Below are positions 1 through 64,000 of a DNA stretch of 64,000 nucleotides, one piece after another. The notes under the pieces are model-generated. The model had not been told where the DNA came from, did not search any database, and saw only the letters and a program-made list of their open reading frames with translations. Within the stretch, counting starts at the first letter, position 1; every line of letters starts with the position of its first letter. The stretch comes from Candidatus Alcium sp. F082 (lineage in GTDB: Bacteria; Bacteroidota; Bacteroidia; Bacteroidales; F082), in contig LPNG01000008.1 of the NCBI GenBank assembly GCA_001543395.1, forward strand, positions 1 through 64,000, in the 5' to 3' direction. The position numbers and the translations under genes were made by a program.

Positions 1-171
1 AATCTCGCTGGCAGTGTAAACCTGCTCAACGAACGAGTAGCCCCAAAGGCTGTTGTACGGAGCATAATAAGTGGTGCCCGTTCCATCGCCAATGGTAACT
101 ACCTCAGCCTTTGCCACACCCATGAAGGCGAGCAAAAGCATCATCATCAAAGAAAATACTTTCTTTTTCAT
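1..171 (-). CDS. N-terminus of a secreted protein (partial, cut by window edge)
   Basis: The first 57 codons of a minus-strand gene are present; the rest lies outside the window. The start at 171 gives MKKKVFSLMMMLLLAFMGVA, a clear signal peptide, followed by AKAEVVTIGDGTGTTYYAPY and a Trp/Tyr-rich stretch ending in VYTASEI. A mature N-terminus of the form 'xxxIGxGTxTxxxxPxxxxxxYSxxxQIY' is common in Bacteroidales surface proteins that end in a T9SS sorting domain, so an exported surface protein is likely. The function cannot be judged from the fragment. Confidence 0.7.
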   Translation of the reverse strand, partial: MKKKVFSLMMMLLLAFMGVAKAEVVTIGDGTGTTYYAPYNSLWGYSFVEQVYTASEI

Positions 172-485
172 AATGAATAATTTTGGTTAGTAATTAGGTG
201 AATTGAAAAGTTTCTTTGTGTGTAAATGAGAAACGCACCAGTGCCAAAGGGCATGGTGATAACATTTTTGCTAGGCATTGTCGTAAAAATAGAATGCATA
301 GTAAACGCGTTTAACATTTTGTCGACATATAAAAGACTAATTACGCGCGCGTTACCCTTATATAAATTTTGCCCTCTTAGGACACTATAATTTGATTTGT
401 AGGACAAAAAACAAAAAAAGTGGTCCAAATGAACCACTTTTCTCTCATTTTGTCCCCAAATGAGGACCAAAGACACGCTTTCTGC
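172..485. other. Intergenic region between two minus-strand genes
   Basis: A 314-base AT-rich gap. Its right part (about 413-444) holds the terminator of the downstream metallopeptidase, listed separately. The left part must contain the promoter of the partial secreted protein, but no convincing TAnnTTTG element was found on the minus strand. The motif GGACAAAA or its complement TTTTGTCC occurs at about 402 and 448. Possible reading frames across this gap have no codon bias or homology and were not accepted as genes. Confidence 0.5.
413..444 (-). terminator. Rho-independent terminator of the M49-like peptidase gene
   Basis: Read on the minus strand, a 9-bp perfect stem (AAAAGTGGT, 416-424, with ACCACTTTT, 433-441) is followed by a T-rich tract. 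It lies about 40 bases after the stop codon of the gene starting at 2132. Confidence 0.75.
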
Positions 486-2132
486 TTATTTCAGCAGCAC
501 ATCGGGTCCCATGTTGTAATAGATGTCGACAGGAACACCAGCTTCATTCACGCGGTCGAGGTCGGCCTGCAGCTCAGGCTTGATGACGCTCATCTCACCC
601 ATCCAAGCCTTGACGGCCTCATAGTCACCGTCACCTTGGTGCTGGAGGATATCGCCAGCCAGTTTCTCCACAGCGGCTTTCATCTTCTCAAAGTCAATGG
701 CATAGCGGCCTTCTTCATTACGAACAAAGGCGCCTTCATTTTGGAAGTAATTGAAAGTAAGCATATTGGCTTTTCCATGGGCACTCGCGGCACCGAAACG
801 CACCGAGCGGAAGATGCCTGCCATAAAGGTGGTGTAGTTGTCTTCCATCGTGGTGGTCGTGTATTCTCCCATCTCAGCCAGCTTGGTGACAAGATAGAGA
901 CCCAGCACGTCGGCCTTGGCCTCTTCGAGGGCGTTGTATTGGTTGCTGAGGGCCTCGCGCACAGTCCCCTTACCCGTAATGGTGTTCTTGATACCCATAC
1001 CGTGGGCGGTTTCGTGGAACATCACATTGGAGAAGAAGGCATCAAACTTGATGTGTTCCATCGACTCGGGGGTCATCAGTTCCTGAGCAATGGGCATGAG
1101 GATCTTGTCGAATTTGGCTTGCATGGCGTTCTTCAGCTGAAGCTTGCGGGTGCCACGCTCAAGTTGCACACGCTCGTCGTTGGGCAGGTTGATGGCAATG
1201 GTCTTGCTGTTGGCGTTGCAGTCGCCAGCATAGTACACCACATCGTAGGCAGCCAAGTCAACATCACTACCCGGCACTTCCTTCTTGTATTCGGCAGGCA
1301 CGGGCAGTTGCTTTTGCAACTCAGGCACAAAGGCGGCATAACGGGCCAGCTGTTTGGTCCACTCCTGGTCCTTGACCAGAATAAAGGCTTCGTGCGAGGC
1401 TTTGATGCCATAACGTGCATCGGTGTAGTTCTCGATGGGGCCGATCACCATGTCGATGTTGTTGTTGCGAACATCCATCCAACGCATGTCGCTTTCCAGA
1501 TAATCGTCGGTGCGGAGGGCTTTGGCGCGCAAACGCAGATACTCGGCAAACTCCTCGTCGCCAGCGAGCTCAGAGGCGTCATCCAGCAGAGAGGCGGCTT
1601 TCTTGATCTGTTGTCCGAAGTAATCGTGATACCACACACATTTGAGGTTACCTTCTTCGTCGCGAACAATCATAGTGTATTGGCTGTTCTTGTCGGGATC
1701 GTCAAAGGCATTCCATTCCTCTTCGGTCATGTCGACAGGATAGAAACGGGCACCGGCAGGCTTCTCGCCAATGCCTTCCACAAAGGGCTTGTTGGCATCC
1801 AATCCGTCCCAAGGACCATAAGTGATGTTGGCCATCTTGCGCAAATCGGCGTTGTCGCCAATCTTGGCCATGAGTTCGTCCTTGTCGCCGTAGTTTTCCA
1901 TCCAGAACAGGTTGTCCATGATGTCGGCGGCTTCGAAGAGCAACGGGAGCATCTCGCGCTCGTTCTCGCTCAGATGGCTGATGTCGGCGGTCAGCGTATA
2001 TTCGGCATACTTGTCCGACAGGTTGGTGGTAGGCTCTTGAACAGGCTCTTGCGTCTGCTCAACTTTCTTGTTACCGCAAGCGGCAACAGCGACGGTTACC
2101 ACAGCGACTAATGCTAAGTACTTAAATTTCAT
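486..2132 (-). CDS. M49-like (dipeptidyl-peptidase III-type) zinc metallopeptidase lipoprotein
   Basis: A 548-residue protein. The start at 2132 is chosen because it begins MKFKYLALVAVVTVAVAACG, a lipoprotein signal with a lipobox cysteine at residue 19; an upstream Met at 2171 would place 13 polar residues before it. HETAH at residues 373-377 is an HExxH zinc motif, and EEAKAD (Glu403 onward) supplies the second-helix ligand. The pairing of this motif with EEAKADxxGLY resembles the DPP III (M49) domain, including the version found in plant Nudix fusion proteins. It would be a cell-envelope peptidase facing the periplasm; the substrate is unknown. It is the last gene of a short minus-strand run, starting 29 bases after the acyl-CoA dehydrogenase stop. 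Relatives are sometimes labelled only as Zn-dependent hydrolases. Confidence 0.8.
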   Translation of the reverse strand: MKFKYLALVAVVTVAVAACGNKKVEQTQEPVQEPTTNLSDKYAEYTLTADISHLSENEREMLPLLFEAADIMDNLFWMENYGDKDELMAKIGDNADLRKMANITYGPWDGLDANKPFVEGIGEKPAGARFYPVDMTEEEWNAFDDPDKNSQYTMIVRDEEGNLKCVWYHDYFGQQIKKAASLLDDASELAGDEEFAEYLRLRAKALRTDDYLESDMRWMDVRNNNIDMVIGPIENYTDARYGIKASHEAFILVKDQEWTKQLARYAAFVPELQKQLPVPAEYKKEVPGSDVDLAAYDVVYYAGDCNANSKTIAINLPNDERVQLERGTRKLQLKNAMQAKFDKILMPIAQELMTPESMEHIKFDAFFSNVMFHETAHGMGIKNTITGKGTVREALSNQYNALEEAKADVLGLYLVTKLAEMGEYTTTTMEDNYTTFMAGIFRSVRFGAASAHGKANMLTFNYFQNEGAFVRNEEGRYAIDFEKMKAAVEKLAGDILQHQGDGDYEAVKAWMGEMSVIKPELQADLDRVNEAGVPVDIYYNMGPDVLLK

Positions 2133-2160
2133 ATTATTTGTATTTAGATTGTTTGATTTG

Positions 2161-3303
2161 TCAACATCCAATGGCTCTCGAAATCACCAAACGGAGGATT
2201 TCGGAGGTGCCTTCGCCAATCTGAAGGATGCGTTGGTCGCGGTAGAAGCGTTCCATGTCGAACTCTTTGAGCAGGCCGTGACCTCCCATCACCTGGACGG
2301 CGTTGTCGCACACTTCGGCAGCCACCTCGGAGCAATAGAGCTTGGCCATGGCAGCCTCTTTGCCGAAGGGGCGGTGTTGGTCTTTGAGCCAACAGGCGTG
2401 ATAGAGCAGGTTTCTCGCCGCCTCAATCTTCACGGCCATAACGGCCAACTTGAAGGCAACGGCTTGGAACTTGCAGACGGGCTTGCCAAACTGCACACGT
2501 TTCTTGGAATAGTCCAATGCCATCTCATAAGCGCCTTGGGCACAGCCCAAACCCATAGCGGCGATGGACAGACGGCCCGAGTCGAGGGTAGCAAGCATAA
2601 GGTGAGAACCCTCACCTGGCTTACCCAGGATGCAGTCTTCGGGCAGTTTCACGTCGTTGAACACCAGCTTTCCCGTATTGGAGGCGCGCCACATCATCTT
2701 ATCATGCATGGGTGTCTGCGTAAAGCCTTCCTTCTTGTTTTCAACCAACAAGGCCGTGAACTCAGGTTTGCCATCCTTAACACCCGAAACGGCTTGCACG
2801 GTGGTGCCTAAGGAGATTGGGGTAGCGCTGTTGGTGATGAATATCTTGGACCCGTTGAGATGCCAAAACGTTCCGTCAAAGTTGGCCGTGGTCTTGGTGC
2901 CACGCGAGTCGCTGCCCGCATCTTCCTCAGTCAAGCCGAAGCCCCACAAACGGTCCTTGCACAGCTGGGGAAGATATCTGCGCTTCTGCTCCTCGGTGCC
3001 ATAATCCTTGATTGGACCTACGCCCAAAGAATTACTGGCAGCGATGGTGGCAGCAGTGGAGCCGTCGACACGGGCCAATTCCTCAACGGCGATGATATAA
3101 CTCAGGTTGTCTACCCCTTGGCCTCCATATTCCTTGGGCACGGTCATGCCCAAAAGGCCAAGCTCACCCATCTTGAGCGTCAAACCCACATCGAAATGCT
3201 GGTCCTCGTCGTTCTCGCGGGCTACGGGTTTCACTTCCTGTTCGGCGAAGTCACGCACACGTTGGCGCAAGGCTTCCTGTTCTTTTGTGAGGTCGAAATT
3301 CAT
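2161..3303 (-). CDS. Acyl-CoA dehydrogenase, short-chain type
   Basis: A 380-residue flavoprotein of normal family length. It oxidises an acyl-CoA to the trans-2-enoyl-CoA and passes electrons to ETF. The N-terminal helical domain begins MNFDLTKEQEALRQRVRDFA. The middle domain contains FGLTEEDAGSDSRGTKTTA, the FAD-contacting loop. The C-terminal domain includes VMGGHGLLKEFDMERFYRD and ends EGTSEILRLVISRAI, where Glu364 of EGT aligns with the catalytic base of butyryl- and short-chain acyl-CoA dehydrogenases. The gene sits downstream of a biotin carboxylase subunit, an arrangement seen in branched-chain acyl-CoA breakdown. The substrate (butyryl, isovaleryl or another short acyl group) cannot be decided from sequence alone, and no ETF genes are nearby. 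Confidence 0.9.
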   Translation of the reverse strand: MNFDLTKEQEALRQRVRDFAEQEVKPVARENDEDQHFDVGLTLKMGELGLLGMTVPKEYGGQGVDNLSYIIAVEELARVDGSTAATIAASNSLGVGPIKDYGTEEQKRRYLPQLCKDRLWGFGLTEEDAGSDSRGTKTTANFDGTFWHLNGSKIFITNSATPISLGTTVQAVSGVKDGKPEFTALLVENKKEGFTQTPMHDKMMWRASNTGKLVFNDVKLPEDCILGKPGEGSHLMLATLDSGRLSIAAMGLGCAQGAYEMALDYSKKRVQFGKPVCKFQAVAFKLAVMAVKIEAARNLLYHACWLKDQHRPFGKEAAMAKLYCSEVAAEVCDNAVQVMGGHGLLKEFDMERFYRDQRILQIGEGTSEILRLVISRAIGC

Positions 3304-3340
3304 GTTTTATAATTCAAAATTCAAGATTCAAGTTTGAGTT

Positions 3341-3465
3341 TCCCCTGCGGGGAATGGAGTGTTGTCATTGAGTTATATTGCGGCGGCATGAAGATTCAAC
3401 ATTACGTAAACGCCACAAGCCGCCGCGGTTAACAAAACAACGGTATCTCCATTCCCCGAAGGGGA
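3341..3465. repeat. Palindromic intergenic element with 19-bp inverted ends
   Basis: Bases 3341-3359 and 3447-3465 are inverted copies (18 of 19 match; TCCCCTGCGGGGAATGGAG against CTCCATTCCCCGAAGGGGA). A smaller inverted pair, GCGGCGG and CCGCCGC, lies inside, so the whole 125 bp could fold into one long hairpin. It separates the biotin carboxylase and acyl-CoA dehydrogenase genes. Either a small non-autonomous repeat or an mRNA-processing hairpin is possible. Confidence 0.65.
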
Positions 3466-3476
3466 ATCTTCTATCA

Positions 3477-5468
3477 TCATTCTAACTCAATTAACTGCAT
3501 TATATTATCCACCATCTGGCCTTCGGCCACAAATATCTTTTTCACTTTGGCCTTCCCTGCAGCCACAATATTGTTTTCCATCTTCATGGCTTCAACCACC
3601 ATCATAATCATGCCTTCCGTCACCTCATCCCCCTCCTTGACATTAATCTTCACCACTTTGCCAGGCATGGGCGATACCAGACGCGACTTGTCGTTGACCG
3701 ACTCCTTGCAGGCATAATCCAAGGTGTCGTTGAGTTGATCGGTGCGGTAGCATCTGAAGTTAAGCCCATGGAAATTCACGATGGTCTTCTGCTCGTTGTT
3801 GACCGAGCAATAAACCGTCTCCGTCCTTCCGTTCAACATGATCTTCAGCTGCTTGTTGTCGTACGACAGGAACTCGACCGCGAACAGGCTTTCTCCTACC
3901 GTACCGCAGATTCTCCCAGCCTCAGCAGCATCAATGCTGACGGGTATCCTCTGCCCTTCCACATCCACGACAATCTGCATGTGATAGCGCCAATAGCCGA
4001 TCTCTTCCCACACATTCTCCGTGTGTTGCTCAACATGACGTTTGCAGAAGTCATACATCAAAAACGAGATGGCAATATCGTTGACATTCAACAAGTCGCG
4101 ACTCTGCTTCAACGCATCGAGCAAGGCCTGCTGATGTGTGGCGCAGAACGAAGTATCCAACTTGTTGTCCAGGAAATCGGGGTTCTTTATCACCTCCCAG
4201 AGATAGGCCTTGTTGGTGGTCAGACCTTGTATGATGAATTCCTTTAAGGCTCGTTGTGCCGTTTCGATGGCACTCGCCCTGTCTTTTCCATAGCATACCA
4301 ACTTGGCTATCATGGGGTCGTAAGCCTCTGAAATGGCACAAGGGCCATCGATGCTGCTATCGACACGCGCGCCACGCACCTGAGGCTCGTGGTAGGCCGT
4401 CACTTTACCAGGCGTGGGCAGGAAGCCGTTTTCAGGGTCTTCAGCATAGATGCGCAGCTCCATGGCATGGCCTTGTGCGTGGATGGCCTCTTGGGTCCAA
4501 CCCATCTCCTTGCCACGCGCAATGCGAATCTGTTCCTCCACGATATCGATCCCCGTGCGCATCTCAGTGACAGGGTGCTCCACTTGAATGCGGGTGTTCA
4601 TCTCAAGGAAATAGAAGTTCAGGTCCTTGTCGACCAGAAACTCCACTGTACCAGCATTGCGATAGCCGATGGCCTTGCACAGACGGACAGCTGTGTCAAA
4701 CATCTGTTGACGTTTTTCCTCCGTTAGGGTTGGCGATGGCGACTCTTCGATGATCTTCTGGTAACGGCGTTGAATCGTACATTCGCGTTCGTGCAGATGA
4801 ACCACATTACCAAAATGGTCGGCCAACACCTGCACCTCGATATGACGTGGATTCTCAATATACTGTTCGATGAATACGGTACCATCGCCAAAGTATTTCT
4901 CAGCTTCGCGTGAGGCGCTCTCCAAGGCATCCTTCAAAGCCTTCTTGTCCCTAACGATGTGCATGCCTTTCCCTCCGCCGCCAGCGGCCGCCTTGATTAG
5001 GATGGGATAAGGAAGCGCATCTGCTTGACGCAGTATTTCATCGTGGCTCCCAGTGAGACCGAAAGTGACAGGTATACCATGCTCGATGGCGATCCTACGG
5101 GATTCGATCTTATTACCCATTAAACGCATTGAGGAGGCATCGGGACCAATAAAGATAAGGTTATTGGCCTCACAGGCCTCCACCAGCTCCGGGCTCTCAG
5201 AGAGGAAGCCATAGCCGGGATGGATGGCATCGGCGCCGGCATCGAGGGCGGCATCAATGATTTTACGGACGTTTAGGTAGGTCTCTTTCAAGGAGCCATT
5301 ACCGAGTGGACATGCCTCGTCGGCCATGCGGCGATGCAAAGCGTTGGCGTCGTTATCGGCAAAGACCGCCACAGAAGCGATATGCAGCTTCCGCAAAGTC
5401 TTGATGACGCGGACGGCAATCTCGCCTCGGTTGGCAATGAGTACTTTATGTATTCTTCTACTATTCAT
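3477..5468 (-). CDS. Acyl-CoA carboxylase biotin carboxylase/biotin carrier subunit
   Basis: A 663-residue protein joining an ATP-dependent biotin carboxylase to a biotin carrier domain, as in the alpha subunits of propionyl- or methylcrotonyl-CoA carboxylase. The N-terminus KVLIANRGEIAVRVIKTLR is the family hallmark; AAAGGGGKGMHIV is the ATP-grasp glycine loop, and EMNTRIQVEHPVTE is the catalytic region. The C-terminus carries VEAMKMENNI with biotinyl Lys629, 34 residues from the end. The start at 5468 (MNSRRIHKV) is preferred because the alternative at 5492 lies inside the terminator of the upstream gene. No carboxyltransferase (beta) gene is adjacent, so substrate identity rests on a partner outside the window; the acyl-CoA dehydrogenase downstream hints at branched-chain acyl-CoA catabolism. 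Confidence 0.88.
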   Translation of the reverse strand: MNSRRIHKVLIANRGEIAVRVIKTLRKLHIASVAVFADNDANALHRRMADEACPLGNGSLKETYLNVRKIIDAALDAGADAIHPGYGFLSESPELVEACEANNLIFIGPDASSMRLMGNKIESRRIAIEHGIPVTFGLTGSHDEILRQADALPYPILIKAAAGGGGKGMHIVRDKKALKDALESASREAEKYFGDGTVFIEQYIENPRHIEVQVLADHFGNVVHLHERECTIQRRYQKIIEESPSPTLTEEKRQQMFDTAVRLCKAIGYRNAGTVEFLVDKDLNFYFLEMNTRIQVEHPVTEMRTGIDIVEEQIRIARGKEMGWTQEAIHAQGHAMELRIYAEDPENGFLPTPGKVTAYHEPQVRGARVDSSIDGPCAISEAYDPMIAKLVCYGKDRASAIETAQRALKEFIIQGLTTNKAYLWEVIKNPDFLDNKLDTSFCATHQQALLDALKQSRDLLNVNDIAISFLMYDFCKRHVEQHTENVWEEIGYWRYHMQIVVDVEGQRIPVSIDAAEAGRICGTVGESLFAVEFLSYDNKQLKIMLNGRTETVYCSVNNEQKTIVNFHGLNFRCYRTDQLNDTLDYACKESVNDKSRLVSPMPGKVVKINVKEGDEVTEGMIMMVVEAMKMENNIVAAGKAKVKKIFVAEGQMVDNIMQLIELE

Positions 5469-5474
5469 TGTTTC

Positions 5475-5507
5475 AAAAAAGAGGACGGCCATAATGACCG
5501 CCCTCTT
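5475..5507 (-). terminator. Rho-independent terminator after the T9SS propeller gene
   Basis: On the minus strand a 10-bp stem (one G-U pair; AAGAGGGCGG with CCGTCCTCTT) is followed by six T residues. It begins about 22 bases after the stop of the gene ending at 5530 and ends only a few bases before the biotin carboxylase start at 5468. Confidence 0.85.
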
Positions 5508-5529
5508 AGATTTTACCTATGTATCGACA

Positions 5530-8433
5530 TCAATACACCAAGAACTTCACAGCGGAGCTGCTGGCACCCTGGTTGAGACGCAGGATGTAGGAGCCCGTGC
5601 TCAGGTTTTCGGTATTGATAGTCACCTGATGTGAGCCTTCGCCGAACTGGCCGACGTTCTTGCTCATCACCATGCGACCGGTCATGTCAAACACTTGATA
5701 GCTCACATTGGCGTTGCTTTCAAGGTTGAAGCTGACGGTAGCCTGGTCAGACACCGGGTTAGGATACATGCTGACGGTGACATTCTCAACAGCAGGAGTC
5801 TCGGGGACGCTGGTGAACTCCTTCTTGTAGTTCTCGCAGCGGAAGACACCTCTGCCGTAGGTGGCGGCATAGATGACTCCCGTGTTGTAGACACCAGGAT
5901 ATTCGGTCACGAAGATACCCTCGTCGGTCACGTTGACCACTTGCTCGTTTTCTTTATAGAGCAACTGTTGCTTCAGTTCCATGACGGGAACTTCACCCAT
6001 CATTTGGTTATCGGCAGCCCAAGTGGGGTTGGCGATCGTCTTGGTTCTGTAGATACCACGCTCGGTGCCGAGGATGACATCACCCGTAGCCATTTCGATC
6101 ACTGAAGAGTAGACCGGCATCTTAGGCAGGTTGGCCTGCTTCGAGGTGAAGGTAGGATTGGCAGACAGGGCGTTGTTGGAATACAGCACATAGTTGTCAT
6201 TGCCATAGTTGCCCAAGGTCACCACCACGTTGTTAGCGTTGCGCGGGTCGACGGACACAGAAGTGACGCACTGTCCCTCAGTGGGAAGGTTCATCAGATC
6301 GATGGAGACGAAGTGTTGGTAATAAGTGTTACTCACAGCACCGCTGCTATTGTATGTATACCAAACCGAGTCGATAGTGGCCGAGGTCTCATTCATGAAG
6401 CGGTAGAGATTGCCTTCGATGGTACCCACGAAGAGGTTTTCACCTTCAGCATCCATAGCCATGCAAAGAGGAGTGCCGGTAAACTCACCCATAAAGCCAA
6501 GGGTATCGGTATTGCTTTGAACGAGTTCATACCAAACAGTCTCGTGGGCGAAGTCCAAAGCCATACGAGTGGTATAGATAGCATTGGCGCAACCCACATA
6601 CAGACGGGAGCTGATCGGGTCTTGCACTTGGATGGAGTCACCTGCGGCTAAGGTGTGATCCAAAGTGTGATTGAAGGGGAATCCATTATTGCTCATGCAT
6701 TGGATTTCGTTATCAGCGGGGATGTTCTCACCCGTCTCATTCTTGAACCACACAGTGGCAGGGTTATCGTAATCCTCAAAATCTTCATGGATCATGATGG
6801 GCAAACGATAAGGTTGGGTGAGCGTGATGCTAGCATGTGAGGTAAAGTTGACTGACACCCAGTCTTCACCAGCGGTTTGAGTACGCTGGAGGCCACCACC
6901 TTTATAAGTGACAAAGAAGGTGTTGGGGTTCACGTTAGAGATGGCACACGGACCAGCATTGGAAGATTCGCTGTACAGACCGTCGTTCATGCCCGTAGGA
7001 TTGATCCAAATGCCACTGCCAAGGGTGTTGGCATTCTCATCGCCTTCAATATACACAGTACCGTGATCGAGACCAGCGGCCAACACGCGGGTGTCCTTAC
7101 CAGACATAGCGACATTGAACATGCGGGTCGTGATATAGTTACGGTTGCAGTTGCTAAACGTGAATCTGCCTTCGCCTTTGTAGATACCACCATCGGTACC
7201 AATATAGCATTGATTGCTGTTCTTGGGATTGAAGGCCATGCAGTGGATACCCACATGGATATAATCAGGCATATAGAAGTAGGAATCCGTGGTCACCTGA
7301 TTGGCGAGGTAGAAGCCTTCGCCGCTTTCAGGCTTTTCAATCACCCAAAGATAGGCACCAAGCACATAGAGCACACCTTCGTTATCGGGATCAACGACAA
7401 GGCCATGATTGTAGAGACCGGAAGCGCCATAGATGTCGTGACCTTGGTTGGCTGACACGTTGGGCAATGCCACAGCCCAATTTTGACCCTTGTTTTCAGA
7501 AACGTAGACACCACTGTGCTTGCCATCGTTACCGATGCATGCAGCGTAGATGACATTGGGGTTGGCAGGAGCAATGGCGATGTCAAGCATGCCGGCTGCC
7601 TTGGGAAGGAGGGTGTCGCCCTGCATGGTGGAACCCGTACCGCTATGGCTGACCAGGTTCTGGACATTGCTGCCAATGTAAACAGCACCGTCGATAGCGG
7701 CAACGATAGTATTGTCGGAAGCCACTTTCACTGCAACGGCGTTGCCTTCGATGGCAACAGCCCAGGTCTGACCTTTATCGTTGGAATACTTAAGGCCTTC
7801 GGTTGTAGCGGCAATGACGGTATTGCCAGCAACGGCAACATCGTTGATATAGTACCACTCGTCAGCGCTAGGCGACTTGACCAGTTCGAACACGTCGTTG
7901 GTCAGGGTGTAGAGACCCGTGCCAACGAAGCTGTTGTCGTAACCTTGTTGGTCAAGACCATTATGAGCTGCAGCAGTGCCATTATCACCAGTGCCAACAT
8001 AGATAACACCGTCAGCATCCTGAGCCATGCAGCTGACCATCAGGTCAAGGCCACCAACTTGATGCCAAGTGATACCGTTGTTGTAGGTCTTGTAAACACC
8101 GCCGCCTTTGGAGCCGATGTAGACCACATTGGATTTGTTGTCATAAACGATAGCCGTTGTTTGACCACCCATGTTGTCGGGACCCATAGTGAGCCAATAA
8201 AGCGGGTCATCAGCAGCATTTCTCGTAACAGGGGCTTGCATGGCCTTGAGCATATCAGCGGGGTCAATCAGACCGGTCAGCTGGTTTGCACGAAGGCTTC
8301 CCATGAAGCTCTCTGCATTCATTGTAGGTTGAGTGCGCGGAACATAGTGTCCACCTTGGTCAGCGATGGCCACCGCTTGACCTAAGATCATGATTACCAG
8401 AAGTAAACTGAAAGGTAAAAATCTCTTTTTCAT
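5530..8433 (-). CDS. Large T9SS-secreted beta-propeller (BNR/sortilin-like) protein
   Basis: A 967-residue secreted protein. A signal peptide (MKKRFLPFSLLLVIMILGQA) is followed by repeated blades of the type 'VVYIGSKGGGVYKTYNNGIT' and 'VIAATTEGLKYSNDKGQTWA', where S/YxDxGxTW resembles the Asp-box of BNR, VPS10/sortilin and YCF48-like propellers. The last 80 residues contain MYPNPVSDQATVSF, VFDMTGRMVMSK and end in FLVY, a type A T9SS C-terminal sorting domain. It is therefore probably exported through the type IX system and attached to the cell surface. No catalytic sialidase arginine motif is evident, so a binding or structural role is more likely than glycosidase activity. It is transcribed alone, with its own promoter element and terminator. 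Confidence 0.82.
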   Translation of the reverse strand: MKKRFLPFSLLLVIMILGQAVAIADQGGHYVPRTQPTMNAESFMGSLRANQLTGLIDPADMLKAMQAPVTRNAADDPLYWLTMGPDNMGGQTTAIVYDNKSNVVYIGSKGGGVYKTYNNGITWHQVGGLDLMVSCMAQDADGVIYVGTGDNGTAAAHNGLDQQGYDNSFVGTGLYTLTNDVFELVKSPSADEWYYINDVAVAGNTVIAATTEGLKYSNDKGQTWAVAIEGNAVAVKVASDNTIVAAIDGAVYIGSNVQNLVSHSGTGSTMQGDTLLPKAAGMLDIAIAPANPNVIYAACIGNDGKHSGVYVSENKGQNWAVALPNVSANQGHDIYGASGLYNHGLVVDPDNEGVLYVLGAYLWVIEKPESGEGFYLANQVTTDSYFYMPDYIHVGIHCMAFNPKNSNQCYIGTDGGIYKGEGRFTFSNCNRNYITTRMFNVAMSGKDTRVLAAGLDHGTVYIEGDENANTLGSGIWINPTGMNDGLYSESSNAGPCAISNVNPNTFFVTYKGGGLQRTQTAGEDWVSVNFTSHASITLTQPYRLPIMIHEDFEDYDNPATVWFKNETGENIPADNEIQCMSNNGFPFNHTLDHTLAAGDSIQVQDPISSRLYVGCANAIYTTRMALDFAHETVWYELVQSNTDTLGFMGEFTGTPLCMAMDAEGENLFVGTIEGNLYRFMNETSATIDSVWYTYNSSGAVSNTYYQHFVSIDLMNLPTEGQCVTSVSVDPRNANNVVVTLGNYGNDNYVLYSNNALSANPTFTSKQANLPKMPVYSSVIEMATGDVILGTERGIYRTKTIANPTWAADNQMMGEVPVMELKQQLLYKENEQVVNVTDEGIFVTEYPGVYNTGVIYAATYGRGVFRCENYKKEFTSVPETPAVENVTVSMYPNPVSDQATVSFNLESNANVSYQVFDMTGRMVMSKNVGQFGEGSHQVTINTENLSTGSYILRLNQGASSSAVKFLVY

Positions 8434-8502
8434 ATCACGAAATTTTAATTAATTCTCGGTTTTATACGTGTTTCGACACTTTTTCACTATAAATATGGTC
8501 TG

Positions 8503-8510
8503 CAAATATA
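8503..8510 (-). promoter_or_regulatory. -7 promoter element (TATATTTG) of the propeller gene
   Basis: The minus strand reads TATATTTG, a match to the Bacteroidetes TAnnTTTG element, 70 bases upstream of the start at 8433. No good -33 TTTG was found at the usual spacing. Confidence 0.5.
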
Positions 8511-8595
8511 GGACATTCTCTCAAAGAAAATACATTTTAGCGAAAAAAAATTGCATTTTTTTCTCAACAAAACCGCTTTTTCCCTCATAATGAGG

Positions 8596-9360
8596 TCAAA
8601 ACGGCAACATAGATGCTTCGGGGAGATAGCCTACACTTCCATTGGCAATTCGGATCTTATTCCATCCGTCGGCCGATTCAAGAATCGAAACTTTGGTGCC
8701 TTCGTGAAGCACAAAAAGGTCGACACTCGCGTTGCTAGGCGAGCTTTTCACATTGACCGTAGGCGTCATGATAATGGCCTGATCCTCCGTCATGGCAGCC
8801 TGCCTCAGTTGGAGGGCAAAGACCACCGACAAGCCAAATAAAATCAAGAAAAGCAGCCCGGTGAAAAAGCCCAATTTGCGCAAACCGATGCGGCGAGCCC
8901 GCAAAAAGAGCAACAAGGCCGCCAAGAAAAGCGCGAAGGCAATGATGGAACACCAAGCCCATTGGTTGCCCGAAAGCCAGGTACGCATATTATGCCAGCC
9001 TTTTACTATGAACGACTCTGGAACCGGCTCAATTTTGTCGACAATAGCCCTGTTGGCTATGGCAAGATTGGTTTGCAACTCTTCGTTTGACGGGTCGATT
9101 TTCAAGGCCTTTTCATAGTAATAGATGGCCATGGGAAAATCCTGTTTTTTATAATAGACATTACCCATATTATAATAGAGCGGCACCGATTCCATGCCCA
9201 GATCCACGACCTTTTCATAGAGTATCACTGCCGTGTCGTAACGCCCTGCGTTGTAGGCGGCATTGGCCTGTTCAAACCAGGTCTCTCCGTTTTCCTGAGC
9301 CCTAACCAGGCCCAGACCCGAGACGATTAATAGACATATTAATAAGGTGTATTTTTTCAT
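8596..9360 (-). CDS. batE: Aerotolerance protein BatE (TPR and SH3-like)
   Basis: A 254-residue membrane protein: signal peptide (residues 1-21), two to three TPR units (about 25-100; NAAYNAGRYDTAVILYEKVV and YYNMGNVYYKKQDFPMAIYY), two membrane segments (about 130-180), and a C-terminal bacterial SH3-like domain (VNVKSSP ... VSILESADGWNKIRIANG). This order is typical of BatE. It is the last gene of the moxR-bat operon. Bat proteins of Bacteroides and Leptospira have been tied to oxygen or stress tolerance, but their molecular function is unsettled. The protein would face the periplasm from the inner membrane. Confidence 0.88.
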   Translation of the reverse strand: MKKYTLLICLLIVSGLGLVRAQENGETWFEQANAAYNAGRYDTAVILYEKVVDLGMESVPLYYNMGNVYYKKQDFPMAIYYYEKALKIDPSNEELQTNLAIANRAIVDKIEPVPESFIVKGWHNMRTWLSGNQWAWCSIIAFALFLAALLLFLRARRIGLRKLGFFTGLLFLILFGLSVVFALQLRQAAMTEDQAIIMTPTVNVKSSPSNASVDLFVLHEGTKVSILESADGWNKIRIANGSVGYLPEASMLPF

Positions 9361-9379
9361 GGTTGTTTCCTTTCTTTGT

Positions 9380-11239
9380 TTACAAGACTTTCTCAGCTTT
9401 AGAAATCACTTCGATACCACGTTGATAGAGGTCATCCATCTTCTCCTCGGCGCTGCCGGGGGCGAAACGGGCAAACTCACAACTGTTGAGCGTGTCGACA
9501 AACTGCTGCGTCAATTCATCGGGCACCGACTTTTCTTTCATCGTCTCGCTCACCGTGTCCATCGAAAGTTTGGAGCGTTCGATACCCAACTTGTCGGCGA
9601 TGTATCCCCACAAGGCTTGCGACATCTCCACATAGAACTTGTCCTGGTCTTTTTCTTTCAGGAATTGCGCGGCGCGCTTGAGTCGGCCACGGGCCACCTT
9701 ATCAGCCTTGCGGTTGCGTGTGGCAGCGGTGTCCTTTTCCATCTTTTCACGGTTCTTCAAAAGGATAAGCAGAAGGATGAAAGCCAGCAGCAATGCCAAC
9801 AGGGCCACATAATAGGCCGACGAGCCGAAGAAGGCCGAACGTTGTGGGCGCAAACGCGGATCGCCCGTCATGATATGACGGATATCGTTGCCTAAATACT
9901 TAATGTCTTCCTGGTTGGAGGCATAGATACCACCGCCCTCGTCGTCCCTGCCTTTCTCCACTTGTATCTCATAGGGTTTCGACGAAAGCGTTTGATAAGC
10001 CCCATTGGAAGGGTTGAAGAACGAGAACTCCACTACAGGGACAGTGAAACTGCCGGCACGACGCGGGATGACCAGATACTCGGCTTTTTTCGTTCCCGAG
10101 AGGCCATTGGCAGTGACATCGGTCGAGGTGGTGATCTTAGGATCGTAGACCTCAAAGTCGGGCGGGAAGACGGGTTCGGGCATCTGCAACAACTCGATAT
10201 TGCCTGTGCCACTGACCGTATAGGTCAAGGTGAAGGCTTCGTTCGTCTTCAACTCCGTCATGTCGATATCCGATTTGAAGTTGTAGTTGCCCACGGCACC
10301 CGCAAACGAGGCAGGCTTGTTGGCTTCGGGCAAGGATTTCACCTCAAGCACGAAAGAATTCGAAGTCAACTCCTTCTTCACATTAGTGATGTTACGGTTG
10401 AAGAACGGGTCGTTGAAGAACTCTTCAAACGGGTCCATGCTTCGCTGACGGTTGTTCTCTCTCCTGATCTGTGCGATGCATTCTATCACCATCGGGTCAA
10501 GGGTGAGTTTGCCCGCACGTTGAGGGGCCACCACCACCTTCTGAATCTCGGCAGAGGTGTATTCGATTCCGTTGATGTATTCGCTTGACTGGCGCAAGGT
10601 GCCGCCTGTGTTGTCGGAGATATCTTTGGTCCAGAAACCAGCATATGAAGGCGCCTTCACCACCGACAAGGAGCTAACTGGCACCTTGGTATAGAGCTTA
10701 TAGGTCAACACGACTTGCTCGCCCACATAAGCGGATTTCTTTGAAGGGACCACACGCAAAAAAAGGTCCTTGCCGCTGACTTGAGGGTCGTTGGTGTTTT
10801 GTTGTGCTTGACTCTGGCCTGATGATGCCCCACCGCCTGAAGGAGCCGCATGGCTACCATCGTCGGGCACCACCTTGATATCGAAAGGCTCGCTGGTAAT
10901 CTTCGTCCCCTTGACATTCAACGATGCAGGACCCACACGGAACGTGCCTTCCTTATAGGCCTGCAAGGCGAAGGTGTAAGAGTTGGTCGTGGTTCGCGTC
11001 ACAGAGCCGTTGACCATCTGAATGCTCGAGCTGGTCGAAGTAAACGGGCCGCCCACCACGGTAAATCCCTCAAACGAAGGCGCCGTAAAGTTACGTCCGT
11101 CGGCATTGGCCGAGAACACCACCTGGAAACGCTCCCCCACCATCACTTGCTTCTTGGCGGAGACGGTCAAGGTCGGGTCGTCTTGTGCCCATAGCCATAG
11201 CGGGCTTAACATCAAAAACAAAATCACTAATCTTTTCAT
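9380..11239 (-). CDS. batD: Aerotolerance protein BatD
   Basis: A 619-residue protein. The start at 11239 (MKRLVILFLMLSPLWLWA) gives a proper signal peptide; a start 18 bases upstream would extend it with MIKTGN. The N-terminal half consists of immunoglobulin-like BatD domains, starting VSAKKQVMVGERFQVVFSAN and with the typical GFTVVGGPFTSTSSS; the second unit includes DLFLRVVPSKKSAYVGEQVV. A single membrane helix lies near residue 455 (YYVALLALLLAFILLLILL), leaving a cytoplasmic tail with TPR-like helices. In the operon it lies between batC and batE. It probably acts as a periplasmic scaffold in the Bat complex. Confidence 0.92.
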   Translation of the reverse strand: MKRLVILFLMLSPLWLWAQDDPTLTVSAKKQVMVGERFQVVFSANADGRNFTAPSFEGFTVVGGPFTSTSSSIQMVNGSVTRTTTNSYTFALQAYKEGTFRVGPASLNVKGTKITSEPFDIKVVPDDGSHAAPSGGGASSGQSQAQQNTNDPQVSGKDLFLRVVPSKKSAYVGEQVVLTYKLYTKVPVSSLSVVKAPSYAGFWTKDISDNTGGTLRQSSEYINGIEYTSAEIQKVVVAPQRAGKLTLDPMVIECIAQIRRENNRQRSMDPFEEFFNDPFFNRNITNVKKELTSNSFVLEVKSLPEANKPASFAGAVGNYNFKSDIDMTELKTNEAFTLTYTVSGTGNIELLQMPEPVFPPDFEVYDPKITTSTDVTANGLSGTKKAEYLVIPRRAGSFTVPVVEFSFFNPSNGAYQTLSSKPYEIQVEKGRDDEGGGIYASNQEDIKYLGNDIRHIMTGDPRLRPQRSAFFGSSAYYVALLALLLAFILLLILLKNREKMEKDTAATRNRKADKVARGRLKRAAQFLKEKDQDKFYVEMSQALWGYIADKLGIERSKLSMDTVSETMKEKSVPDELTQQFVDTLNSCEFARFAPGSAEEKMDDLYQRGIEVISKAEKVL

Positions 11240-11240
11240 A

Positions 11241-12866
11241 TTACCAGTCTTTATCACTCTTCTTTTTAGGTTGTTGTCTTACTTTCTGTTCGTTGACCTT
11301 TTCCATGGTCTTTTTCTCTTGGTTCTCAAGGGCGTCGAGCATGCGTTGGGCATCTTCCTTCGACATCTGTTGGTTCTGCTGCTGTTGGTTTTGCTGCTGC
11401 TGTTGCTGGTCTTGGTTCTGCTGCTGGTCTTGCTGTTGCTCTTGCTCCTGCTGATCCTGTTGTTGGTCTTGCTGCTGCTGTTGCTGCTGGTTGTCGCCTT
11501 CGCTCTTCTCGAACACGGCAGAGACCTCCACGTCGAAGTCGGGCATGGTGAAGTAGTTGCCCAGTGGCTGCACCTTCACTGCGGTGTCGCCCACCTGATG
11601 GATGACATATTCCTTAAACTGATAGCCAGGCTCGGGAGCATTATCCAATTTCACCGTCTCGCGGCGCGTAGCCTCCGACTGGTCGAGCAGCACATGACCA
11701 CCTTTCAGGGTGGTGTCAGCTTTAACCTTGTAATAATCTGTGGCTTCCACAAAATCGGCTTTCACGATGACGTCGTCGTCAATCATATGGAAGACATTCT
11801 CCTCAGAGACAGGGGCCGACTCGGTGGCATCCTTTTGGCTGACCACCCGCAGGTCGCCCAACTGATAGCCCTTGTCAGGCTTCACGATGATGCCCACATC
11901 CTGTCCGGGCTTCACCAGACTATCGGATACTTGAATAGTGCCATTGACCATGCTATCAATACTCACTCTCAGTGCATTACGGAAAGTCGCCGTCACCGTC
12001 ACATCGAAATCGGGCATCTTGAACGACTTCTCGTTGACCGGCACCGTGTCCTTGGGACTACCCGTCTTATACACGGTAAACTTATCTAATACATAGTCGC
12101 CTTCGCCTTGTCCTTCCAACGTCACCTGCTGTCCTTCGACGGCTTTCTGGCGGTCGGCTTGCACCTTACCGTGCTGTATGTTCTTGTCGATATCAATCCG
12201 ATGTGCCTTCTTGAACTCAGCCGTCACCAGCACATTGAACTTGGGCATGATGAAACTGCTGCCGTTCACCTCCACCGTGACCTGCTGATTGTCGGCACGC
12301 ACCACCTTGTATTGCGACAAGGCATAATCCTCGTCAGGTTGGGCAGTCAACGTGACGCGCTGTCCGTTGAAGGCTTCCTTCTCCTTGGCCTCTACCCTAC
12401 CATTGTCGGGCTGCACAACCCAAATCTTGCTCTTGACCAGATGGGCACGGCAAAACTCAAGGTTGTATAAGGCGTTTTCGTTCTCGGGGTTCAGCTTCAG
12501 CGACACCTTATATAAATTAAAGGCATCATAGTATTTGTTTTGTGCCAATAAGCAGTTGCCCATATTGTATACGGCATCCGACTTCAGCTTGGCGTCGGGC
12601 GACAGTTCCAACACCTTTTGGAACTCGTTGTAAGCCGTGTCATACGACTGCTTGGCATAATAAACGTCACCCAGGTTGAACTGCGCCTTGGCGTTGTTCG
12701 GCCTGATCTCAAGAGCCTTTTTGTAATGGGCAATGGCCTGCTCATAGTTTGCGCTCTTATAGTTACGGTTGCCTCTGCGTATGGCTTTCTCGTCGCTCTG
12801 CGCCGATACCGACAGCGCCAACGACAAGAAAATTATAATTGTCAGATATTGAATGATCTTATTCAT
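11241..12866 (-). CDS. batC: BatC-like TPR protein with added InlB-type repeats and Gln-rich tail
   Basis: A 541-residue exported protein. The signal peptide (MNKIIQYLTIIIFLSLALSV) is followed by three TPR units (about residues 28-135). Next come four tandem units of about 70 residues (about 155-450), each closing with a motif such as FIMPKFNVLVTAEF, FKMPDFDVTVTATF, FHMIDDDVIVKADF or FTMPDFDVEVSAVF, as in InlB B-type (bacterial repeat) domains. The tail (about 459-500) is almost only Gln, Asp and Glu. Ordinary BatC proteins are much shorter TPR proteins, so the repeats are an insertion into a BatC frame. The start codon overlaps the end of batB by 8 bases. The neighbours on both sides are conventional bat genes, which supports the BatC label. 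Confidence 0.82.
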   Translation of the reverse strand: MNKIIQYLTIIIFLSLALSVSAQSDEKAIRRGNRNYKSANYEQAIAHYKKALEIRPNNAKAQFNLGDVYYAKQSYDTAYNEFQKVLELSPDAKLKSDAVYNMGNCLLAQNKYYDAFNLYKVSLKLNPENENALYNLEFCRAHLVKSKIWVVQPDNGRVEAKEKEAFNGQRVTLTAQPDEDYALSQYKVVRADNQQVTVEVNGSSFIMPKFNVLVTAEFKKAHRIDIDKNIQHGKVQADRQKAVEGQQVTLEGQGEGDYVLDKFTVYKTGSPKDTVPVNEKSFKMPDFDVTVTATFRNALRVSIDSMVNGTIQVSDSLVKPGQDVGIIVKPDKGYQLGDLRVVSQKDATESAPVSEENVFHMIDDDVIVKADFVEATDYYKVKADTTLKGGHVLLDQSEATRRETVKLDNAPEPGYQFKEYVIHQVGDTAVKVQPLGNYFTMPDFDVEVSAVFEKSEGDNQQQQQQQDQQQDQQEQEQQQDQQQNQDQQQQQQNQQQQNQQMSKEDAQRMLDALENQEKKTMEKVNEQKVRQQPKKKSDKDW

Positions 12867-13911
12867 CTTTCTTCTCAAAAATGTTAAACTTCCGCTCCCA
12901 AGCTCTCTTACCTGTCGAAAACAGAATCTCTATCAACAGCAACAGGATGGCAGCGCCCACAAACCACTGGAACTGGTCTTCATAGTCGGTGAAGACCTTG
13001 GCCTCAATTTCCGTCTTGTCCATCTTGTTGATGTCGTCGTAGATCTTCTCCAGACCGACATTGGAGTTGCTGGCACGGACATAGATACCGTTGCCAGCCG
13101 CAGCAATCTTCTGCAACATCTGCTCATCGAGACGGGTGATGATGGTGTTGCCGTTGCGGTCCTTACGATAGCCAATCTGATGTCCATATTGGTTGTACTC
13201 CGGAATCGGGGCGCCGTCGGCGAGGCCCATACCTATGGTATAGATACGCACGCCTTGCTTGGCGGCTTCCTGTGCCGCTTTTATCGCAGCATCATTCTCG
13301 TGGTCCTCACCATCAGAGATGATGACGATCGCGCGGCTGTGCGTCTCATCGGGGAAGGATTTCAATGCCAGGTTGATGGCTTCGGCGATAGCCGTACCCT
13401 GTGACGCCACGAGGCTCGTGTTGACGGTCGAGAGGAACATCCTCGCCGCCGAATAGTCGGTGGTGATGGGCAGCTGCACAAAGGCCTTGTCAGCAAAGAC
13501 GATGACGCCAATGCGGTCGCCTTTCATTTCACTGACAAGCTTGTTGATAGCCTGCTTGGAGCGTTCCAAACGGCTCGGGACGATGTCCTCAGCGTTCATA
13601 GAGTTGGAGACGTCAACAGCCAAATAGAGGTCGATACCCTCGCGTTTCACCTCTTCCATCTTACTACCGCTCTGCAAGTTGGCCAAAGCCAAGATGCCAC
13701 AGGCAATCATCAGAAGGAAAACGATGAACTTGAAGTTGGAACGGCGGGTAGAATAACTCGGCACCAACTCCTTGCGCATCCCGATATGGGCAAAACGCTC
13801 GAAACGGCGTTTCTGGCCTAGACGGAACAGGATATAGATGATGACCAATACCGGGATGATAATCAACCAGTACAGGTACTCAGGGTGTTCAAATCGCAAT
13901 ACGTTTTCCAT
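12859..13911 (-). CDS. batB: VWA-domain protein BatB
   Basis: A 350-residue inner-membrane protein with two N-terminal membrane segments (about residues 12-30 and 60-80), a von Willebrand factor A domain and a C-terminal membrane helix (about 318-335). The MIDAS metal site is intact (AVDVSNSM: Asp100, Ser102, Ser104), with IISDGEDHEN supplying the later aspartate. It lies four bases upstream of the batA stop and overlaps batC, so all three are translated together. BatA and BatB are thought to form paired VWA subunits acted on by MoxR; that pairing is known from the family, not shown here. Confidence 0.93.
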   Translation of the reverse strand: MENVLRFEHPEYLYWLIIIPVLVIIYILFRLGQKRRFERFAHIGMRKELVPSYSTRRSNFKFIVFLLMIACGILALANLQSGSKMEEVKREGIDLYLAVDVSNSMNAEDIVPSRLERSKQAINKLVSEMKGDRIGVIVFADKAFVQLPITTDYSAARMFLSTVNTSLVASQGTAIAEAINLALKSFPDETHSRAIVIISDGEDHENDAAIKAAQEAAKQGVRIYTIGMGLADGAPIPEYNQYGHQIGYRKDRNGNTIITRLDEQMLQKIAAAGNGIYVRASNSNVGLEKIYDDINKMDKTEIEAKVFTDYEDQFQWFVGAAILLLLIEILFSTGKRAWERKFNIFEKKDE

Positions 13912-13915
13912 AGTC

Positions 13916-14917
13916 TTAATCCGTTAAAGTCCTGAAAATCGTTTTACGCAAAAGGAATTCGAGCAACAACAGTGCCAAAGCCCAAGCTACCAAAGGATAG
14001 AACTCCTCATGGAGACGACGGAACTCTGTCACTTCGATCTTGGAGCGTTCCAGCTGGTCGATTTCCTGATAAATCTCGTCCAACTTCTGGTTGTTGTTGG
14101 CACGGAAGTACTTGCCACCCGTTGAGTTGGCAATAAACGTCAACAGCTTTTCATCAATCTCAACCTTGATCTGTTGGATGACTGTGCCACCGAAGGGGTT
14201 CTGCATGGGATAAGGCGCGGTGCCGTAGGTACCCACACCGATGGTGTAGACGCGGATGCCATATAATTTGGCCATCTCGGCTGCCGTATACGGGTCGACA
14301 GAACCAGCGTTGTTCATACCATCGGTAAGCAGGATGACCACCTTGGAGATGGCTTCGCTGTCTTTGAGTCGGTTGATGGCCGTGGCCAAACCATCGCCGA
14401 TGGCGGTGCCGTCGTCGATGAGGCCGTTTTTCATCTCGGCCAACATATTGAGCATCACGCCATGGTCAGTGGTCAACGGCACCTGGGTAAACGACTCACC
14501 CGAGAAGATGACCAGTCCCATACGGTCGCCGGGACGATCCTTGACAAAGTCGGAAGCCACACGTTTGGCTGCTGTCAAACGGTCGGGCTTGAGGTCGCGG
14601 GCCAGCATGGAGCCCGAGACGTCCATAGCCATCACGATGTCGATGCCTTCGATGTTGGAGGTCGAGTTGGTCGATGAGCTCTGCGGACGTGCCAAGGCCA
14701 CGATGAGCAACGCCAAGGCTGCCATCTTCAAGGCAAAGAGTAAATGACGCAGATAGGCCTTCCACGTCTTTGGCAGCTTGACCATGCCTTTCAGATCGGA
14801 GAAGTTCACCGAAGCCTCCTGTTTCTTATGGCGCAAGATGTACCAAACAATCAGAGCAGGCACCAAGAGCAATAACCACAACAGCTTGGGATTCGCAAAT
14901 TCAATGTTTTCAAACAT
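13916..14917 (-). CDS. batA: VWA-domain protein BatA
   Basis: A 333-residue paralogue of BatB with the same plan: N-terminal membrane anchor region (about residues 12-78), a VWA domain with an intact MIDAS (AMDVSGSM: Asp99, Ser101, Ser103; ILLTDGMNNAG) and a C-terminal hydrophobic helix (LVAWALALLLLEFLL). It starts inside the last codons of the upstream BatD-like gene (8-base overlap), which indicates translational coupling. Its position first among the two VWA genes matches the usual batA-batB order. Confidence 0.93.
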   Translation of the reverse strand: MFENIEFANPKLLWLLLLVPALIVWYILRHKKQEASVNFSDLKGMVKLPKTWKAYLRHLLFALKMAALALLIVALARPQSSSTNSTSNIEGIDIVMAMDVSGSMLARDLKPDRLTAAKRVASDFVKDRPGDRMGLVIFSGESFTQVPLTTDHGVMLNMLAEMKNGLIDDGTAIGDGLATAINRLKDSEAISKVVILLTDGMNNAGSVDPYTAAEMAKLYGIRVYTIGVGTYGTAPYPMQNPFGGTVIQQIKVEIDEKLLTFIANSTGGKYFRANNNQKLDEIYQEIDQLERSKIEVTEFRRLHEEFYPLVAWALALLLLEFLLRKTIFRTLTD

Positions 14918-15938
14918 CTTTCACCTCCTCTTTCATTGTCGCTGACTGCGTCTCGCGGTCAGCGCCTTCCATCTGCGAGGACGCAGATGGCGACATTGTG
15001 GCTTGATAATGTGCAAAACTCTCGTTGACGAATTCCGTCATGCTGTTCATGGCGTTTTCGCTTTCCAGATTGGAACTCGAATACTTGGCAAACTTCACCA
15101 AGTCGGCCACTTCCATGGTATCTTTCAGCTTGTCGTAGGTCTCTTGCGAGAAATGCAGCGGTTTGATTTCCTCCAAGATATCGTCGGTGGTCATCTCGAC
15201 AGCATTCACGCCAAACTGACCTTCGATATACTCACGAGCGATGTCGGTCAGCGAGGAATAATACTCCTTCACCTTACCCGACTGCCAGAGCTTCTGCTGA
15301 CGTAGGGTCTCGAGGTCGCCTACCGCCTTGTCGTAAGGCGGGATGACGGGACCACGGACGATGTTACCATCGGCATCCACCTTGGTCTTGCGATGCCTAC
15401 GCCAATACCAGATGCCAAAGGCTGCGAGAGCCAATAGCAACACAGCGAGAATCCAGGGGAACACCTCTTTCATCTGCACCGGCGCGGCGATGGGCTCCAC
15501 GATGGGTTTATAGGCCAGGGTGGTATCAACGGCGATGGTTGTCGAATACAGGTCGATGGGGGCGGTGTAGGCTTTCAAGCGGTTCGCGTCGTCGAATGAA
15601 CGGGCATATTTCAATGCGATAGGCGGCACCTGCACTTGTCCCGTGTCGAAAGTCATCAGCGTCAGCTGCTGCTTCACGATGACATTGCTATCGGCATCGG
15701 CGGTGCGTTCCACGTCGCTGCGCTTGATGATGTCGAGTTGCTCCGACAGTGTATCGGTGGTGAAATCGTTCCATTCCACGAACCAGCCGTAAGGGACCTT
15801 AAGGCTCAAATTGAGTGTGAAAGGCTTTCCCACCTGAACATCAGTGCTTTTCACCTTGCCTTCCACTTCCACATCTTGCGCCTTGAGGCCGCCCAGCAGA
15901 GCGAACACCGCCATCAAAAACAAAACATATTTCTTCAT
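14910..15938 (-). CDS. BatD-like membrane protein preceding batA
   Basis: A 342-residue protein: signal peptide (MKKYVLFLMAVFALLGGLKA), a periplasmic immunoglobulin-like domain (about residues 22-150), one membrane helix (VFPWILAVLLLALAAFGIWY, about 160-180) followed by basic residues, and a cytoplasmic helical region. It resembles a short BatD or DUF4381-type protein that Bacteroidetes carry between the DUF58 gene and batA. It starts four bases inside the DUF58 gene end and overlaps batA. It is likely a partner of the VWA proteins; its individual role is unknown. Confidence 0.75.
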   Translation of the reverse strand: MKKYVLFLMAVFALLGGLKAQDVEVEGKVKSTDVQVGKPFTLNLSLKVPYGWFVEWNDFTTDTLSEQLDIIKRSDVERTADADSNVIVKQQLTLMTFDTGQVQVPPIALKYARSFDDANRLKAYTAPIDLYSTTIAVDTTLAYKPIVEPIAAPVQMKEVFPWILAVLLLALAAFGIWYWRRHRKTKVDADGNIVRGPVIPPYDKAVGDLETLRQQKLWQSGKVKEYYSSLTDIAREYIEGQFGVNAVEMTTDDILEEIKPLHFSQETYDKLKDTMEVADLVKFAKYSSSNLESENAMNSMTEFVNESFAHYQATMSPSASSQMEGADRETQSATMKEEVKDV

Positions 15939-16813
15939 CTTCTTGCCTCCCTTTTCTTAAAGAGTTGCATCAAAGGTTTCACATAGTCTTCATCAGTGTA
16001 AATCAACGTGTTGTCGATACCGTGTTTGGTAAAAGCGCGGTTTAGCTCCGCTGACTTGTACTGAATCATCTGCCTATAGGCATCATTCCACGCGCGGCTC
16101 GAGGTGTCGACCCAGCGTTCCTTACCCGTCTCCGAGTCGCGGAACTTCACCAGACCCACCTTGGGGATGTCCATCTCGCGGCGGTCGGTGATGCGCAAGG
16201 CGACGAGGTCGTGCTTGTTGGCACATATCTGCATCTCCTTCTCGAAACTCTTGTCCGTCATGAAGTCGGAGATAAGGAAGGCCGTGGTGCGGCGCTTGAT
16301 GGCAGAGGTCATGAAACGCAATCCCTCGCCGATGTCGGTGCCGCGTTCCGTCGGCTTGAAGTCGACAATCTCACGGATGATGCGCAGGATGTGCGAGCTG
16401 CCTTTCTTGGGCGGGATGAACTTCTCGATCTTGCTGCTGAAGAAAATCACGCCCACCTTGTCGTTGTTCTGGATGGCAGAAAACGCCAAGACGGCTGCCA
16501 ACTCGGCAGTCAGGTCGCGCTTCGACTGGCTCTGTGAGCCAAAGTCGTTGGAGCCCGACACGTCGATGAGCAGCATGACCGTCATCTCACGCTCTTCCTC
16601 AAAGATCTTGACGAAAGGCTTGTTGAAGCGGGCGGTGACATTCCAATCGATGTTGCGGATGTCGTCGCCATACTCGTACTCGCGCACCTCGCTGAAGGTC
16701 ATACCACGCCCCTTGAAGGCGCTGTGGTACTGTCCCGAGAAGATGTGGTTCGAGAGGCCTCGCGTCTTGATCTCGATTTTACGGACTTTCTTGAATATAT
16801 CAGTTGATTCCAT
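15935..16813 (-). CDS. DUF58 domain protein of the MoxR/Bat operon
   Basis: A 292-residue soluble protein with the DUF58 signature RGMTFSEVREYEYGDDIRNI followed by DWNVTARFNKPFVKIFEEER, and a VWA-like fold with LIDVSGSNDFG as its putative metal site. DUF58 proteins are routinely encoded directly after moxR and are believed to be recruited to the membrane VWA partners. The gene overlaps the moxR stop by one base and the following gene by four, which fits one transcript. Confidence 0.92.
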   Translation of the reverse strand: MESTDIFKKVRKIEIKTRGLSNHIFSGQYHSAFKGRGMTFSEVREYEYGDDIRNIDWNVTARFNKPFVKIFEEEREMTVMLLIDVSGSNDFGSQSQSKRDLTAELAAVLAFSAIQNNDKVGVIFFSSKIEKFIPPKKGSSHILRIIREIVDFKPTERGTDIGEGLRFMTSAIKRRTTAFLISDFMTDKSFEKEMQICANKHDLVALRITDRREMDIPKVGLVKFRDSETGKERWVDTSSRAWNDAYRQMIQYKSAELNRAFTKHGIDNTLIYTDEDYVKPLMQLFKKREARR

Positions 16814-17805
16814 TACGGCACCTCGATGGTATTCAGGATTTCGTTGATGATTTCTTCGGTGGTGATGTTTTCGGCTTCTGCCTCATAGGTCAGGCCGATA
16901 CGGTGGCGCAGCACATCGGGGGCCACGGCACGGATGTCCTCGGGAATGACGTAGCCACGGTGCTTGATGAAGGCATAAGCCTTGGCAGCCAGTGCCAGAT
17001 TGATAGTAGCACGCGGCGAGCCGCCGTAGCTGATCATGTTGGCGAACTTCTTCAGCTTGTAATCGCTCGGGAAACGAGATGCGAAGACGATGTCGGTGAT
17101 GTAGTTCTCAATCTTCTCGTCGAGATAGATCTCGCGGCACACCTCACGGGCACTGATGATGTCTTCGGGCTTCACCACGGCGTTGATCTTGGCACCGGCG
17201 TTGGCGATATTCTGACGCAGAATCAGTTTCTCCTCTTCCTTCTTGGGATAGTTGATGACCACCTTCAGCATGAAACGGTCCACCTGGGCCTCAGGCAGCG
17301 GATAGGTACCTTCCTGCTCGATGGGGTTTTGGGTAGCCATGACGAGGAAGGGATCCGGCAGCTTGAAGGTCTCGTCGCCGATGGTCACCTGATGCTCCTG
17401 CATGGCCTCGAGCAAAGCGCTCTGCACCTTGGCGGGCGAACGGTTGATTTCATCAGCGAGGACGAAGTTAGCGAAGATGGGACCGCGACGCACCACAAAC
17501 TCCTCCTTCTTCTGGCTGTAGATCAGCGTACCGATGAGGTCGGCAGGCAACAGGTCAGGGGTGAATTGGATACGGGCGAAGTCGGCATCGATGGCGCTGG
17601 CCATCGACTTAATGGCCAAGGTCTTGGCCAGACCGGGTACACCCTCAAGAAGGATGTGGCCGTTGGCCAGCAGGCCGATAAGTAGGCGTTCGGTCATCTG
17701 TTTCTGTCCGACGATGACCTTGTTCATTTCGAGGTTGATGAGGTCGAGGAATTGACTCTCACGTTGGATTTTTTCGTTCAGTTCACGAATGTCAGTTTCT
17801 ATCAT
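16813..17805 (-). CDS. moxR: MoxR-family AAA+ ATPase
   Basis: A 330-residue AAA+ ATPase that heads the bat operon. The Walker A motif is EGVPGLAKT (residues 54-62), Walker B is FVLADEINRSPAKVQ (Asp118, Glu119), and ATQNPIEQEGTYPLPEAQVD is sensor 1. MoxR ATPases act as chaperones that insert metals or assemble VWA-protein complexes; here the VWA partners are encoded directly downstream. The upstream gap holds a palindromic repeat and a possible -7 element (TATTTTTG on the minus strand at 17924-17931). Confidence 0.94.
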   Translation of the reverse strand: MIETDIRELNEKIQRESQFLDLINLEMNKVIVGQKQMTERLLIGLLANGHILLEGVPGLAKTLAIKSMASAIDADFARIQFTPDLLPADLIGTLIYSQKKEEFVVRRGPIFANFVLADEINRSPAKVQSALLEAMQEHQVTIGDETFKLPDPFLVMATQNPIEQEGTYPLPEAQVDRFMLKVVINYPKKEEEKLILRQNIANAGAKINAVVKPEDIISAREVCREIYLDEKIENYITDIVFASRFPSDYKLKKFANMISYGGSPRATINLALAAKAYAFIKHRGYVIPEDIRAVAPDVLRHRIGLTYEAEAENITTEEIINEILNTIEVP

Positions 17806-17832
17806 TGTTTATTTGTTTAGTTTGTTCAATTA

Positions 17833-17904
17833 AAGCAGGTTGCTGAGCCTGTCGAAGCACCGTCTTTCTATCTGTCGGCCCTTCGACGGGCTCAGGGGCC
17901 TTAG
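17833..17904. repeat. TGAGCCTGTCGAAG palindromic repeat, copy 1
   Basis: GCTGAGCCTGTCGAAG and CTTCGACGGGCTCAGG form a 16-bp inverted pair with two mismatches around a loop of about 20 bases. A second copy lies at about 19310-19373, on the other side of the aspartate kinase gene. It falls between moxR and its presumed promoter, so it would be transcribed as part of the moxR leader. Confidence 0.75.
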
Positions 17905-17996
17905 CCGATCGGCAAAAACCGTGCAAAAATAGCGGTTATTTAGCTTGAATAACTCCTATTTAATAAATTTATTGCAAAAAATCGGCCATATTTTTC

Positions 17997-18004
17997 TACT
18001 TTTG
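17997..18004 (+). promoter_or_regulatory. -7 promoter element (TACTTTTG) of the aspartate kinase gene
   Basis: TACTTTTG matches TAnnTTTG, 18 bases before the start codon at 18023, with ATTG 22 bases further upstream as a weak -33 element. Its position supports the 18023 start over one at 17945. Confidence 0.65.
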
Positions 18005-18022
18005 CGGCATAAACAGCAGGAT

Positions 18023-19303
18023 ATGATTCGCAAGATCTATAAATTCGGTGGCGCGTCGGTAAAAGATGCCGATGCCGTGCGCAATTTGGCACAAATTGTC
18101 AGCCAACACAAGGATGAGGACATCATGTTGGTGGTCTCCGCCATGGGCAAGACGACCAATGCCCTCGAAAAAGCTTTGGCCAACTTCCGCGAACACGATG
18201 GCAACCTTGGCATGGATGCCCTACACGAAGTCATCACCTACCACGACGGTATCATCCAAGGCCTGTTCGATGGTAACACCGACCCGCGTTTCGACGAAAA
18301 CATCGCCGGACTCTTCATCGAGCTTTGGGAAAAGTTGCAAAAGACCGACATGCCGTACGACTACCAATACGACCAAACCGTGTGCTACGGCGAACTCATT
18401 TCCACCAGCATCATCCACGAATACCTCAGCAAATGTGACATCCCTACTCGTTGGCTCGATGCCCGACAATATGTCATCGCCGAAGATGAGACCCACTACC
18501 GCGCCGCCAACCCCGATTGGGACGAGACAAGACTCAGAATCAGCAAGTTGAACGATGAGCATATTCGGGGTATCGTATGCCTGACACAAGGTTTCATCGG
18601 CGGCACGGCCGACGGCAAACACAGCGTCACCTTGGGGCGCGAAGGCTCCGACTTCACTGCGGCCATCTTCGCCAACTGCCTCGATGCCGAGGAGGTCACC
18701 ATCTGGAAGGATGTGGACGGCCTACTCAACGCCGACCCGAAGCGCTTCGCCGACACGGTTCAGCTACCGCATATCCCCTACTCCGAGGCCATTGAGTTGG
18801 CTTTCTATGGCGCCACCATCATCCACCCCAAGACCATCAAGCCGCTGCAAAACAAAGGGATAACGCTGAAGGTGCAGTCGTTCCTCAACCCTGACCACGA
18901 GCCTTCGCTCATCGACGGCGGCCATCGGAAAAACGATGAGAGCATCCCCTCTTTTATCGTCAAGGACAACCAAACACTGGTCTCCATCTCGCCCCGCGAC
19001 TACTCGTTCATGGACGAGCGCAACCTAAAGACCATCTTCGCCGTCTGTGCCGACCTTAACATCCACGCCAACATGATCCAGACATCGGCTTTGATGCTTT
19101 CATTCTGCTTCGACAGCAACGAACAGAAGCTGAAACAACTGAGGGCCAGCCTCAAAGAAGGTTTCAGCGTCAAGTACAATGACGGCCTGCAGCTGTTCAC
19201 TATCCGCCATTACCAAGACGGCTTGGAAAGCGACTTCATCAAGGGGAAGAAGGTTCTGGTGAAACAAGGGAGTAGAAGCACGATGCAGTTTGTGTTGGGT
19301 TAA
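18023..19303 (+). CDS. Aspartate kinase (monofunctional)
   Basis: A 426-residue enzyme that phosphorylates L-aspartate, the first step toward lysine, threonine and methionine. The start MIRKIYKFGGASVKDADAVR is preferred because a promoter element lies just upstream; a longer frame from 17945 would overlap it. KFGGASV is the nucleotide-binding motif (Ala replaces the usual Thr), VTLGREGSDFTAAIFA is the kinase active-site loop, and IWKDVDGLLNADPK is the conserved aspartate-binding region. The C-terminal part (from about residue 300) is an ACT-type regulatory region including ISPRDYSFMDERNLKTIF. It is not fused to homoserine dehydrogenase. No other amino-acid biosynthesis genes are next to it, and palindromic repeats flank it on both sides. 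Confidence 0.92.
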   Translation: MIRKIYKFGGASVKDADAVRNLAQIVSQHKDEDIMLVVSAMGKTTNALEKALANFREHDGNLGMDALHEVITYHDGIIQGLFDGNTDPRFDENIAGLFIELWEKLQKTDMPYDYQYDQTVCYGELISTSIIHEYLSKCDIPTRWLDARQYVIAEDETHYRAANPDWDETRLRISKLNDEHIRGIVCLTQGFIGGTADGKHSVTLGREGSDFTAAIFANCLDAEEVTIWKDVDGLLNADPKRFADTVQLPHIPYSEAIELAFYGATIIHPKTIKPLQNKGITLKVQSFLNPDHEPSLIDGGHRKNDESIPSFIVKDNQTLVSISPRDYSFMDERNLKTIFAVCADLNIHANMIQTSALMLSFCFDSNEQKLKQLRASLKEGFSVKYNDGLQLFTIRHYQDGLESDFIKGKKVLVKQGSRSTMQFVLG

Positions 19304-19307
19304 AAAT

Positions 19308-19376
19308 GCAGGTTGCTGAGCTTGTCGAAGCACCGTTCCTTTTAGTCGGCCCTTCGACGGGCTCAGGGACCTTGGT
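19308..19376. repeat. TGAGCCTGTCGAAG palindromic repeat, copy 2
   Basis: The second full copy (GCTGAGCTTGTCGAAG paired with CTTCGACGGGCTCAGG), in the same orientation as the copy at 17833-17904. It begins about five bases after the aspartate kinase stop codon and could also end that transcript. Confidence 0.75.
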
Positions 19377-19432
19377 TTTTGACATTTTTTTCAAAAAAAC
19401 GGTAAAAACGAATCTCTTCTTTTTGTTTTTCC

Positions 19433-19440
19433 TAAATTTG
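19433..19440 (+). promoter_or_regulatory. -7 promoter element (TAAATTTG) of the fused oxidoreductase gene
   Basis: TAAATTTG matches TAnnTTTG 34 bases upstream of the start codon at 19475. No clear -33 element is visible. Confidence 0.5.
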
Positions 19441-19474
19441 TGCCCGCATTTTAAGACTCAAAAACACATTCTAT

Positions 19475-22400
19475 ATGTACAAAATCGAGAAACACCCCAT
19501 CTTGGACATCCCGCAGGAAGACCTTGTGGAATTCCAATATGAAGGCAAGACCGTCAAAGGTCAGCGCGGCAAGACCATAGCCGCCGCCCTTCACCAAGCC
19601 GGTTATCCCGTCCACAGCCACTCGCTCGACGGCCGCAACCGAAGCCTCAACTGCGGCATCGGCAAGTGCGGTGCCTGCGAGATGCTGGTCGATGGCAAGA
19701 TCCGCCGTATCTGCATCACCAAAGTCGACGGCGTCAAGGAAGTGCGCCGCATCGACAAGGAGGACACCATCCTTCCCGAACCCAAGGAGCAACAGCCCCG
19801 CGAGGTGAAGGTCTATAAGACCCAGGTCGCCATCATCGGTGCCGGTCCTGCAGGCCTCGCCTGCCGTGAGCAACTCAACGCCTTCGGCATCAGCAACATC
19901 GTCATCGACAACAACGCCAACATCGGGGGTCAGTTCAACATGCAGACCCACCAGTTCTTCTTCTTCGAAAAGGAGAAGAAATTCGGCGGCATGCGTGGCT
20001 TCGACATCGCCAAGACCTTGGCGGGCGACAACCACGAAGGCATCCTGCTGAACAACACCGTTTGGGACCTGCTTGAAGGCGGTCGCGTGGCCATCAAGAA
20101 CATCGTCACTGGCGAGATTGGCTACATCGACGCACAACACCTCGTGGTTGCCACAGGTGCCGTGCCTTTCATGCCTACCTTCGAAAATGACGATGTGCCG
20201 GGCGTCTATACCGCTGCCGTGTTCCAGAAGATGATGAACCAAGAGCATACCTTGTTGGGTAAGAAAGTCCTCACCGTGGGCGCAGGCAACATCGGTTACC
20301 TGACCTCGTATCAAGGCATGCAAGCTGGTGCCACCATCAAGGCCATCATCGAAGCCATGCCCCGCGAGGGCGGCTTCCCGGTGCAGGCCAACCGCGTGCG
20401 CCGACTCGGCATCCCGATTATGACCAGCTATGTCCTGGTGCGCGCCATCCCCAATGCCGACTACACCGGCATCACGGGTGCCGTCATCGCCAAGTGCGAG
20501 AACTTCAAGGCCATCCCTGGCACCGAGCAAGTCATTGACGACATCGACATCATCAACATCTGCAACACCTATGGTGCCGGCGACGCCATCCGCATCGGTG
20601 AAGGCACCAGCGCCGTGCTGCGTGGTAAGCAGGTCGCCTACGAGGTGGCCCAAGCCATCGGCGTGCGCTTCAACTATGACGATTATCTTGAGATTTCGAG
20701 ACAATATATCGACTCGCAACAACATCCTGTGCGACTCCTTGAAAAACCCAACCTACCCACGCCCGAGCGTATGATGCAGAAGGCTTTCGTGCAGGCCGAC
20801 TGCCTCTATGGCTTCGCCTGCAACCCCTGCTCGTTCAGCTGCCCGCAAGGTGCCATCACCAAGCCTTCCACCAGCAGCACGCCGACCATCGACTACAACA
20901 AGTGCATCGGTTGTATGCTGTGTGTCTCGAGCTGCCCAGGTCTGGCCATCTTCGGCTACGATGTGCAGAAATCGACCTGCTTCCTGCCCATCGAGTATGA
21001 AGCCCAGGAAGGCGCTGAGGTTTATCTCGTCGACAACGACGGCCAAAAGATTGGCGAAGGCGTCATCGAGAAGATCCTCAAGAAGTCGAACAAGACCAAT
21101 GTGGCTCGCGTGAAAGCCCGTTCCTCGCGACCCTCTGGCGAAGCCAGCAGAGTGTTCGAATTGACCGATGTCAAGGGCTTCATCCTGAAAGACCGTTACA
21201 ACGCCAACAAGGAACTCACCACCCCGATTTCGCCCAAGAAACTGGCCGAAGGCGAAAGCGAGACTTACGTCTGCCACTGCGAGGACATCAAACTCGACCG
21301 CGTGCTGCGCGTGATCGGCAACCGCAAGACCATCTCCGTGGATGAACTGAAGCACATCACCCGTATGGGTATGGGTCCCTGCCGCGGCAAGCGTTGTATC
21401 CCACGCGCCCGTCAGATCCTGCGCTCCTACGGCATCGAACTGGTGGGCGACGCCACTCCGCGTGCCCCGCTGTCGAACCAAGTCAGCCTTGGCGACCTTT
21501 ACAACCCGCACACCAAAGAGACCTTCATCTTCCCCGAAATGAACGGCGTGAAGAAAGAACAGGTCGAGGTGTTCATCGCGGGTGGTGGTATCGCAGGTAG
21601 TGCCTTGTTCCGCTATTTCTCGGAAGCCGGCAAGAAACCCGTGATGATTAACTACAGCCGTGGCGCTTCATGGCGTTGCATCGGTGGCGGCCGTCCAGCC
21701 TTCTCCAACCCCGACATCGCCGACATCGCTGTGCACAACCACGAAATCTTCAAGAAGATGCAGGCCGAGCACAACATCAACTACCACCCGACGCACTATG
21801 TCAACTTGGTACACGATGAAGCCACCTACAACTCTCTCGATGCCTCTCGCGCTTGGAGCGACGCCTACATGATTGAGCGCAAGGACTTCAAGAAGGAGAT
21901 TTCGCCGCTGTGGGACGACAGCAAGGACACCTACAGCCACGCTTTGATTACTCGTGACTGCTGGCAGGCCACGCCTGGTCGCGTCATCGACTATATCCGT
22001 TGGATCGGTGTGCAGCAAGGCGGTCGCTACTTCGAGGACTGCGAGCTGCTCCATGTGCAGAAGGTAGGCGGACACTATGTCACCTTGGTACGCACCCACG
22101 AGGGTGAGTTCATCGAGTACACCTGCGACCACTTCGTCAATGCGATGGGTTGGGGTGCCGAGAAGTTCAACGACATGCTGGGCCTCGACACAGGTCTCTA
22201 TCCCGTGAAGCACCAAGCCTTCATCACGCGCCGTCTACCTATGATGGGACCCAATGGTGGCCCGCTCGACATGATCATCGACCGCCGTCACTACAAGGGC
22301 TTCAGCGCCGTCTACGGACAGCAGTGGGCCCACACTGGCCAGATCATCGGCTGCGCCAGCCCCGACACCGACGCTTACGAGGCACGCCAGAACATCAAGT

Positions 22401-22687
22401 ACAACAGCAAGGAGTTCTTGGAGATCGTCTCCGAAGTCTTCGCCGAGTGGATCCCCAACTTGGGCGAGGTGAGCTTCTTGGCTTGCTGGGCTGGTCGTTA
22501 CACCGAGCCGCGTTACATCGTCGACCCAGAGGTCGGTATCCTCACCGGCTTGCGTGGTCACGGCTTCATGCTCGGCCAATACCTCGCCAAACTGTATGTG
22601 GACAAGTACCTCGGCAAGGAGGTGCCTGGCTACATGAAGGATTTGGCCTTGAGTGGCAAGGGGTTGAGCGAGAACGCGTTCAAGTAA
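19475..22687 (+). CDS. 1070-residue fused iron-sulfur flavoprotein (HcnA/HcnB/HcnC-like)
   Basis: A single chain with five modules. (1) A plant-type [2Fe-2S] domain, about residues 15-100, Cys60, 65, 68 and 80. (2) A pyridine-nucleotide-disulfide type FAD domain, about 115-430, GAGPAG at 122-127. (3) A ferredoxin-like segment, about 440-500, with Cys477/480/483/487 (CIGCMLCVSSCPG) and a less regular Cys443/449/452/456 set. (4) A BFD-like [2Fe-2S] domain with Cys600, 602, 636 and 641 (CHCEDI, CRGKRC). (5) A DAO-type FAD oxidoreductase, about 697-1060, GGGIAG at 703-708. In hydrogen cyanide synthase and proline/hydroxyproline or opine dehydrogenases these functions occur as separate subunits. 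An amino-acid or imino-acid dehydrogenase passing electrons to a quinone or ferredoxin is the best guess; the substrate is unknown. No partner genes are adjacent. Confidence 0.85.
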   Translation: MYKIEKHPILDIPQEDLVEFQYEGKTVKGQRGKTIAAALHQAGYPVHSHSLDGRNRSLNCGIGKCGACEMLVDGKIRRICITKVDGVKEVRRIDKEDTILPEPKEQQPREVKVYKTQVAIIGAGPAGLACREQLNAFGISNIVIDNNANIGGQFNMQTHQFFFFEKEKKFGGMRGFDIAKTLAGDNHEGILLNNTVWDLLEGGRVAIKNIVTGEIGYIDAQHLVVATGAVPFMPTFENDDVPGVYTAAVFQKMMNQEHTLLGKKVLTVGAGNIGYLTSYQGMQAGATIKAIIEAMPREGGFPVQANRVRRLGIPIMTSYVLVRAIPNADYTGITGAVIAKCENFKAIPGTEQVIDDIDIINICNTYGAGDAIRIGEGTSAVLRGKQVAYEVAQAIGVRFNYDDYLEISRQYIDSQQHPVRLLEKPNLPTPERMMQKAFVQADCLYGFACNPCSFSCPQGAITKPSTSSTPTIDYNKCIGCMLCVSSCPGLAIFGYDVQKSTCFLPIEYEAQEGAEVYLVDNDGQKIGEGVIEKILKKSNKTNVARVKARSSRPSGEASRVFELTDVKGFILKDRYNANKELTTPISPKKLAEGESETYVCHCEDIKLDRVLRVIGNRKTISVDELKHITRMGMGPCRGKRCIPRARQILRSYGIELVGDATPRAPLSNQVSLGDLYNPHTKETFIFPEMNGVKKEQVEVFIAGGGIAGSALFRYFSEAGKKPVMINYSRGASWRCIGGGRPAFSNPDIADIAVHNHEIFKKMQAEHNINYHPTHYVNLVHDEATYNSLDASRAWSDAYMIERKDFKKEISPLWDDSKDTYSHALITRDCWQATPGRVIDYIRWIGVQQGGRYFEDCELLHVQKVGGHYVTLVRTHEGEFIEYTCDHFVNAMGWGAEKFNDMLGLDTGLYPVKHQAFITRRLPMMGPNGGPLDMIIDRRHYKGFSAVYGQQWAHTGQIIGCASPDTDAYEARQNIKYNSKEFLEIVSEVFAEWIPNLGEVSFLACWAGRYTEPRYIVDPEVGILTGLRGHGFMLGQYLAKLYVDKYLGKEVPGYMKDLALSGKGLSENAFK

Positions 22688-22695
22688 CCCAACCT

Positions 22696-22723
22696 GTAGA
22701 GACGTTGCGCGCAACGTCTTTAC
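22696..22723. repeat. 28-bp GTAGAGACG palindrome, intergenic copy
   Basis: A near-perfect palindrome beginning GTAGAGACGTTGC and ending GCAACGTCTTTAC (one mismatched pair). It begins nine bases after the oxidoreductase stop. The same palindrome type occurs at 26715-26742 inside a coding sequence. Confidence 0.8.
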
Positions 22724-22835
22724 AAACAAAAGCATTAAGGCTGTCGCAGGATTGCGGCAGCCTTATTTATTTTGTTATATTTCAAGTGTTTGCAACTAAG
22801 TGTTCTCTGTTCGCGAACAAAGAATACATAAATAA

Positions 22836-22866
22836 GTAGGGAGAAAATATATTGGTAGGGAGAAAA
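22836..22866 (+). promoter_or_regulatory. Two GTAGGGAGAAAA direct repeats upstream of fic (candidate operator)
   Basis: GTAGGGAGAAAA occurs at 22836-22847 and 22855-22866, 19 bases apart start to start. The second copy ends four bases before the -7 element at 22871, so a bound protein would cover the -33 region. Three further copies lie inside the fic gene near its 3' end. Confidence 0.7.
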
Positions 22867-22870
22867 GTTG

Positions 22871-22878
22871 TATCTTTG
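22871..22878 (+). promoter_or_regulatory. -7 promoter element (TATCTTTG) of fic
   Basis: TATCTTTG is a perfect TAnnTTTG match, 16 bases upstream of the chosen start at 22895; it rules out the upstream Met at 22868. Confidence 0.7.
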
Positions 22879-22894
22879 CGGCAAAAACAACAAT

Positions 22895-23908
22895 ATGAGC
22901 ATCTGGGAAGAAATAGAAAAACTGATACAGACATACGAAACCTTGGGCATTGGGCAACAAGTGGACTACGACAAGTTCTACTTATACTCACTTATCACCC
23001 ACTCTACCGCCATTGAAGGCTCGACCATCACTGAGGTAGAGAACCAACTCTTGTTTGACGAAGGTTTAACTTCCAAAGGCAAAAACATCAATGAGTATTT
23101 GATGAACTTGGACTTGAAGGCAGCCTACGAAGCCAGTATTTCAATGGCAAAAGCCCGCACTGAAATAACGACTGAATGGCTAAAAAAAATGGCTGCCTTG
23201 GTGATGAAAAGCACGGGTAGCACTTATAAAACCGCTTTGGGTGAATTCTCTTCCGCCAACGGAGACCTAAGACTGTTGAATGTAAGTGCTGGCATTGGAG
23301 GTGCTTCCTACATGGATTTCCACAAGGTACCCGATCGATTACAGAATTTCTGCAACAATCTGAATGACAAGCGAAAAAGCATCAGCAAAGAAGACAAAAA
23401 AAACCAATACGAACTCAGTTTTGATGCGCATTATGAATTGGTTACTATCCATCCATGGGTGGACGGTAACGGCAGAATGGCCCGATTGCTCATGAATCAT
23501 CTTCAATTTGAATACGGCCTAATACCTACAAAAATCCTGAAAGAGGATAAATCTGAATACATTCAAGCGCTTATCGACACTCGAAGAGACGAAAACTTGC
23601 AGATTTTCAGAGATTTCATGTTCAAAACGCTAAGAAAAAACCTTCAGCAAGACATCCAATCCTTTGCTGAATCGCAAAATGAAGTGGGGAGAAAAGATTT
23701 AAATAGTAGGGAGAAAAATAAAAACAGTAGGGAGAAAATCATGGAACTACTGCGTGAGAACCCCAAACTCACCACGGCAGGTTTAGCACAAGAAGTGGGC
23801 ATCTCAGCCAAGGGTGTTGAGAAGCAGCTCGCCAACCTAAAGCGAGAAGGATTGCTTCGCCGCATCGGTCCCGACAAAGGAGGCCATTGGGAAGTCGTTG
23901 GTTTGTAA
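22895..23908 (+). CDS. fic: Fic-family protein with C-terminal winged helix
   Basis: A 337-residue protein. The Fic active site HPWVDGNGRMAR starts at His186 and keeps the catalytic His and the anion-binding GNGR, so AMP transfer (or transfer of another nucleotide part) to a target protein hydroxyl is expected. An N-terminal inhibitory motif S-T-A-I-E-G (Ser37 to Gly42) fits class II Fic proteins, in which the glutamate blocks ATP binding. The C-terminal 60 residues (ENPKLTTAGLAQEVGISAKG) form a winged helix-turn-helix. Between the domains lies a linker with NSREK twice. The start at 22895 (MSIWEEIEKL) follows a perfect -7 element; an in-frame Met at 22868 would precede it. It is monocistronic. 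The DNA repeats in the promoter recur in the linker. Confidence 0.9.
   Translation: MSIWEEIEKLIQTYETLGIGQQVDYDKFYLYSLITHSTAIEGSTITEVENQLLFDEGLTSKGKNINEYLMNLDLKAAYEASISMAKARTEITTEWLKKMAALVMKSTGSTYKTALGEFSSANGDLRLLNVSAGIGGASYMDFHKVPDRLQNFCNNLNDKRKSISKEDKKNQYELSFDAHYELVTIHPWVDGNGRMARLLMNHLQFEYGLIPTKILKEDKSEYIQALIDTRRDENLQIFRDFMFKTLRKNLQQDIQSFAESQNEVGRKDLNSREKNKNSREKIMELLRENPKLTTAGLAQEVGISAKGVEKQLANLKREGLLRRIGPDKGGHWEVVGL
23684..23738 (+). repeat. Three GTAGGGAGAAAA repeats inside the fic linker
   Basis: Copies lie at 23684-23695 (GTGGGGAGAAAA), 23706-23717 and 23727-23738, 21-22 bases apart. The first is read in a different codon frame (giving VGRK) from the other two (giving NSREK), so the similarity is at the DNA level and not simply a peptide repeat. 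Confidence 0.75.
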
Positions 23909-23915
23909 CAAACAC

Positions 23916-23948
23916 AAAAAAAACGCCCAAGAATCGCTTCTCGGGCGT
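23916..23948 (-). terminator. Rho-independent terminator of the lipoprotein gene
   Basis: On the minus strand an 11-bp stem (ACGCCCGAGAA with TTCTTGGGCGT, one G-U pair) is followed by eight T residues. It lies in the gap between the convergent fic gene and the lipoprotein gene ending at 23975. Confidence 0.85.
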
Positions 23949-23974
23949 ATTAGACTGCATTATTGCCATAAATA

Positions 23975-24418
23975 TCATTCCCTCACGAATCCCATGATCA
24001 AATGGACATCCAGTCCTATGTCGTTAAGTTCGGCTGGAATGAGGAAGTCGATGGTCATATTTGTTTCGGTCAAGGTTGTGATGGTGCCGGTCATGTCATG
24101 CATCTCCACGGTATCGTTGACCGTATGATGGATGCCGTCTTTTATGATCATTTTGTCTCCCTTCAAGGTATAATAGTCACCATTCTCTTCATTGTCATCT
24201 GCAATCGCTGATCCATCCTTCCTGAATTCGATGGTGTGTCCGACCAATGCCTCGTTAAAAAACTCATCAAAGTAATCGAAAGACTCGCCACCTATGGTCG
24301 TCGACACCTCGGTGATTTTCCATTTCCCATAGACTTGGGGTTGTTTGTTGCAGGATGTCATCGCTGCCATGGTTGCCACTACCAGCAGCAGGGCCATGAT
24401 TTTCAGTGTGTTTTTCAT
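23975..24418 (-). CDS. Small lipoprotein, lipocalin-like (unknown function)
   Basis: A 147-residue predicted outer- or inner-membrane lipoprotein. MKNTLKIMALLLVVATMAAM is followed by TSCNK, with the lipobox cysteine at residue 23. The mature part (VYGKWKITEVSTTIGGESFD, then IEFRKDGSAIADDNEENGDY) has the 'GxWxxxxxxxxxG ... xFxxdGxx' pattern of Bacteroidetes lipocalin-like proteins. It is the last of a run of small exported proteins on this strand; its signal sequence is almost the same as that of the next gene upstream. Confidence 0.7.
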   Translation of the reverse strand: MKNTLKIMALLLVVATMAAMTSCNKQPQVYGKWKITEVSTTIGGESFDYFDEFFNEALVGHTIEFRKDGSAIADDNEENGDYYTLKGDKMIIKDGIHHTVNDTVEMHDMTGTITTLTETNMTIDFLIPAELNDIGLDVHLIMGFVRE

Positions 24419-24449
24419 TTTGTCAGGTTTTTATTGGTTAAAAATAGAA

Positions 24450-24977
24450 TCAAGGCTCCAATGGCACAAACAATTCCATGCGGATGGTATCTCCGTTTTT
24501 CAACACTCCACGAAGGATAAAGGTGATGCCGTCCTCTTTTTCCACAAACTCCATCCAACCGCTCTCAAAAGGCGATTCGTCGGGATAGGATGTTTGAGGA
24601 TCCATATTGGTTTCGGCAATAGCTCCCGATATCTCGTCAGGTGAGGCATGCCATTCCAAGCGGTTGCCAAAATCGAAGGAAAGCGGAATGTCCGACTTCT
24701 TGGTTAAGTCAACGGTATGGCCCAACAAAACACTAGGAATACCATAAAAATGGAAACGCATCAGAGGGCCGAAGAAATCCATTTCTGACTCTGTCACGAT
24801 ATCGAATTCGTCTTGACACGACTCAATGGGGCTGACGCTCATCTTATAGTTGGTAGTATTATAGATAAGCTCATTCTGCTTTGGAGCAATATTGCGTCGT
24901 TTCACAGGTTCTTTCACACAGGAACCCAAAGTTGCCAAAGCAAGCAGCAACAGCATAATTTTCAATGTGTTTTTCAT
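24450..24977 (-). CDS. Small lipoprotein of unknown function
   Basis: A 175-residue predicted lipoprotein: MKNTLKIMLLLLALATLGSC with Cys20 as the lipobox cysteine. The mature part has no motif I recognise. It contains alternating hydrophobic strands (MDFFGPLMRFHFYGIPSVLL, ITFILRGVLKNGDTIRMELF) compatible with a small beta-sandwich or lipocalin-like fold. The start codon region is nearly identical to that of the lipoprotein 31 bases downstream, suggesting duplication. Confidence 0.65.
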   Translation of the reverse strand: MKNTLKIMLLLLALATLGSCVKEPVKRRNIAPKQNELIYNTTNYKMSVSPIESCQDEFDIVTESEMDFFGPLMRFHFYGIPSVLLGHTVDLTKKSDIPLSFDFGNRLEWHASPDEISGAIAETNMDPQTSYPDESPFESGWMEFVEKEDGITFILRGVLKNGDTIRMELFVPLEP

Positions 24978-24989
24978 GGCTTTAAGGTT

Positions 24990-25583
24990 TTATAAATGTA
25001 TCTCATAACCCACCGAGAAAGGTAGTCCGATGAATGACAGGCATGTCCAATGCTCTTCTGCATGGCCCACCTTATAGGTAATCCTATCATGGCCCATCAT
25101 GAATTGCAGTCCCAATCGTAACCGACTGTTTTCCGTCAATTTGATTCGACCTCCGATTTCCGACATGCCACCGAAACCGAAATGCTCGTATGTCCGCGCA
25201 TCAAGCCAAGGATTGACAGCACGTTCGACATAGGGACCGGCATTCACATAAAACCATTTGTAACTGAATTCGACGCGGACAGGCAGACGGAAATAATTGT
25301 TGAATCCGGTGCCAGGCACACCGTCTTCCCAATTCTCGGGCTTGTCCGAATTGGTTCTCCTATATTGGTAGTCAATGCCGCCCAACAAAGACCAATGCTC
25401 GTTGAAATCATATTTGGCATCCACGCCCAAGTCGCCGTGAAACTTGCTCTCATAAGGCCCATACAGGAAATCGATGGAGCCAGCCACTTTTGCGTAGGGA
25501 ATCAACGACCATCCCTTTGTGTTTTGAGCCGATGCCGACAACACGCAGCATAACAAACTCACAATCAATGCTATTCTTTTCAT
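24990..25583 (-). CDS. Small outer-membrane beta-barrel protein
   Basis: A 197-residue protein starting MKRIALIVSLLCCVLSASAQ, a clean signal peptide; a start 24 bases upstream would add MSCKNHSI before it. The mature chain shows amphipathic strands typical of an 8-stranded barrel (WSLLGGIDYQYRRTN, FRLPVRVEFSYKWFYVNAGP, SRLRLGLQFMMGHDRITYKV) and ends in GLPFSVGYEIHL, with a terminal aromatic/hydrophobic pattern. The function is unknown. It is probably co-transcribed with the two lipoproteins downstream (12-base gap). Confidence 0.7.
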   Translation of the reverse strand: MKRIALIVSLLCCVLSASAQNTKGWSLIPYAKVAGSIDFLYGPYESKFHGDLGVDAKYDFNEHWSLLGGIDYQYRRTNSDKPENWEDGVPGTGFNNYFRLPVRVEFSYKWFYVNAGPYVERAVNPWLDARTYEHFGFGGMSEIGGRIKLTENSRLRLGLQFMMGHDRITYKVGHAEEHWTCLSFIGLPFSVGYEIHL

Positions 25584-25622
25584 AATGCTATGATTTTTGC
25601 ATGACAATTAAAAAAGCTACAA

Positions 25623-26405
25623 TTATCGTACCACAAATTTGTTACTCATACCATTGTATTCATAAACATAGACACCAGGACGATAAGCTCTTACATTCAG
25701 GTCAACCCATTCTGCATCGGGATCGAGGGTCTTGGTATCCACCAAAACACCTCGGGAGTCATAGATGTGCATTTCAGCCGACTTCCCATTAAGGGTGTAT
25801 GGGATGGACACCGTCGTATTAGCTGGATTGGGATAGGGATTTTGGGTCGTGACTATCATCTCATCGGCCGAGAAGTTGCCTTGGGTGGCATAAACCTCGA
25901 TGTTGTAATTATCGTAACTATTCGAAATCTCGAATCTCAACTCATCGCCAGCCTTATACAAATAGGAAATCAGCGATCCCTCCTGCATAAACAGCACTTC
26001 ACCGTCTTCATTGAGAATCATTGTGTACATTTTGCCACCTTGCTTCCAAGGCGTAAGGCAAATCTCAATCTTGTCATCACTGTTAAAAAGGTGTTTCCCG
26101 GCGATGACCACACCAAAAGAGCTGTATCTGATGCCCCATTTCCCCTCTACGGTGAACGGTATTTCTTTAGTCAGTTGGAAATCGGCATCATACACTGAGA
26201 AGCCCGTGATGGCTTCATCCTCATCCAAATCACAAACGACATACGAAACCTCAGGAAGAATCTCGTAGACATATTCATGAATTGAATTCTGGAAAACGCT
26301 ATGAAGGCCGCCACTATTGTTGGTGAAGGTATGCTTCAAAATGGCTTGCGAAAAAACTGGCATGAAGGCAAGAGCCAATACCAGGGTTAAAACTGTCTTT
26401 TTCAT
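25623..26405 (-). CDS. T9SS-secreted protein of unknown function
   Basis: A 260-residue exported protein. The start at 26405 (MKKTVLTLVLALAFMPVFSQ) gives a signal peptide; the frame extends 12 codons further up. The C-terminal 75 residues contain NPYPNPANTTVSIPYTL, EMHIYDSRGVLVDTKTL, YRPGVYVYEYNG and end FVVR, a type A T9SS sorting domain. The N-terminal part, about residues 20-180, has no recognised catalytic motif. It lies 40 bases upstream of the small barrel gene and may share its transcript. Confidence 0.78.
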   Translation of the reverse strand: MKKTVLTLVLALAFMPVFSQAILKHTFTNNSGGLHSVFQNSIHEYVYEILPEVSYVVCDLDEDEAITGFSVYDADFQLTKEIPFTVEGKWGIRYSSFGVVIAGKHLFNSDDKIEICLTPWKQGGKMYTMILNEDGEVLFMQEGSLISYLYKAGDELRFEISNSYDNYNIEVYATQGNFSADEMIVTTQNPYPNPANTTVSIPYTLNGKSAEMHIYDSRGVLVDTKTLDPDAEWVDLNVRAYRPGVYVYEYNGMSNKFVVR

Positions 26406-26450
26406 TTGTGTTGTAATTTTTGATGATTGTTTGTTATTCATTTATTTGGT

Positions 26451-26551
26451 CTGTAGGGCTGTCGTACCATCCTTCGACAAACTCAGGAACCTCGGCAGCC
26501 GTTGATTGTCATGGCTGCACGGGCGGCTGCCACGGTGTGACAGCCCTACAG
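26451..26551. repeat. 101-bp palindromic element with 13-bp perfect inverted ends
   Basis: CTGTAGGGCTGTC (26451-26463) and GACAGCCCTACAG (26539-26551) are perfect inverted ends. A nested pair (GGCAGCC and GGCTGCC) and a half-copy of the TGAGCCTGTCGAAG-type repeat (CCTTCGACAAACTCAGGAAC) lie inside. It fills the gap between two minus-strand T9SS genes and could end the upstream transcript. Confidence 0.7.
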
Positions 26552-26559
26552 GACCGCGA

Positions 26560-28629
26560 CTAACGCACCACAAATTTCCGTGTCATATCGCCCACGCTGA
26601 TGAAATACATCCCATCGGGCAGGCTGGACACGTTGATTTGATCGGTTTCGGAGGTAATTTGGCCCGTCATTAGGGTTTGGCCCATCAGGTTGGTGATGCG
26701 GTAGGTTTGGGTCGGTAGAGACGTGCCATGGCGCGTCTCTACAAAGAGGACGCCATCAGTCGGGTTGGGATAAACCGTTAAGGTTCCTGATCCCGTTGAA
26801 GAGCTGTCTTCCTCAATGCCATGCAATTCATTGTAAATAGCATCACAATCACTGTTGCCCATTTTGAAAACCAGTTCTTCATTCTTCCAACAGCAGCGGA
26901 TGCCCTCCACGCTGAATTCTTCGCCTCGTGTCATCAGCTTTTCGGGGAAGAAACTCGTCATGTGGCCAATGCCACATACAATAGTGCCACTGAAAACACC
27001 TTCCTCATCGCTCACTGTCAAGGCTTTATAAGGTATTCCATAGTAAACGAATTCACTCACCGCGTCCACATGCAAGGTAATGCTTTCCTCTCCCACGCTG
27101 ACTTCCCACTCATCGCCTTCCTCTACGTTGAAATCATAAAGCACGGTAAATTCCTCCAAATCCTTGTTCCACCAATACAACACATCATTCACTTCGTACA
27201 CATATTCTCTCGTCACTTCGGTGTGCTCGCCCTTATCATACAAGGTATTGGTTCGGATAATGATAGTCACTTCCTTGTGGTTGATGGTCGTGTCAGCAGC
27301 ACATTCCAGATGTTGGTAGGTAATGCTGCCGTTTTCGTTTTGGATTTCGTAGTACCATTCCGTGTTTAAGGCAGGCCCGTCCGTCATTTCAATAAAATTG
27401 GTGAACTCGTTCCAATAGGGTGTACTGATATATTCATCATAGCTTCCGTATGGAATGTAAACCGGGATGTCTTTGTCGACCCCATGGAAAGATGTGGCAT
27501 CCAACACAGGAGGAATACTATTATAGCAAGTGATGCTTTGGAGTTCATCACATTCGTAGAAGGCTTTTTCGCCTATGCTCACTACAGTGATCGGTATGGA
27601 CACGCTCGTGATATGACTATTATTAAAAGTATTGGAGGCAATGGTGTCGATACCTTCCGGAATGGACACGCCACCGTCAACGAACCAACAATTGCCGAAA
27701 GCCAAGCTACCAATGTGGGTTAGCGTTTGGGGAAGATCAGATTGAACTATTGTATTATCTCCAACGAACGCAGAATTGCCAATGTAAATCAATGAATCGG
27801 GCAACGAGATGGAGGGGAAACAAGCAACATGAAAAGCAGCATCATTGATTATTTTGACCGAGTTTGGAATGACTAGTGGTTGCGCATTTTGTGCATATGC
27901 CGCAAAATGAAAAGCAGCGATTCCAATTTCCACCACATCATCTGGAATGATTGTGTTTTTCGTGCCGAGAAGCAAGATTTTCGAATCGCGTTCAATCAAG
28001 GCATTGTTCTCTACATAATAGTTGGGGTTGTCCTCATCGACGTATATAGATTCCAACCTAAAGCCACTGCCTAAGCCACGTTGAGCGATATAAGTCACCG
28101 AAGCCGGAATGGTATAGCTTGTGATGCGGCGGTTCGCAAAAAATGTGTTTTCTTCGATTCTTGTAACGCCTTGGGGAATCGTAATGGAACCCGTCATATA
28201 CTCAAGCCACCAAAATGCGCCCCATCCCATCGACTCAAGGTTTTGGGGAAGCGTCAGGCTACCCGTAACGCCAGAGCAGCCATAGAAAGCGACCCTTCCG
28301 ATGGTACGGATATTGTCGGGCAGGACTATGCTTCCCGTAATGCCCCTGCAATTATAAAAAGTACTATCCCCGATGGCCACAATGTCGTAAGTGGTGCCAT
28401 CGTGTTCAACCGTTTCGGGGAAAATGATATCTCCCTGGGGACGAGGATAACTGCCCCAACCGCCACTTGTAGGAGGAACCAAAGCCACTTCGTGGGCATC
28501 GACATCGGTAATCTGATAGTAGAGCGTCTGCCCCGACGCACATGCTGCCGAGAAGTCAAAATTGGCTTGTGCGATAACACTTAAATTAAAGGCAACTATG
28601 GCCGTGATGATTAAAAACAACTTTTTCAT
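26560..28629 (-). CDS. Leucine-rich repeat (BspA-type) T9SS surface protein
   Basis: A 689-residue surface protein. After a signal peptide (MKKLFLIITAIVAFNLSVIA) it has about ten BspA/TpLRR repeats (about residues 70-390), such as IVAIGDSTFYNCRGITGSIV, IRTIGRVAFYGCSGVTGSLT and VSIGEKAFYECDELQSITCY. Next is a beta-rich segment (about 400-600) and a C-terminal sorting domain (VYPNPTDGVLFVE, YRITNLMGQTLMTGQ, LPDGMYFISVGD, FVVR). BspA-type repeats bind host or bacterial surface proteins in oral and gut Bacteroidales; adhesion is a reasonable guess. The stretch coding VETRHGTSLP in the sorting domain is made by a palindromic DNA repeat. Confidence 0.88.
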   Translation of the reverse strand: MKKLFLIITAIVAFNLSVIAQANFDFSAACASGQTLYYQITDVDAHEVALVPPTSGGWGSYPRPQGDIIFPETVEHDGTTYDIVAIGDSTFYNCRGITGSIVLPDNIRTIGRVAFYGCSGVTGSLTLPQNLESMGWGAFWWLEYMTGSITIPQGVTRIEENTFFANRRITSYTIPASVTYIAQRGLGSGFRLESIYVDEDNPNYYVENNALIERDSKILLLGTKNTIIPDDVVEIGIAAFHFAAYAQNAQPLVIPNSVKIINDAAFHVACFPSISLPDSLIYIGNSAFVGDNTIVQSDLPQTLTHIGSLAFGNCWFVDGGVSIPEGIDTIASNTFNNSHITSVSIPITVVSIGEKAFYECDELQSITCYNSIPPVLDATSFHGVDKDIPVYIPYGSYDEYISTPYWNEFTNFIEMTDGPALNTEWYYEIQNENGSITYQHLECAADTTINHKEVTIIIRTNTLYDKGEHTEVTREYVYEVNDVLYWWNKDLEEFTVLYDFNVEEGDEWEVSVGEESITLHVDAVSEFVYYGIPYKALTVSDEEGVFSGTIVCGIGHMTSFFPEKLMTRGEEFSVEGIRCCWKNEELVFKMGNSDCDAIYNELHGIEEDSSSTGSGTLTVYPNPTDGVLFVETRHGTSLPTQTYRITNLMGQTLMTGQITSETDQINVSSLPDGMYFISVGDMTRKFVVR
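26715..26742. repeat. 28-bp GTAGAGACG palindrome inside a coding sequence
   Basis: The palindrome runs GTAGAGACGTGCC-ATGG-CGCGTCTCTAC, with one mismatched pair. It is read in frame as part of the T9SS sorting domain of the leucine-rich repeat protein (about residues 630-639), in a loop between strands. Confidence 0.75.
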
Positions 28630-28676
28630 AGGTCTAATTATTTGATTGTTAATTATTTGATTTCGACTTTATTTAA

Positions 28677-28839
28677 CTACAGATTGTACAGATTGTACCG
28701 ATTTCTTCCCGTAGAATTTATGGGTCGCAGGCTCCCGATTGATACGGATAGACTGTCATAGGCGGAAATCTGTAATAATTGGACGCTTGCGTCCTGCAAA
28801 TTTCTCGTCGTATATCTGTCAAATCTGTGTAATCTGTAG
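28677..28839. repeat. 163-bp element with 22-bp inverted ends (ACAGATT type)
   Basis: CTACAGATTGTACAGATTGTAC (28677-28698) pairs with bases 28818-28839 (18 of 22 match). Each arm itself contains two AATCTGT/ACAGATT units. A perfect GGACGC-TT-GCGTCC hairpin lies inside at about 28782-28795. It occupies most of the gap between the leucine-rich repeat gene and the frameshifted regulator. Confidence 0.65.
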
Positions 28840-28868
28840 TTTCTCATAAGATATTATTTGTTTTGTGA

Positions 28869-30294
28869 TTAAACTGCATTGACGATTTCCTCAAAAGTCC
28901 GTGTGTCGTCCGTGAGGTTCATCTTCATCTGCTTGATGCGGGTCTTGCGGCGGTAGTACGACTCGGTCTGGGTGTCCAAGAGGATGGAAATCACCTGGTT
29001 GGAAAAGCCGTTCTTGGAGAGGCAGCAGATGCGCACATCCCACTTGCCGAGTTTAGGATAGAGTTCGAGGAGGCGCTGCGAGAAGCCGTCGTAGACCAAG
29101 TCGGTGAGGCGTCACCTGGTCGCCAAGGCTCTGCGCCGTAGTGTAGACCTTGTTGCGCCCCATGATCTTGCTCGTCATCAGCAGGTCTTTTTGTGAGAGC
29201 GTCTGACGATCGCGGCGCAGGTCGTCGTTGGTGCGGATAAGGTTCTCCATGTCGCTCACCAACTCGTGGATGCGGTTTTGGTCGCGCTCCACCTGACTGC
29301 GGAACTGCTCCACGGCCAATTTGTGGTCGCTCACCTTCTTCCTCACAATCAGCACGATGACTAACAGCGCAATCACCGCAGCGGCGATGATGAGCCACAG
29401 CTTCAGACTGCGGTTGCGAAGCTGGCTCTCCATCTCGCTCTTTTGGGCCTTCAGCTCATATTCGGCCTTGAGGCGTTGAAGGTTGTCGGAGGCATGTTCC
29501 TTGTCGGCCTGCATCATGTATTGCGTGAAGAGGTCTTGATATTCCATGGCCTGCTCGAGATGGCCTTCGTTGTAGGCGATGGCGTAGAGCGTTTGGTACA
29601 CCGACATCTTCAGCCCGGCGCGCTCGCTGCGGAGGGCGGCTTCGAGGTAAGGCTTAGCTTCAGCGTAGTTATCTGTGTAGTAATATAATACACCCATCGT
29701 CATGTTGGCGATGTCGGTGTTGTTGTCGTCGAGTTCGCCTTCCAAGGCGCGACTGACGCAGGCCATCGCCTCTGGATAGTTGCCCACGGGCAGGTAGTAG
29801 TCGCGGCCCATCTCAAGGTAGATGTCGCTCTGCATTGCCTTATCGTTTAATAAGGTGGCGATGCTGAAGGCCGTGTCGTAGTAATGCTTGGCTTGGGCAA
29901 ACTGCTCCAGCGACTTCGCCACGCGGCCGCAGTTGCGCATCGTGGTCATCACGGCAGTGGAGTCGTCGATTTGGCGGAAGCATTCGATGGCTTCGCAGTG
30001 CATCTTGAGGGCATCGTCGAAGAGGCCGTGTTTGTTGTACATCGCGCCAAGATTGTCTTTGAGTTGACCTTCGAGGCGGAGGTTTTCGGTGGTTGTCTCG
30101 CAGCCTTGCATCAGCGTGAGGGCATGCAGAAAACGCTCAGCGGCCTCTTCCGAGAGGCGTTGCTGGCGCAGCTCGGTACCTTCTTCATATAAGGCACGCG
30201 CCTGCTGCAGGCGTTTGGCGGGAGTGTCGCACGAGGACAGCATCACGCCAAGCGCGAGGGTCGTCAGGATGAGTGATTTTAGTGTTGCTTTCAT
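28869..30294 (-). pseudogene. Frameshifted TPR membrane regulator with C-terminal HTH
   Basis: Two minus-strand frames together make one protein. The first (30294 down to 29053) encodes a lipoprotein-type signal (VMLSSCDTPAKRL), TPR repeats (about residues 30-255), a membrane helix (LWLIIAAAVIALLVIVLIV) and a coiled coil (VERDQNRIHELVSDMENLIR). It then leaves frame after TTAQSLGDQV. The second, ending at 28869, continues DLVYDGFSQRLLELYPKL and a LuxR-like helix-turn-helix (CLSKNGFSNQVISILLDTQT, then YYRRKTRIK). The break lies at about 29100-29118 and can be closed by removing one base. This plan is common in Bacteroidetes membrane-bound TPR regulators. It may be a true pseudogene or a sequencing error; the rest of the gene is intact. 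Confidence 0.8.
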
Positions 30295-30339
30295 AGGCGT
30301 TCTGTTTTTGACTCAGGACTTCAGGACTTTCACCCCTTG

Positions 30340-30447
30340 CCGTCATTGCGGTTCCGCCTCTGCGGAATGAGGCGATCCGCAATCTCCTGAACGAAATGGA
30401 TCCGTCTTCGCGCTCAGGAGATGGCGGATGTCCCTCCGCCATGACGG
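30340..30447. repeat. 108-bp palindromic element (ATCCGCAATCTCCTGA type)
   Basis: Bases 30375-30390 pair with 30414-30429 (15 of 16), and CCGTCAT/ATGACGG mark the outer ends. A hairpin TTCCGC-CTCT-GCGGAA lies at 30352-30367. It sits about 45 bases upstream of the frameshifted regulator start. Confidence 0.7.
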
Positions 30448-30720
30448 TAAAGGAGTAAGGGTATTGCCCCCGGTCCCATGTCCGTCGATGCAAAAATATA
30501 CAGAAAAAACGCTTGTCAAGAGGTTTTTGGGGAGCCTCTCGGTTTTGTCCATGCTTTTTTGGATTGTCCAAATTTATTTCATTGGAAATCAATGATGTAA
30601 TTTCGGCATGGACAAAATTTTGTCCCTATGAAAATTGGGCGACTTTCGAAAAAAACGCCCAAAAACTATTGAAATTACACAAAATATGTTACATAAAATA
30701 TGTAACACAAAATGTGTAAT
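30448..30720. other. Gene-free region with palindrome and tandem AT-rich repeats
   Basis: No credible gene was found here. The region holds a perfect 16-bp palindrome GGACAAAATTTTGTCC at 30610-30625, with half-copies of TTTTGTCC near 30543 and TTGTCC near 30574, and three 14-bp tandem repeats at 30676-30717 (TACACAAAATATGT, TACATAAAATATGT, AACACAAAATGTGT), each partly palindromic. These could be regulator binding sites for the TPR gene at 30294. Confidence 0.55.
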
Positions 30721-30750
30721 AAAAAAAAGACGCTGCCTTTCGGCAGCGTC
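30721..30750 (-). terminator. Rho-independent terminator of fusA
   Basis: On the minus strand GACGCTGCC-GAAA-GGCAGCGTC, a perfect 9-bp stem with a stable tetraloop, is followed by eight T residues. Confidence 0.93.
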
Positions 30751-30787
30751 GTAAACAATCTCTAATTTCTCTAATTCTTGATAAAAA

Positions 30788-32857
30788 TTACTCCTTCTCG
30801 TTCCGCATCTTGACAATCTCTTCCTGCTTGTCCTTCGGCGTCGGCATGTACTGGTGGAACTCCATCGAGTAGTTGGCGCGGCCGGAAGTGAGGTTGCGCA
30901 AGGCGGTGGCATAGCCGAACATCTCCATCAGCGGGACGAAGGCATCCAACTTCTGCGAGCCCTTGCGGAAACGACGCATGGCCTCGATGCGGCCACGACG
31001 CTTGTTGACGTCGCCCGTCACATTGCCGATGTAGTCGTCAGGCGTGTTGATCTCGACCTTCATCACAGGCTCAAGCAGCACGGGGCTGGCTTTCATGAAG
31101 GCCTGCTTGAAGCACATCTGGGCGCAGAGCTGGAAGGCCATGTCGCTTGAGTCGACGGGGTGTGAGCTACCATCGACAAGGACGCACTTCACATCCACGA
31201 CAGGATAGCCCGCGAAAGGACCTTTGTTCATTGCCGCAGCCAGACCCTTCTGCACAGAGGGGATATATTCCTTCGGAATCACTCCGCCCTTGGTGATGTC
31301 GACGAACTCGAAGCCGCCGCCCGGGTTGGGCTCGAAGCGGATGACGGTGTGGGCGAACTGGCCCTTGCCACCAGTCTGCTTCACATAGCGGTAGTTGCAC
31401 TCGAACGGTGCGGTGATGGTCTCGCGGAACGACACCGAAGGCGCGCCCACCGTGACCGGCACCTTGAACTCTTCCTTCAATCGGTCGACGATGATTTCCA
31501 GATGCAACTCGCCCATTCCTGCGATGATAGTCTCTTCCGTCTCCTCGTCGAAGTGGGCGTGGAACGACGGGTCTTCATTGCAGAGCTTAGCTAAGGCCTC
31601 GCTCAGCTTACTGCGGTTCTTCTTGTCGTCAAGGTTGACCTTCATCTCGATAACCGCAGGCGGTATATTGATGGATTCCAACAAGATAGGTTGTTCCTCA
31701 TCGCAGAGCGTGTCGCCCGTCTTGGTGTATTTCATGCCCACGAGCGCCACGATTTCGCCCGCGCTAGCCTCGCTGATTTCCTCGCGTTCTTTCGCCTTGA
31801 TGCGGAAGATACGACCCACGCGCTCACTCTTCAACTTATTGGTGTTGTAGACGCTCATGCCGTTGGTCAACTTGCCGCTGAAGATACGGATAAAGGTCTG
31901 CTGGCCCACATACGGGTCGTTGATGAGCTTGAAGGCCAAGGCCGAGAAAGGCTCGTTTTCGGAGGGGTTGCGGCGATAAGTCTTCTCCTCGTTGGCGGGG
32001 TCGTGCGCGATGACGGCGCCCAAGTCGTTGGGCGAAGGCAGGTAGTCGACGATGGCGTCCAAAAGGAGCTGGATACCTTTGTTCTTATAGGCAGCACCAC
32101 AAAGCACCGGAACCATCATCAGTTTGATAGTGGCTTGACGGATGGCAGCCATCAGCTTGTCGGTCGGTATTTCGGCATCCTCAAGGTAGAGCTCGGCGAT
32201 TTCGTCGTCAAGGTCGGCAACCTTCTCGATGAGGTTGCGGCGGGCTTCCTTGGCCTGCTCCATCATGTTTTCCGGGATGGGACCCACGATGCGTTCCTTC
32301 TCGACGAAACGCACCGAGTTCATCTGCACCAAGTCGACCATGCCTTCGAAGGTGTTCTCCACGCCGATGGGCAGATGCAGCGGCACTGCATTAGCGCCCA
32401 GGTATTTATGCATTTGGTTGACGACCTCTTGGAAGTCGGCACCCGTGCGGTCCATCTTGTTGACAAAGGCAATGCGGGGCACGCGGTATTTGTCGGCCTG
32501 GTTCCACACCGTCTCCGATTGCGGCTCCACGCCACCCACGGCGCAAAACACCGCCACCATACCGTCGATGACGCGCAGCGAGCGTTCCACCTCCACCGTG
32601 AAGTCAACGTGGCCGGGAGTATCGATAAGGTTGATCTGATAGCCGTTCCAATGCGCGGTGATGGCTGCCGAAGCGATGGTGATGCCGCGCTCCTGCTCTT
32701 GTTTCATAAAGTCCATGGTGGCTTGTCCATCATGCGTTTCACCCACCTTACGGTTCACGCCCGTGAAGAACAGGATGCGTTCCGAAACCGTAGTCTTTCC
32801 TGCATCGATATGCGCTGCGATACCGATGTTTCTCAATTTTGAAATGTTCAAACTCAT
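30788..32857 (-). CDS. fusA: Translation elongation factor G
   Basis: A 689-residue GTPase that drives ribosomal translocation. The G1 motif is [10 protein letters not shown] (about residues 14-23), switch II is DTPGHVDF, and NKMD is G4. Domains II to V follow, including the domain IV region [21 protein letters not shown]. The length matches EF-G. It stands alone, with its own promoter element and terminator, and not in a ribosomal-protein operon, so the genome may have another copy. Whether this is the main EF-G or a variant paralogue cannot be judged here. Confidence 0.95.
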
Positions 32858-32914
32858 TATTTTATCTGATTTTCAATTATTTGCAAATACAAATCAGGCT
32901 TTTGATTCGGGCTG

Positions 32915-32922
32915 CAAAGGTA
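32915..32922 (-). promoter_or_regulatory. -7 promoter element (TACCTTTG) of fusA
   Basis: The minus strand reads TACCTTTG, a perfect TAnnTTTG match 58 bases upstream of the fusA start. A TTTG lies 16 bases further upstream. Confidence 0.6.
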
Positions 32923-32966
32923 CGGAAATTTTCGATGCCAAAATTCCTTACTTTCCGAATTATTAG

Positions 32967-32974
32967 TATTTTTG
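32967..32974 (+). promoter_or_regulatory. -7 promoter element (TATTTTTG) of the DUF3791 gene
   Basis: TATTTTTG is found 37 bases upstream of the start at 33011, diverging from the fusA promoter. Confidence 0.5.
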
Positions 32975-33010
32975 CAGCGGAATAGTGATAAAAACACTAT
33001 GTAAAAAACT

Positions 33011-33226
33011 ATGAGCAAGTACGAGATTCCCTTTTTGACGGCATGCATACACGCTTTTGGAAGACGTTTTTCCATGACTCGGCAAGCGGCTTTCCGTTAT
33101 TTGCAGGAGCACAAAGGGTTATCGTTTTTGATTGAGTTCTATGATGTGGAGCATCTGCAATCGATGGACGAAACTATTGACGACCTGCTCATCATCTGCC
33201 AAAAGAATGGAGGGACGCTCTCATGA
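33011..33226 (+). CDS. DUF3791 domain protein
   Basis: A 71-residue protein resembling DUF3791: YEIPFLTACIHAFGRRFSMT, then AFRYLQEHKGLSFLIEFYDV, LQSMDETIDDLLIICQKNGG. Members are often encoded next to DUF3990 proteins, which look like ADP-ribosyltransferases, and the pair is suspected to be a toxin-antitoxin module. No DUF3990 gene is present here, so this may be a remnant or a solitary antitoxin. The next small gene starts 14 bases downstream and probably shares the transcript. Function unproven. Confidence 0.7.
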   Translation: MSKYEIPFLTACIHAFGRRFSMTRQAAFRYLQEHKGLSFLIEFYDVEHLQSMDETIDDLLIICQKNGGTLS

Positions 33227-33239
33227 GTGTTGAAACCTT

Positions 33240-33470
33240 ATGAACCAGCCTACTCATCACCAAATCGCAACATACTTAACCGATTACGTCTTGAGCGAAT
33301 TAGTGAAATATGTGATGGAAGACACGGGGTGTTCCATTGAGCAGGCTATGGAACGGGTATATAACTCGCCACTGATGCCCGCTTTGCAAGATGAAGAGGG
33401 GGAATTATATGTGCAAAGTCCAGCGTATTTGTATGAACTGATGAATAGACTCACCGCACAACCACAATAG
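33240..33470 (+). CDS. Small hypothetical protein paired with DUF3791
   Basis: A 76-residue acidic protein (YLTDYVLSELVKYVMEDTGC, then SIEQAMERVYNSPLMPALQD). It is all helical by appearance. The pattern 'hhxxhhxxhxxxxgxSxeeAhxxhYxSxxhxxLxd' is one I associate with small partners of DUF3791/DUF3990 loci, in which they act before the toxin gene. Translation is likely coupled to the preceding gene (13-base gap). The function is unknown. Confidence 0.65.
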   Translation: MNQPTHHQIATYLTDYVLSELVKYVMEDTGCSIEQAMERVYNSPLMPALQDEEGELYVQSPAYLYELMNRLTAQPQ

Positions 33471-33480
33471 CGTTTAGGTT

Positions 33481-34227
33481 TCAGTCAATGTCAAAAAATC
33501 TGATTTGAGTATCTTTGTTTATTTCCTTTGTGGTCTCGTTTAACCTAGCTCCATCATAAAAAGAAAACTGGAGACTTGCCGAATCAATTAAATGTTTTTC
33601 ATCAGAATTGCTTGTTGAGAAATAATACCTTTTACTGAAACTTAATAACTCCCTTCGCTTTTCCATCTTGCCTTGATTGCCCATAGGCGTATGTATTGGA
33701 TTCAATATCAAATCAGTATTATTCAGCAAGTCAAAAAAGCGTTTCTCCAAATCTGTCCTATTTTGCAACCTGAAAACAGATCGATTGGATTCTTTCTGGA
33801 TGTTCTTAATGATATTAATCTCACCGCATTGCAAGGCCAAGCATTTCTTGCTTTTGACTCGAAAACAACGTTTGTTTTCAAGTTCATCAATAAAATGCTC
33901 ACACAACAACTCGTTCCCTTCAATTTCTTTAGAAGAAGCAAAAAACTGATTGGTAAACATGTTAACCAATCGACCTTGTTCGATCCGAAATAAACAATTC
34001 TTTCGCATAAGGAAAGTGCTTTCATCAACTTTCTTGGCTTCAAACAAAACTATTGAATCTTTATTAACCAACTTTCCTGACAATTCAACGCAATCATTCC
34101 AATCAAAAACCGAATGACCACAAAACAATACCAAATCAGATTTTGATTTGTTTATAGCATCAGATACGACATTAAGGCGTTTCTTTTTAGTAATACCATT
34201 ACGAAGCGAAATTAATTCAACTCTCAT
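33481..34227 (-). CDS. Hypothetical protein, possibly a divergent nitrilase-fold protein
   Basis: A 248-residue protein with many Lys, Asn and Ile codons and a lower GC content than its neighbours, which suggests recent transfer. KKCLALQCGEINII (Cys134) followed by TDLILNPIHTPMGN and ELLSFSKRYYFSTSNS resembles the nitrilase (CN-hydrolase) pattern 'hxhxhCxE...aDhhhnPxxxxM...hxxRAxxxxhxhhxxN'. The N-terminal segment SDLVLFCGHSVFDW sits where nitrilases have their catalytic glutamate, but that residue is missing here. If the fold is right, it may be inactive or catalytically altered. No signal peptide. It converges with the DUF3791 pair and lies 22 bases from the sialidase stop codon upstream on the same strand. 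Confidence 0.45.
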   Translation of the reverse strand: MRVELISLRNGITKKKRLNVVSDAINKSKSDLVLFCGHSVFDWNDCVELSGKLVNKDSIVLFEAKKVDESTFLMRKNCLFRIEQGRLVNMFTNQFFASSKEIEGNELLCEHFIDELENKRCFRVKSKKCLALQCGEINIIKNIQKESNRSVFRLQNRTDLEKRFFDLLNNTDLILNPIHTPMGNQGKMEKRRELLSFSKRYYFSTSNSDEKHLIDSASLQFSFYDGARLNETTKEINKDTQIRFFDID

Positions 34228-34249
34228 AATTCTTATTCATAATTCTTAT

Positions 34250-36787
34250 TTATTTAATGAACCGTGCAAGTCTCTTACAGCCAAGGCCATCAATGCCCTC
34301 AACGAAATACACTCCAGCGGCCCATTCCGAAACATCCAAGTGAATCTCCGAAACTCCAGGGGGCGAAACTGTCTTAACAAGCTGTCCCAAAGCATTGTAA
34401 ACATTGATAGTCTTCATTCCCTCCGCTTCAATCGTGACAAAAGACGAGGCAGGAACAGGATAAACCTTCAACGACTCCGTTTGTATTTGGTTTTCAGACA
34501 CTCCCGTCGGGTCAAAAGTGTCGTTACCATAGGTAAGCCATTCGAGGCTGAAGTTGTAGAACACCGTCGAATAGCCCGAGGCACCAGCGTAAGCTTCCTC
34601 GACATAGAGTCCAATAGTGCCATCGGGCAGGATGCAGAGCGAAGAATAGGCAGAGCTATAGGGCACAATGCACTTCTTCACCGGCCAGGTCTCGCCTTCG
34701 TCATAACTCACATATACCGTTACATCAGTGCGTGAGTTGCCGTAAGGAACAGAATGGAGCAAGCGGTTCTTGTCGTGACCTTGGTTTTCGGAGGTATAAC
34801 GAATCATGTCGCCGTTGCAAGCAGGCGCAGTAATGTCGTACCATGTGGAGGTGGTGGGCTGCCAAGTCTCACCCCCGTCCTCGGAGATGTTGTACCAGCG
34901 GTTGCCCGCATGGCGAATGCTCATCAGGATGCGACCGTCAACCAACTCCGTGACCTTAGCCTCGTCGCCCGAGGTGGAAGCACGACCCGACACATGCCAG
35001 GTCTGGCCGTTGTCGTCGGAATAAACAGCATGGTTGTAGAGCACTTGTGCCGTGTTTTCGCGGATGGCAGCCACGAACATGATGCGTCCCGTAGAGGTGC
35101 GCAACCCGTTACCCGAACCGAAAAACGAGGCGCGCCATGTGCGCTGTTCGGGGATGATGCAGTTGTCGCCAAAGATGAAGTCGGTGATGTCTTCGGGCTC
35201 CGTCCAAGTCTGGCCGTTGTCATAACTCTTACAGATATAGGTGCGGATCGGATTCGATGGGGTGGAATACCACAAACCAGGACCGCCCACGAAACCTGCG
35301 ATGAGGCCGTTGTCGTCGTTGCTCCACGCCAACGCGCAGTCGCCGAAGCCATGGTTGACGCCAGTGCCCAAGGCGATGGTGTAAGGCTCACTCCAGGTGT
35401 GACCACCATCAGTGCTGCGGTTGCAGACGATGTCGATGTCCTCAGGCAAGTCGCCTTCGTTGTACTTGCGCTTGTCGGTGACCGCTACGATGCCGCCATC
35501 CTTCGCCGTAATGACGGCAGGAATGCGATAATTCGTTGAGTTATAATCACCTGGCTGCAATAATAAGGTATGTGCAAGAATGATTTCACGGCTACCTGAT
35601 GGCGATGGATTTGCAAGTTCGTATGTCTCTTCCGTCGTCGTAATCGACTTCAGTGAAACATCGATTGTATTGCCCTCAGTAGCATTGTCGGCCACTTGAG
35701 CCACAACCCAAAGGTAGTTGGTGCCTGTAAAAAGGTTGCCTTCCTGGTTGCAGGTCAGGTCGCCCGAAGCAGGCTCTATACTGCCCAACAAAGTGGCATT
35801 TTGAGGATGGCGCTCATCAAAAGCATTGACCGTGCCTGTGGAATACACCTTTATCTCCCTAACATCGTTCAAGTCCGTCGTCCCCTCAAGGTTCAGCACG
35901 ACTGACTGCAAGTCGACCACGGCATTATCACCACCAAACGACACCGCCGCTTTCAGCAGCACATCGTTGGCATTGCCACGCCCCGTCTTACGCGTGTCTT
36001 GGGTCAAGGTGACATTCAGGATTTCGGCACCACCGAAGTTGAAATTGACCATCTGTGCGTTGTGACCGTGGCCTGAGAGGTCGGCCAACATGTTGTCGTC
36101 AATCCATACTGTTGAGAAATCGTAGGCAGCTATTAAATAATTTGCCATACCAGGATGCAGATCATACAAATCATCAGCACTCATGTCAACATTAATCTCA
36201 TCGGCGTCCAATGCCATATGGTAGAATCTCACATTGCCGAACGAGCCGTTGCAGAAGTTGGCAGGCTGACCGCCGCTGTTGCCCGCCCCGATGAACACAT
36301 CATGGGTGTTGGTCACGGCCCAATCGTTCACTGGTGCCATCCAACTACTGTTGGTCTGTCCATTATGATAAATCCGAATCTCGTTGTTGGTGCGTTCCAC
36401 GACAAGAGCAAAGTGCATCCACTCCCCTGCCGGAACAGTGACACCCGTATAGACCGAAAGGGCATGACCCGAAGTCGCAGTGGGTGTATTGAGGCCCAAG
36501 GATTGTCCAGCGCTACCTGTTCCAAAGAACTCATAGCCAGAGCGTTCGCTTCCAGCGCCCGTTACAGACATGTCGCGTTTGCAGACATAACGCGGGTAAC
36601 TGGTATAGGTCTCGTTGCGCACCCAGCCTGTGACGGTGAAGCTTTGGTCGGCAGCGATGTTGAAGTCTTCGTGATGCGGTATGACCATATACTGGTCAGT
36701 GCCGTTGAATGTGATGTAATGGGCAGGTTGGGCAAAAGTCGTCGTCAAGGCCATCAGCATAACAGGGAGAGCAAGGAGTTTCTTCAT
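34250..36787 (-). CDS. T9SS-secreted exo-alpha-sialidase with LamG-type domain
   Basis: An 845-residue enzyme predicted to remove terminal sialic acid from glycans. Signal peptide 1-19; a LamG/concanavalin-type domain (about 20-235, YITFNGTDQYMVIPHHEDFN) that probably binds sugar; a short linking domain; then a GH33 six-blade propeller from about residue 410. The propeller opens with NYRIPAVI (Arg421, the first arginine of the triad) and has Asp-boxes STDGGHTW, SYDNGQTW, SDDNGQTW and SEDGGETW. The C-terminus carries VYPVPASSFVTIEAEG, NVYNALGQLVKTV and ends in FIK, a T9SS sorting domain. Alone in its transcription unit with a -7 element at 36830. Sialidases let gut bacteria harvest host mucin; that role is inference. 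Confidence 0.88.
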   Translation of the reverse strand: MKKLLALPVMLMALTTTFAQPAHYITFNGTDQYMVIPHHEDFNIAADQSFTVTGWVRNETYTSYPRYVCKRDMSVTGAGSERSGYEFFGTGSAGQSLGLNTPTATSGHALSVYTGVTVPAGEWMHFALVVERTNNEIRIYHNGQTNSSWMAPVNDWAVTNTHDVFIGAGNSGGQPANFCNGSFGNVRFYHMALDADEINVDMSADDLYDLHPGMANYLIAAYDFSTVWIDDNMLADLSGHGHNAQMVNFNFGGAEILNVTLTQDTRKTGRGNANDVLLKAAVSFGGDNAVVDLQSVVLNLEGTTDLNDVREIKVYSTGTVNAFDERHPQNATLLGSIEPASGDLTCNQEGNLFTGTNYLWVVAQVADNATEGNTIDVSLKSITTTEETYELANPSPSGSREIILAHTLLLQPGDYNSTNYRIPAVITAKDGGIVAVTDKRKYNEGDLPEDIDIVCNRSTDGGHTWSEPYTIALGTGVNHGFGDCALAWSNDDNGLIAGFVGGPGLWYSTPSNPIRTYICKSYDNGQTWTEPEDITDFIFGDNCIIPEQRTWRASFFGSGNGLRTSTGRIMFVAAIRENTAQVLYNHAVYSDDNGQTWHVSGRASTSGDEAKVTELVDGRILMSIRHAGNRWYNISEDGGETWQPTTSTWYDITAPACNGDMIRYTSENQGHDKNRLLHSVPYGNSRTDVTVYVSYDEGETWPVKKCIVPYSSAYSSLCILPDGTIGLYVEEAYAGASGYSTVFYNFSLEWLTYGNDTFDPTGVSENQIQTESLKVYPVPASSFVTIEAEGMKTINVYNALGQLVKTVSPPGVSEIHLDVSEWAAGVYFVEGIDGLGCKRLARFIK

Positions 36788-36829
36788 GGCGATAGGTGTT
36801 ATGTATTAAACGTCAGTGTATTGCGGGAC

Positions 36830-36837
36830 AAAAATAA
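36830..36837 (-). promoter_or_regulatory. -7 promoter element (TATTTTTG) of the sialidase gene
   Basis: The minus strand reads TATTTTTG 43 bases upstream of the start at 36787. Confidence 0.55.
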
Positions 36838-36869
36838 TGATTATTCTACACAATCACAATTTTTTCATT

Positions 36870-38402
36870 TCAACTCCCCCAATTATCCCGATCCAGACTT
36901 CGGTAGTTAATAGCCTCTGCCAAGTGCCCCGTCTGGATGTTCTCGCTAGCATCAAGGTCGGCAATGGTGCGGGAGACTTTAAGAATTCTGTCGTATGCAC
37001 GAGCAGAAAGTCCAAGCCGGTTCATGGCATTTTTGAGCATATTACGGCAGTCATCATTCAGGTCACAATACTTCTGGATAAGTTGCGAGGTCATCTGTGC
37101 GTTGGCATGGATGGTCGGATATGCTGCATAACGTTCTTCCTGGATCTTTCTCGCCTTGATGACGCGCTCGCGCACCGCAGCACTCGACTCCCCTCTTTGT
37201 TTGTCAGATAGATCTTTATAGGCCACAGGGACGACCTCCACGTGCAGATCGATGCGATCCATCAAAGGACCACTGATACGATTCAAGTATTGTTGTACCA
37301 TACCTGGCTTGCAAGTACACTCCTTATCAGGGTGATTATAGTACCCACAGGGGCAGGGATTCATCGCCGCCACCATCATGAAGTTGGCAGGGAAGTCGAC
37401 CGTCATCTTGGCTCGTGAGATGGTCACGACTCGATCCTCCATTGGCTGTCGCATCACTTCTAAGACTGTGCGTTTGAACTCGGGGAGTTCGTCAAGAAAA
37501 AGCACTCCGTTGTGAGCCAGCGAGATTTCCCCAGGCTGTGGATAGGTGCCACCGCCAACCAAACCAGCATCGCTTATTGTATGGTGCGGGCTACGGAATG
37601 GCCGTATCCTAACCAACGAGGCGTTGCGCCCGACCAATCCTGCCACAGAATGGATCTTGGTGGTCTCCAAGGCTTCAGCCATCGTCAGGGGCGGCAGTAT
37701 GGTAGGCATACGCTTGGCCAACATGGTCTTACCGCTTCCAGGAGGCCCGATGAGAATGACATTGTGGCCGCCCGCAGCCGCAATCTCCAAGGCACGCTTG
37801 ATGTTCTCTTGCCCCTTGACGTCGCTGAAGTCCAGCTCTGAATCAACATCCCGCCACGAGTCAATGGAGTCAATGCTTATGGGCTTTATTCCGTTTTCTC
37901 CATTTAAGATGGATATGACCTCGTGGATGTTGTCAACACCATACACCTCCAATCCCTCCACCACTGCTGCTTCGCGCGCGTTGGCTTTGGGAACAATGAG
38001 GCCTCTGAAACCGTCTTGTTTCGCCTTGATGGCAATTGGCAAGGTGCCTTTGATGGGTTTGAGTGTGCCGTCAAGCGAGAGTTCTCCCATAATGATGAAC
38101 TGTTCCAAAAGGTCAGCATTGACTTGCTCCGATGCAGCCATAATACCTATGGCAATCGGCAAGTCATAGGCCGATCCTTCCTTGCGGATGTCGGCGGGCG
38201 CCATATTAATGACGATTTTTTTGTGAGGATAGTAGTATCCCAAATTAATGATGGCGGCTTGGATACGCTGTTGGCTTTCCTTAACCGCGTTGTCGGGCAG
38301 GCCGACCAAATAGAAGTTGATGCCTCTGTCGATGTTAACTTCAATGGTGACCTGAATTGCTTCGATGCCGAAAAGGGCACATCCAAATGTCTTTACTAGC
38401 AT
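36870..38402 (-). CDS. YifB-family Mg-chelatase-like AAA+ ATPase (ComM-type)
   Basis: A 510-residue protein. The N-terminal Lon-like domain (about 1-170; YLVGLPDNAVKESQQRIQAA and RKEGSAYDLPIAIGIM) is followed by an AAA+ domain with GPPGSGKTM (Walker A), LFLDELPEFKR (Walker B) and a zinc-site region MNPCPCGYYNHPDKECTC. Members such as ComM help branch migration of integrated DNA during natural transformation. The gene lies downstream of, and may be transcribed separately from, the gldB-cinA pair on the other side of a 126-base gap. Confidence 0.93.
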   Translation of the reverse strand: MLVKTFGCALFGIEAIQVTIEVNIDRGINFYLVGLPDNAVKESQQRIQAAIINLGYYYPHKKIVINMAPADIRKEGSAYDLPIAIGIMAASEQVNADLLEQFIIMGELSLDGTLKPIKGTLPIAIKAKQDGFRGLIVPKANAREAAVVEGLEVYGVDNIHEVISILNGENGIKPISIDSIDSWRDVDSELDFSDVKGQENIKRALEIAAAGGHNVILIGPPGSGKTMLAKRMPTILPPLTMAEALETTKIHSVAGLVGRNASLVRIRPFRSPHHTISDAGLVGGGTYPQPGEISLAHNGVLFLDELPEFKRTVLEVMRQPMEDRVVTISRAKMTVDFPANFMMVAAMNPCPCGYYNHPDKECTCKPGMVQQYLNRISGPLMDRIDLHVEVVPVAYKDLSDKQRGESSAAVRERVIKARKIQEERYAAYPTIHANAQMTSQLIQKYCDLNDDCRNMLKNAMNRLGLSARAYDRILKVSRTIADLDASENIQTGHLAEAINYRSLDRDNWGS

Positions 38403-38488
38403 AATACTTCGTGTTTAAAGTTTCATGCCGCAAAGATGCAAACCTTGTCAAGAAAAAGCCGTTGATTAAACGTTTGTAGTCGACAGCA

Positions 38489-38512
38489 GTCGTTTGTTGT
38501 CGTTTGTTGTCG
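38489..38512. repeat. Short tandem repeat GTCGTTTGTT
   Basis: Two perfect 10-bp units, GTCGTTTGTT, plus the first four bases of a third lie between the gldB stop and yifB start, with a related GTTTGTAGTCG just upstream. Confidence 0.5.
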
Positions 38513-38528
38513 GATATATTGCTGATTA

Positions 38529-39542
38529 TTACTTCTTTGGCTTATAACCCGATTCTTGAAAAACTAGTTGCAAATCTTTTCTCTCAATGAGTTTCTGGAG
38601 CGTAGTCTCATGATTCGAGACATATGCACGTATGATATTCAAGCCGAAAAACTCACCCAGACGCGAGGGGGCGTCGTTGCTGTAGGCTTGAGTGAAAGGC
38701 CCGTCACCAAAAAACATCATGTAGGCATCCAATTTGGCATCGTAGAGACGACGATTACCGACGATATCGGCCCAAACCTCTCCTTCGTTCTCCACCGCCC
38801 ATTGCCATTGATCGGACGAATAGCCGAGCAAGGTACTATCAGGCAACTTGGGACACATCGCTTCTATAAAGAAATTGCGGCGACCGTAAAACACCATCTC
38901 GCCCACCACTTGACCTTGTTTGCGCCACTCGTAGAGATAATTCATATAAAGCTGCTCTGCCACTTCCTTAGATAAAGTCGACAAATATCTCCGTAACGAA
39001 ATATACCTCGGCATTCCAATTTGGTCGTAGATCTCCTCGTCATTCAAATACCAATCCAAAGAAATGACCAACTGGTTGTCGATGATCTGAACTGGCGGTT
39101 CGTCAGGATGGACACCTGTGATGCAAGTGTAGGCCTTTTTAGGTAGTTCAATATCAGGATAATAGTAATGGAAATGCGCCAACACATCCTCCACCAAAGG
39201 CTCCACTTCTTTCAAGTCAGGAAAAGCGGCTTTCACCTTTTCATGCAGGACTATGCTAAACGGGTCGGTAGCAAAGTCCTTTAGGTATTTCACCGCCTCA
39301 AGATTGTTGAGGTCGCCGCTGAGGAAAATGCGATAATCGTTCTGAATCTTCATCAATTCATTTTGGAAGTCAGCCGTGTCCAAGTTAAACAACACCTCTT
39401 CATAACGATTGAATTCCAAATCGTAGGGCTCAGGAGCGATAGCGAGTTTCGCTTTATATGCAGGCTCTTGTTCCTGGCAGGAAGCCATGACAAGGAAGAG
39501 ACCAAAGAAGGCTAAGGTTTTTGCTATTGTTTTCATCTTCAT
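38529..39542 (-). CDS. gldB: Gliding-motility lipoprotein GldB-like
   Basis: A 337-residue lipoprotein: MKMKTIAKTLAFFGLFLVMA then SCQEQE, lipobox Cys at residue 22. The mature part has the GldB features YKAKLAIAPEPYDLEFNRYE, a long helical middle region and a C-terminal LNIIRAYVSNHETTLQKLIE ending in SGYKPKK. GldB was found as a protein needed for gliding in Flavobacterium, and homologues occur in non-gliding T9SS-bearing Bacteroidales, so motility cannot be inferred. The start codon overlaps the cinA stop by one base (TGATG), indicating coupled translation. An internal Met two codons on is an alternative start. Confidence 0.82.
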   Translation of the reverse strand: MKMKTIAKTLAFFGLFLVMASCQEQEPAYKAKLAIAPEPYDLEFNRYEEVLFNLDTADFQNELMKIQNDYRIFLSGDLNNLEAVKYLKDFATDPFSIVLHEKVKAAFPDLKEVEPLVEDVLAHFHYYYPDIELPKKAYTCITGVHPDEPPVQIIDNQLVISLDWYLNDEEIYDQIGMPRYISLRRYLSTLSKEVAEQLYMNYLYEWRKQGQVVGEMVFYGRRNFFIEAMCPKLPDSTLLGYSSDQWQWAVENEGEVWADIVGNRRLYDAKLDAYMMFFGDGPFTQAYSNDAPSRLGEFFGLNIIRAYVSNHETTLQKLIERKDLQLVFQESGYKPKK

Positions 39543-40786
39543 CAGATTAATTGTTGTCTAAGCATCTCGTATGCCATGATTGTGGCACGGTTGATGACGT
39601 TCTCGCGGTCCTTGCCGAAGTTGAAGCATTTCGATACGACACCCTTAGAAGACGCCACCCCGATCCACACGGTGCCAACAGGTGTCTCTTCTGTGCCGCC
39701 ACTTGGACCTGCGACACCTGTCGTGGCCACTCCAAAATCAGCTTCCATCAGATCGCGAACACCTGTGGCCATGCGTTCCACCACCTCCTGACTTACGACG
39801 CCGTGTTTTTCAATCACCTCAGCAGGCACACCCAACACCTTCGTCTTCATCGGTGTAGCATAGGTGACTGCCGTACCTTTAAAGACATCGGAACTGCCAG
39901 GAATCAACGTGATGACATGGGCGATATTGCCGCCCGTGCAGCTCTCTGCCGAGGCAAAAGTCATTCCTTTATTAATTAATAGGTCAAAAACCGTACGCTC
40001 AATAGGCTGGTCCTGCATGGCAAAGATATACTCGGGAATCAGGGCCGTCAACTTGGCGATTTCCCTATCTAAGGTCTCATGAAGCAATACGGCATCCTCA
40101 TGTCTGCCGCTAAGCCTCAGACGCACCATGCCGTGCTGTGGCAAGTATGCTAAAGAAAGGAATGGGGGCAATGCTTCTTCCCAATCTTTTATCTTGTCGG
40201 CCAAGAACGACTCGCCGATACCTGTGGTCATGACAACACGCTTCTCGTAAGGCACAGCATGAAAGCGCTGTTTGATACGAGGCAGCAACTCATCAGTGAA
40301 AATGCCTTTCATCTCAAACGGCACACCCGGCATAAAGGCAAACACCACGCCTTTTTTCTCCAACCACATACAGGGAGCAGTACCATAGGTGTTCGGGATA
40401 TACTCACACGCCTTCGGCAACATGGCTTGGCTGCGGTTACGTTCGCTCATCTGGAAGCCACGACGTTTGAACAGCGAAACCACATTATCGTATGCAGCCT
40501 GGCAAAACACCAGTTCCGTATCGAAGAACTTACAGACCGTCGGCTTCGTGATATCGTCGGCCGTGGGACCCAACCCTCCAGTGACCAAAACGAGGTCGGC
40601 ATCCATGCAGGCATTGAAAGCGTCAAGGATAGCCCTCTCAGAATCACCTATGGTCAAAGCAGAATCCAGCTGGAAGCCCGCACTCGAAAGATGCTCACCC
40701 AGCCACGCCGCATTGGTATTAATCACTTGTCCGATCAGCAGTTCATCACCAATCGAGATATTCTTTATGACTATTTCTTTCATCAT
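39542..40786 (-). CDS. cinA: CinA family protein (nicotinamide-nucleotide amidase type)
   Basis: A 414-residue two-domain protein. The N-terminal MoaB/MogA-like domain begins IISIGDEL-type (NISIGDELLIGQVINTNAAW) and includes VTGGLGPTADDITK. The C-terminal amidase domain has FASAESCTGGNIAHVITLIP and GVAGPSGGTEETPVGTVWIG, the residues typical of NMN deamidase. It may recycle nicotinamide mononucleotide (C-terminal) and hydrolyse ADP-ribose (N-terminal), roles known for family members. It forms a two-gene unit with gldB, with a -7 element at 40801. Confidence 0.93.
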   Translation of the reverse strand: MMKEIVIKNISIGDELLIGQVINTNAAWLGEHLSSAGFQLDSALTIGDSERAILDAFNACMDADLVLVTGGLGPTADDITKPTVCKFFDTELVFCQAAYDNVVSLFKRRGFQMSERNRSQAMLPKACEYIPNTYGTAPCMWLEKKGVVFAFMPGVPFEMKGIFTDELLPRIKQRFHAVPYEKRVVMTTGIGESFLADKIKDWEEALPPFLSLAYLPQHGMVRLRLSGRHEDAVLLHETLDREIAKLTALIPEYIFAMQDQPIERTVFDLLINKGMTFASAESCTGGNIAHVITLIPGSSDVFKGTAVTYATPMKTKVLGVPAEVIEKHGVVSQEVVERMATGVRDLMEADFGVATTGVAGPSGGTEETPVGTVWIGVASSKGVVSKCFNFGKDRENVINRATIMAYEMLRQQLI

Positions 40787-40800
40787 TTTTCAAATTTGTG

Positions 40801-40808
40801 CAAAGATA
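40801..40808 (-). promoter_or_regulatory. -7 promoter element (TATCTTTG) of cinA-gldB
   Basis: The minus strand reads TATCTTTG 15 bases upstream of the cinA start, with TTTG about 23 bases further upstream. Confidence 0.65.
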
Positions 40809-40860
40809 GGCCATTTTTCGAGCCAATCTCACAAAATAACGGGCATTTCAAATAATTTCG

Positions 40861-40868
40861 TATCTTTG
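40861..40868 (+). promoter_or_regulatory. -7 promoter element (TATCTTTG) of the nucleoside phosphorylase gene
   Basis: TATCTTTG is found 22 bases upstream of the start at 40891, diverging from the cinA promoter. Confidence 0.65.
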
Positions 40869-40890
40869 CGTTCCCAAATTCAACAGGATT

Positions 40891-41772
40891 ATGAACCAAC
40901 CTATCCCCGCTTCCCAGCTCGTCCTCAACAGCGAGGGCGCCGTATATCACTTGAACCTGCATCCCGACCAACTGGCCGACGACGTACTATTGGTAGGCGA
41001 CCCTGGTCGCGTCGAGCTCGTTGCCTCTTTCTTCGACAAGATTGAGGTGGAACGCCAAAACCGCGAACTCGTCACCCGTACAGGTTATTTCAACGGCAAA
41101 CGCATCACCGTTCTGTCGACAGGCATGGGCACCGATAACTTGGACATCGTGATGAACGAACTCGACACCTTGGCCAACATCGACCTGAAAACCAGGATAC
41201 CCAAGGAGGAGCATCGCACATTGAATCTCATCCGTCTTGGTACCTGTGGCGCCTTGCAGCCCGACATTGAAGTTGAAGACAGCTATGTGGCCACTCGCTA
41301 CGCCATTGGTTTGGATGGCTTGATCTATTTTTATGAGAAAAACAGGGAAGTGAACGAGATCGCCATGCGTGATGCATTCATCAAACAGATGGACTATCCG
41401 AAAGACCTGCCACTGCCCTACGTCGTGGGATGCTCCAATGCGTTGTTTGACCGTCTGGCACAAGGCTACTACCAAGGGGTGACAGCCACGGCTCCCGGCT
41501 TCTATGGTCCTCAAGGCCGCACGTTAAGGATGAGACTTGCCTATCCGGAACTCAACAGCAAGATCGAGTCGTTTAGCTATCAAGGGTGGCGCGTGTGCAA
41601 TTTCGAGATGGAGTCATCGGCGCTCTATGGCCTCGGAAAAATGATGGGTCACAACTGCCTGACCATCTGTGTCGCCATAGCCAACAGGGTGACTGAAAAA
41701 TTTGCCACCGACTACCATCCTTATGTAAAAAAACTCGTTCTGAACACACTTGAAAGGCTGTCCATGAAATAA
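40891..41772 (+). CDS. Nucleoside phosphorylase (uridine phosphorylase-like)
   Basis: A 293-residue cytoplasmic enzyme. LLVGDPGRVELVASFFDKIE and TVLSTGMGTDNLDIVMNELD are the phosphate- and ribose-binding motifs of the PNP/UDP superfamily; IRLGTCGALQPDIEVEDSYV is the central strand, and CNFEMESSALYGLGKMMGH gives the MES ribose-binding motif. It splits a nucleoside with phosphate into base and ribose-1-phosphate. Substrate choice (uridine or another nucleoside) is uncertain; it is longer than E. coli Udp and of the type typical for Bacteroidetes. It is a single-gene transcript. Confidence 0.85.
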   Translation: MNQPIPASQLVLNSEGAVYHLNLHPDQLADDVLLVGDPGRVELVASFFDKIEVERQNRELVTRTGYFNGKRITVLSTGMGTDNLDIVMNELDTLANIDLKTRIPKEEHRTLNLIRLGTCGALQPDIEVEDSYVATRYAIGLDGLIYFYEKNREVNEIAMRDAFIKQMDYPKDLPLPYVVGCSNALFDRLAQGYYQGVTATAPGFYGPQGRTLRMRLAYPELNSKIESFSYQGWRVCNFEMESSALYGLGKMMGHNCLTICVAIANRVTEKFATDYHPYVKKLVLNTLERLSMK

Positions 41773-41839
41773 AAAGCAGGAATTAATCAAAAAAAGTGAG
41801 TTTTTTTTACATTTCTGCTTTTGGTATGAAAAAAATGTC

Positions 41840-41847
41840 TACTTTTG
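41840..41847 (+). promoter_or_regulatory. -7 promoter element (TACTTTTG) of the OmpA-like gene
   Basis: TACTTTTG is found 57 bases upstream of the start at 41905, with TTTG 16 bases before it. The leader is AT-rich. Confidence 0.6.
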
Positions 41848-41904
41848 CAGCGCAAAAATTATGAGCATAATCAATTAATCAAAAGTAAAGTATAAGAAAA
41901 AGCT

Positions 41905-43170
41905 ATGAAGAAAGTATTTATCGCAATCGTTGCCTTTATGGCATTGTCCTCCTCCGTGATGGCTGCAGGACATGTTGATTCGGTCCGTTACTTGACCACC
42001 AAGTTTGGTCAAAACTGGTTCATCTCCGCTGACGCTACCGCCAACTGGTGGCAAGGCAGTATGAGAGTTCCGGAAGGCTACAACAACAGCTACACTGCTG
42101 TTGAATGGGGCAAGCCCACCTTCGGTTTCACTGCCAATGTCGGTAAGTGGATCAACCACAAAACTGCTGTCAGACTGAGATACAGCAACACCAGAATCAA
42201 CAGCTACATTCATCGTGCTCCTCAAGGCGAGAATGATGACCTTGGTTTCATGTACGAAGAGAATGCCACTCCTGTTGAGGGCAGCGTTTACGCTACCACC
42301 ATGCGTTACCACAACCTGATGGCCGACTTCATGGTCAGCCCCATCGACTTCTTCCAGGGTTACTACAATGAAAACAGAGTTTGGACTCCTGTCCTCTACG
42401 TCGGTGCTGGTACTGGTTACACCTCTGGCGATTTCTTCGCTCTGAAGTCTATCATCAACAACCTTTCCAAGAACAAGCCTGAAGTCGCTGGCAACTTTGA
42501 ACTGGCTGCTGGTGCTGGTTTGCTCAACAACTTCCGCCTTGGCGAACATCTCGACCTCAACCTCGATATCAACTGGACCTTCCATCGTTGGACCATCGAC
42601 TCATGGGCTGCCGAAAAGTTTGAAAACGGTCCGAGACCCAAGAGATTCGACAACCTCTATTCTGCTGCTTTAGGTCTTACCTATTACTTCAGCAGAGAGT
42701 ATGACCTGCCCAACAACTGCTGCGATGAAATGGACATCATGCGCCGCAAGCTCGACAGCCTGATGAACCTTCCCGCTCCTGACCCGATCCACGACACTGT
42801 TGTGAACTTCGTGAACGTTCAGACCGAAGACATCATCAGCTATCCTTTCTCCATCTTCTTCAACCGCGACTCCTATGAGCTGATGTCGAGAAGAGACCTC
42901 ATCAACCTGAGAGAGATTGCTGAAGTGGCCAAGAAGAACAACTTCAAGATCCGCCTGAGAGGTTCTGCCGATAGCGCCACCGCTACCCCGGCCTACAACC
43001 AGACCCTGTCTGAGAACCGCTGCAACAAGATCAAGAGCGAGCTCATGTCGATGGGTATCCCGGAGAGCCAAATCATCCTGCTGCCCGTGGGCGGTGTTAA
43101 GGAACTCGATCCTACTGAATTCGACCGCCGCGTGCTGGTTGAGCTCATGCAGGAAGCTCCTAAACAATAA
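41905..43170 (+). CDS. OmpA-family outer-membrane protein
   Basis: A 421-residue protein. Signal peptide (MKKVFIAIVAFMALSSSVMA), a beta-barrel of about 240 residues (YLTTKFGQNWFISADATANW to FDNLYSAALGLTYYFSRE), then a short linker and a C-terminal OmpA-like peptidoglycan-associated domain (about 300-415; FSIFFNRDSYELMSRRDLIN, LSENRCNKIKSELMSMGIPE). The peptidoglycan-binding NxxLSxxR region is visible as NQTLSENRC. It links outer membrane and cell wall. The codon use and strong promoter/terminator suggest high expression. Confidence 0.9.
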   Translation: MKKVFIAIVAFMALSSSVMAAGHVDSVRYLTTKFGQNWFISADATANWWQGSMRVPEGYNNSYTAVEWGKPTFGFTANVGKWINHKTAVRLRYSNTRINSYIHRAPQGENDDLGFMYEENATPVEGSVYATTMRYHNLMADFMVSPIDFFQGYYNENRVWTPVLYVGAGTGYTSGDFFALKSIINNLSKNKPEVAGNFELAAGAGLLNNFRLGEHLDLNLDINWTFHRWTIDSWAAEKFENGPRPKRFDNLYSAALGLTYYFSREYDLPNNCCDEMDIMRRKLDSLMNLPAPDPIHDTVVNFVNVQTEDIISYPFSIFFNRDSYELMSRRDLINLREIAEVAKKNNFKIRLRGSADSATATPAYNQTLSENRCNKIKSELMSMGIPESQIILLPVGGVKELDPTEFDRRVLVELMQEAPKQ

Positions 43171-43183
43171 TTCCAATCAACAA

Positions 43184-43219
43184 CAAAAAAAGCCTGGCGG
43201 TTCCCGTCAGGCTTTTTTT
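43184..43219 (+). terminator. Rho-independent terminator of the OmpA-like gene
   Basis: AGCCTGGCGG (43191-43200) pairs with CCGTCAGGCT (43204-43213) with one G-U, followed by seven T residues. Confidence 0.93.
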
Positions 43220-43242
43220 GTTGCTAATTGAAAAATGATTCC

Positions 43243-43250
43243 TATCTTTG
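43243..43250 (+). promoter_or_regulatory. -7 promoter element (TATCTTTG) of the barrel gene at 43285
   Basis: TATCTTTG lies 34 bases upstream of the start, right after the preceding terminator. Confidence 0.65.
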
Positions 43251-43284
43251 CAACAAATAACATTACTAACCAAACTTCTTTAAT

Positions 43285-44004
43285 ATGAAAAAAACCATCT
43301 TAATCTTGGCCGCCCTGCTCATGATGGGCAGCGCAGCATTCGCCGGCGGTGGCTTCGACATCGCCATTGGTCCTAAAGTCGGTTTCCAGACTTCTAAACT
43401 GTCGTACAACAAAGCCGACATCAAGTCCGGATTCTCGAACCATTTCACGGCAGGTGTCTTTGGCCGTGTGACCGTTGGCCGTCTCTATGTGCAACCCGAA
43501 GTGTTGTACTTCAAGACCTCCAATGTCTTTGACGCCCATGTCGTCGGTGTGGAAAGCGACAACCTGTTCAACCTCCCCACTGGTGCCAATATCAACGTCA
43601 CCTTGAACCAGATGAACATTCAAGTTCCCATCTTGATTGGCGTCAATGTCATCGACCTCGACCTTGTCACCCTTCGTGCACAAGTAGGCCCCACCGCCAA
43701 CTTTGTCCTGCAATCGAAGACCGTGTACGACCAAACCTACACCCTTAATGGTCAAACCGAAGAGTTAGCAAACACGACTACCGACCAGGAATTCAACCCG
43801 AAGAGCATCTCTTGGGGTCTGCAAGCTGGCCTCGGCGTTGACGTGCTGAAGCGCTTCACGCTCGATATCAACTACAACTTCGGCCTGAGCAAGATGTTCG
43901 AAAAGCTGAATGAAACGCAACTTGGCGAGACTTTCGACTTCAGCAATATCGACAACACCAAGCAAAACATGTTCATGGTGACTGTGGGCGTCAAATTCCT
44001 TTGA
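43285..44004 (+). CDS. PorT-like outer-membrane beta-barrel protein
   Basis: A 239-residue exported protein: signal MKKTILILAALLMMGSAAFA, then a PorT-type barrel with 'GxKxGxxxs' strands (FDIAIGPKVGFQTSKLSYNK, HFTAGVFGRVTVGRLYVQPE) and a terminal strand MFMVTVGVKFL. The PorT family covers many small barrels; the T9SS component PorT is only one, so this protein should not be called PorT itself. It converges with a second member at 44078-44800 on the opposite strand and shares a terminator. Confidence 0.82.
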   Translation: MKKTILILAALLMMGSAAFAGGGFDIAIGPKVGFQTSKLSYNKADIKSGFSNHFTAGVFGRVTVGRLYVQPEVLYFKTSNVFDAHVVGVESDNLFNLPTGANINVTLNQMNIQVPILIGVNVIDLDLVTLRAQVGPTANFVLQSKTVYDQTYTLNGQTEELANTTTDQEFNPKSISWGLQAGLGVDVLKRFTLDINYNFGLSKMFEKLNETQLGETFDFSNIDNTKQNMFMVTVGVKFL

Positions 44005-44023
44005 TCACCCAACTAACCATAAT

Positions 44024-44056
44024 AAAAGGGAGCGACTCACTGAGCCGCTCCCTTTT
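44024..44056. terminator. Bidirectional terminator between two barrel genes
   Basis: AAAAGGGAGCG (44024-44034) and CGCTCCCTTTT (44046-44056) form an 11-bp stem, with T-rich tracts on both strands, between convergent genes. Confidence 0.88.
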
Positions 44057-44077
44057 TGTCTTTGAAAACGAATTGGA

Positions 44078-44800
44078 TTAGAAGAGGACACCCACTTCGA
44101 TACCAATACGGTTCTGAAGAACATTCAACTTGGTCTCACGCTCACCAATCTTTTCGCCATTCTCAAAATAGAATTTGTAATGGTTAGGAGCAATTGAATT
44201 GATGTTGTTGATGAAGTCGTGTGAGAAATAAACGCCAGCGAAAAGGCGGGTCGACTCATCAAGGGCATACTGAGCACCAGCACCAATCTTCAGAGAAGCG
44301 CGGAGATTGCTGTATTCCTTGTTCGTGGCAACCCAATCGGTGGCTTGGTCGTCCTGAACCTTAACTCTCTGAGCATAGCCGATGCCAGCACCCACTTGAG
44401 CATAGGCACGAAGCGGAAGATTGCCAAGCTCGTTGGTCATCATCTTCAGCATCAACGGAATCTCGTAAACGGTAGCCTTGTACTTTCTGTCGACGGAGTA
44501 GGTTTCCAACACCGGGACGGAATCAGCAGTCATTCTACCATTCAAGAAGCTGTAATGGCCACGATTCATGTTGACATTGACACCGGTAACGATGGCATAG
44601 TTGTCGGCGAAATAATACTCCGCAACAACACCAACGCCAAAGCCAGTCTTCATGCCTTGATTGGTTGCGGCACCCGTAGTGGAACCAGTCCAGTCAAAAC
44701 CAGGACCCAACTTGAAACCAAAGGCAAAACCATTGTTCTGTGCTGACACGGTCAGCGACATGGCCATCAAAAGGCCGACGAATAATAAACTCTTCTTCAT
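44078..44800 (-). CDS. PorT-like outer-membrane beta-barrel protein
   Basis: A 240-residue exported barrel: signal MKKSLLFVGLLMAMSLTVSA, then FAFGFKLGPGFDWTGSTTG, GFGVGVVAEYYFADNYAIVT, VYEIPLMLKMMTNELGNLPL and a final strand LNVLQNRIGIEVGVLF. The pattern (YEIPLMLK, then 'xAxVGxGIGY') is typical of the PorT-family outer-membrane beta-barrel domain. Its -7 element is at 44854. Its relation to the convergent barrel gene is by family only; the two are not close copies. Confidence 0.82.
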   Translation of the reverse strand: MKKSLLFVGLLMAMSLTVSAQNNGFAFGFKLGPGFDWTGSTTGAATNQGMKTGFGVGVVAEYYFADNYAIVTGVNVNMNRGHYSFLNGRMTADSVPVLETYSVDRKYKATVYEIPLMLKMMTNELGNLPLRAYAQVGAGIGYAQRVKVQDDQATDWVATNKEYSNLRASLKIGAGAQYALDESTRLFAGVYFSHDFINNINSIAPNHYKFYFENGEKIGERETKLNVLQNRIGIEVGVLF

Positions 44801-44853
44801 TTGATTATAGATTTAGGTTAGTATTTAACTTCGTTTGATCTTCGATTTGGGGA

Positions 44854-44861
44854 CAAAAGTA
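44854..44861 (-). promoter_or_regulatory. -7 promoter element (TACTTTTG) of the barrel gene at 44800
   Basis: The minus strand reads TACTTTTG 54 bases upstream of the start, followed by TCCCC. Confidence 0.6.
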
Positions 44862-44901
44862 GTCTTTTTTTTTATAACAACGTCAAATCGCTGAAAATTT
44901 A

Positions 44902-44909
44902 TAACTTTG
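44902..44909 (+). promoter_or_regulatory. -7 promoter element (TAACTTTG) of the first M24 peptidase
   Basis: TAACTTTG lies 28 bases upstream of the start at 44938. Confidence 0.6.
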
Positions 44910-44937
44910 TAGCATAAAACCGAACCTCAGAAATCAT

Positions 44938-46230
44938 ATGAATACACACATTCCCAACCGACTTTTTATCCAAAACAGAGCCAACCTCGCGGCACAATTG
45001 CCGCCTAAATCGGTGGCTATCTTCACCGCCAACGAAGCCATGCCGCGCAACGGAGACGAGTTTTATCCTTTTAGACAACAATCAGATTTCTTTTATCTCA
45101 CAGGCATCAACGAAGAGAATGCCTATCTCATCATAGCTCCAGATTACCCCGACGAAACGATGCGTGAGATCCTCTTCATTGAGCCCTACGATGAAGTGAA
45201 AGTCACCTGGCAAGGCGAGATGCTCGATGCCAGACAGGCCACGGAGCTCTCAGGAGTAAAAACCGTCAAAGGCAGCGACGCCTTCTGGATGACCTTAAAC
45301 GACATCGTCTTCTCCGGCTACGGCAACACCATCTTCTTGAACAGCTATGAATATCCGAAATACGAATGCGCTGTCGAAACCATACAGAAACGCTTCGTAC
45401 AACAGGTCAAGACACTCTATCCAATGCACCAATACGGTCGCACCGCCCCTATCCTCAATGCCTTGCGCATGAAGAAATCTGAGGACGAGATCGACATCAC
45501 ACGGCAAGCTTGTGGCATTACAGCAAAGGCCTTCCGTCGCTGCCTTGAGACCGTCAAACCTGGCATGTATGAATACGAGGTGCAAGCCGAAATCGAGTAC
45601 ATCTTCAAGCAAAACAACGCCACAGGTCACGCCTACGCGCCCATCATCGCAGGAGGCAAAAACGCCTGCTGTCTGCACTATTCCAAAAACCAGAGCCTCC
45701 TCAATGACGGCGACTTGCTTCTTTTCGACATCGGATGCGAATACAAGAACTACTCCTCCGACCTCAGCCGCACGATACCTATTAATGGCAGGTTCACCCC
45801 ACGTCAGGCCGCGTGCTACAACGCCGTGCTTCGCGTGATGAAGGAAATCACCAAATTATATAAACCGGGCGGAACTATCAACCTTATCAATGAGACCACC
45901 CATAGGTTGATGGAACAAGAGATGATCAAACTCGGGCTCTTTACTGCCGAAGACGTGAAGAACCAAGACCCCAACAAACCTTTGGAGCGCAAATACCTCA
46001 TGCATGGCATGTCGCACCATATCGGACTCGATGTCCACGATAGCATCGACAAGTTCAGACCTTTTGAACCTGGCATGATACTTACCTGCGAACCCGGTAT
46101 CTATATACGCGAGGAAGGCATAGGCATCCGCATCGAGAATGACCTATTGATTACCAAAGGCGAACCTGTCAATCTGTTCGAGGGTTTGCCAACCGAAATC
46201 GAAGAAATTGAGGCGGCGATGAAAAAATGA
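44938..46230 (+). CDS. Xaa-Pro aminopeptidase (M24B)
   Basis: A 430-residue metallopeptidase that removes an N-terminal residue preceding proline. The N-terminal creatinase-like domain (about 1-175; DEFYPFRQQSDFFYLTGINE) precedes the pita-bread catalytic domain. Metal ligands are visible in LLLFDIGCEYKNYSSDLSRT (two Asp), MHGMSHHIGLDVHD (His), LTCEPGIYI (Glu) and GIRIENDLLI (Glu). No signal peptide, so cytoplasmic. It is followed by a second, divergent M24 gene after 112 bases, which hold a short inverted repeat. Confidence 0.93.
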   Translation: MNTHIPNRLFIQNRANLAAQLPPKSVAIFTANEAMPRNGDEFYPFRQQSDFFYLTGINEENAYLIIAPDYPDETMREILFIEPYDEVKVTWQGEMLDARQATELSGVKTVKGSDAFWMTLNDIVFSGYGNTIFLNSYEYPKYECAVETIQKRFVQQVKTLYPMHQYGRTAPILNALRMKKSEDEIDITRQACGITAKAFRRCLETVKPGMYEYEVQAEIEYIFKQNNATGHAYAPIIAGGKNACCLHYSKNQSLLNDGDLLLFDIGCEYKNYSSDLSRTIPINGRFTPRQAACYNAVLRVMKEITKLYKPGGTINLINETTHRLMEQEMIKLGLFTAEDVKNQDPNKPLERKYLMHGMSHHIGLDVHDSIDKFRPFEPGMILTCEPGIYIREEGIGIRIENDLLITKGEPVNLFEGLPTEIEEIEAAMKK

Positions 46231-46251
46231 TTATTTTTGCAAAACCAGATA

Positions 46252-46307
46252 GAGACGCATAGATTCCTTTCCACCGCACATCCAGCCGCTGGAATGACAT
46301 GCGTCTC
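46252..46307. repeat. 56-bp inverted repeat between two M24 peptidase genes
   Basis: GAGACGCAT (46252-46260) and ATGCGTCTC (46299-46307) are perfect inverted ends; ATTCC/GGAAT pair inside. The GAGACG ends resemble those of the 28-bp palindromes at 22696 and 26715. Confidence 0.6.
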
Positions 46308-46342
46308 AACAGATACAGAATCAACAACAAAAACAAACCAAT

Positions 46343-47764
46343 ATGTTCAATAAAGACGTTTACAGTGGCCGTCGCGCCACATTGAAAAAGATGATCTCGA
46401 AAGGCATCGCTTTCTTCCCTGCCAACAACGAGGCCCCCTTCAACTATCCCGACAACACATATATCTACCGTCAGGACAGCAACTTTTCCTATTTCTTCGG
46501 ACTCAACCACCCCGACCTGGTCGGCGTTATCGACTTTGAGAGCGGCGAGGAAATCCTCTTCGGCGTGGATGTAACCATCGACGATGTCATCTGGTGCGGT
46601 CCCCTGCCCTCACTGCAGGAACAAGGCGACCGTATCGGCATCACCGACTGCCGCGACTTCAACCGCTTCGGCGAATACCTCCAACAAGCCATGGCCAAAG
46701 GCCGTCAGATTCACATGCTACCCACCTATCGTGGCGACACGCAGATCCAATGCGCCAACTGGCTAGGGTGCCCTGTCGGTCAAGTGAAGGAGCACGTCAG
46801 TTTAGAACTCATCAAGGCCGTCATCGCCATGCGCGAAGTGAAGAGCGAGCTTGAAATCGCCGAGATGGAACGTGCAGCCAACACTGCCTATTACATGCAC
46901 ACCACTGCCATGAAGATGTGTAAGCCTGGCATGGTCGAGCAAGAGATTGCTGGTGTGGTCGAAGGCCTCTCGCTATCGGGCGGCGGCCCCGTGTCGTTCC
47001 CCGTCATCCTCAGCGTTGACGGTCAGACCTTGCACAACCACGGCCACCACAACGTGCTGAAAGAAGGCCGCATGATGGTATGCGATGCAGGCGCTGAGAC
47101 CGAGAATTATTACGCCTCCGATTTCACCCGTACCACCCCTGTGGGCGGCAAGTTTAACCAACGCCAACGCGAGATTTACGAGATTGTGCTTGCTGCCAAT
47201 CAAGCTGTAGCCGCCAACACACGTCCCTATATGCCTTACATGGTGATGCACACCCTCGCCTGCCGCACCCTGATTGAAGGTCTGAAAGGCGTCGGCCTAA
47301 TGAAAGGCGACACCGAAGAAGCCCTGATGAACGGCGCCCATTGGCTCTTCATGCCTCACGGCCTCGGCCACATGCTGGGCATGGACGTGCACGACATGGA
47401 AGGCCTCGGCGAGACCTATGTGGGCTACGACGAAATCACGCCGCGCAGCACCAAACTTGGATTCAGCGGCTTGCGCTGTGGTAAGACCTTAAAGCCGGGC
47501 TTCGTGGTTACCGACGAACCAGGCATCTATTTCATCCCCACCCTCATCGACATGTGGAAGGCCGAAGGCAAGTTCAAGGAGTTCATTAACTACGACAAGC
47601 TTGAAACTTACAAAGACTTCGGAGGCATCCGCATCGAGGACGACCTGCTCATCACCGAAGACGGCTGTCGTATCCTCGGAAGGCCGATTCCAAAGACCGT
47701 CACAGAAGTCGAGGACATGTGCGCCCAAGGTCGCGAATGGATCAAGATGCCAGGGCTTTATTAA
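46343..47764 (+). CDS. Aminopeptidase P-type M24 metallopeptidase
   Basis: A 473-residue paralogue of the preceding gene, with an aminopeptidase P N-terminal domain (YIYRQDSNFSYFFGLNHPDL) and a catalytic domain keeping the five metal ligands: MVCDAGAETENYYASDFTRT, MPHGLGHMLGMDVHD, VTDEPGIYF and GIRIEDDLLI. It contains an extra segment around DEITPRSTKLGFSGLRCGKT not present in its neighbour, which is typical of a separate Bacteroidetes M24 subgroup. No signal peptide. It ends 5 bases before a strong bidirectional terminator. Confidence 0.9.
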   Translation: MFNKDVYSGRRATLKKMISKGIAFFPANNEAPFNYPDNTYIYRQDSNFSYFFGLNHPDLVGVIDFESGEEILFGVDVTIDDVIWCGPLPSLQEQGDRIGITDCRDFNRFGEYLQQAMAKGRQIHMLPTYRGDTQIQCANWLGCPVGQVKEHVSLELIKAVIAMREVKSELEIAEMERAANTAYYMHTTAMKMCKPGMVEQEIAGVVEGLSLSGGGPVSFPVILSVDGQTLHNHGHHNVLKEGRMMVCDAGAETENYYASDFTRTTPVGGKFNQRQREIYEIVLAANQAVAANTRPYMPYMVMHTLACRTLIEGLKGVGLMKGDTEEALMNGAHWLFMPHGLGHMLGMDVHDMEGLGETYVGYDEITPRSTKLGFSGLRCGKTLKPGFVVTDEPGIYFIPTLIDMWKAEGKFKEFINYDKLETYKDFGGIRIEDDLLITEDGCRILGRPIPKTVTEVEDMCAQGREWIKMPGLY

Positions 47765-47769
47765 ACGAC

Positions 47770-47799
47770 AAAAAAGCGAGGTTCGCCTCGCTTTTTTTG
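47770..47799. terminator. Bidirectional terminator
   Basis: AAAAAAGCGAGG-TTCG-CCTCGCTTTTTT, a perfect 12-bp stem with a UUCG-type tetraloop, lies between the convergent M24 peptidase and TonB-dependent receptor genes and has T tracts on both strands. Confidence 0.95.
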
Positions 47800-47800
47800 T

Positions 47801-50320
47801 TTAAAACTCCATCACCAACTTCACATTGACATATCGCGGCGTCAGATAATTGTTGATGCCGTAATAATAGTTGTCGATGTATTTCACCCAAGTGTAGGAT
47901 ATCGTATTGGGAATATTGAGCAGATTGAAGACGTCAACACTCACAAACATATTCCTAACATAACGCAATGGGTTGTTCTTGCTGAAACTACTGGCCTCAC
48001 TGATGAGTTGTTTGCTGAAACCAATATCGACACGACGATAGGCTTTGTAATGCCCAGTAGGATTATAAAAGTCGGAGTTGTTATTGTTGATAGGCAATCC
48101 CGTCCCAAAAGTCAACGTCATATTGACGCGCCATGTAGGAGCATTGGGGATGTAATCCTGGAAAAACAGCGAGAAATTCATCAACTGGTTGGAGGGGCGG
48201 TAATGCCAACCCAACGATACCGTATCTGCCACTTGATCATCGGTATGGTTATAGAAGGGAAGCTTCTTACCCTCAGCATCCACCAGATAATAATCTCCGT
48301 AGATATCCTCCTTGGTCTGCATAAACGAAAGACTTGCCCAACTATCGATGCCCTTCACAAACTCGCCATTCACCTTAAAATCAAGACCAGTGGCGTAGGC
48401 ACGAGCCGTTTGGTCAGCATAATAGCGGATACGCACATTATCAATATCGTAAGGGATGACGTGTGTGAAATACTTGAAATAGGCTTCCGACGTCAAGATA
48501 AACGGGCGGTTCCAAGCACGGAACTTGAAATCGTTGCCCGCCACAATCTGATACGAGCGCTGAGCTTCGGCCTTATCGTAAAGGCTGCCGTCCATCTTAC
48601 GGATCTCGCGATAGAAAGGCGTCTGGTGATACACACCGCCTGAGAGTCGGTACACCGTCTCACGCTTTTCGTCTTCGGGTTTATAGGCAATGCCAGCCCT
48701 TGGGCTGACATACACCTTTTTGTTATATCCCCAATAATTGGCACGGAGTCCAGCGGTGATCACCAATTCGCCCTTGTCTTGGAACGGAATCGTCAAAGAG
48801 TTTTGCACAAAACCATCCAAGTTGTTGATGGAAAGGACATTATGTGCTTTATGCGAGAAATCCATACCAATTTCGGGCAACACTTCTGGATAGCCACCAA
48901 TCACATCAGGGATATGAGGAAGGGCATAGCCAGCCGAATCCATCAACTGCCATTCATCCACCACATCGTCGATATCCTGATGCTGGAAACGGACGCCCCA
49001 TTTCAACAGGTTCTGATCAAAAGAGTAAAGGCCTTTGTGGTCAAGGTTATAAACCTGGGCATAGAAACCGTTACGCGCATGTTTAATCATCGTTCCGACC
49101 TCGTGGTCCTCAATCACTTCGCCCAAATCCTCTGACCCAAAAGAAGTATTTCGGATACCGAAATGGTATTGTTCCTGAATGTCAAACGTCTCAGTCTCAT
49201 AGGCGGAATAAGCCGATGCTATCCACTTCAGGTTCATGTCTTTGTTCGGCTTATATGACAATGTCATCGCGCCAAGACCCGTTGTGTAGTCGTCAACCTC
49301 TTGACCATCGAAATAAACATTGACCTGTATCGGGAAATCGAGAGTGCCACTATTGAATCTGGCATTCTGAGGGATGAGCATATAACGGTTCTTGGAATAA
49401 TAACCCAAGAATGACAAATCCCAGCGTTCACTGAGCTTAAAGTTGAACAAGGCTTGTGCGTCTGCAAAATTGGGTTTGTAATCACCCTTGGTATTCATCA
49501 TGCCAAGCACCAAGGCGGTATTCTTATAACGAGCGCCAACCAAATAGCTGAACTTCTCGTTTTTCGTCGCGCCTTCCACATGAGCCTCAGCACCAAGCAG
49601 ACTCAATGTCAACGACCCGGCAGTCTCCTTGGGTTTCTTATAGGTCACATCAAGAACCGATGACATCTTGTCGCCATACTCGGCAGCAAAGCCACCAGCC
49701 GAAAACTCGATATTTTCAACCAATTGCGAATTGACAAAACTAAGGCCTTCCTGCTGTCCCGATCCGACAAGGAAAGGACGATAAATCTCGATCCCATTGA
49801 CATAGATCAGGTTCTCATCGAAGTTGCCGCCACGCACACGGTATTGCGAGCTCAACTCGTTGTTGGAAACCACGCCCGGCAAGGTCTTAATAAGTGTCTC
49901 AACGCCTCCTCCCATCGTCGGCAAGAGCGTTGCTTGCTTAGCGTTCAAATGCGTCAGGCTCGAGGCTTCAACGCCTCTACCACTGATGACCGCATCGGGC
50001 AGGACGGTAGCTGTGGAATGGAGCACAATGTCGAGCTTGCGCTTCTCGCCTCTCTTCAGGCGAACCGTGGCTTGCTTTTGCTCATAACCGATGTAGGAGA
50101 AATGAATAGTCCATGTCGAATCCGACAGCAATTTCAATTCGTAATAGCCCCTTGAGTCGGTCGTATAACCCACCAAAAGCTCAGGAACCACCACATTGGC
50201 CATCTCAACCGCATGACCTTGCCCGTCAGTCACCTTACCATAGACAGTGGCAGTAGGCAAATTTTGGGCAACAGTCACCATTGAGACGAACAATAATGTT
50301 ATGATGAACCTAACTCGCAT
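47801..50320 (-). CDS. TonB-dependent outer-membrane receptor with carboxypeptidase-like domain
   Basis: An 839-residue receptor. The start at 50320 (MRVRFIITLLFVSMVTVAQ) gives a signal peptide; the upstream Met at 50374 would add 18 residues. An N-terminal CarboxypepD-regulatory-like domain (about 22-105; ATVYGKVTDGQGHAVEMANV) is followed by the plug domain (LPTMGGGVETLIKTLPGVVS, YRVRGGNFDENLIYVNGIEI) and a 22-stranded barrel ending RYVNVKLVMEF. It imports an unidentified ligand using TonB energy. No SusD partner is adjacent, so it is not a typical polysaccharide-locus SusC; siderophore, peptide or cofactor uptake are all possible. Confidence 0.9.
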   Translation of the reverse strand: MRVRFIITLLFVSMVTVAQNLPTATVYGKVTDGQGHAVEMANVVVPELLVGYTTDSRGYYELKLLSDSTWTIHFSYIGYEQKQATVRLKRGEKRKLDIVLHSTATVLPDAVISGRGVEASSLTHLNAKQATLLPTMGGGVETLIKTLPGVVSNNELSSQYRVRGGNFDENLIYVNGIEIYRPFLVGSGQQEGLSFVNSQLVENIEFSAGGFAAEYGDKMSSVLDVTYKKPKETAGSLTLSLLGAEAHVEGATKNEKFSYLVGARYKNTALVLGMMNTKGDYKPNFADAQALFNFKLSERWDLSFLGYYSKNRYMLIPQNARFNSGTLDFPIQVNVYFDGQEVDDYTTGLGAMTLSYKPNKDMNLKWIASAYSAYETETFDIQEQYHFGIRNTSFGSEDLGEVIEDHEVGTMIKHARNGFYAQVYNLDHKGLYSFDQNLLKWGVRFQHQDIDDVVDEWQLMDSAGYALPHIPDVIGGYPEVLPEIGMDFSHKAHNVLSINNLDGFVQNSLTIPFQDKGELVITAGLRANYWGYNKKVYVSPRAGIAYKPEDEKRETVYRLSGGVYHQTPFYREIRKMDGSLYDKAEAQRSYQIVAGNDFKFRAWNRPFILTSEAYFKYFTHVIPYDIDNVRIRYYADQTARAYATGLDFKVNGEFVKGIDSWASLSFMQTKEDIYGDYYLVDAEGKKLPFYNHTDDQVADTVSLGWHYRPSNQLMNFSLFFQDYIPNAPTWRVNMTLTFGTGLPINNNNSDFYNPTGHYKAYRRVDIGFSKQLISEASSFSKNNPLRYVRNMFVSVDVFNLLNIPNTISYTWVKYIDNYYYGINNYLTPRYVNVKLVMEF

Positions 50321-50383
50321 GAATGGATAACTGAAAAAGCTTGGAAATATTATCTTTGAGAAACGATTTGGCACTACTCAAAC

Positions 50384-50415
50384 AAAAAAAGCCGCTGCGC
50401 AAGGCACAGCAGCTT
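50384..50415 (-). terminator. Rho-independent terminator of rpmB
   Basis: On the minus strand AAGCTGCTG pairs with CAGCGGCTT (one G-U), followed by seven T residues, about 23 bases after the rpmB stop. Confidence 0.88.
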
Positions 50416-50437
50416 CGATATCATTTTCTCATCGGAA

Positions 50438-50680
50438 TTACCAACGTTCGAGGTTACCCTTTTCGGCAGATTCCATGATGGCAGCGTAAACGCCCTTCTT
50501 GTTGATGGTGCGAATGCCAGCAGCCGAAACCTTCAGCACAATCCATTCATCCCATTCCGGAACATAGAACTTCTTGATTTTCAAATTCGGTTCAAACGTT
50601 CTCTTCGTCTTCTTATTGGAGTGAGAAACATTGTTGCCGTGCATGACCTTTTTTCCTGTAATTTGACAAACTTTTGACAT
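50438..50680 (-). CDS. rpmB: Ribosomal protein bL28
   Basis: An 80-residue protein: [20 protein letters not shown], then [20 protein letters not shown], matches bL28 throughout, including the 'GNxVSHxxxKTKRxFxPNL' core. Bacteroidetes often place rpmG (bL33) downstream of rpmB, but here a terminator follows directly. The two N-terminal cysteines expected of a zinc-type L28 are not both present (one Cys at residue 5). Confidence 0.97.
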
Positions 50681-50726
50681 GACTCTTATCCTTTATTATT
50701 ACACTTGTCTTTTTTCTAACGGGCTG

Positions 50727-50734
50727 CAAAAATA
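50727..50734 (-). promoter_or_regulatory. -7 promoter element (TATTTTTG) of rpmB
   Basis: The minus strand reads TATTTTTGCAG 47 bases upstream of the rpmB start. Confidence 0.55.
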
Positions 50735-50811
50735 CAAATTTTTTCTTTTCAAAACCCTTTTCTGCAAAAATTACATTAAAAAAACCGCAAACACCCCACT
50801 TTTTCCCATTC

Positions 50812-51720
50812 TCAACTCTTCATATGAACATCCACCTGCGGGAAGGGGAAATGCAGACCTTCCTCAGGGAAAGTCTTGTAAACCAGTTCGTTCATCTTGA
50901 ACAACACATCAAAATAGTCTTCGGGTTTCACTCTCACCCTAACGGTGATATCAACGGAACTTTCACTCATCTTGATAAGCTCAATAACAGGTTTCGGGGT
51001 TTTCAGAATACGCGGATCGGCATCACAAAGGCGTTGCAGAACGGCTTTAGCCTTATCATAATCGTCGCCATAAGCAATGGAGAACACCCAGTCGACACGG
51101 CGTTCCATCTCTTTGTTGAAATTGGTGACGGGACCGGTTGACAAAGCCCCATTAGGCAAGATAACGGTCTTGTTGTCAGGGGTTAAGATGTGCGTGCTGA
51201 AGATCTGAATTGAGCTGACCCGACCCTCGTAGCCTTGTGCAGCGATGAAATCGCCCACCTTAAACGGCTTGAACAGCATGATCATGACGCCACCAGCAAA
51301 ATTCTGCAATGTGCCACTCAACGCCATGCCAATAGCCAATCCTGCGGATGCCAGCAAGGCCACCAACGAGCTTGTATTAATACCCAATATGCCTACAATA
51401 GCCAAGATAAGGAAGAAAGTCAGCAAGACCGAGACAAGACTCATCACAAAAGAAGCCAACGAAGGCTCCGGATTGCGACGCAACATCATCTTGGTTAAGC
51501 TCTTCTTTATCAACTTAATGACCCAACGGCCAAGAAGAAGAACCACTATGGCAGCAACGAGCTTCAAGCCAAAGGGGACAACATATTCCTTAATCAAATC
51601 AGGGAGCCAATCCGAGACGGGGGTAGTGGCCAGTTTTTTGACGCCATCCACCATATTATTGACAGCCGTAGTATCCTGAACGGTCTCTGTCACTTGCTCA
51701 ACGAGGGTGTCTGTTTCCAT
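50812..51720 (-). CDS. Small-conductance mechanosensitive channel (MscS)
   Basis: A 302-residue inner-membrane channel that opens on hypo-osmotic shock. The start at 51720 (METDTLVEQV) is chosen because a -7 element lies at 51742; the longer frame from 51780 would run through it. Three membrane segments (about residues 50-75, 90-112, 118-140) end in the pore helix LASAGLAIGMALSGTLQNFA, followed by the beta domain GGVMIMLFKPFKVGDFIAAQ and the C-terminal alpha/beta domain. The length matches E. coli MscS. It diverges from the exosortase-like gene. Confidence 0.93.
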   Translation of the reverse strand: METDTLVEQVTETVQDTTAVNNMVDGVKKLATTPVSDWLPDLIKEYVVPFGLKLVAAIVVLLLGRWVIKLIKKSLTKMMLRRNPEPSLASFVMSLVSVLLTFFLILAIVGILGINTSSLVALLASAGLAIGMALSGTLQNFAGGVMIMLFKPFKVGDFIAAQGYEGRVSSIQIFSTHILTPDNKTVILPNGALSTGPVTNFNKEMERRVDWVFSIAYGDDYDKAKAVLQRLCDADPRILKTPKPVIELIKMSESSVDITVRVRVKPEDYFDVLFKMNELVYKTFPEEGLHFPFPQVDVHMKS

Positions 51721-51741
51721 ATCTCCGAAAAATTTAGCATG

Positions 51742-51749
51742 CAAAGGTA
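51742..51749 (-). promoter_or_regulatory. -7 promoter element (TACCTTTG) of mscS
   Basis: The minus strand reads TACCTTTG 22 bases upstream of the start at 51720. Confidence 0.65.
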
Positions 51750-51794
51750 CGGATATTTCATTAATTCCGTAATTTAGCACCCTAAAAATTAACG

Positions 51795-52391
51795 ATGGAC
51801 CTGCATAAAATCAAAGCATATTGCAAAGACCCCAAAAACCGTAGCACGGTCAATGTTGGGCTGTTTATACTACTGATAATCAGCTTCCATTTTATTTATC
51901 TGGGGTGGCAGGCCATAGGTTATTGGCCTATTGGGAAAACAATAGAAAAGCTTATGGTTTGGTCGGTAAACCTGGTCTACAGCCAATCTTGTTGGTTATT
52001 GGAACATGTTTTCCGTATCGACATCACCACTATCAGCCACATGAGATCAATCGCCACTCCCAATAACGCTGGTGGCTGGGCGCGTGTCATCATCGCCCCC
52101 GACTGTGCTTGCCTCAAACAATGGATGCACTGGCTCTTCCTCATGATTCTCTTTCCTGGCCCATGGAAACACAAACTATGGTATATCCCCGCCGGCCTCG
52201 TCATTATCGAATGGACGAATGCCATTCGCATCTGCGGCATATTAATGATGCAGATTCCGTGGCCCAACAGCTTCCACCTTGCCCACGACTATATTTTTAA
52301 GGTGTTCTTCTACCTCGTCATCTTCCTTATGTGGGTGCTCTGGGTGGAAAAGTTCTACAATCCGTCAATAAAAGCCAAACAACATGAATAA
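51795..52391 (+). CDS. Exosortase/archaeosortase-family membrane protein
   Basis: A 198-residue protein with about five membrane helices (about residues 20-42, 50-75, 108-125, 132-150, 168-188). The three exosortase catalytic residues can be placed: Cys104 in APDCACLKQW, Arg145 in WTNAIRICGI and His164 in HLAHDYIFKV. Exosortases are transmembrane proteases that recognise a C-terminal PEP-type sorting signal and are often linked to exopolysaccharide loci. The start codon follows TAATTTAG, a one-mismatch -7 element at 51770. It overlaps the ROK kinase gene by 8 bases, so the two are coupled. No PEP-CTERM-like substrate or glycan genes are seen in this window. The helical layout and spacing of the three residues support the call; the subgroup is uncertain. 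Confidence 0.72.
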   Translation: MDLHKIKAYCKDPKNRSTVNVGLFILLIISFHFIYLGWQAIGYWPIGKTIEKLMVWSVNLVYSQSCWLLEHVFRIDITTISHMRSIATPNNAGGWARVIIAPDCACLKQWMHWLFLMILFPGPWKHKLWYIPAGLVIIEWTNAIRICGILMMQIPWPNSFHLAHDYIFKVFFYLVIFLMWVLWVEKFYNPSIKAKQHE

Positions 52392-53472
52392 CACTCCTAT
52401 CATCTTCATCCTCGACGCTGGCGGCACGGGATTCAAGTTCTCAGCCGTGCAAGACGCTCACGAAATCATCGAACCCTTTACCATCCCTTCAGCGGCACCC
52501 ACGCTTGAAGAGGTGCTCAAAAAACTTATCACAGGTTTCCATGAATGTGAGAAGCGTTGCGGCTGTCAAGCCACCGCCATCAGTTTCTGCTTCCCCGGTC
52601 CTGCCGACTACCCCAACGGAATCATCGGCGACCTACCCAACCTGCCCACCTTCCGTGGCGGTGTACCTTTGAAACAAGTCCTTGAGAACGAGTTCCACGT
52701 GCCCGTCTTTATCAACAACGACGGCGACCTCTTCGTCTACGGCGAGGCGCTCGGCGGACTGCTGCCCAAGGTAAACCGCATCTTGGAGGAGCAGGGCAAC
52801 CCGAAACGCTACAAGAATCTCTTCGGCGTAACCCTCGGCACAGGCTTCGGCGGCGGTATTGTCATTAATAAGGTGTTGCTCAACGGCGACAATTCGGCTG
52901 GCGGCGAGATCTGGTGCTCGCCTAATTGCCTCTACCCTGGCGCCATCGCCGAGGACAGTGTCAGCATCCGTGCCGTGCGCCGTGTTTACGCTCGCGAAGC
53001 TGGCATCACCATCGATGAGGCGCCACAGCCCTACGACATCTTCAAGATTGCCCAAGGCGAACAGCAAGGCAACAAGGAAGCCGCGCTGAAAGCCTGGGAT
53101 GAGCTGACCACCGTACTGGCCGACGTCATCGGCAACGGCCTGCGATGCACCGACGGTCTCGTCGTCATTGGAGGAGGACTCTCGGGCGCCTGGCCAGTGT
53201 TCATGCCCATGCTTATCCGCAAATTGAACGAGCCTTACCAAGTCAATGGCAACACCATCCCCCGCATGGAGACCGAGGCCTTCAACCTGATGGACCCCGA
53301 AGACGTAAAACGCTTTACCGAGAAGTCGGGAAAGATGGTCAAAGTGCCATTCAGCGACCAAGAAGTCTGGTACGACCCGAGCAAACGCGTCGGCATTGGC
53401 ATCACCACCCTTGGCACCTCCTCGGCCGTAGCTGTGGGCGCCTATGATTTCGCCATTGAGCAGCTGAAATAA
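52384..53472 (+). CDS. ROK-family sugar kinase
   Basis: A 362-residue protein of the actin-like ATPase fold. ILDAGGTGFKFSAVQ is the phosphate-1 motif (normally DxGGTxxK), SFCFPGPADYPNGIIGDLPN and VFINNDGDLFVYGEALGG give the sugar-binding and catalytic ND region (Asp in NNDGD), and VTLGTGFGGGIVINKVLLNG is phosphate-2. It is longer than standard ROK glucokinases (about 300-320) owing to an insert near the C-terminus (about 280-330). The usual ROK zinc motif (CxCGxxGCxE) is replaced by GEIWCSPNCLYPG, so the zinc site may be reduced. Substrate unknown; translation is coupled to the exosortase-like gene. Confidence 0.8.
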   Translation: MNNTPIIFILDAGGTGFKFSAVQDAHEIIEPFTIPSAAPTLEEVLKKLITGFHECEKRCGCQATAISFCFPGPADYPNGIIGDLPNLPTFRGGVPLKQVLENEFHVPVFINNDGDLFVYGEALGGLLPKVNRILEEQGNPKRYKNLFGVTLGTGFGGGIVINKVLLNGDNSAGGEIWCSPNCLYPGAIAEDSVSIRAVRRVYAREAGITIDEAPQPYDIFKIAQGEQQGNKEAALKAWDELTTVLADVIGNGLRCTDGLVVIGGGLSGAWPVFMPMLIRKLNEPYQVNGNTIPRMETEAFNLMDPEDVKRFTEKSGKMVKVPFSDQEVWYDPSKRVGIGITTLGTSSAVAVGAYDFAIEQLK

Positions 53473-53499
53473 TTTATCAACAACGATTGTTGATAAATT
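53471..53499 (+). other. Perfect 13-bp hairpin after the ROK gene
   Basis: AATTTATCAACAA (53471-53483) and TTGTTGATAAATT (53487-53499) are perfect inverted arms around CGA. It starts at the stop codon and overlaps the left arm of the next hairpin by about four bases. Confidence 0.7.
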
Positions 53500-53533
53500 G
53501 CGCCCCGAAAAAGCATTTTTTCGGGGCGCAATT
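53496..53533. terminator. Strong hairpin, probable terminator, before nrdJ
   Basis: AATTGCGCCCCGAAAAA and TTTTTCGGGGCGCAATT form a 17-bp stem around a short loop. Arms contain A and T tracts, so one side could act as a terminator in either direction, although no long T run follows the full stem on the plus strand. Confidence 0.75.
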
Positions 53534-53546
53534 GCTTCTTCTTTCA

Positions 53547-53554
53547 TAACTTCG
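53547..53554 (+). promoter_or_regulatory. Weak -7 promoter element (TAACTTCG) of nrdJ
   Basis: TAACTTCG differs from TAnnTTTG at one position. Transcription from it would begin just past the upstream ATG at 53559, supporting the start at 53619. Confidence 0.4.
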
Positions 53555-53618
53555 CAAATTGAAAAAGAACAAAGAAAAACCTATTGCATTTGCATTTAAT
53601 TTATTAAATATCAATAAA

Positions 53619-56381
53619 ATGAAACCAAATCATACTCAAATGGAATTTGAGGGTGACCTTTTTAGTGGACTTGAGGAACCGGAAACGGTGCAGCCGGAGG
53701 CCACGCCATACGACAAGATTATTGAAACGCGCAAAAACGCCTCTTTCGCGGCCGAACAAATCGAAAGCCAAGACGAGGTTCAGGTAGTGGAAAGAAACGA
53801 CATCCCCGAAGAGAAGCCGACAATCGAATACCACTCCTACCCCATTGAAGAGGTTAAGGCTGCTGCCAAAGCGTATTTCCATGGCGACGCACTGGCTGGC
53901 GATGTGTGGGCCAACAAATATGCATTGAAGGACAGCGATGGCAACATTTACGAACTCACGCCTGATGATATGCACCACCGCATCGCCCGCGAGATTGCCC
54001 GCATCGAGCGCCGTTATCCCAACCCGATGAAGGAAGAGGAGATCTTTGAAGTGCTGAAGGACTTCCGCTACATCGTGCCACAAGGCAGCCCTATGACCGG
54101 CATCGGCAATGATTTCCAAATCTCATCATTGTCGAACTGCTTCGTCATCGGCAACAACGGCGACTCCGACTCCTACGGCGGCATCATGAAGACCGACCAG
54201 GAACAGGTGCAGCTGATGAAACGTCGCGGTGGCGTGGGTCACGACCTGTCGCACCTTCGTCCCACGGGCAGCCCCGTCAAGAACTGCGCTCTCACCTCCA
54301 CCGGTGTGGTGCCTTTCATGGAACGCTATTCCAACTCCACCAAAGAGGTGGCTCAAGATGGTCGTCGCGGCGCCCTGATGATGACCATCAGCATCAAGCA
54401 CCCCGACTCGGAGGCATTCATCGACGCCAAGATGACCCAAGGACGCATCACCAACGCTAACGTCTCGGTGCGCATCACCGATGAGTTCATGCAATGCGTC
54501 AAGGAGAACAAGCCTTTCATCCAGCAATATCCCATCGATTCGCCCAACCCGAAATACACCAAGGAAGTGGACGCCCGCGCCTTGTGGAACAAGATCATCC
54601 ACAATGCCTGGAAGTCGGCCGAACCTGGCGTGATGTTCTGGGACACCATCATTCGTGAGTCCATCCCCGATTGCTACGCCGACCTCGGCTTCAAGACCTT
54701 GAGCACCAACCCCTGCGGCGAGATTCCGCTCTGCGCCTACGACAGCTGCCGACTGCTGGCCATCAACCTCTATAGTTATGTCGATCATCCGTTCACGCCC
54801 GAAGCCCGCTTCAACCACCAGCTTTTCTCAAAGCACGTGGCCATTGCCCAACGCATGATGGACGACATCGTCGACCTTGAAATTGAGAAAGTGGACGGCA
54901 TCTTAGCTAAGATCGCTGCTGACCCCGAAGACGACGAAGTCAAACGCACAGAAGTCAACCTATGGAAGAACATCAAGGCGAAATGCCTGCAAGGCCGTCG
55001 CACAGGCATAGGCATCACCGCCGAAGGTGACATGCTGGCCGCTTTGGGCAAACGCTACGCCTCCGACGAAGCCATAGCCTTCTCCACCGAGATCCAAAAA
55101 CTGTTGGCCTACAACGCCTACCGTTCGTCCGTCAACCTGGCTGAAGAACGAGGCAAGTTCCCCATGTATGATGCCAAACGCGAGGAGAACAACCCATTTA
55201 TCAAGCGCCTTCGTGCCTTGGACGAGGACCTCTACCAGAAGATGACACGTGTGGGGCGCCGCAACGTCGCCATGCTGACCATCGCCCCCACAGGCACCGT
55301 CAGCATCTGCACCCAGACCACCTCTGGCATCGAGCCCGTCTTCATGGTGGCCTACAAACGCCGCCGCAAGGTGAACCCCAACGACAAGGACGTCCATGTG
55401 ACCTTCACCGACGTAACAGGCAACTCGTTCGAGGAATACAACGTGTTCCACCACAAGTTCATCACCTGGCTCGAGGTAAATGGCTACAACGTGGATGAGG
55501 TTTTGCATTACGACGACGAGAAACTCAACGCCGTCATCGCCAAGTCGCCTTACTACAAAGCCACGGCCAACGACATCGATTGGGTCAACAAAGTCAAAAT
55601 GCAAGGTTCGATGCAGAAATGGGTCGACCACTCGATCAGCGTGACGGTCAATGTGCCGAAGGAGACCACCGAAGAACTCGTCAGCCAGATCTACATGACT
55701 GCATGGGAAAGCGGCTGCAAAGGCATGACCATCTACCGTGACGGCTCGCGCGACGGTGTGTTGGTCTCCAAGGACGAGAAAAAAGAGGAGAAAAAAGAAG
55801 CCAAGTCACAGGAAGGTGCTCGTCCCGACGACATCAGAGAAACGATTGCACCACAACGTCCAAAAGAGTTGGAATGCGACATCGTACGTTTCCAGAACAA
55901 CTACGAGAAGTGGATCGCCTTCGTCGGCAAGCTGCATGGCAAACCCTATGAGATTTTCTTGGGCAAAGCCGAGGACTTCTTCCTGCCACCATACGTCGAA
56001 AAGGGTGTTATTATCAAGGAGAAAATCAAAGGCGAGGCCACCCGTTACGATTTCCGCTACAACGATAAGGATGGCTATGAAGTGCTGATGCAAGGCCTGT
56101 CGCGCTCGTTCGACAAGGAGTATTGGAACTATGCCAAACTCATCTCGGGCATCCTACGCCACGGCATGCCTATCCAGTATGTGATAGAATTGGTGCAGAA
56201 CCTTAATGTTGAGGAAGAGAGCATCAACACATGGAAGAACGGCATCGCCCGCGCCTTGAAGAAATACGTGCCCGATGGTATGGTCGACGAAAAGGAAAAA
56301 TGTCCCAACTGCGGTGAAAAACTCGTCTTCGAAGACGGTTGCAAGCACTGCCGTAACTGCGGTTACTCCAAGTGCGGATAA
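53619..56381 (+). CDS. nrdJ: Adenosylcobalamin-dependent (class II) ribonucleotide reductase
   Basis: A 920-residue enzyme that makes deoxyribonucleotides without oxygen, using vitamin B12. The start at 53619 (MKPNHTQMEFEGDLFSGLEE) is preferred over 53559 (MKKNKEKPIAFAFN) because of the promoter position; Met8 is another option. The catalytic core includes PMTGIGNDFQISSLSNCFVI, MKRRGGVGHDLSHLRPTG and STNPCGEIPLCAYDSCRLLA with the radical-site Cys. ATPTGTVSIC-type (TIAPTGTVSICTQTTSGIEP) follows. The C-terminal extension has a TSCPD-like domain (about 760-870) and a zinc ribbon (CPNCGEKLVFEDGCKHCRNC) that probably carries electrons to the active site. It is monocistronic; no NrdD, NrdAB or visible cobalamin riboswitch is nearby. 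Confidence 0.94.
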   Translation: MKPNHTQMEFEGDLFSGLEEPETVQPEATPYDKIIETRKNASFAAEQIESQDEVQVVERNDIPEEKPTIEYHSYPIEEVKAAAKAYFHGDALAGDVWANKYALKDSDGNIYELTPDDMHHRIAREIARIERRYPNPMKEEEIFEVLKDFRYIVPQGSPMTGIGNDFQISSLSNCFVIGNNGDSDSYGGIMKTDQEQVQLMKRRGGVGHDLSHLRPTGSPVKNCALTSTGVVPFMERYSNSTKEVAQDGRRGALMMTISIKHPDSEAFIDAKMTQGRITNANVSVRITDEFMQCVKENKPFIQQYPIDSPNPKYTKEVDARALWNKIIHNAWKSAEPGVMFWDTIIRESIPDCYADLGFKTLSTNPCGEIPLCAYDSCRLLAINLYSYVDHPFTPEARFNHQLFSKHVAIAQRMMDDIVDLEIEKVDGILAKIAADPEDDEVKRTEVNLWKNIKAKCLQGRRTGIGITAEGDMLAALGKRYASDEAIAFSTEIQKLLAYNAYRSSVNLAEERGKFPMYDAKREENNPFIKRLRALDEDLYQKMTRVGRRNVAMLTIAPTGTVSICTQTTSGIEPVFMVAYKRRRKVNPNDKDVHVTFTDVTGNSFEEYNVFHHKFITWLEVNGYNVDEVLHYDDEKLNAVIAKSPYYKATANDIDWVNKVKMQGSMQKWVDHSISVTVNVPKETTEELVSQIYMTAWESGCKGMTIYRDGSRDGVLVSKDEKKEEKKEAKSQEGARPDDIRETIAPQRPKELECDIVRFQNNYEKWIAFVGKLHGKPYEIFLGKAEDFFLPPYVEKGVIIKEKIKGEATRYDFRYNDKDGYEVLMQGLSRSFDKEYWNYAKLISGILRHGMPIQYVIELVQNLNVEEESINTWKNGIARALKKYVPDGMVDEKEKCPNCGEKLVFEDGCKHCRNCGYSKCG

Positions 56382-56422
56382 GCTAAGAAGCAAACAGTTG
56401 TTTTTTTATCTTCATAATGGTG

Positions 56423-56455
56423 GGTCGCCGGCGCGTAAGTGCTGGCGACCTTTTT
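56423..56455 (+). terminator. Rho-independent terminator of nrdJ
   Basis: GGTCGCCGGC (56423-56432) pairs with GCTGGCGACC (56441-56450), one G-U, followed by TTTTT. It abuts the end of the convergent tatD gene. Confidence 0.9.
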
Positions 56456-57221
56456 ATGCTCCAAACAACGATTGTGCATTGGCCGTCGTTACGGCAGCCA
56501 ATTCCTCAACGGGAATTTGCAGAACATCCGCAATCTTCTGCGCCGTATGAACCAAAAACGCAGGTTCATTGCGTTTGCCGCGGCAAGGCACAGGTGCCAG
56601 GTAAGGGGCATCTGTCTCCAAAACAATCCTATCCAAGGGAAGATTGAGCAGATAATCCTTCACGCCACAGTTCTTGTAGGTCGTTACACCGCCCAAACCA
56701 AGATGGAAACCCAATTCAAGATAGACTTTGGCTTCTTCCTCCGTACCCGTAAAGCAATGCATGATACCGTGCAAACCGCCGTCTTGCTTCTTTTCAAGGA
56801 TCTTCACCATCTTTTCGAAGGCATTACGACAATGAATGGATAGCGGCAAACCAAGTTGCTTGGCCCAGTCTAATTGGGTCTCGAAGGCATCAAGTTGCTG
56901 CTTCTCAAAGGTCGCATCCCAATAGAAATCGAGGCCTACCTCCCCCACTCCGACATAAATGCCACGCTCCAGTTCCTTTTCCATCGTGGCCAGCACCTCT
57001 TTGTAGTCCTCCTTGACTTCCTCGGGCTGCAAGCCCATCATCACACGGGTGCAATCAGGATACTGTTCGTGCAGTTCAAGCATAGGCGCGATGGTAGAGG
57101 CATCCACATTGGGCAGGAGCATCATTTTGACGCCAGCTTCCAAAGCACGCTGCATAGCCTCGTTTCTATCAAGACTAAATTGGTGGTCGTATATATGGGT
57201 GTGGGTGTCGATGAGATACAT
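56454..57221 (-). CDS. tatD: TatD-family metal-dependent hydrolase
   Basis: A 255-residue TIM-barrel protein of the TatD DNase family. Metal ligands: IDTHTHIY (HxH) at the N-terminus, GEVGLDFYWD (Glu), SIHCRNAFEK (His), GIMHCFTGTEEEAK (His), and LETDAPYLAPVPCRGKRNEP (Asp). Members act as 3'-5' exonucleases in DNA repair or RNA turnover. It follows hflX by two bases in the trpS-hflX-tatD unit. Confidence 0.94.
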   Translation of the reverse strand: MYLIDTHTHIYDHQFSLDRNEAMQRALEAGVKMMLLPNVDASTIAPMLELHEQYPDCTRVMMGLQPEEVKEDYKEVLATMEKELERGIYVGVGEVGLDFYWDATFEKQQLDAFETQLDWAKQLGLPLSIHCRNAFEKMVKILEKKQDGGLHGIMHCFTGTEEEAKVYLELGFHLGLGGVTTYKNCGVKDYLLNLPLDRIVLETDAPYLAPVPCRGKRNEPAFLVHTAQKIADVLQIPVEELAAVTTANAQSLFGA

Positions 57222-57223
57222 GG

Positions 57224-58417
57224 TCAGTACAAGAAGCTGTCGTAAGGATACCGTATAGCGTGCATATCGCGGATTTCCTTGTAGAGCAAATCACGGAATT
57301 CCTGGTAGTTGTCGCGGTTCTTGGCGGAGATGAAGATGCAGTTTTCATTCATCTTAGCCATCCAAGTCTTTTTCAGTTCATCGTAAGAAACATTGCGCTT
57401 GGTAGGTGGTGTCAGATCGTCGGGGTCTTTTTCTTCCCAAGTGTAGGCGTCGGTCTTGTTGAAGACGACAATGGTCTTCTTGTCGGCACAACCCAGCTCT
57501 GCCAAGGTCTGATTCACTACCTCCATCTGCGCCTCGAAGTCGGGATGCGAGATGTCGACCACATGCAGAAGGATGTCCGACTCACGCACCTCATCCAAGG
57601 TCGACTTGAACGACTCCACGAGATGATGCGGCAACTTTCGGATAAACCCCACAGTATCGGATAAAAGGAAAGGTAGGTTATCCACCACCACCTTGCGCAC
57701 CGTGGTGTCCAAAGTAGCAAAGAGCTTGTTCTCGGTGTAGACCTCCGACTTGCTCAGCAGGTTCATGATGGTCGACTTGCCCACATTGGTATAACCCACG
57801 AGTGCCACACGCACCAATTTGCTACGGTTTTTGCGTTGCACGGTCTTCTGCTTGTCGATATCCTTAAGCTTTTCTTTCAACAAGGCGATGCGTTCCAAAA
57901 TCAAGCGGCGGTCGGTCTCGATCTGGGTCTCACCAGGACCACGCATACCGATACCACCACGTTGGCGCTCCAAGTGGGTCCACATACGGGTCAGACGAGG
58001 CAGCAAGTATTGGTATTGCGCGAGTTCCACCTGCGCCTTGGCGTGGGCAGTATGGGCGTTGGAGGCAAAGATATCCAAAATGAGGCTCGTGCGATCAAGG
58101 ACACGACATTCCAAAGCCTGCTCCATGTTACGGGCTTGCGTGGCGCTCAACTCGTCGTCAATGACGGCAATCTCAATGTTCTCCGCCTTGATGTACTGGT
58201 GAATCTCCTCCAACTTGCCCGAACCGAGATAGGTCACACTGCTCGGTCGGTCCAATGGCTGCACAAAACGCGCCACGGGCACACCGCCAGCTGTCTCCAA
58301 CAGGAAAGCCAACTCGTCGAGGTATTCCTCCGTACGCTCGCGACCTTGTTGTTTACTGGCAACGGCAATAAGCACAGCCCTCTCGGGAATCTTTTCGTAT
58401 GTGATGAAATCGCCCAT
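57224..58417 (-). CDS. hflX: Ribosome-associated GTPase HflX
   Basis: A 397-residue GTPase that splits stalled ribosomes. The N-terminal domain (about 1-180) includes YLGSGKLEEIHQYIKAENIE and ends with the HflX signature RGGIGMRGPGETQIETDRRL. The G domain has G1 ALVGYTNVGKSTIMNLLS, switch region LFATLDTTVRKV, G3 DTVGFIRKLP and G4 NKTD. A C-terminal extension of about 30 residues follows. The gene overlaps trpS by one base and is followed by tatD. Confidence 0.96.
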   Translation of the reverse strand: MGDFITYEKIPERAVLIAVASKQQGRERTEEYLDELAFLLETAGGVPVARFVQPLDRPSSVTYLGSGKLEEIHQYIKAENIEIAVIDDELSATQARNMEQALECRVLDRTSLILDIFASNAHTAHAKAQVELAQYQYLLPRLTRMWTHLERQRGGIGMRGPGETQIETDRRLILERIALLKEKLKDIDKQKTVQRKNRSKLVRVALVGYTNVGKSTIMNLLSKSEVYTENKLFATLDTTVRKVVVDNLPFLLSDTVGFIRKLPHHLVESFKSTLDEVRESDILLHVVDISHPDFEAQMEVVNQTLAELGCADKKTIVVFNKTDAYTWEEKDPDDLTPPTKRNVSYDELKKTWMAKMNENCIFISAKNRDNYQEFRDLLYKEIRDMHAIRYPYDSFLY

Positions 58418-59409
58418 TAATACTGTCTGAATCCGATGATTTTCCTTACCTCATTCAGCGTCTTCGCCGCGCTCTCGCGGGCCTTCTCGGCGCCCATACG
58501 GGCGATTCGGTCGAGGCGTTCAGTATCTGATGAGAACTCGATGATGCGCTCACGAATCGGAGCAACGGTCTTCTCCAAGTCCTCTGCCAGTTGTTTCTTC
58601 ATGTCACCATAGCGGATGGAGCAGTCGTTCCACTTTTCGTCGAAATATTTTACCGTCTCGGGCTCACTGACGATGTTCATCATCGTGAAGAGGTTTTGTA
58701 TGACCTCAGGTTTGGGGCTGTTAGGCTCGGTCGGGCCGCTGTCGGTTACAGCACGCATCACTTTCTTGCGCATGGTCTTCTCATCCTCGAAGAGGTAGAT
58801 GCAGTTACCGTCGCTCTTGCCCATCTTGCCACTGCCGTCCAATCCTGGCACTTTGACGGCATCGCCACCGAAGTAGTAGTTCTGCGGCTCGGGGAAGAAC
58901 TCCACCTGATAGATATTGTTGAAGCGGCGCGCGCACTTGCGGGCCATTTCCATGTTCTGCTCCTGGTCCTTGCCCACAGGCACCCATTTGGCACGATGTT
59001 GCAGGATGTCGGCAGCCATCAGCGTGGGATAGGTGAACAAGCCAGCATTCACATTGTCAGGCTGTTGGCGAGCCTTCTCCTTGAAGGTCGTCACACGACC
59101 GAGCTCACCAATGTAGGCATTCATGTTGAAATAAAGATACAGCTCGATGGTCTCCGGCACGTCACTCTGGATATAGATAGTGGCCTTCTCGGGGTCGATG
59201 CCGCAGGCGAGGTATTCGGCCAAGATGGTGCGGGCCGAACGCTGTATATTCTCCGGCTTGGGGTGCGTGGTCAGTGAGTGCCAGTCAGCGATGAAGAAGT
59301 AGCAGTTATAGTCTTCCTGCATCTTCACGAAGCTACGCACGGCACCATAGTAATTGCCGAGGTGAAGGTTTCCAGTGGGGCGGATGCCGCTCAAAACGAT
59401 GTCTTTCAT
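58417..59409 (-). CDS. trpS: Tryptophanyl-tRNA synthetase
   Basis: A 330-residue class I synthetase that charges tRNA-Trp. The HIGH-type motif is RPTGNLHLGNYYGAVRSF (about residues 10-27), the tryptophan-binding region includes FFIADWHSLTTHP, and the KMSKS-type loop is GSGKMGKSDGN (about 200-210). The length matches bacterial TrpRS. It is the first gene of trpS-hflX-tatD, with a -7 element at 59429. Confidence 0.97.
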   Translation of the reverse strand: MKDIVLSGIRPTGNLHLGNYYGAVRSFVKMQEDYNCYFFIADWHSLTTHPKPENIQRSARTILAEYLACGIDPEKATIYIQSDVPETIELYLYFNMNAYIGELGRVTTFKEKARQQPDNVNAGLFTYPTLMAADILQHRAKWVPVGKDQEQNMEMARKCARRFNNIYQVEFFPEPQNYYFGGDAVKVPGLDGSGKMGKSDGNCIYLFEDEKTMRKKVMRAVTDSGPTEPNSPKPEVIQNLFTMMNIVSEPETVKYFDEKWNDCSIRYGDMKKQLAEDLEKTVAPIRERIIEFSSDTERLDRIARMGAEKARESAAKTLNEVRKIIGFRQY

Positions 59410-59428
59410 AGTGTGCTGATTTTGGGTG

Positions 59429-59436
59429 CAAAGATA
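59429..59436 (-). promoter_or_regulatory. -7 promoter element (TATCTTTG) of trpS
   Basis: The minus strand reads TATCTTTG 20 bases upstream of the trpS start. It is placed immediately after the RNase G terminator. Confidence 0.65.
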
Positions 59437-59438
59437 AT

Positions 59439-59468
59439 AAAAAAGCCTGCTTCGCGAAGCAGGCTTTT
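59439..59468 (-). terminator. Rho-independent terminator of rng
   Basis: A perfect 28-bp palindrome (AAAAGCCTGCTTCG and its complement, 59441-59468) followed on the minus strand by T residues, about 50 bases after the rng stop. Confidence 0.88.
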
Positions 59469-59516
59469 CGAGGTTTTTTGTGGCAGCACTTCCTACGACC
59501 AGCTCGGGAACATTCT

Positions 59517-61106
59517 TTAGAGCTTAATGTCGTCGCCACTGGCGTTCTGGAAGTTGTACTGCAAGACGTGGAATTCGGGCATCGACTGCACCTTGAATTT
59601 CTTGCCGTATTTCTTCATCCATTTGCGGCGTATCGAAAACAGGCCATCTATGCAGAGGTAAGAATAGATGAAGGGGTGAACCTGCAAGGTCAAATGGTTC
59701 TCGTTTTGGTCGACCATGAGGTACTTGAGGTGGTTTTCGATCTCGTCGATGAAGAGGATGGCGGGGCGAATCTTGCCTTCGCCGGCGCACACAGGGCATT
59801 TTTCCTGCACCTGCACCTCTGTCTCGGGGCGCACGCGCTGACGCGTGATTTGGATGAGGCCGAACTTCGTCGGAGGAAGGATGGTGTGCTTGGCACGGTC
59901 GTGGGCCATGGCCTCCTCTAAGGCATCGAATAATTCCTTGCGATGTTTGGCTTCGTGCATGTCGATGAAGTCAACGATGATGATGCCACCCATGTCGCGC
60001 AGACGCAGCTGTCGCGCAATCTCCTTGGCGGCTTCGATGTTGACCTGGAAAGCGTTGTCTTCCTGCGAATTCTCCTTGTTCACACGATGGCCACTGTTCA
60101 CGTCGATGACGTGCATGGCCTCGGTGTGCTCGATGACAAGGTAGACACCGTTTCTGATGGTGACGATCTTACCGAAAAAGCCTTTGATTTGCTTTGTGAC
60201 ATTGAAATAGTCAAAGATGGGCTCTTTGCCTTTGTAAAGTTGCACAATGTCGGCCTTTTGCGGTGCGAAGGTCTGGATGTTTTTCTGGATCTCTTCATAG
60301 AGTTTCTCGTCGTTCACATGGATGTTGTTAAACGACTCGTTGAGCAAATCGCGCAGCATGACGCTGGTTTGGTCCATCTCGCTGACCATCCTGCCAAAGG
60401 TGGTCATCTTCTTCATCTCGATGATGCACTGTTCCCACTTGGAAATCAGTGAACGGAGATCGGCGTCGAGGTCGGCCACTTTCTTGCCTTCGGCGACGGT
60501 GCGGATGATGACGCCATAGTTGGCGGGCTTGATGCTCTGGATCAGACGGCGGAGGCGGTTGCGCTCCTCGCTGCTACGGATTTTTTGGGATACCGAAATG
60601 CGGTTGGAGAAGGGGACGAGGACAAGGTAACGGCCCGCGAAGGAGACCTCGGCGGTGATTCTCGGTCCTTTGGTGTGGATGGGTTCCTTGGCAATTTGCA
60701 CCGGGAGAAGGTCGCCCACGTTGAGCAAATCCCCAATCTTGCCGTTCTTAGGCAGGTCGGGCTCAAGCTTGAACTTGTCCATAGGCACATCGTCGCCACC
60801 GACGACCGCCTTCTTGTACTTCATCAACGAATTGGCCTGAAGGCCGAGGTCGAGATAGTGCAAAAAAGCCTCCTTGGGATAGCCCACGTCGACGAAGGCT
60901 GCGTTGAGGCCCGGCAGGATCTTCTTCACCCTACCCAAATAAACGTCACCAACTGCAAACTGGTTGTTGGTCTTTTCTCTGTGAAGTTCGACAAGCGAAT
61001 TGTCTTCCAGAAGAGCGATGTCAACCTCCGAAGCGTGCGAGTTGATGACCAAGTCGCGCGTCACCGTCTTTACTGCCACAACCTCTTGCTGTTGTTCTTC
61101 AGACAT
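59517..61106 (-). CDS. rng: Ribonuclease G/E family protein
   Basis: A 529-residue endoribonuclease. N-terminal S1-like domain: GDVYLGRVKKILPGLNAAFV, DVGYPKEAFLHYLDL. The catalytic DNase I-like domain has TAEVSFAGRYLVLVPFSN, HVIDVNSG and GGIIIVDFIDM, with the metal-binding aspartates, and a zinc-link CPVCAGEG. It processes rRNA and degrades mRNA. The length matches RNase G, without the long RNase E scaffold tail. The small mS38-like gene and HU lie upstream on the same strand. Confidence 0.94.
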   Translation of the reverse strand: MSEEQQQEVVAVKTVTRDLVINSHASEVDIALLEDNSLVELHREKTNNQFAVGDVYLGRVKKILPGLNAAFVDVGYPKEAFLHYLDLGLQANSLMKYKKAVVGGDDVPMDKFKLEPDLPKNGKIGDLLNVGDLLPVQIAKEPIHTKGPRITAEVSFAGRYLVLVPFSNRISVSQKIRSSEERNRLRRLIQSIKPANYGVIIRTVAEGKKVADLDADLRSLISKWEQCIIEMKKMTTFGRMVSEMDQTSVMLRDLLNESFNNIHVNDEKLYEEIQKNIQTFAPQKADIVQLYKGKEPIFDYFNVTKQIKGFFGKIVTIRNGVYLVIEHTEAMHVIDVNSGHRVNKENSQEDNAFQVNIEAAKEIARQLRLRDMGGIIIVDFIDMHEAKHRKELFDALEEAMAHDRAKHTILPPTKFGLIQITRQRVRPETEVQVQEKCPVCAGEGKIRPAILFIDEIENHLKYLMVDQNENHLTLQVHPFIYSYLCIDGLFSIRRKWMKKYGKKFKVQSMPEFHVLQYNFQNASGDDIKL

Positions 61107-61208
61107 AGTGTTTTTACTTTGGGGTTAACGATTTGATTGATAAAACAATAACACAACAATGGTAAGTTCCAATGCTGTGTTATTGCTGTGTTTAGGCTCA
61201 AGAAGAGC

Positions 61209-61298
61209 TTATTTCTTCTTGTGTCTGTCCTTTCTCAAGCGTTTTTTGCGCTTGTGAGTCGACATCTTGTGTCTTTTGTGTTTCTTTCCGTTTGGCAT
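61209..61298 (-). CDS. 29-residue AURKAIP1/COX24-type (mS38/bS22-like) small ribosomal protein
   Basis: A very basic 29-residue protein: MPNGKKHKRHKMSTHKRKKR followed by LRKDRHKKK. Eighteen residues are Lys or Arg. The core 'KRHKMSxHKRKKRLRKxRxKK' fits DUF1713 (AURKAIP1/COX24 C-terminal) proteins, whose mitochondrial form is ribosomal protein mS38 and whose mycobacterial counterpart is bS22. It is probably a component of the small ribosomal subunit near the decoding region. The start at 61298 and stop TAA at 61209 are unambiguous. It sits between HU (26 bases upstream) and rng. Small size explains why automated gene calls often miss it. Confidence 0.8.
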   Translation of the reverse strand: MPNGKKHKRHKMSTHKRKKRLRKDRHKKK

Positions 61299-61324
61299 AA
61301 TATAAGTATTTTATTTGTTGTTTT

Positions 61325-61597
61325 TTACTTAACAGCGTTCATGAAGGTCTTGGCAGGCTTGAAAGCGGGAATCTTGTGGGCAGGGATGGTGATAGCGATG
61401 TTCTTGCCAATGTTACGGCCAGTCTTTTCAGCTCTTACCTTGATGATGAAGCTGCCGAAGCCTCTCAGATAAACATTCTCACCCTTAGCCATAGCGTTCT
61501 TCACAACTTCCATGAAGTTCTCAACAACATTCTGGACAGCACCTTTTTCAATGCCGGTCTTGCTTGCGATTTCAGCAACGATTTCTGCTTTAGTCAT
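61325..61597 (-). CDS. HU-family DNA-binding protein
   Basis: A 90-residue histone-like protein: MTKAEIVAEIASKTGIEKGA, then GENVYLRGFGSFIIKVRAEK and TGRNIGKNIAITIPAHKIPA with FKPAK. The GFGSF turn and the RNIGKNI-x-IPAHKIPAFKPAK arm are the standard features of HU/IHF beta subunits. It bends DNA and compacts the nucleoid. The promoter element lies at 61648. Confidence 0.97.
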   Translation of the reverse strand: MTKAEIVAEIASKTGIEKGAVQNVVENFMEVVKNAMAKGENVYLRGFGSFIIKVRAEKTGRNIGKNIAITIPAHKIPAFKPAKTFMNAVK

Positions 61598-61647
61598 TTT
61601 TTCTCTTATTTTAATGGTTAGTTATTTTGTTTGTCGTAAATTTGCGG

Positions 61648-61655
61648 CAAAGGTA
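61648..61655 (-). promoter_or_regulatory. -7 promoter element (TACCTTTG) of the HU gene
   Basis: The minus strand reads TACCTTTGCCGC 51 bases upstream of the HU start, a perfect TAnnTTTG. Confidence 0.65.
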
Positions 61656-61741
61656 CGAACATTTTCAATACGAAGACTCTATTAATGCAAAATTTTTATT
61701 CTAATGAGTTATAAATAAAGAATTTCGCCTCAGAAAACACG

Positions 61742-62791
61742 ATGAACATCATACACGACACCTTAATTAATTGGTATGCCGAAAACCACCGCGACTTACC
61801 TTGGCGACACGACCCCGCCCCATATGAGGTCTGGCTCTCCGAAGTGATCCTGCAACAGACCCGCGTCAACCAAGGAATGGACTACTATCTGCGTTTCATC
61901 GAGAGATGGCCCACGGTGACCGACCTTGCCAAAGCCTCGGAAGAAGAAGTCTTGAAAATGTGGCAAGGACTAGGCTACTACTCGCGAGCCCGCAACCTGC
62001 ACCACTGTGCGCAACAAGTTGTAAAACAATATGATGGACAGTTTCCTTCCAATTTTGAACAACTCAAACAGTTGAAAGGCGTCGGCGACTACACCGCTGC
62101 AGCCATCGCTTCTATCGCTTTCAACCTGCCCCACGCCGTGATCGACGGCAACGTCTACCGCGTGTTGGCCCGGCTCTACGACATCGACACACCTATTAAT
62201 ATTAATGAAGGACAAAAGCTCTTTGCCCAACTCGCCGACGAACTCCTCAACCGCGAGCAGCCAGGCCTTCATAACCAAGCTGTGATGGAATTCGGGGCCC
62301 TCCACTGTACGCCAAAGAATCCCAAATGCCTATACTGTCCCCTGCAAGCCCATTGTCTGGCCTTCGCCCACCAGACCGTGCTGCAACGTCCTGTGAAACT
62401 ACCCAAGACCAAAGTCACTACAAGATATTTCAACTATTTGGTTATCAGAACAAAAGACGGCATTTACTTACACAAGCGCAGCAATAACGACATTTGGAAA
62501 AACCTCTACGATTTCCCCTGTATAGAGAGTGAAAAAAGCCTCTCTGCAGAAGAGGTTATTGTATCGGAACAATTCAAGCAACTCATTGAAAACAAACCTT
62601 TTACCATAATCAAAGTATCCCCTGTCTTCACCCACAAACTGACCCATCGAACCATCTTGGCCCAATTCATCGAAATAAAACTTGAAAAAAAAATATTGCG
62701 GATTGAAACAAAAGATTTATTTTTGACGCCAGAAAAGGATTTGGGCAGTTTTCCCATTCCACGCTTAATCGACTTATACTTAAACAATTAA
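61742..62791 (+). CDS. mutY: A/G-specific adenine glycosylase MutY
   Basis: A 349-residue DNA repair enzyme that removes adenine mispaired with 8-oxoguanine. N-terminal: RDLPWRHDPAPYEVWLSEVI, then LQQTRVNQGMDYYLRFIERW (catalytic Glu in SEVI). LKGVGDYTAAAIASIAF is the helix-hairpin-helix, and VIDGNVYRVLARLYDID holds the catalytic Asp. The iron-sulfur cluster cysteines are visible in HCTPKNPKCLYCPLQAHC. The C-terminal NUDIX-like domain (about 220-345) recognises 8-oxoG. It starts the mutY-ssb-gldE set. Confidence 0.96.
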   Translation: MNIIHDTLINWYAENHRDLPWRHDPAPYEVWLSEVILQQTRVNQGMDYYLRFIERWPTVTDLAKASEEEVLKMWQGLGYYSRARNLHHCAQQVVKQYDGQFPSNFEQLKQLKGVGDYTAAAIASIAFNLPHAVIDGNVYRVLARLYDIDTPININEGQKLFAQLADELLNREQPGLHNQAVMEFGALHCTPKNPKCLYCPLQAHCLAFAHQTVLQRPVKLPKTKVTTRYFNYLVIRTKDGIYLHKRSNNDIWKNLYDFPCIESEKSLSAEEVIVSEQFKQLIENKPFTIIKVSPVFTHKLTHRTILAQFIEIKLEKKILRIETKDLFLTPEKDLGSFPIPRLIDLYLNN

Positions 62792-62803
62792 AAAAACTAC
62801 ACA

Positions 62804-63277
62804 ATGGCAAGCATGAACAAAGTTATCCTCATAGGCCGACTTGGGAAAACCCCGGAAGTTACCACTTTTGAAAACGGCAACAAGAAAATATCCGTTACCA
62901 TGGCCACCTCAGAAAGGTATCGCGACCGCGATAACAACTGGGTGGAACAAACCGACTGGCACAATATCGTGGTTTGGGGCAACCTCGCCAATGACATCGC
63001 TGACGGACGCCGCAACTACTCAAAAGGCGATTTGATGTATGTGGAAGGCAAACTCAGAACCCGCCAATACACCGACCAGCAAGGGGCCGTCCGCTACGTC
63101 ACCGAAGTGAATGCCGACAAGATGATGCAACTGGCTCCTGCCCGTCCCGCACAACAATCATCGTATGGTCAGCCCTACACAGGAGAACAACCCACAGGTT
63201 ACACTCCAATTCCTTCTGTATCAGAACATAGCGACCCGCTTCAAGGCAGCGATCCCGAAAACGATCTGCCCTTCTGA
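62804..63277 (+). CDS. ssb: Single-stranded DNA-binding protein
   Basis: A 157-residue protein with an OB fold (about 1-112; MNKVILIGRLGKTPEVTTFE, then WHNIVVWGNLANDIADGRRN and YVEGKLRTRQYTDQQGAVRY) and a flexible tail ending in the acidic tip DPENDLPF, the SSB interaction signal for repair and replication partners. It lies 12 bases after mutY and is probably co-transcribed. Confidence 0.97.
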   Translation: MASMNKVILIGRLGKTPEVTTFENGNKKISVTMATSERYRDRDNNWVEQTDWHNIVVWGNLANDIADGRRNYSKGDLMYVEGKLRTRQYTDQQGAVRYVTEVNADKMMQLAPARPAQQSSYGQPYTGEQPTGYTPIPSVSEHSDPLQGSDPENDLPF

Positions 63278-63345
63278 TCAACCCTAACGACTACAAATCT
63301 TACATCATATTAGCGGATAGTTTATCCGCGTATGGATTATTTTCC

Positions 63346-63353
63346 TAATTTTG
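63346..63353 (+). promoter_or_regulatory. Promoter (TTTA - 21 bp - TAATTTTG) of gldE
   Basis: TAATTTTG at 63346-63353 has a -33-like TTTA at 63321-63324, 21 bp apart, close to the Bacteroidetes consensus. It lies downstream of the only nearby ATG (63332), so translation must start later. Confidence 0.65.
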
Positions 63354-63379
63354 CAGCGCTAAATATAAAACACACAGCT

Positions 63380-64000
63380 TTGGAAACACCCGACCCTGAC
63401 CCTCTCATAGGACTGCTCACCGTTGTTTCAAACAACTTTTTCACTGGATTTACCGTCAACGCCATCATCGGATTGGTCGTATTATGCCTACTCCTCATCG
63501 CTTCGGCCTTGATATCGAGTAGCGAGACTGCTTTTTTCTCCTTGCAGCCTGCCGATATCGAAGATCTTGAAACACGAAGCGACAACAAGAGCAAAATCGT
63601 TTTGAGTCTCCGCGAAAAGCCGAAGACCTTGTTGGCCACCATCCTGATTGGCAACAACTTCGTGAACGTCACCATCACCTTGCTGTCGACCTACATCATG
63701 GCACAGCTGTTCGACATGGCGAACCACCCAGTGGCAGCCTTTCTCCTCGAGGTCGTCATCGTCACCTCGTTAATCCTCATTGTTGGCGAGATCACACCTA
63801 AGATCTATGCCAGCAAAAGGCCCGTCAAAACAGCCCGTTTCATGGCAAAGCCCTTACGTTTCCTTATCGGATTCTTCAAGCCCTTGAGCAAGCTGCTGGT
63901 CAACTCCACCTCGTTCATGGACAAGCATTTGGAAAAGAAAAAAGGCGAAATCTCCATCGAAGACCTCTCCACTGCCGTCGACATCGCCACTGAGGAATCA
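63380..64000 (+). CDS. gldE: Gliding-motility protein GldE (CNNM/DUF21 domain), partial
   Basis: The N-terminal 207 residues are present; the gene continues past the window. A TTG start at 63380 is proposed, giving LETPDPDPLIGLLTVVSNNF (Leu read as Met); the ATG at 63332 lies upstream of the promoter element. Membrane segments occur at about residues 23-47, 87-110, 117-138 and 150-170. ASALISSSETAFFSLQPADI is the DUF21/CNNM signature, and IVGEITPKIYASKRP is the conserved GExxPKxxA motif. CBS and transporter-associated domains are expected after the edge. The mutY-ssb-gldE order is known from gliding Flavobacteria, where GldE stabilises GldD. It may act in divalent metal transport. Confidence 0.88.
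   Translation, partial: METPDPDPLIGLLTVVSNNFFTGFTVNAIIGLVVLCLLLIASALISSSETAFFSLQPADIEDLETRSDNKSKIVLSLREKPKTLLATILIGNNFVNVTITLLSTYIMAQLFDMANHPVAAFLLEVVIVTSLILIVGEITPKIYASKRPVKTARFMAKPLRFLIGFFKPLSKLLVNSTSFMDKHLEKKKGEISIEDLSTAVDIATEES

Follow-up and report, generated by a model that had tools for sequence, protein, structure and literature searches.

In the window, the whole 64,000-nucleotide stretch of DNA that was analysed, a fic gene that opens with an ATG at 22895 and closes with a stop codon at 23906-23908 encodes a Fic/DOC domain (PF02661, 56.3 bits), a linker and a C-terminal winged helix (PF13412, 34.1 bits, residues 279-322), the combination of Fic domain and C-terminal HTH that characterizes CccR-like proteins (Table 1). 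The catalytic motif HPWVDGNGR is of the HPFx[DE]GN[GK]R type of class II Fic/DOC proteins, with AMPylation as a putative activity, and H186, P187 and D190-R194 are invariant in the alignment of relatives. N-terminal of the Fic core, S37-TAIE-G42 fits the pattern [ST]xxxE[GN], which we take to be the inhibitory-helix motif of class II Fic proteins and which agrees with placement in that class; T38-G42 is invariant and S37 nearly so among 33 aligned sequences. Searches of solved structures returned the Fic fold, one of them barely testing the winged helix. The structure model has a mean pLDDT of 81, and in what follows column j of the winged-helix alignment is residue 280+j; K306, E309 and K310 (columns 26, 29 and 30) are the predicted base-reading residues.

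Upstream of the gene lie a -33-like TTG of the Bacteroidota promoter type and a -7 element resembling the consensus TAnnTTTG. Further upstream, just before the promoter repeats, is an imperfect palindrome around TTCGCGAA that is perfect or nearly so in the relatives L035-L039. Its half-site occurs only here in the organism's own assembly at up to two mismatches, and it is perhaps the site of another regulator or a hairpin.

Table 1. Features of the fic locus, in window positions
Feature	Position	Strand	Basis
Imperfect 28-bp palindrome	22800..22827	.	sequence; just upstream of the promoter repeats
Promoter copy 1, GTAGGGAGAAAA	22836..22847	+	sequence; upstream of the -33-like element
-33-like TTG	22852..22854	+	sequence read; Bacteroidota promoter type
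Promoter copy 2, GTAGGGAGAAAA	22855..22866	+	sequence; in the -33-like/-7 spacer
-7 element, TATCTTTG	22871..22878	+	sequence; similar element in most relatives scanned
fic, 337 aa: Fic/DOC domain, linker, C-terminal winged helix	22895..23908	+	domain matches, structure model
S-T-A-I-E-G, putative inhibitory helix	23003..23020	+	sequence; motif type [ST]xxxE[GN]
Fic catalytic motif HPWVDGNGR	23450..23476	+	PF02661 match
Linker copy 1, GTGGGGAGAAAA, one mismatch, VGRK	23684..23695	+	sequence
Linker copy 2, exact GTAGGGAGAAAA, SREK	23706..23717	+	sequence
Linker copy 3, exact GTAGGGAGAAAA, SREK, adjoins winged helix	23727..23738	+	sequence
Winged helix (HTH_24)	23735..23905	+	domain match, profile, model; alignment columns from residue 281
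Recognition helix, residues 305-317	23807..23845	+	structure model; covariation

The first-pass annotation had read the motif GTAGGGAGAAAA twice in the promoter and three times in the gene. Four of these copies are exact, and the fifth, the first copy in the linker, carries one mismatch that had been overlooked. The coordinates bear out the reported spacings (19 bp in the promoter, 22 and 21 bp in the gene), as well as the observation that the first internal copy is in a different codon frame: it is read GTG-GGG-AGA-AAA (VGRK) and the other two AGT-AGG-GAG-AAA (SREK), so that one DNA word serves two frames. Across the own assembly (2,363,478 bases in 153 contigs, 72% complete) the exact motif is found four times, every time at fic, against none for a reversed control pattern, and it is not scattered through the genome in the way that the first-pass annotation had named as refuting its reading. 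Allowing one mismatch raises the count to 13, the control then having 9, so that no site outside fic is conspicuous; allowing two, the window alone holds 10 against 3.8 expected. A regulon elsewhere in the genome was rejected, as there are no exact sites outside fic.

Two more winged-helix genes with arrays lie on other contigs of the own assembly, C45 (L233) and C96 (L234). The SSQK-type unit of the C45 gene has two copies in its linker and two elsewhere, against three for the control, and the C96 gene encodes two winged helices, each behind its own, different array.

Linker arrays and the recognition helix

Linker arrays directly before the winged helix were found in Fic-HTH and AlbA_2/HATPase-HTH genes from several phyla. 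The best 80 matches of the protein search came from Bacteroidales, Fibrobacter, Omnitrophota, Elusimicrobia, Delongbacteria, Verrucomicrobia, Alphaproteobacteria and others, and a scan of eight proteins found the same winged helix joined to AlbA_2 and HATPase_c_4 domains. The repeats ahead of it fall into several classes (SREK, TREK, SSEK, SSQK, TTQK, GGQK and others). In the [ST]REK loci, counted after eight near-identical loci had been left out, all 20 have AGG for Arg and GAG for Glu, and Ser is always encoded by AGT (14 of 14) and Thr by ACT (6 of 6), whereas five Arg, four Gly and four Pro codons are in use in the control peptide R.GP[DA]KGG, which these loci encode about 45 codons further downstream. 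In a wider set, which includes near-identical genes, AGG accounts for 60 of the 63 Arg codons in the arrays but for 80 of the 753 in the remainder of those genes. Out-of-frame 10-mer repeats, some few of them repeats other than the unit itself, are present in 24 of 206 distinct linkers, compared with a mean of 2.0 and a maximum of 6 over 50 rounds of codon shuffling (the broken, truncated or shifted L082, L088, L096 and L097 and the N-masked L094 were left out). In-frame 10-mer repeats occur in 168 of these 206 linkers and a unit spacing of 12 in 186 cases; a single unit is found in 51 of 149 linkers. In other fic linkers, too, one word is read in two frames, GGTCGATAAA as MVDK or WSIK (L058, L059, L061, L063) and GCCAGAAAA as GQK or WPE (L095). 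At L007 (G110:C8:4418-4449), two exact copies of the motif face each other, 20 bp apart.

A winged-helix profile matched 56 of 395 genomes of the phylum at E 1e-10 and 87 of 173 genomes of the family at E 1e-11, and stretches fetched for 100 of the listed places, together with the loci, gave 262 distinct winged-helix domains. For 111 linkers with repeats (effective number 68), covariation was computed between the bases of the last unit and 56 columns of the protein; here, as in the clustering and the pair test below, linkers without K at column 1 were left out. The set includes SREK fic loci that had been recruited by the motif (L001, L010-L012, L014, L015, L017, L018, L021, L024, L029), whose genomic places were also returned by the protein searches. 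After background correction, each of the top 9 among 728 pairs of base and column involves one of columns 25-34, which belong to the recognition helix in the structure model. Base 2 covaries with column 30, bases 4-5 with column 26 and bases 6-7 with column 29.

Clustering at 75% identity reduced 159 domains to 88 clusters. Base 7 is G in 40 of the 42 clusters with E at column 29 and in 11 of the other 46, and base 2 is G in 27 of the 33 with K at column 30 and in 3 of the other 55. At column 26, K goes with AG at bases 4-5 (15/19; otherwise 4/69), R with TC (20/32; otherwise 1/56) and D with AC (7/8; otherwise 3/80). Base 6 falls at the third position of a codon. In units with Ser as second residue, column 29 is E in 12 of the 13 clusters that use TCG and in none of the 7 that use TCA; TCC and AGC were seen once each. 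The first-pass annotation had proposed that selection or copying acted on the DNA and not on the peptide, and the frozen codons, the coupling of a synonymous base and the out-of-frame repeats all agree. A linker peptide that contacts the recognition helix was likewise rejected, because the signal is present at synonymous bases.

Shared ancestry was addressed with pairs of tips joined by paths that share no branch, on a tree built without columns 24-31, which rests on 48 columns and is poorly supported. As means over 60 random pairings, pairs with the same as against the opposite association were 16:0 for E29 and base 7, 14.1:0 for E29 and base 6, 20.7:0 for K30 and base 2, 10.5:1 for K26 and AG, and 12.6:0 for R26 and TC; D26 and AC gave 5:0, too few for significance. 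Nine mismatched control pairs, chosen by hand, were never significantly biased (4.0:6.2 to 4.3:2.0). Supported branches alone leave one or two pairs in the tree program's own test of the comparisons shown. What argues for coupling is that matched positions are biased on this weak tree and mismatched ones are not. With unit bases covarying with recognition-helix residues, the winged helix is very probably the reader of the motif, as the first-pass annotation had supposed.

Promoter copies in one fic clade

One fic clade comprises 24 genes, and 20 of them have copies of the motif or its variants in their promoters (the window fic, L035-L039, L041-L045, L068, L069, L072, L074, L088, L094, L325, L348 and L349); genes of identical sequence were left out of the comparison of promoters and linkers. 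On a tree of 67 Fic domains, without L082 and L097, the branch that holds these 20 genes and four Fibrobacter genes, and nothing else, has a support of 92, and the tree shows two changes of promoter state. There are fewer than 20 independent cases, since six of these genes are the window fic and relatives 93-95% identical to it, and L041 is close to L042, as is L044 to L045. The Fibrobacter genes L070, L071 and L105 have no promoter copy within 150 bp, nor has L073 within 47 bp; the four are closely similar to one another and have copies in their linkers. The recurrence upstream of related fic-HTH genes for which the first-pass annotation had called is therefore found throughout the clade, the Fibrobacter genes excepted, and among intact clade genes with readable promoter and linker there is no homologue that lacks the repeats in both places.

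The nearest relatives repeat the layout of the window fic, with two promoter copies 19 bp and two linker copies 21 bp apart. L043, L044, L045, L088 and L348 have three copies in the promoter, mostly at intervals of 21-22 bp, and L325 has five, counted by eye. The second copy is inverted over the -7 region in L068, L069, L072, L074 and L094, with 1-3 mismatches of 11, and one or more copies lie 3' of the -7 element in L041, L042, L043, L325 and L348. L043 has GTAGGGTAAAA in promoter and linker alike, both having changed together. L044, L045, L348 and L349 have promoter copies and no linker copies, from which it follows that promoter sites can persist alone. In L349 column 29 has changed from E to Q and the promoter word, TGTAGTAAGAAAA, is altered at bases 6-7, those coupled to column 29 in linkers elsewhere; this is a single case, noticed after the coupling had been derived from linkers.

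Outside the clade, none of the scanned genes has a promoter match at up to one mismatch of 11, and at two mismatches L052, L352 and L357 have one each (L351, L356 and L357, also outside the clade, are of the VPVN and TREK classes). When the 95 genes with enough upstream DNA, again without linkers lacking K at column 1, were searched for their own unit near the opening of the ORF (up to one mismatch of 11), matches were found in 10, all of this fic clade; its members L072 and L074 miss the cut. None of the 78 non-SREK genes has such a match (background 1.6%), nor have the SREK genes L123, L124, L125 and L138 outside the clade, so repression at the promoter cannot be the general role of the arrays, and promoter operators common to all array genes were rejected. 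With own-unit matches confined to one clade, it is the linker array that is widespread, and the copies in the promoter are a local addition. An alternative raised by the first-pass annotation, that the array expanded from the operator into the linker, is contradicted by the linker arrays in other families and phyla that have no promoter copies; if either was added later, it would be the promoter sites.

Losses of the fic body were observed in several loci. L011 (G026) and L205 (G593) show two different losses with junctions at the shared repeat, in metagenome assemblies where misassembly is possible. L024, L102 and L104 lack the fic body with a junction at the end of the upstream palindrome and retain a short frame with linker and winged helix, and G070:C36 resembles these three by its 121-aa frame alone. 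A phage origin was rejected, viral contigs yielding four distant relatives in each of two scans, as was a plasmid origin, for which nine records matched in the Fic-domain part only at less than 60% identity.

Regulatory reading, rival explanations and known systems

We give a probability of roughly 0.8 to the reading that GTAGGGAGAAAA is a half-site of the protein's own winged helix, through which fic is autorepressed at its promoter, with the linker as a second site and the whole as a portable module. The Fic protein, bound to the promoter copies in and beside the -33/-7 spacer, would block RNA polymerase, and repression of fic through these copies is the most likely outcome suggested by our data. 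The array about 0.85 kb downstream may act as a roadblock or a cooperative site, a second operator that would move along with the winged helix. Looping between the two sites, also raised by the first-pass annotation, is possible and hypothetical. In this clade the winged helix very probably reads the fic promoter as well as its own linker DNA, and the promoter holds recurrent candidate cognate sites, the coupling with the helix being seen in the linker copies.

It is unlikely that the promoter copies are the only operators and that the linker just repeats a tetrapeptide in tandem, with slippage and recent horizontal transfer keeping its DNA alike. The in-frame repeats and the prevailing spacing of 12 are what slippage would produce, and the restriction of promoter copies to one clade would also fit, but the mixed codons of GPDKGG some 45 codons further on speak against recent transfer, and neither the choice of TCG over TCA with E at column 29 nor the matched independent pairs are explained by slippage. 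The copies might instead be substrates for recombination, by which the winged-helix module or the Fic body is exchanged or lost while gene conversion homogenizes the copies. L011 and L205, where a promoter copy is joined straight to a linker copy, would agree with this, as would the fusion of one type of winged helix to both Fic and AlbA_2/HATPase; such a process, however, predicts no pairing of given bases with given helix residues, and the promoter copies retained without linker copies in L044, L045, L348 and L349 and the inverted promoter copies in five relatives weigh against it further, so we consider it very unlikely.

Still less probable is an action in RNA, either as an internal ribosome-binding-like AGGGAG or as a repeat RNA that controls translation. 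AGGGAG is indeed Shine-Dalgarno-like, with an ATG at 23741 after the last copy, and five relatives have copies downstream of the -7 element, yet in the window the two promoter copies precede that element and would not be part of the expected transcript, L035 and other near relatives read ATC-CTT in place of ATC-ATG, the classes GGACAGAAAA, TTCACAGAAAA and GGTCGATAAA are unlike ribosome sites, and the coupling runs to a DNA-reading helix. Chance likeness of A/G-rich words in an A+T-rich promoter and linker could account for the single exact copies at unrelated places in other genomes, but hardly for an assembly in which all four exact copies lie at fic with none for the control, or for a layout repeated in relatives, and its probability is negligible.

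Repressor sites inside coding regions that can work with a promoter site are known from lac O2 and gal OI, and intragenic operators are an established kind of regulation. Those sites lie in a gene other than the repressor's and have no tie to a protein linker, whereas the candidate site here is in the repressor's own linker-coding DNA. The preferred reading, autorepression by the winged helix, has its closest parallel in CccR of Yersinia pseudotuberculosis, which also joins a Fic domain to a C-terminal HTH, represses its own gene by binding the promoter and, as a dimer, occupies two separated half-sites (PMC9755527). The available part of that report describes a promoter operator, a 10-bp inverted repeat with a 26-bp spacer, and mentions no intragenic array (PMC9755527); the window fic, in contrast, has direct repeats in both promoter and linker, and the site is coupled to the helix across a family. 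No widely spaced inverted repeat of the CccR type was found here, and inverted copies were seen in L068, L069, L072, L074 and L094 only.

The protein also matches the PADLOC model of SoFic (99.6 bits, residues 35-324), while its 28.5 bits against the NCBIfam SoFic equivalog NF046030 fall far below the cut-off of 550, so a role in defence is a lead only. The anti-phage protein SoFic likewise has a Fic domain with a C-terminal domain, and the accessible part of its description does not mention the array of sites that the window fic has (PMC12249575). Position-specific correlation of residues and bases has been described for DNA-binding families such as MerR, in the part of that work available as a tool for factors and their genomic sites (PMC5045206), whereas here the site lies inside each gene itself. 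Among the matches listed in a search of the open-licence literature, there was no description of the linker arrays or the motif in bacteria, and none of a coupling between winged helices and the linker DNA of their own genes. Autorepression, like the intragenic operator, is an established kind of control, to which the present evidence would add a form with the site written into the linker of the repressor itself, in more than one family.

A proposed portable recognition module

Fic and AlbA_2/HATPase_c_4 winged-helix genes appear to carry their own recognition sequence as linker-coding DNA, and with the array serving as linker, DNA-binding specificity and site would travel as one module. We regard it as probable, with less confidence than the reading of the window itself, that effector genes of multiple phyla (Fic, AlbA_2/HATPase_c_4 and others) carry a self-regulating cassette of winged helix and own-site array whose code can be read. 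If so, the DNA target of each protein would be recorded inside its own gene, self-regulation would follow wherever the cassette lands and whatever effector is fused to it, and the code of the winged helix could be read directly (column 30 with base 2, column 26 with bases 4-5, column 29 with bases 6-7). Many uncharacterized Fic-HTH and AlbA_2-HTH genes, some of which match models of candidate phage-defence proteins, would then print their DNA target in their own linker, and peptide linkers would be constrained by DNA recognition and not by protein function. Nature would thereby supply a recognition code exemplified many times independently, and direct tests of the specificity and autoregulation of these winged helices, and of their engineering, would come within reach.
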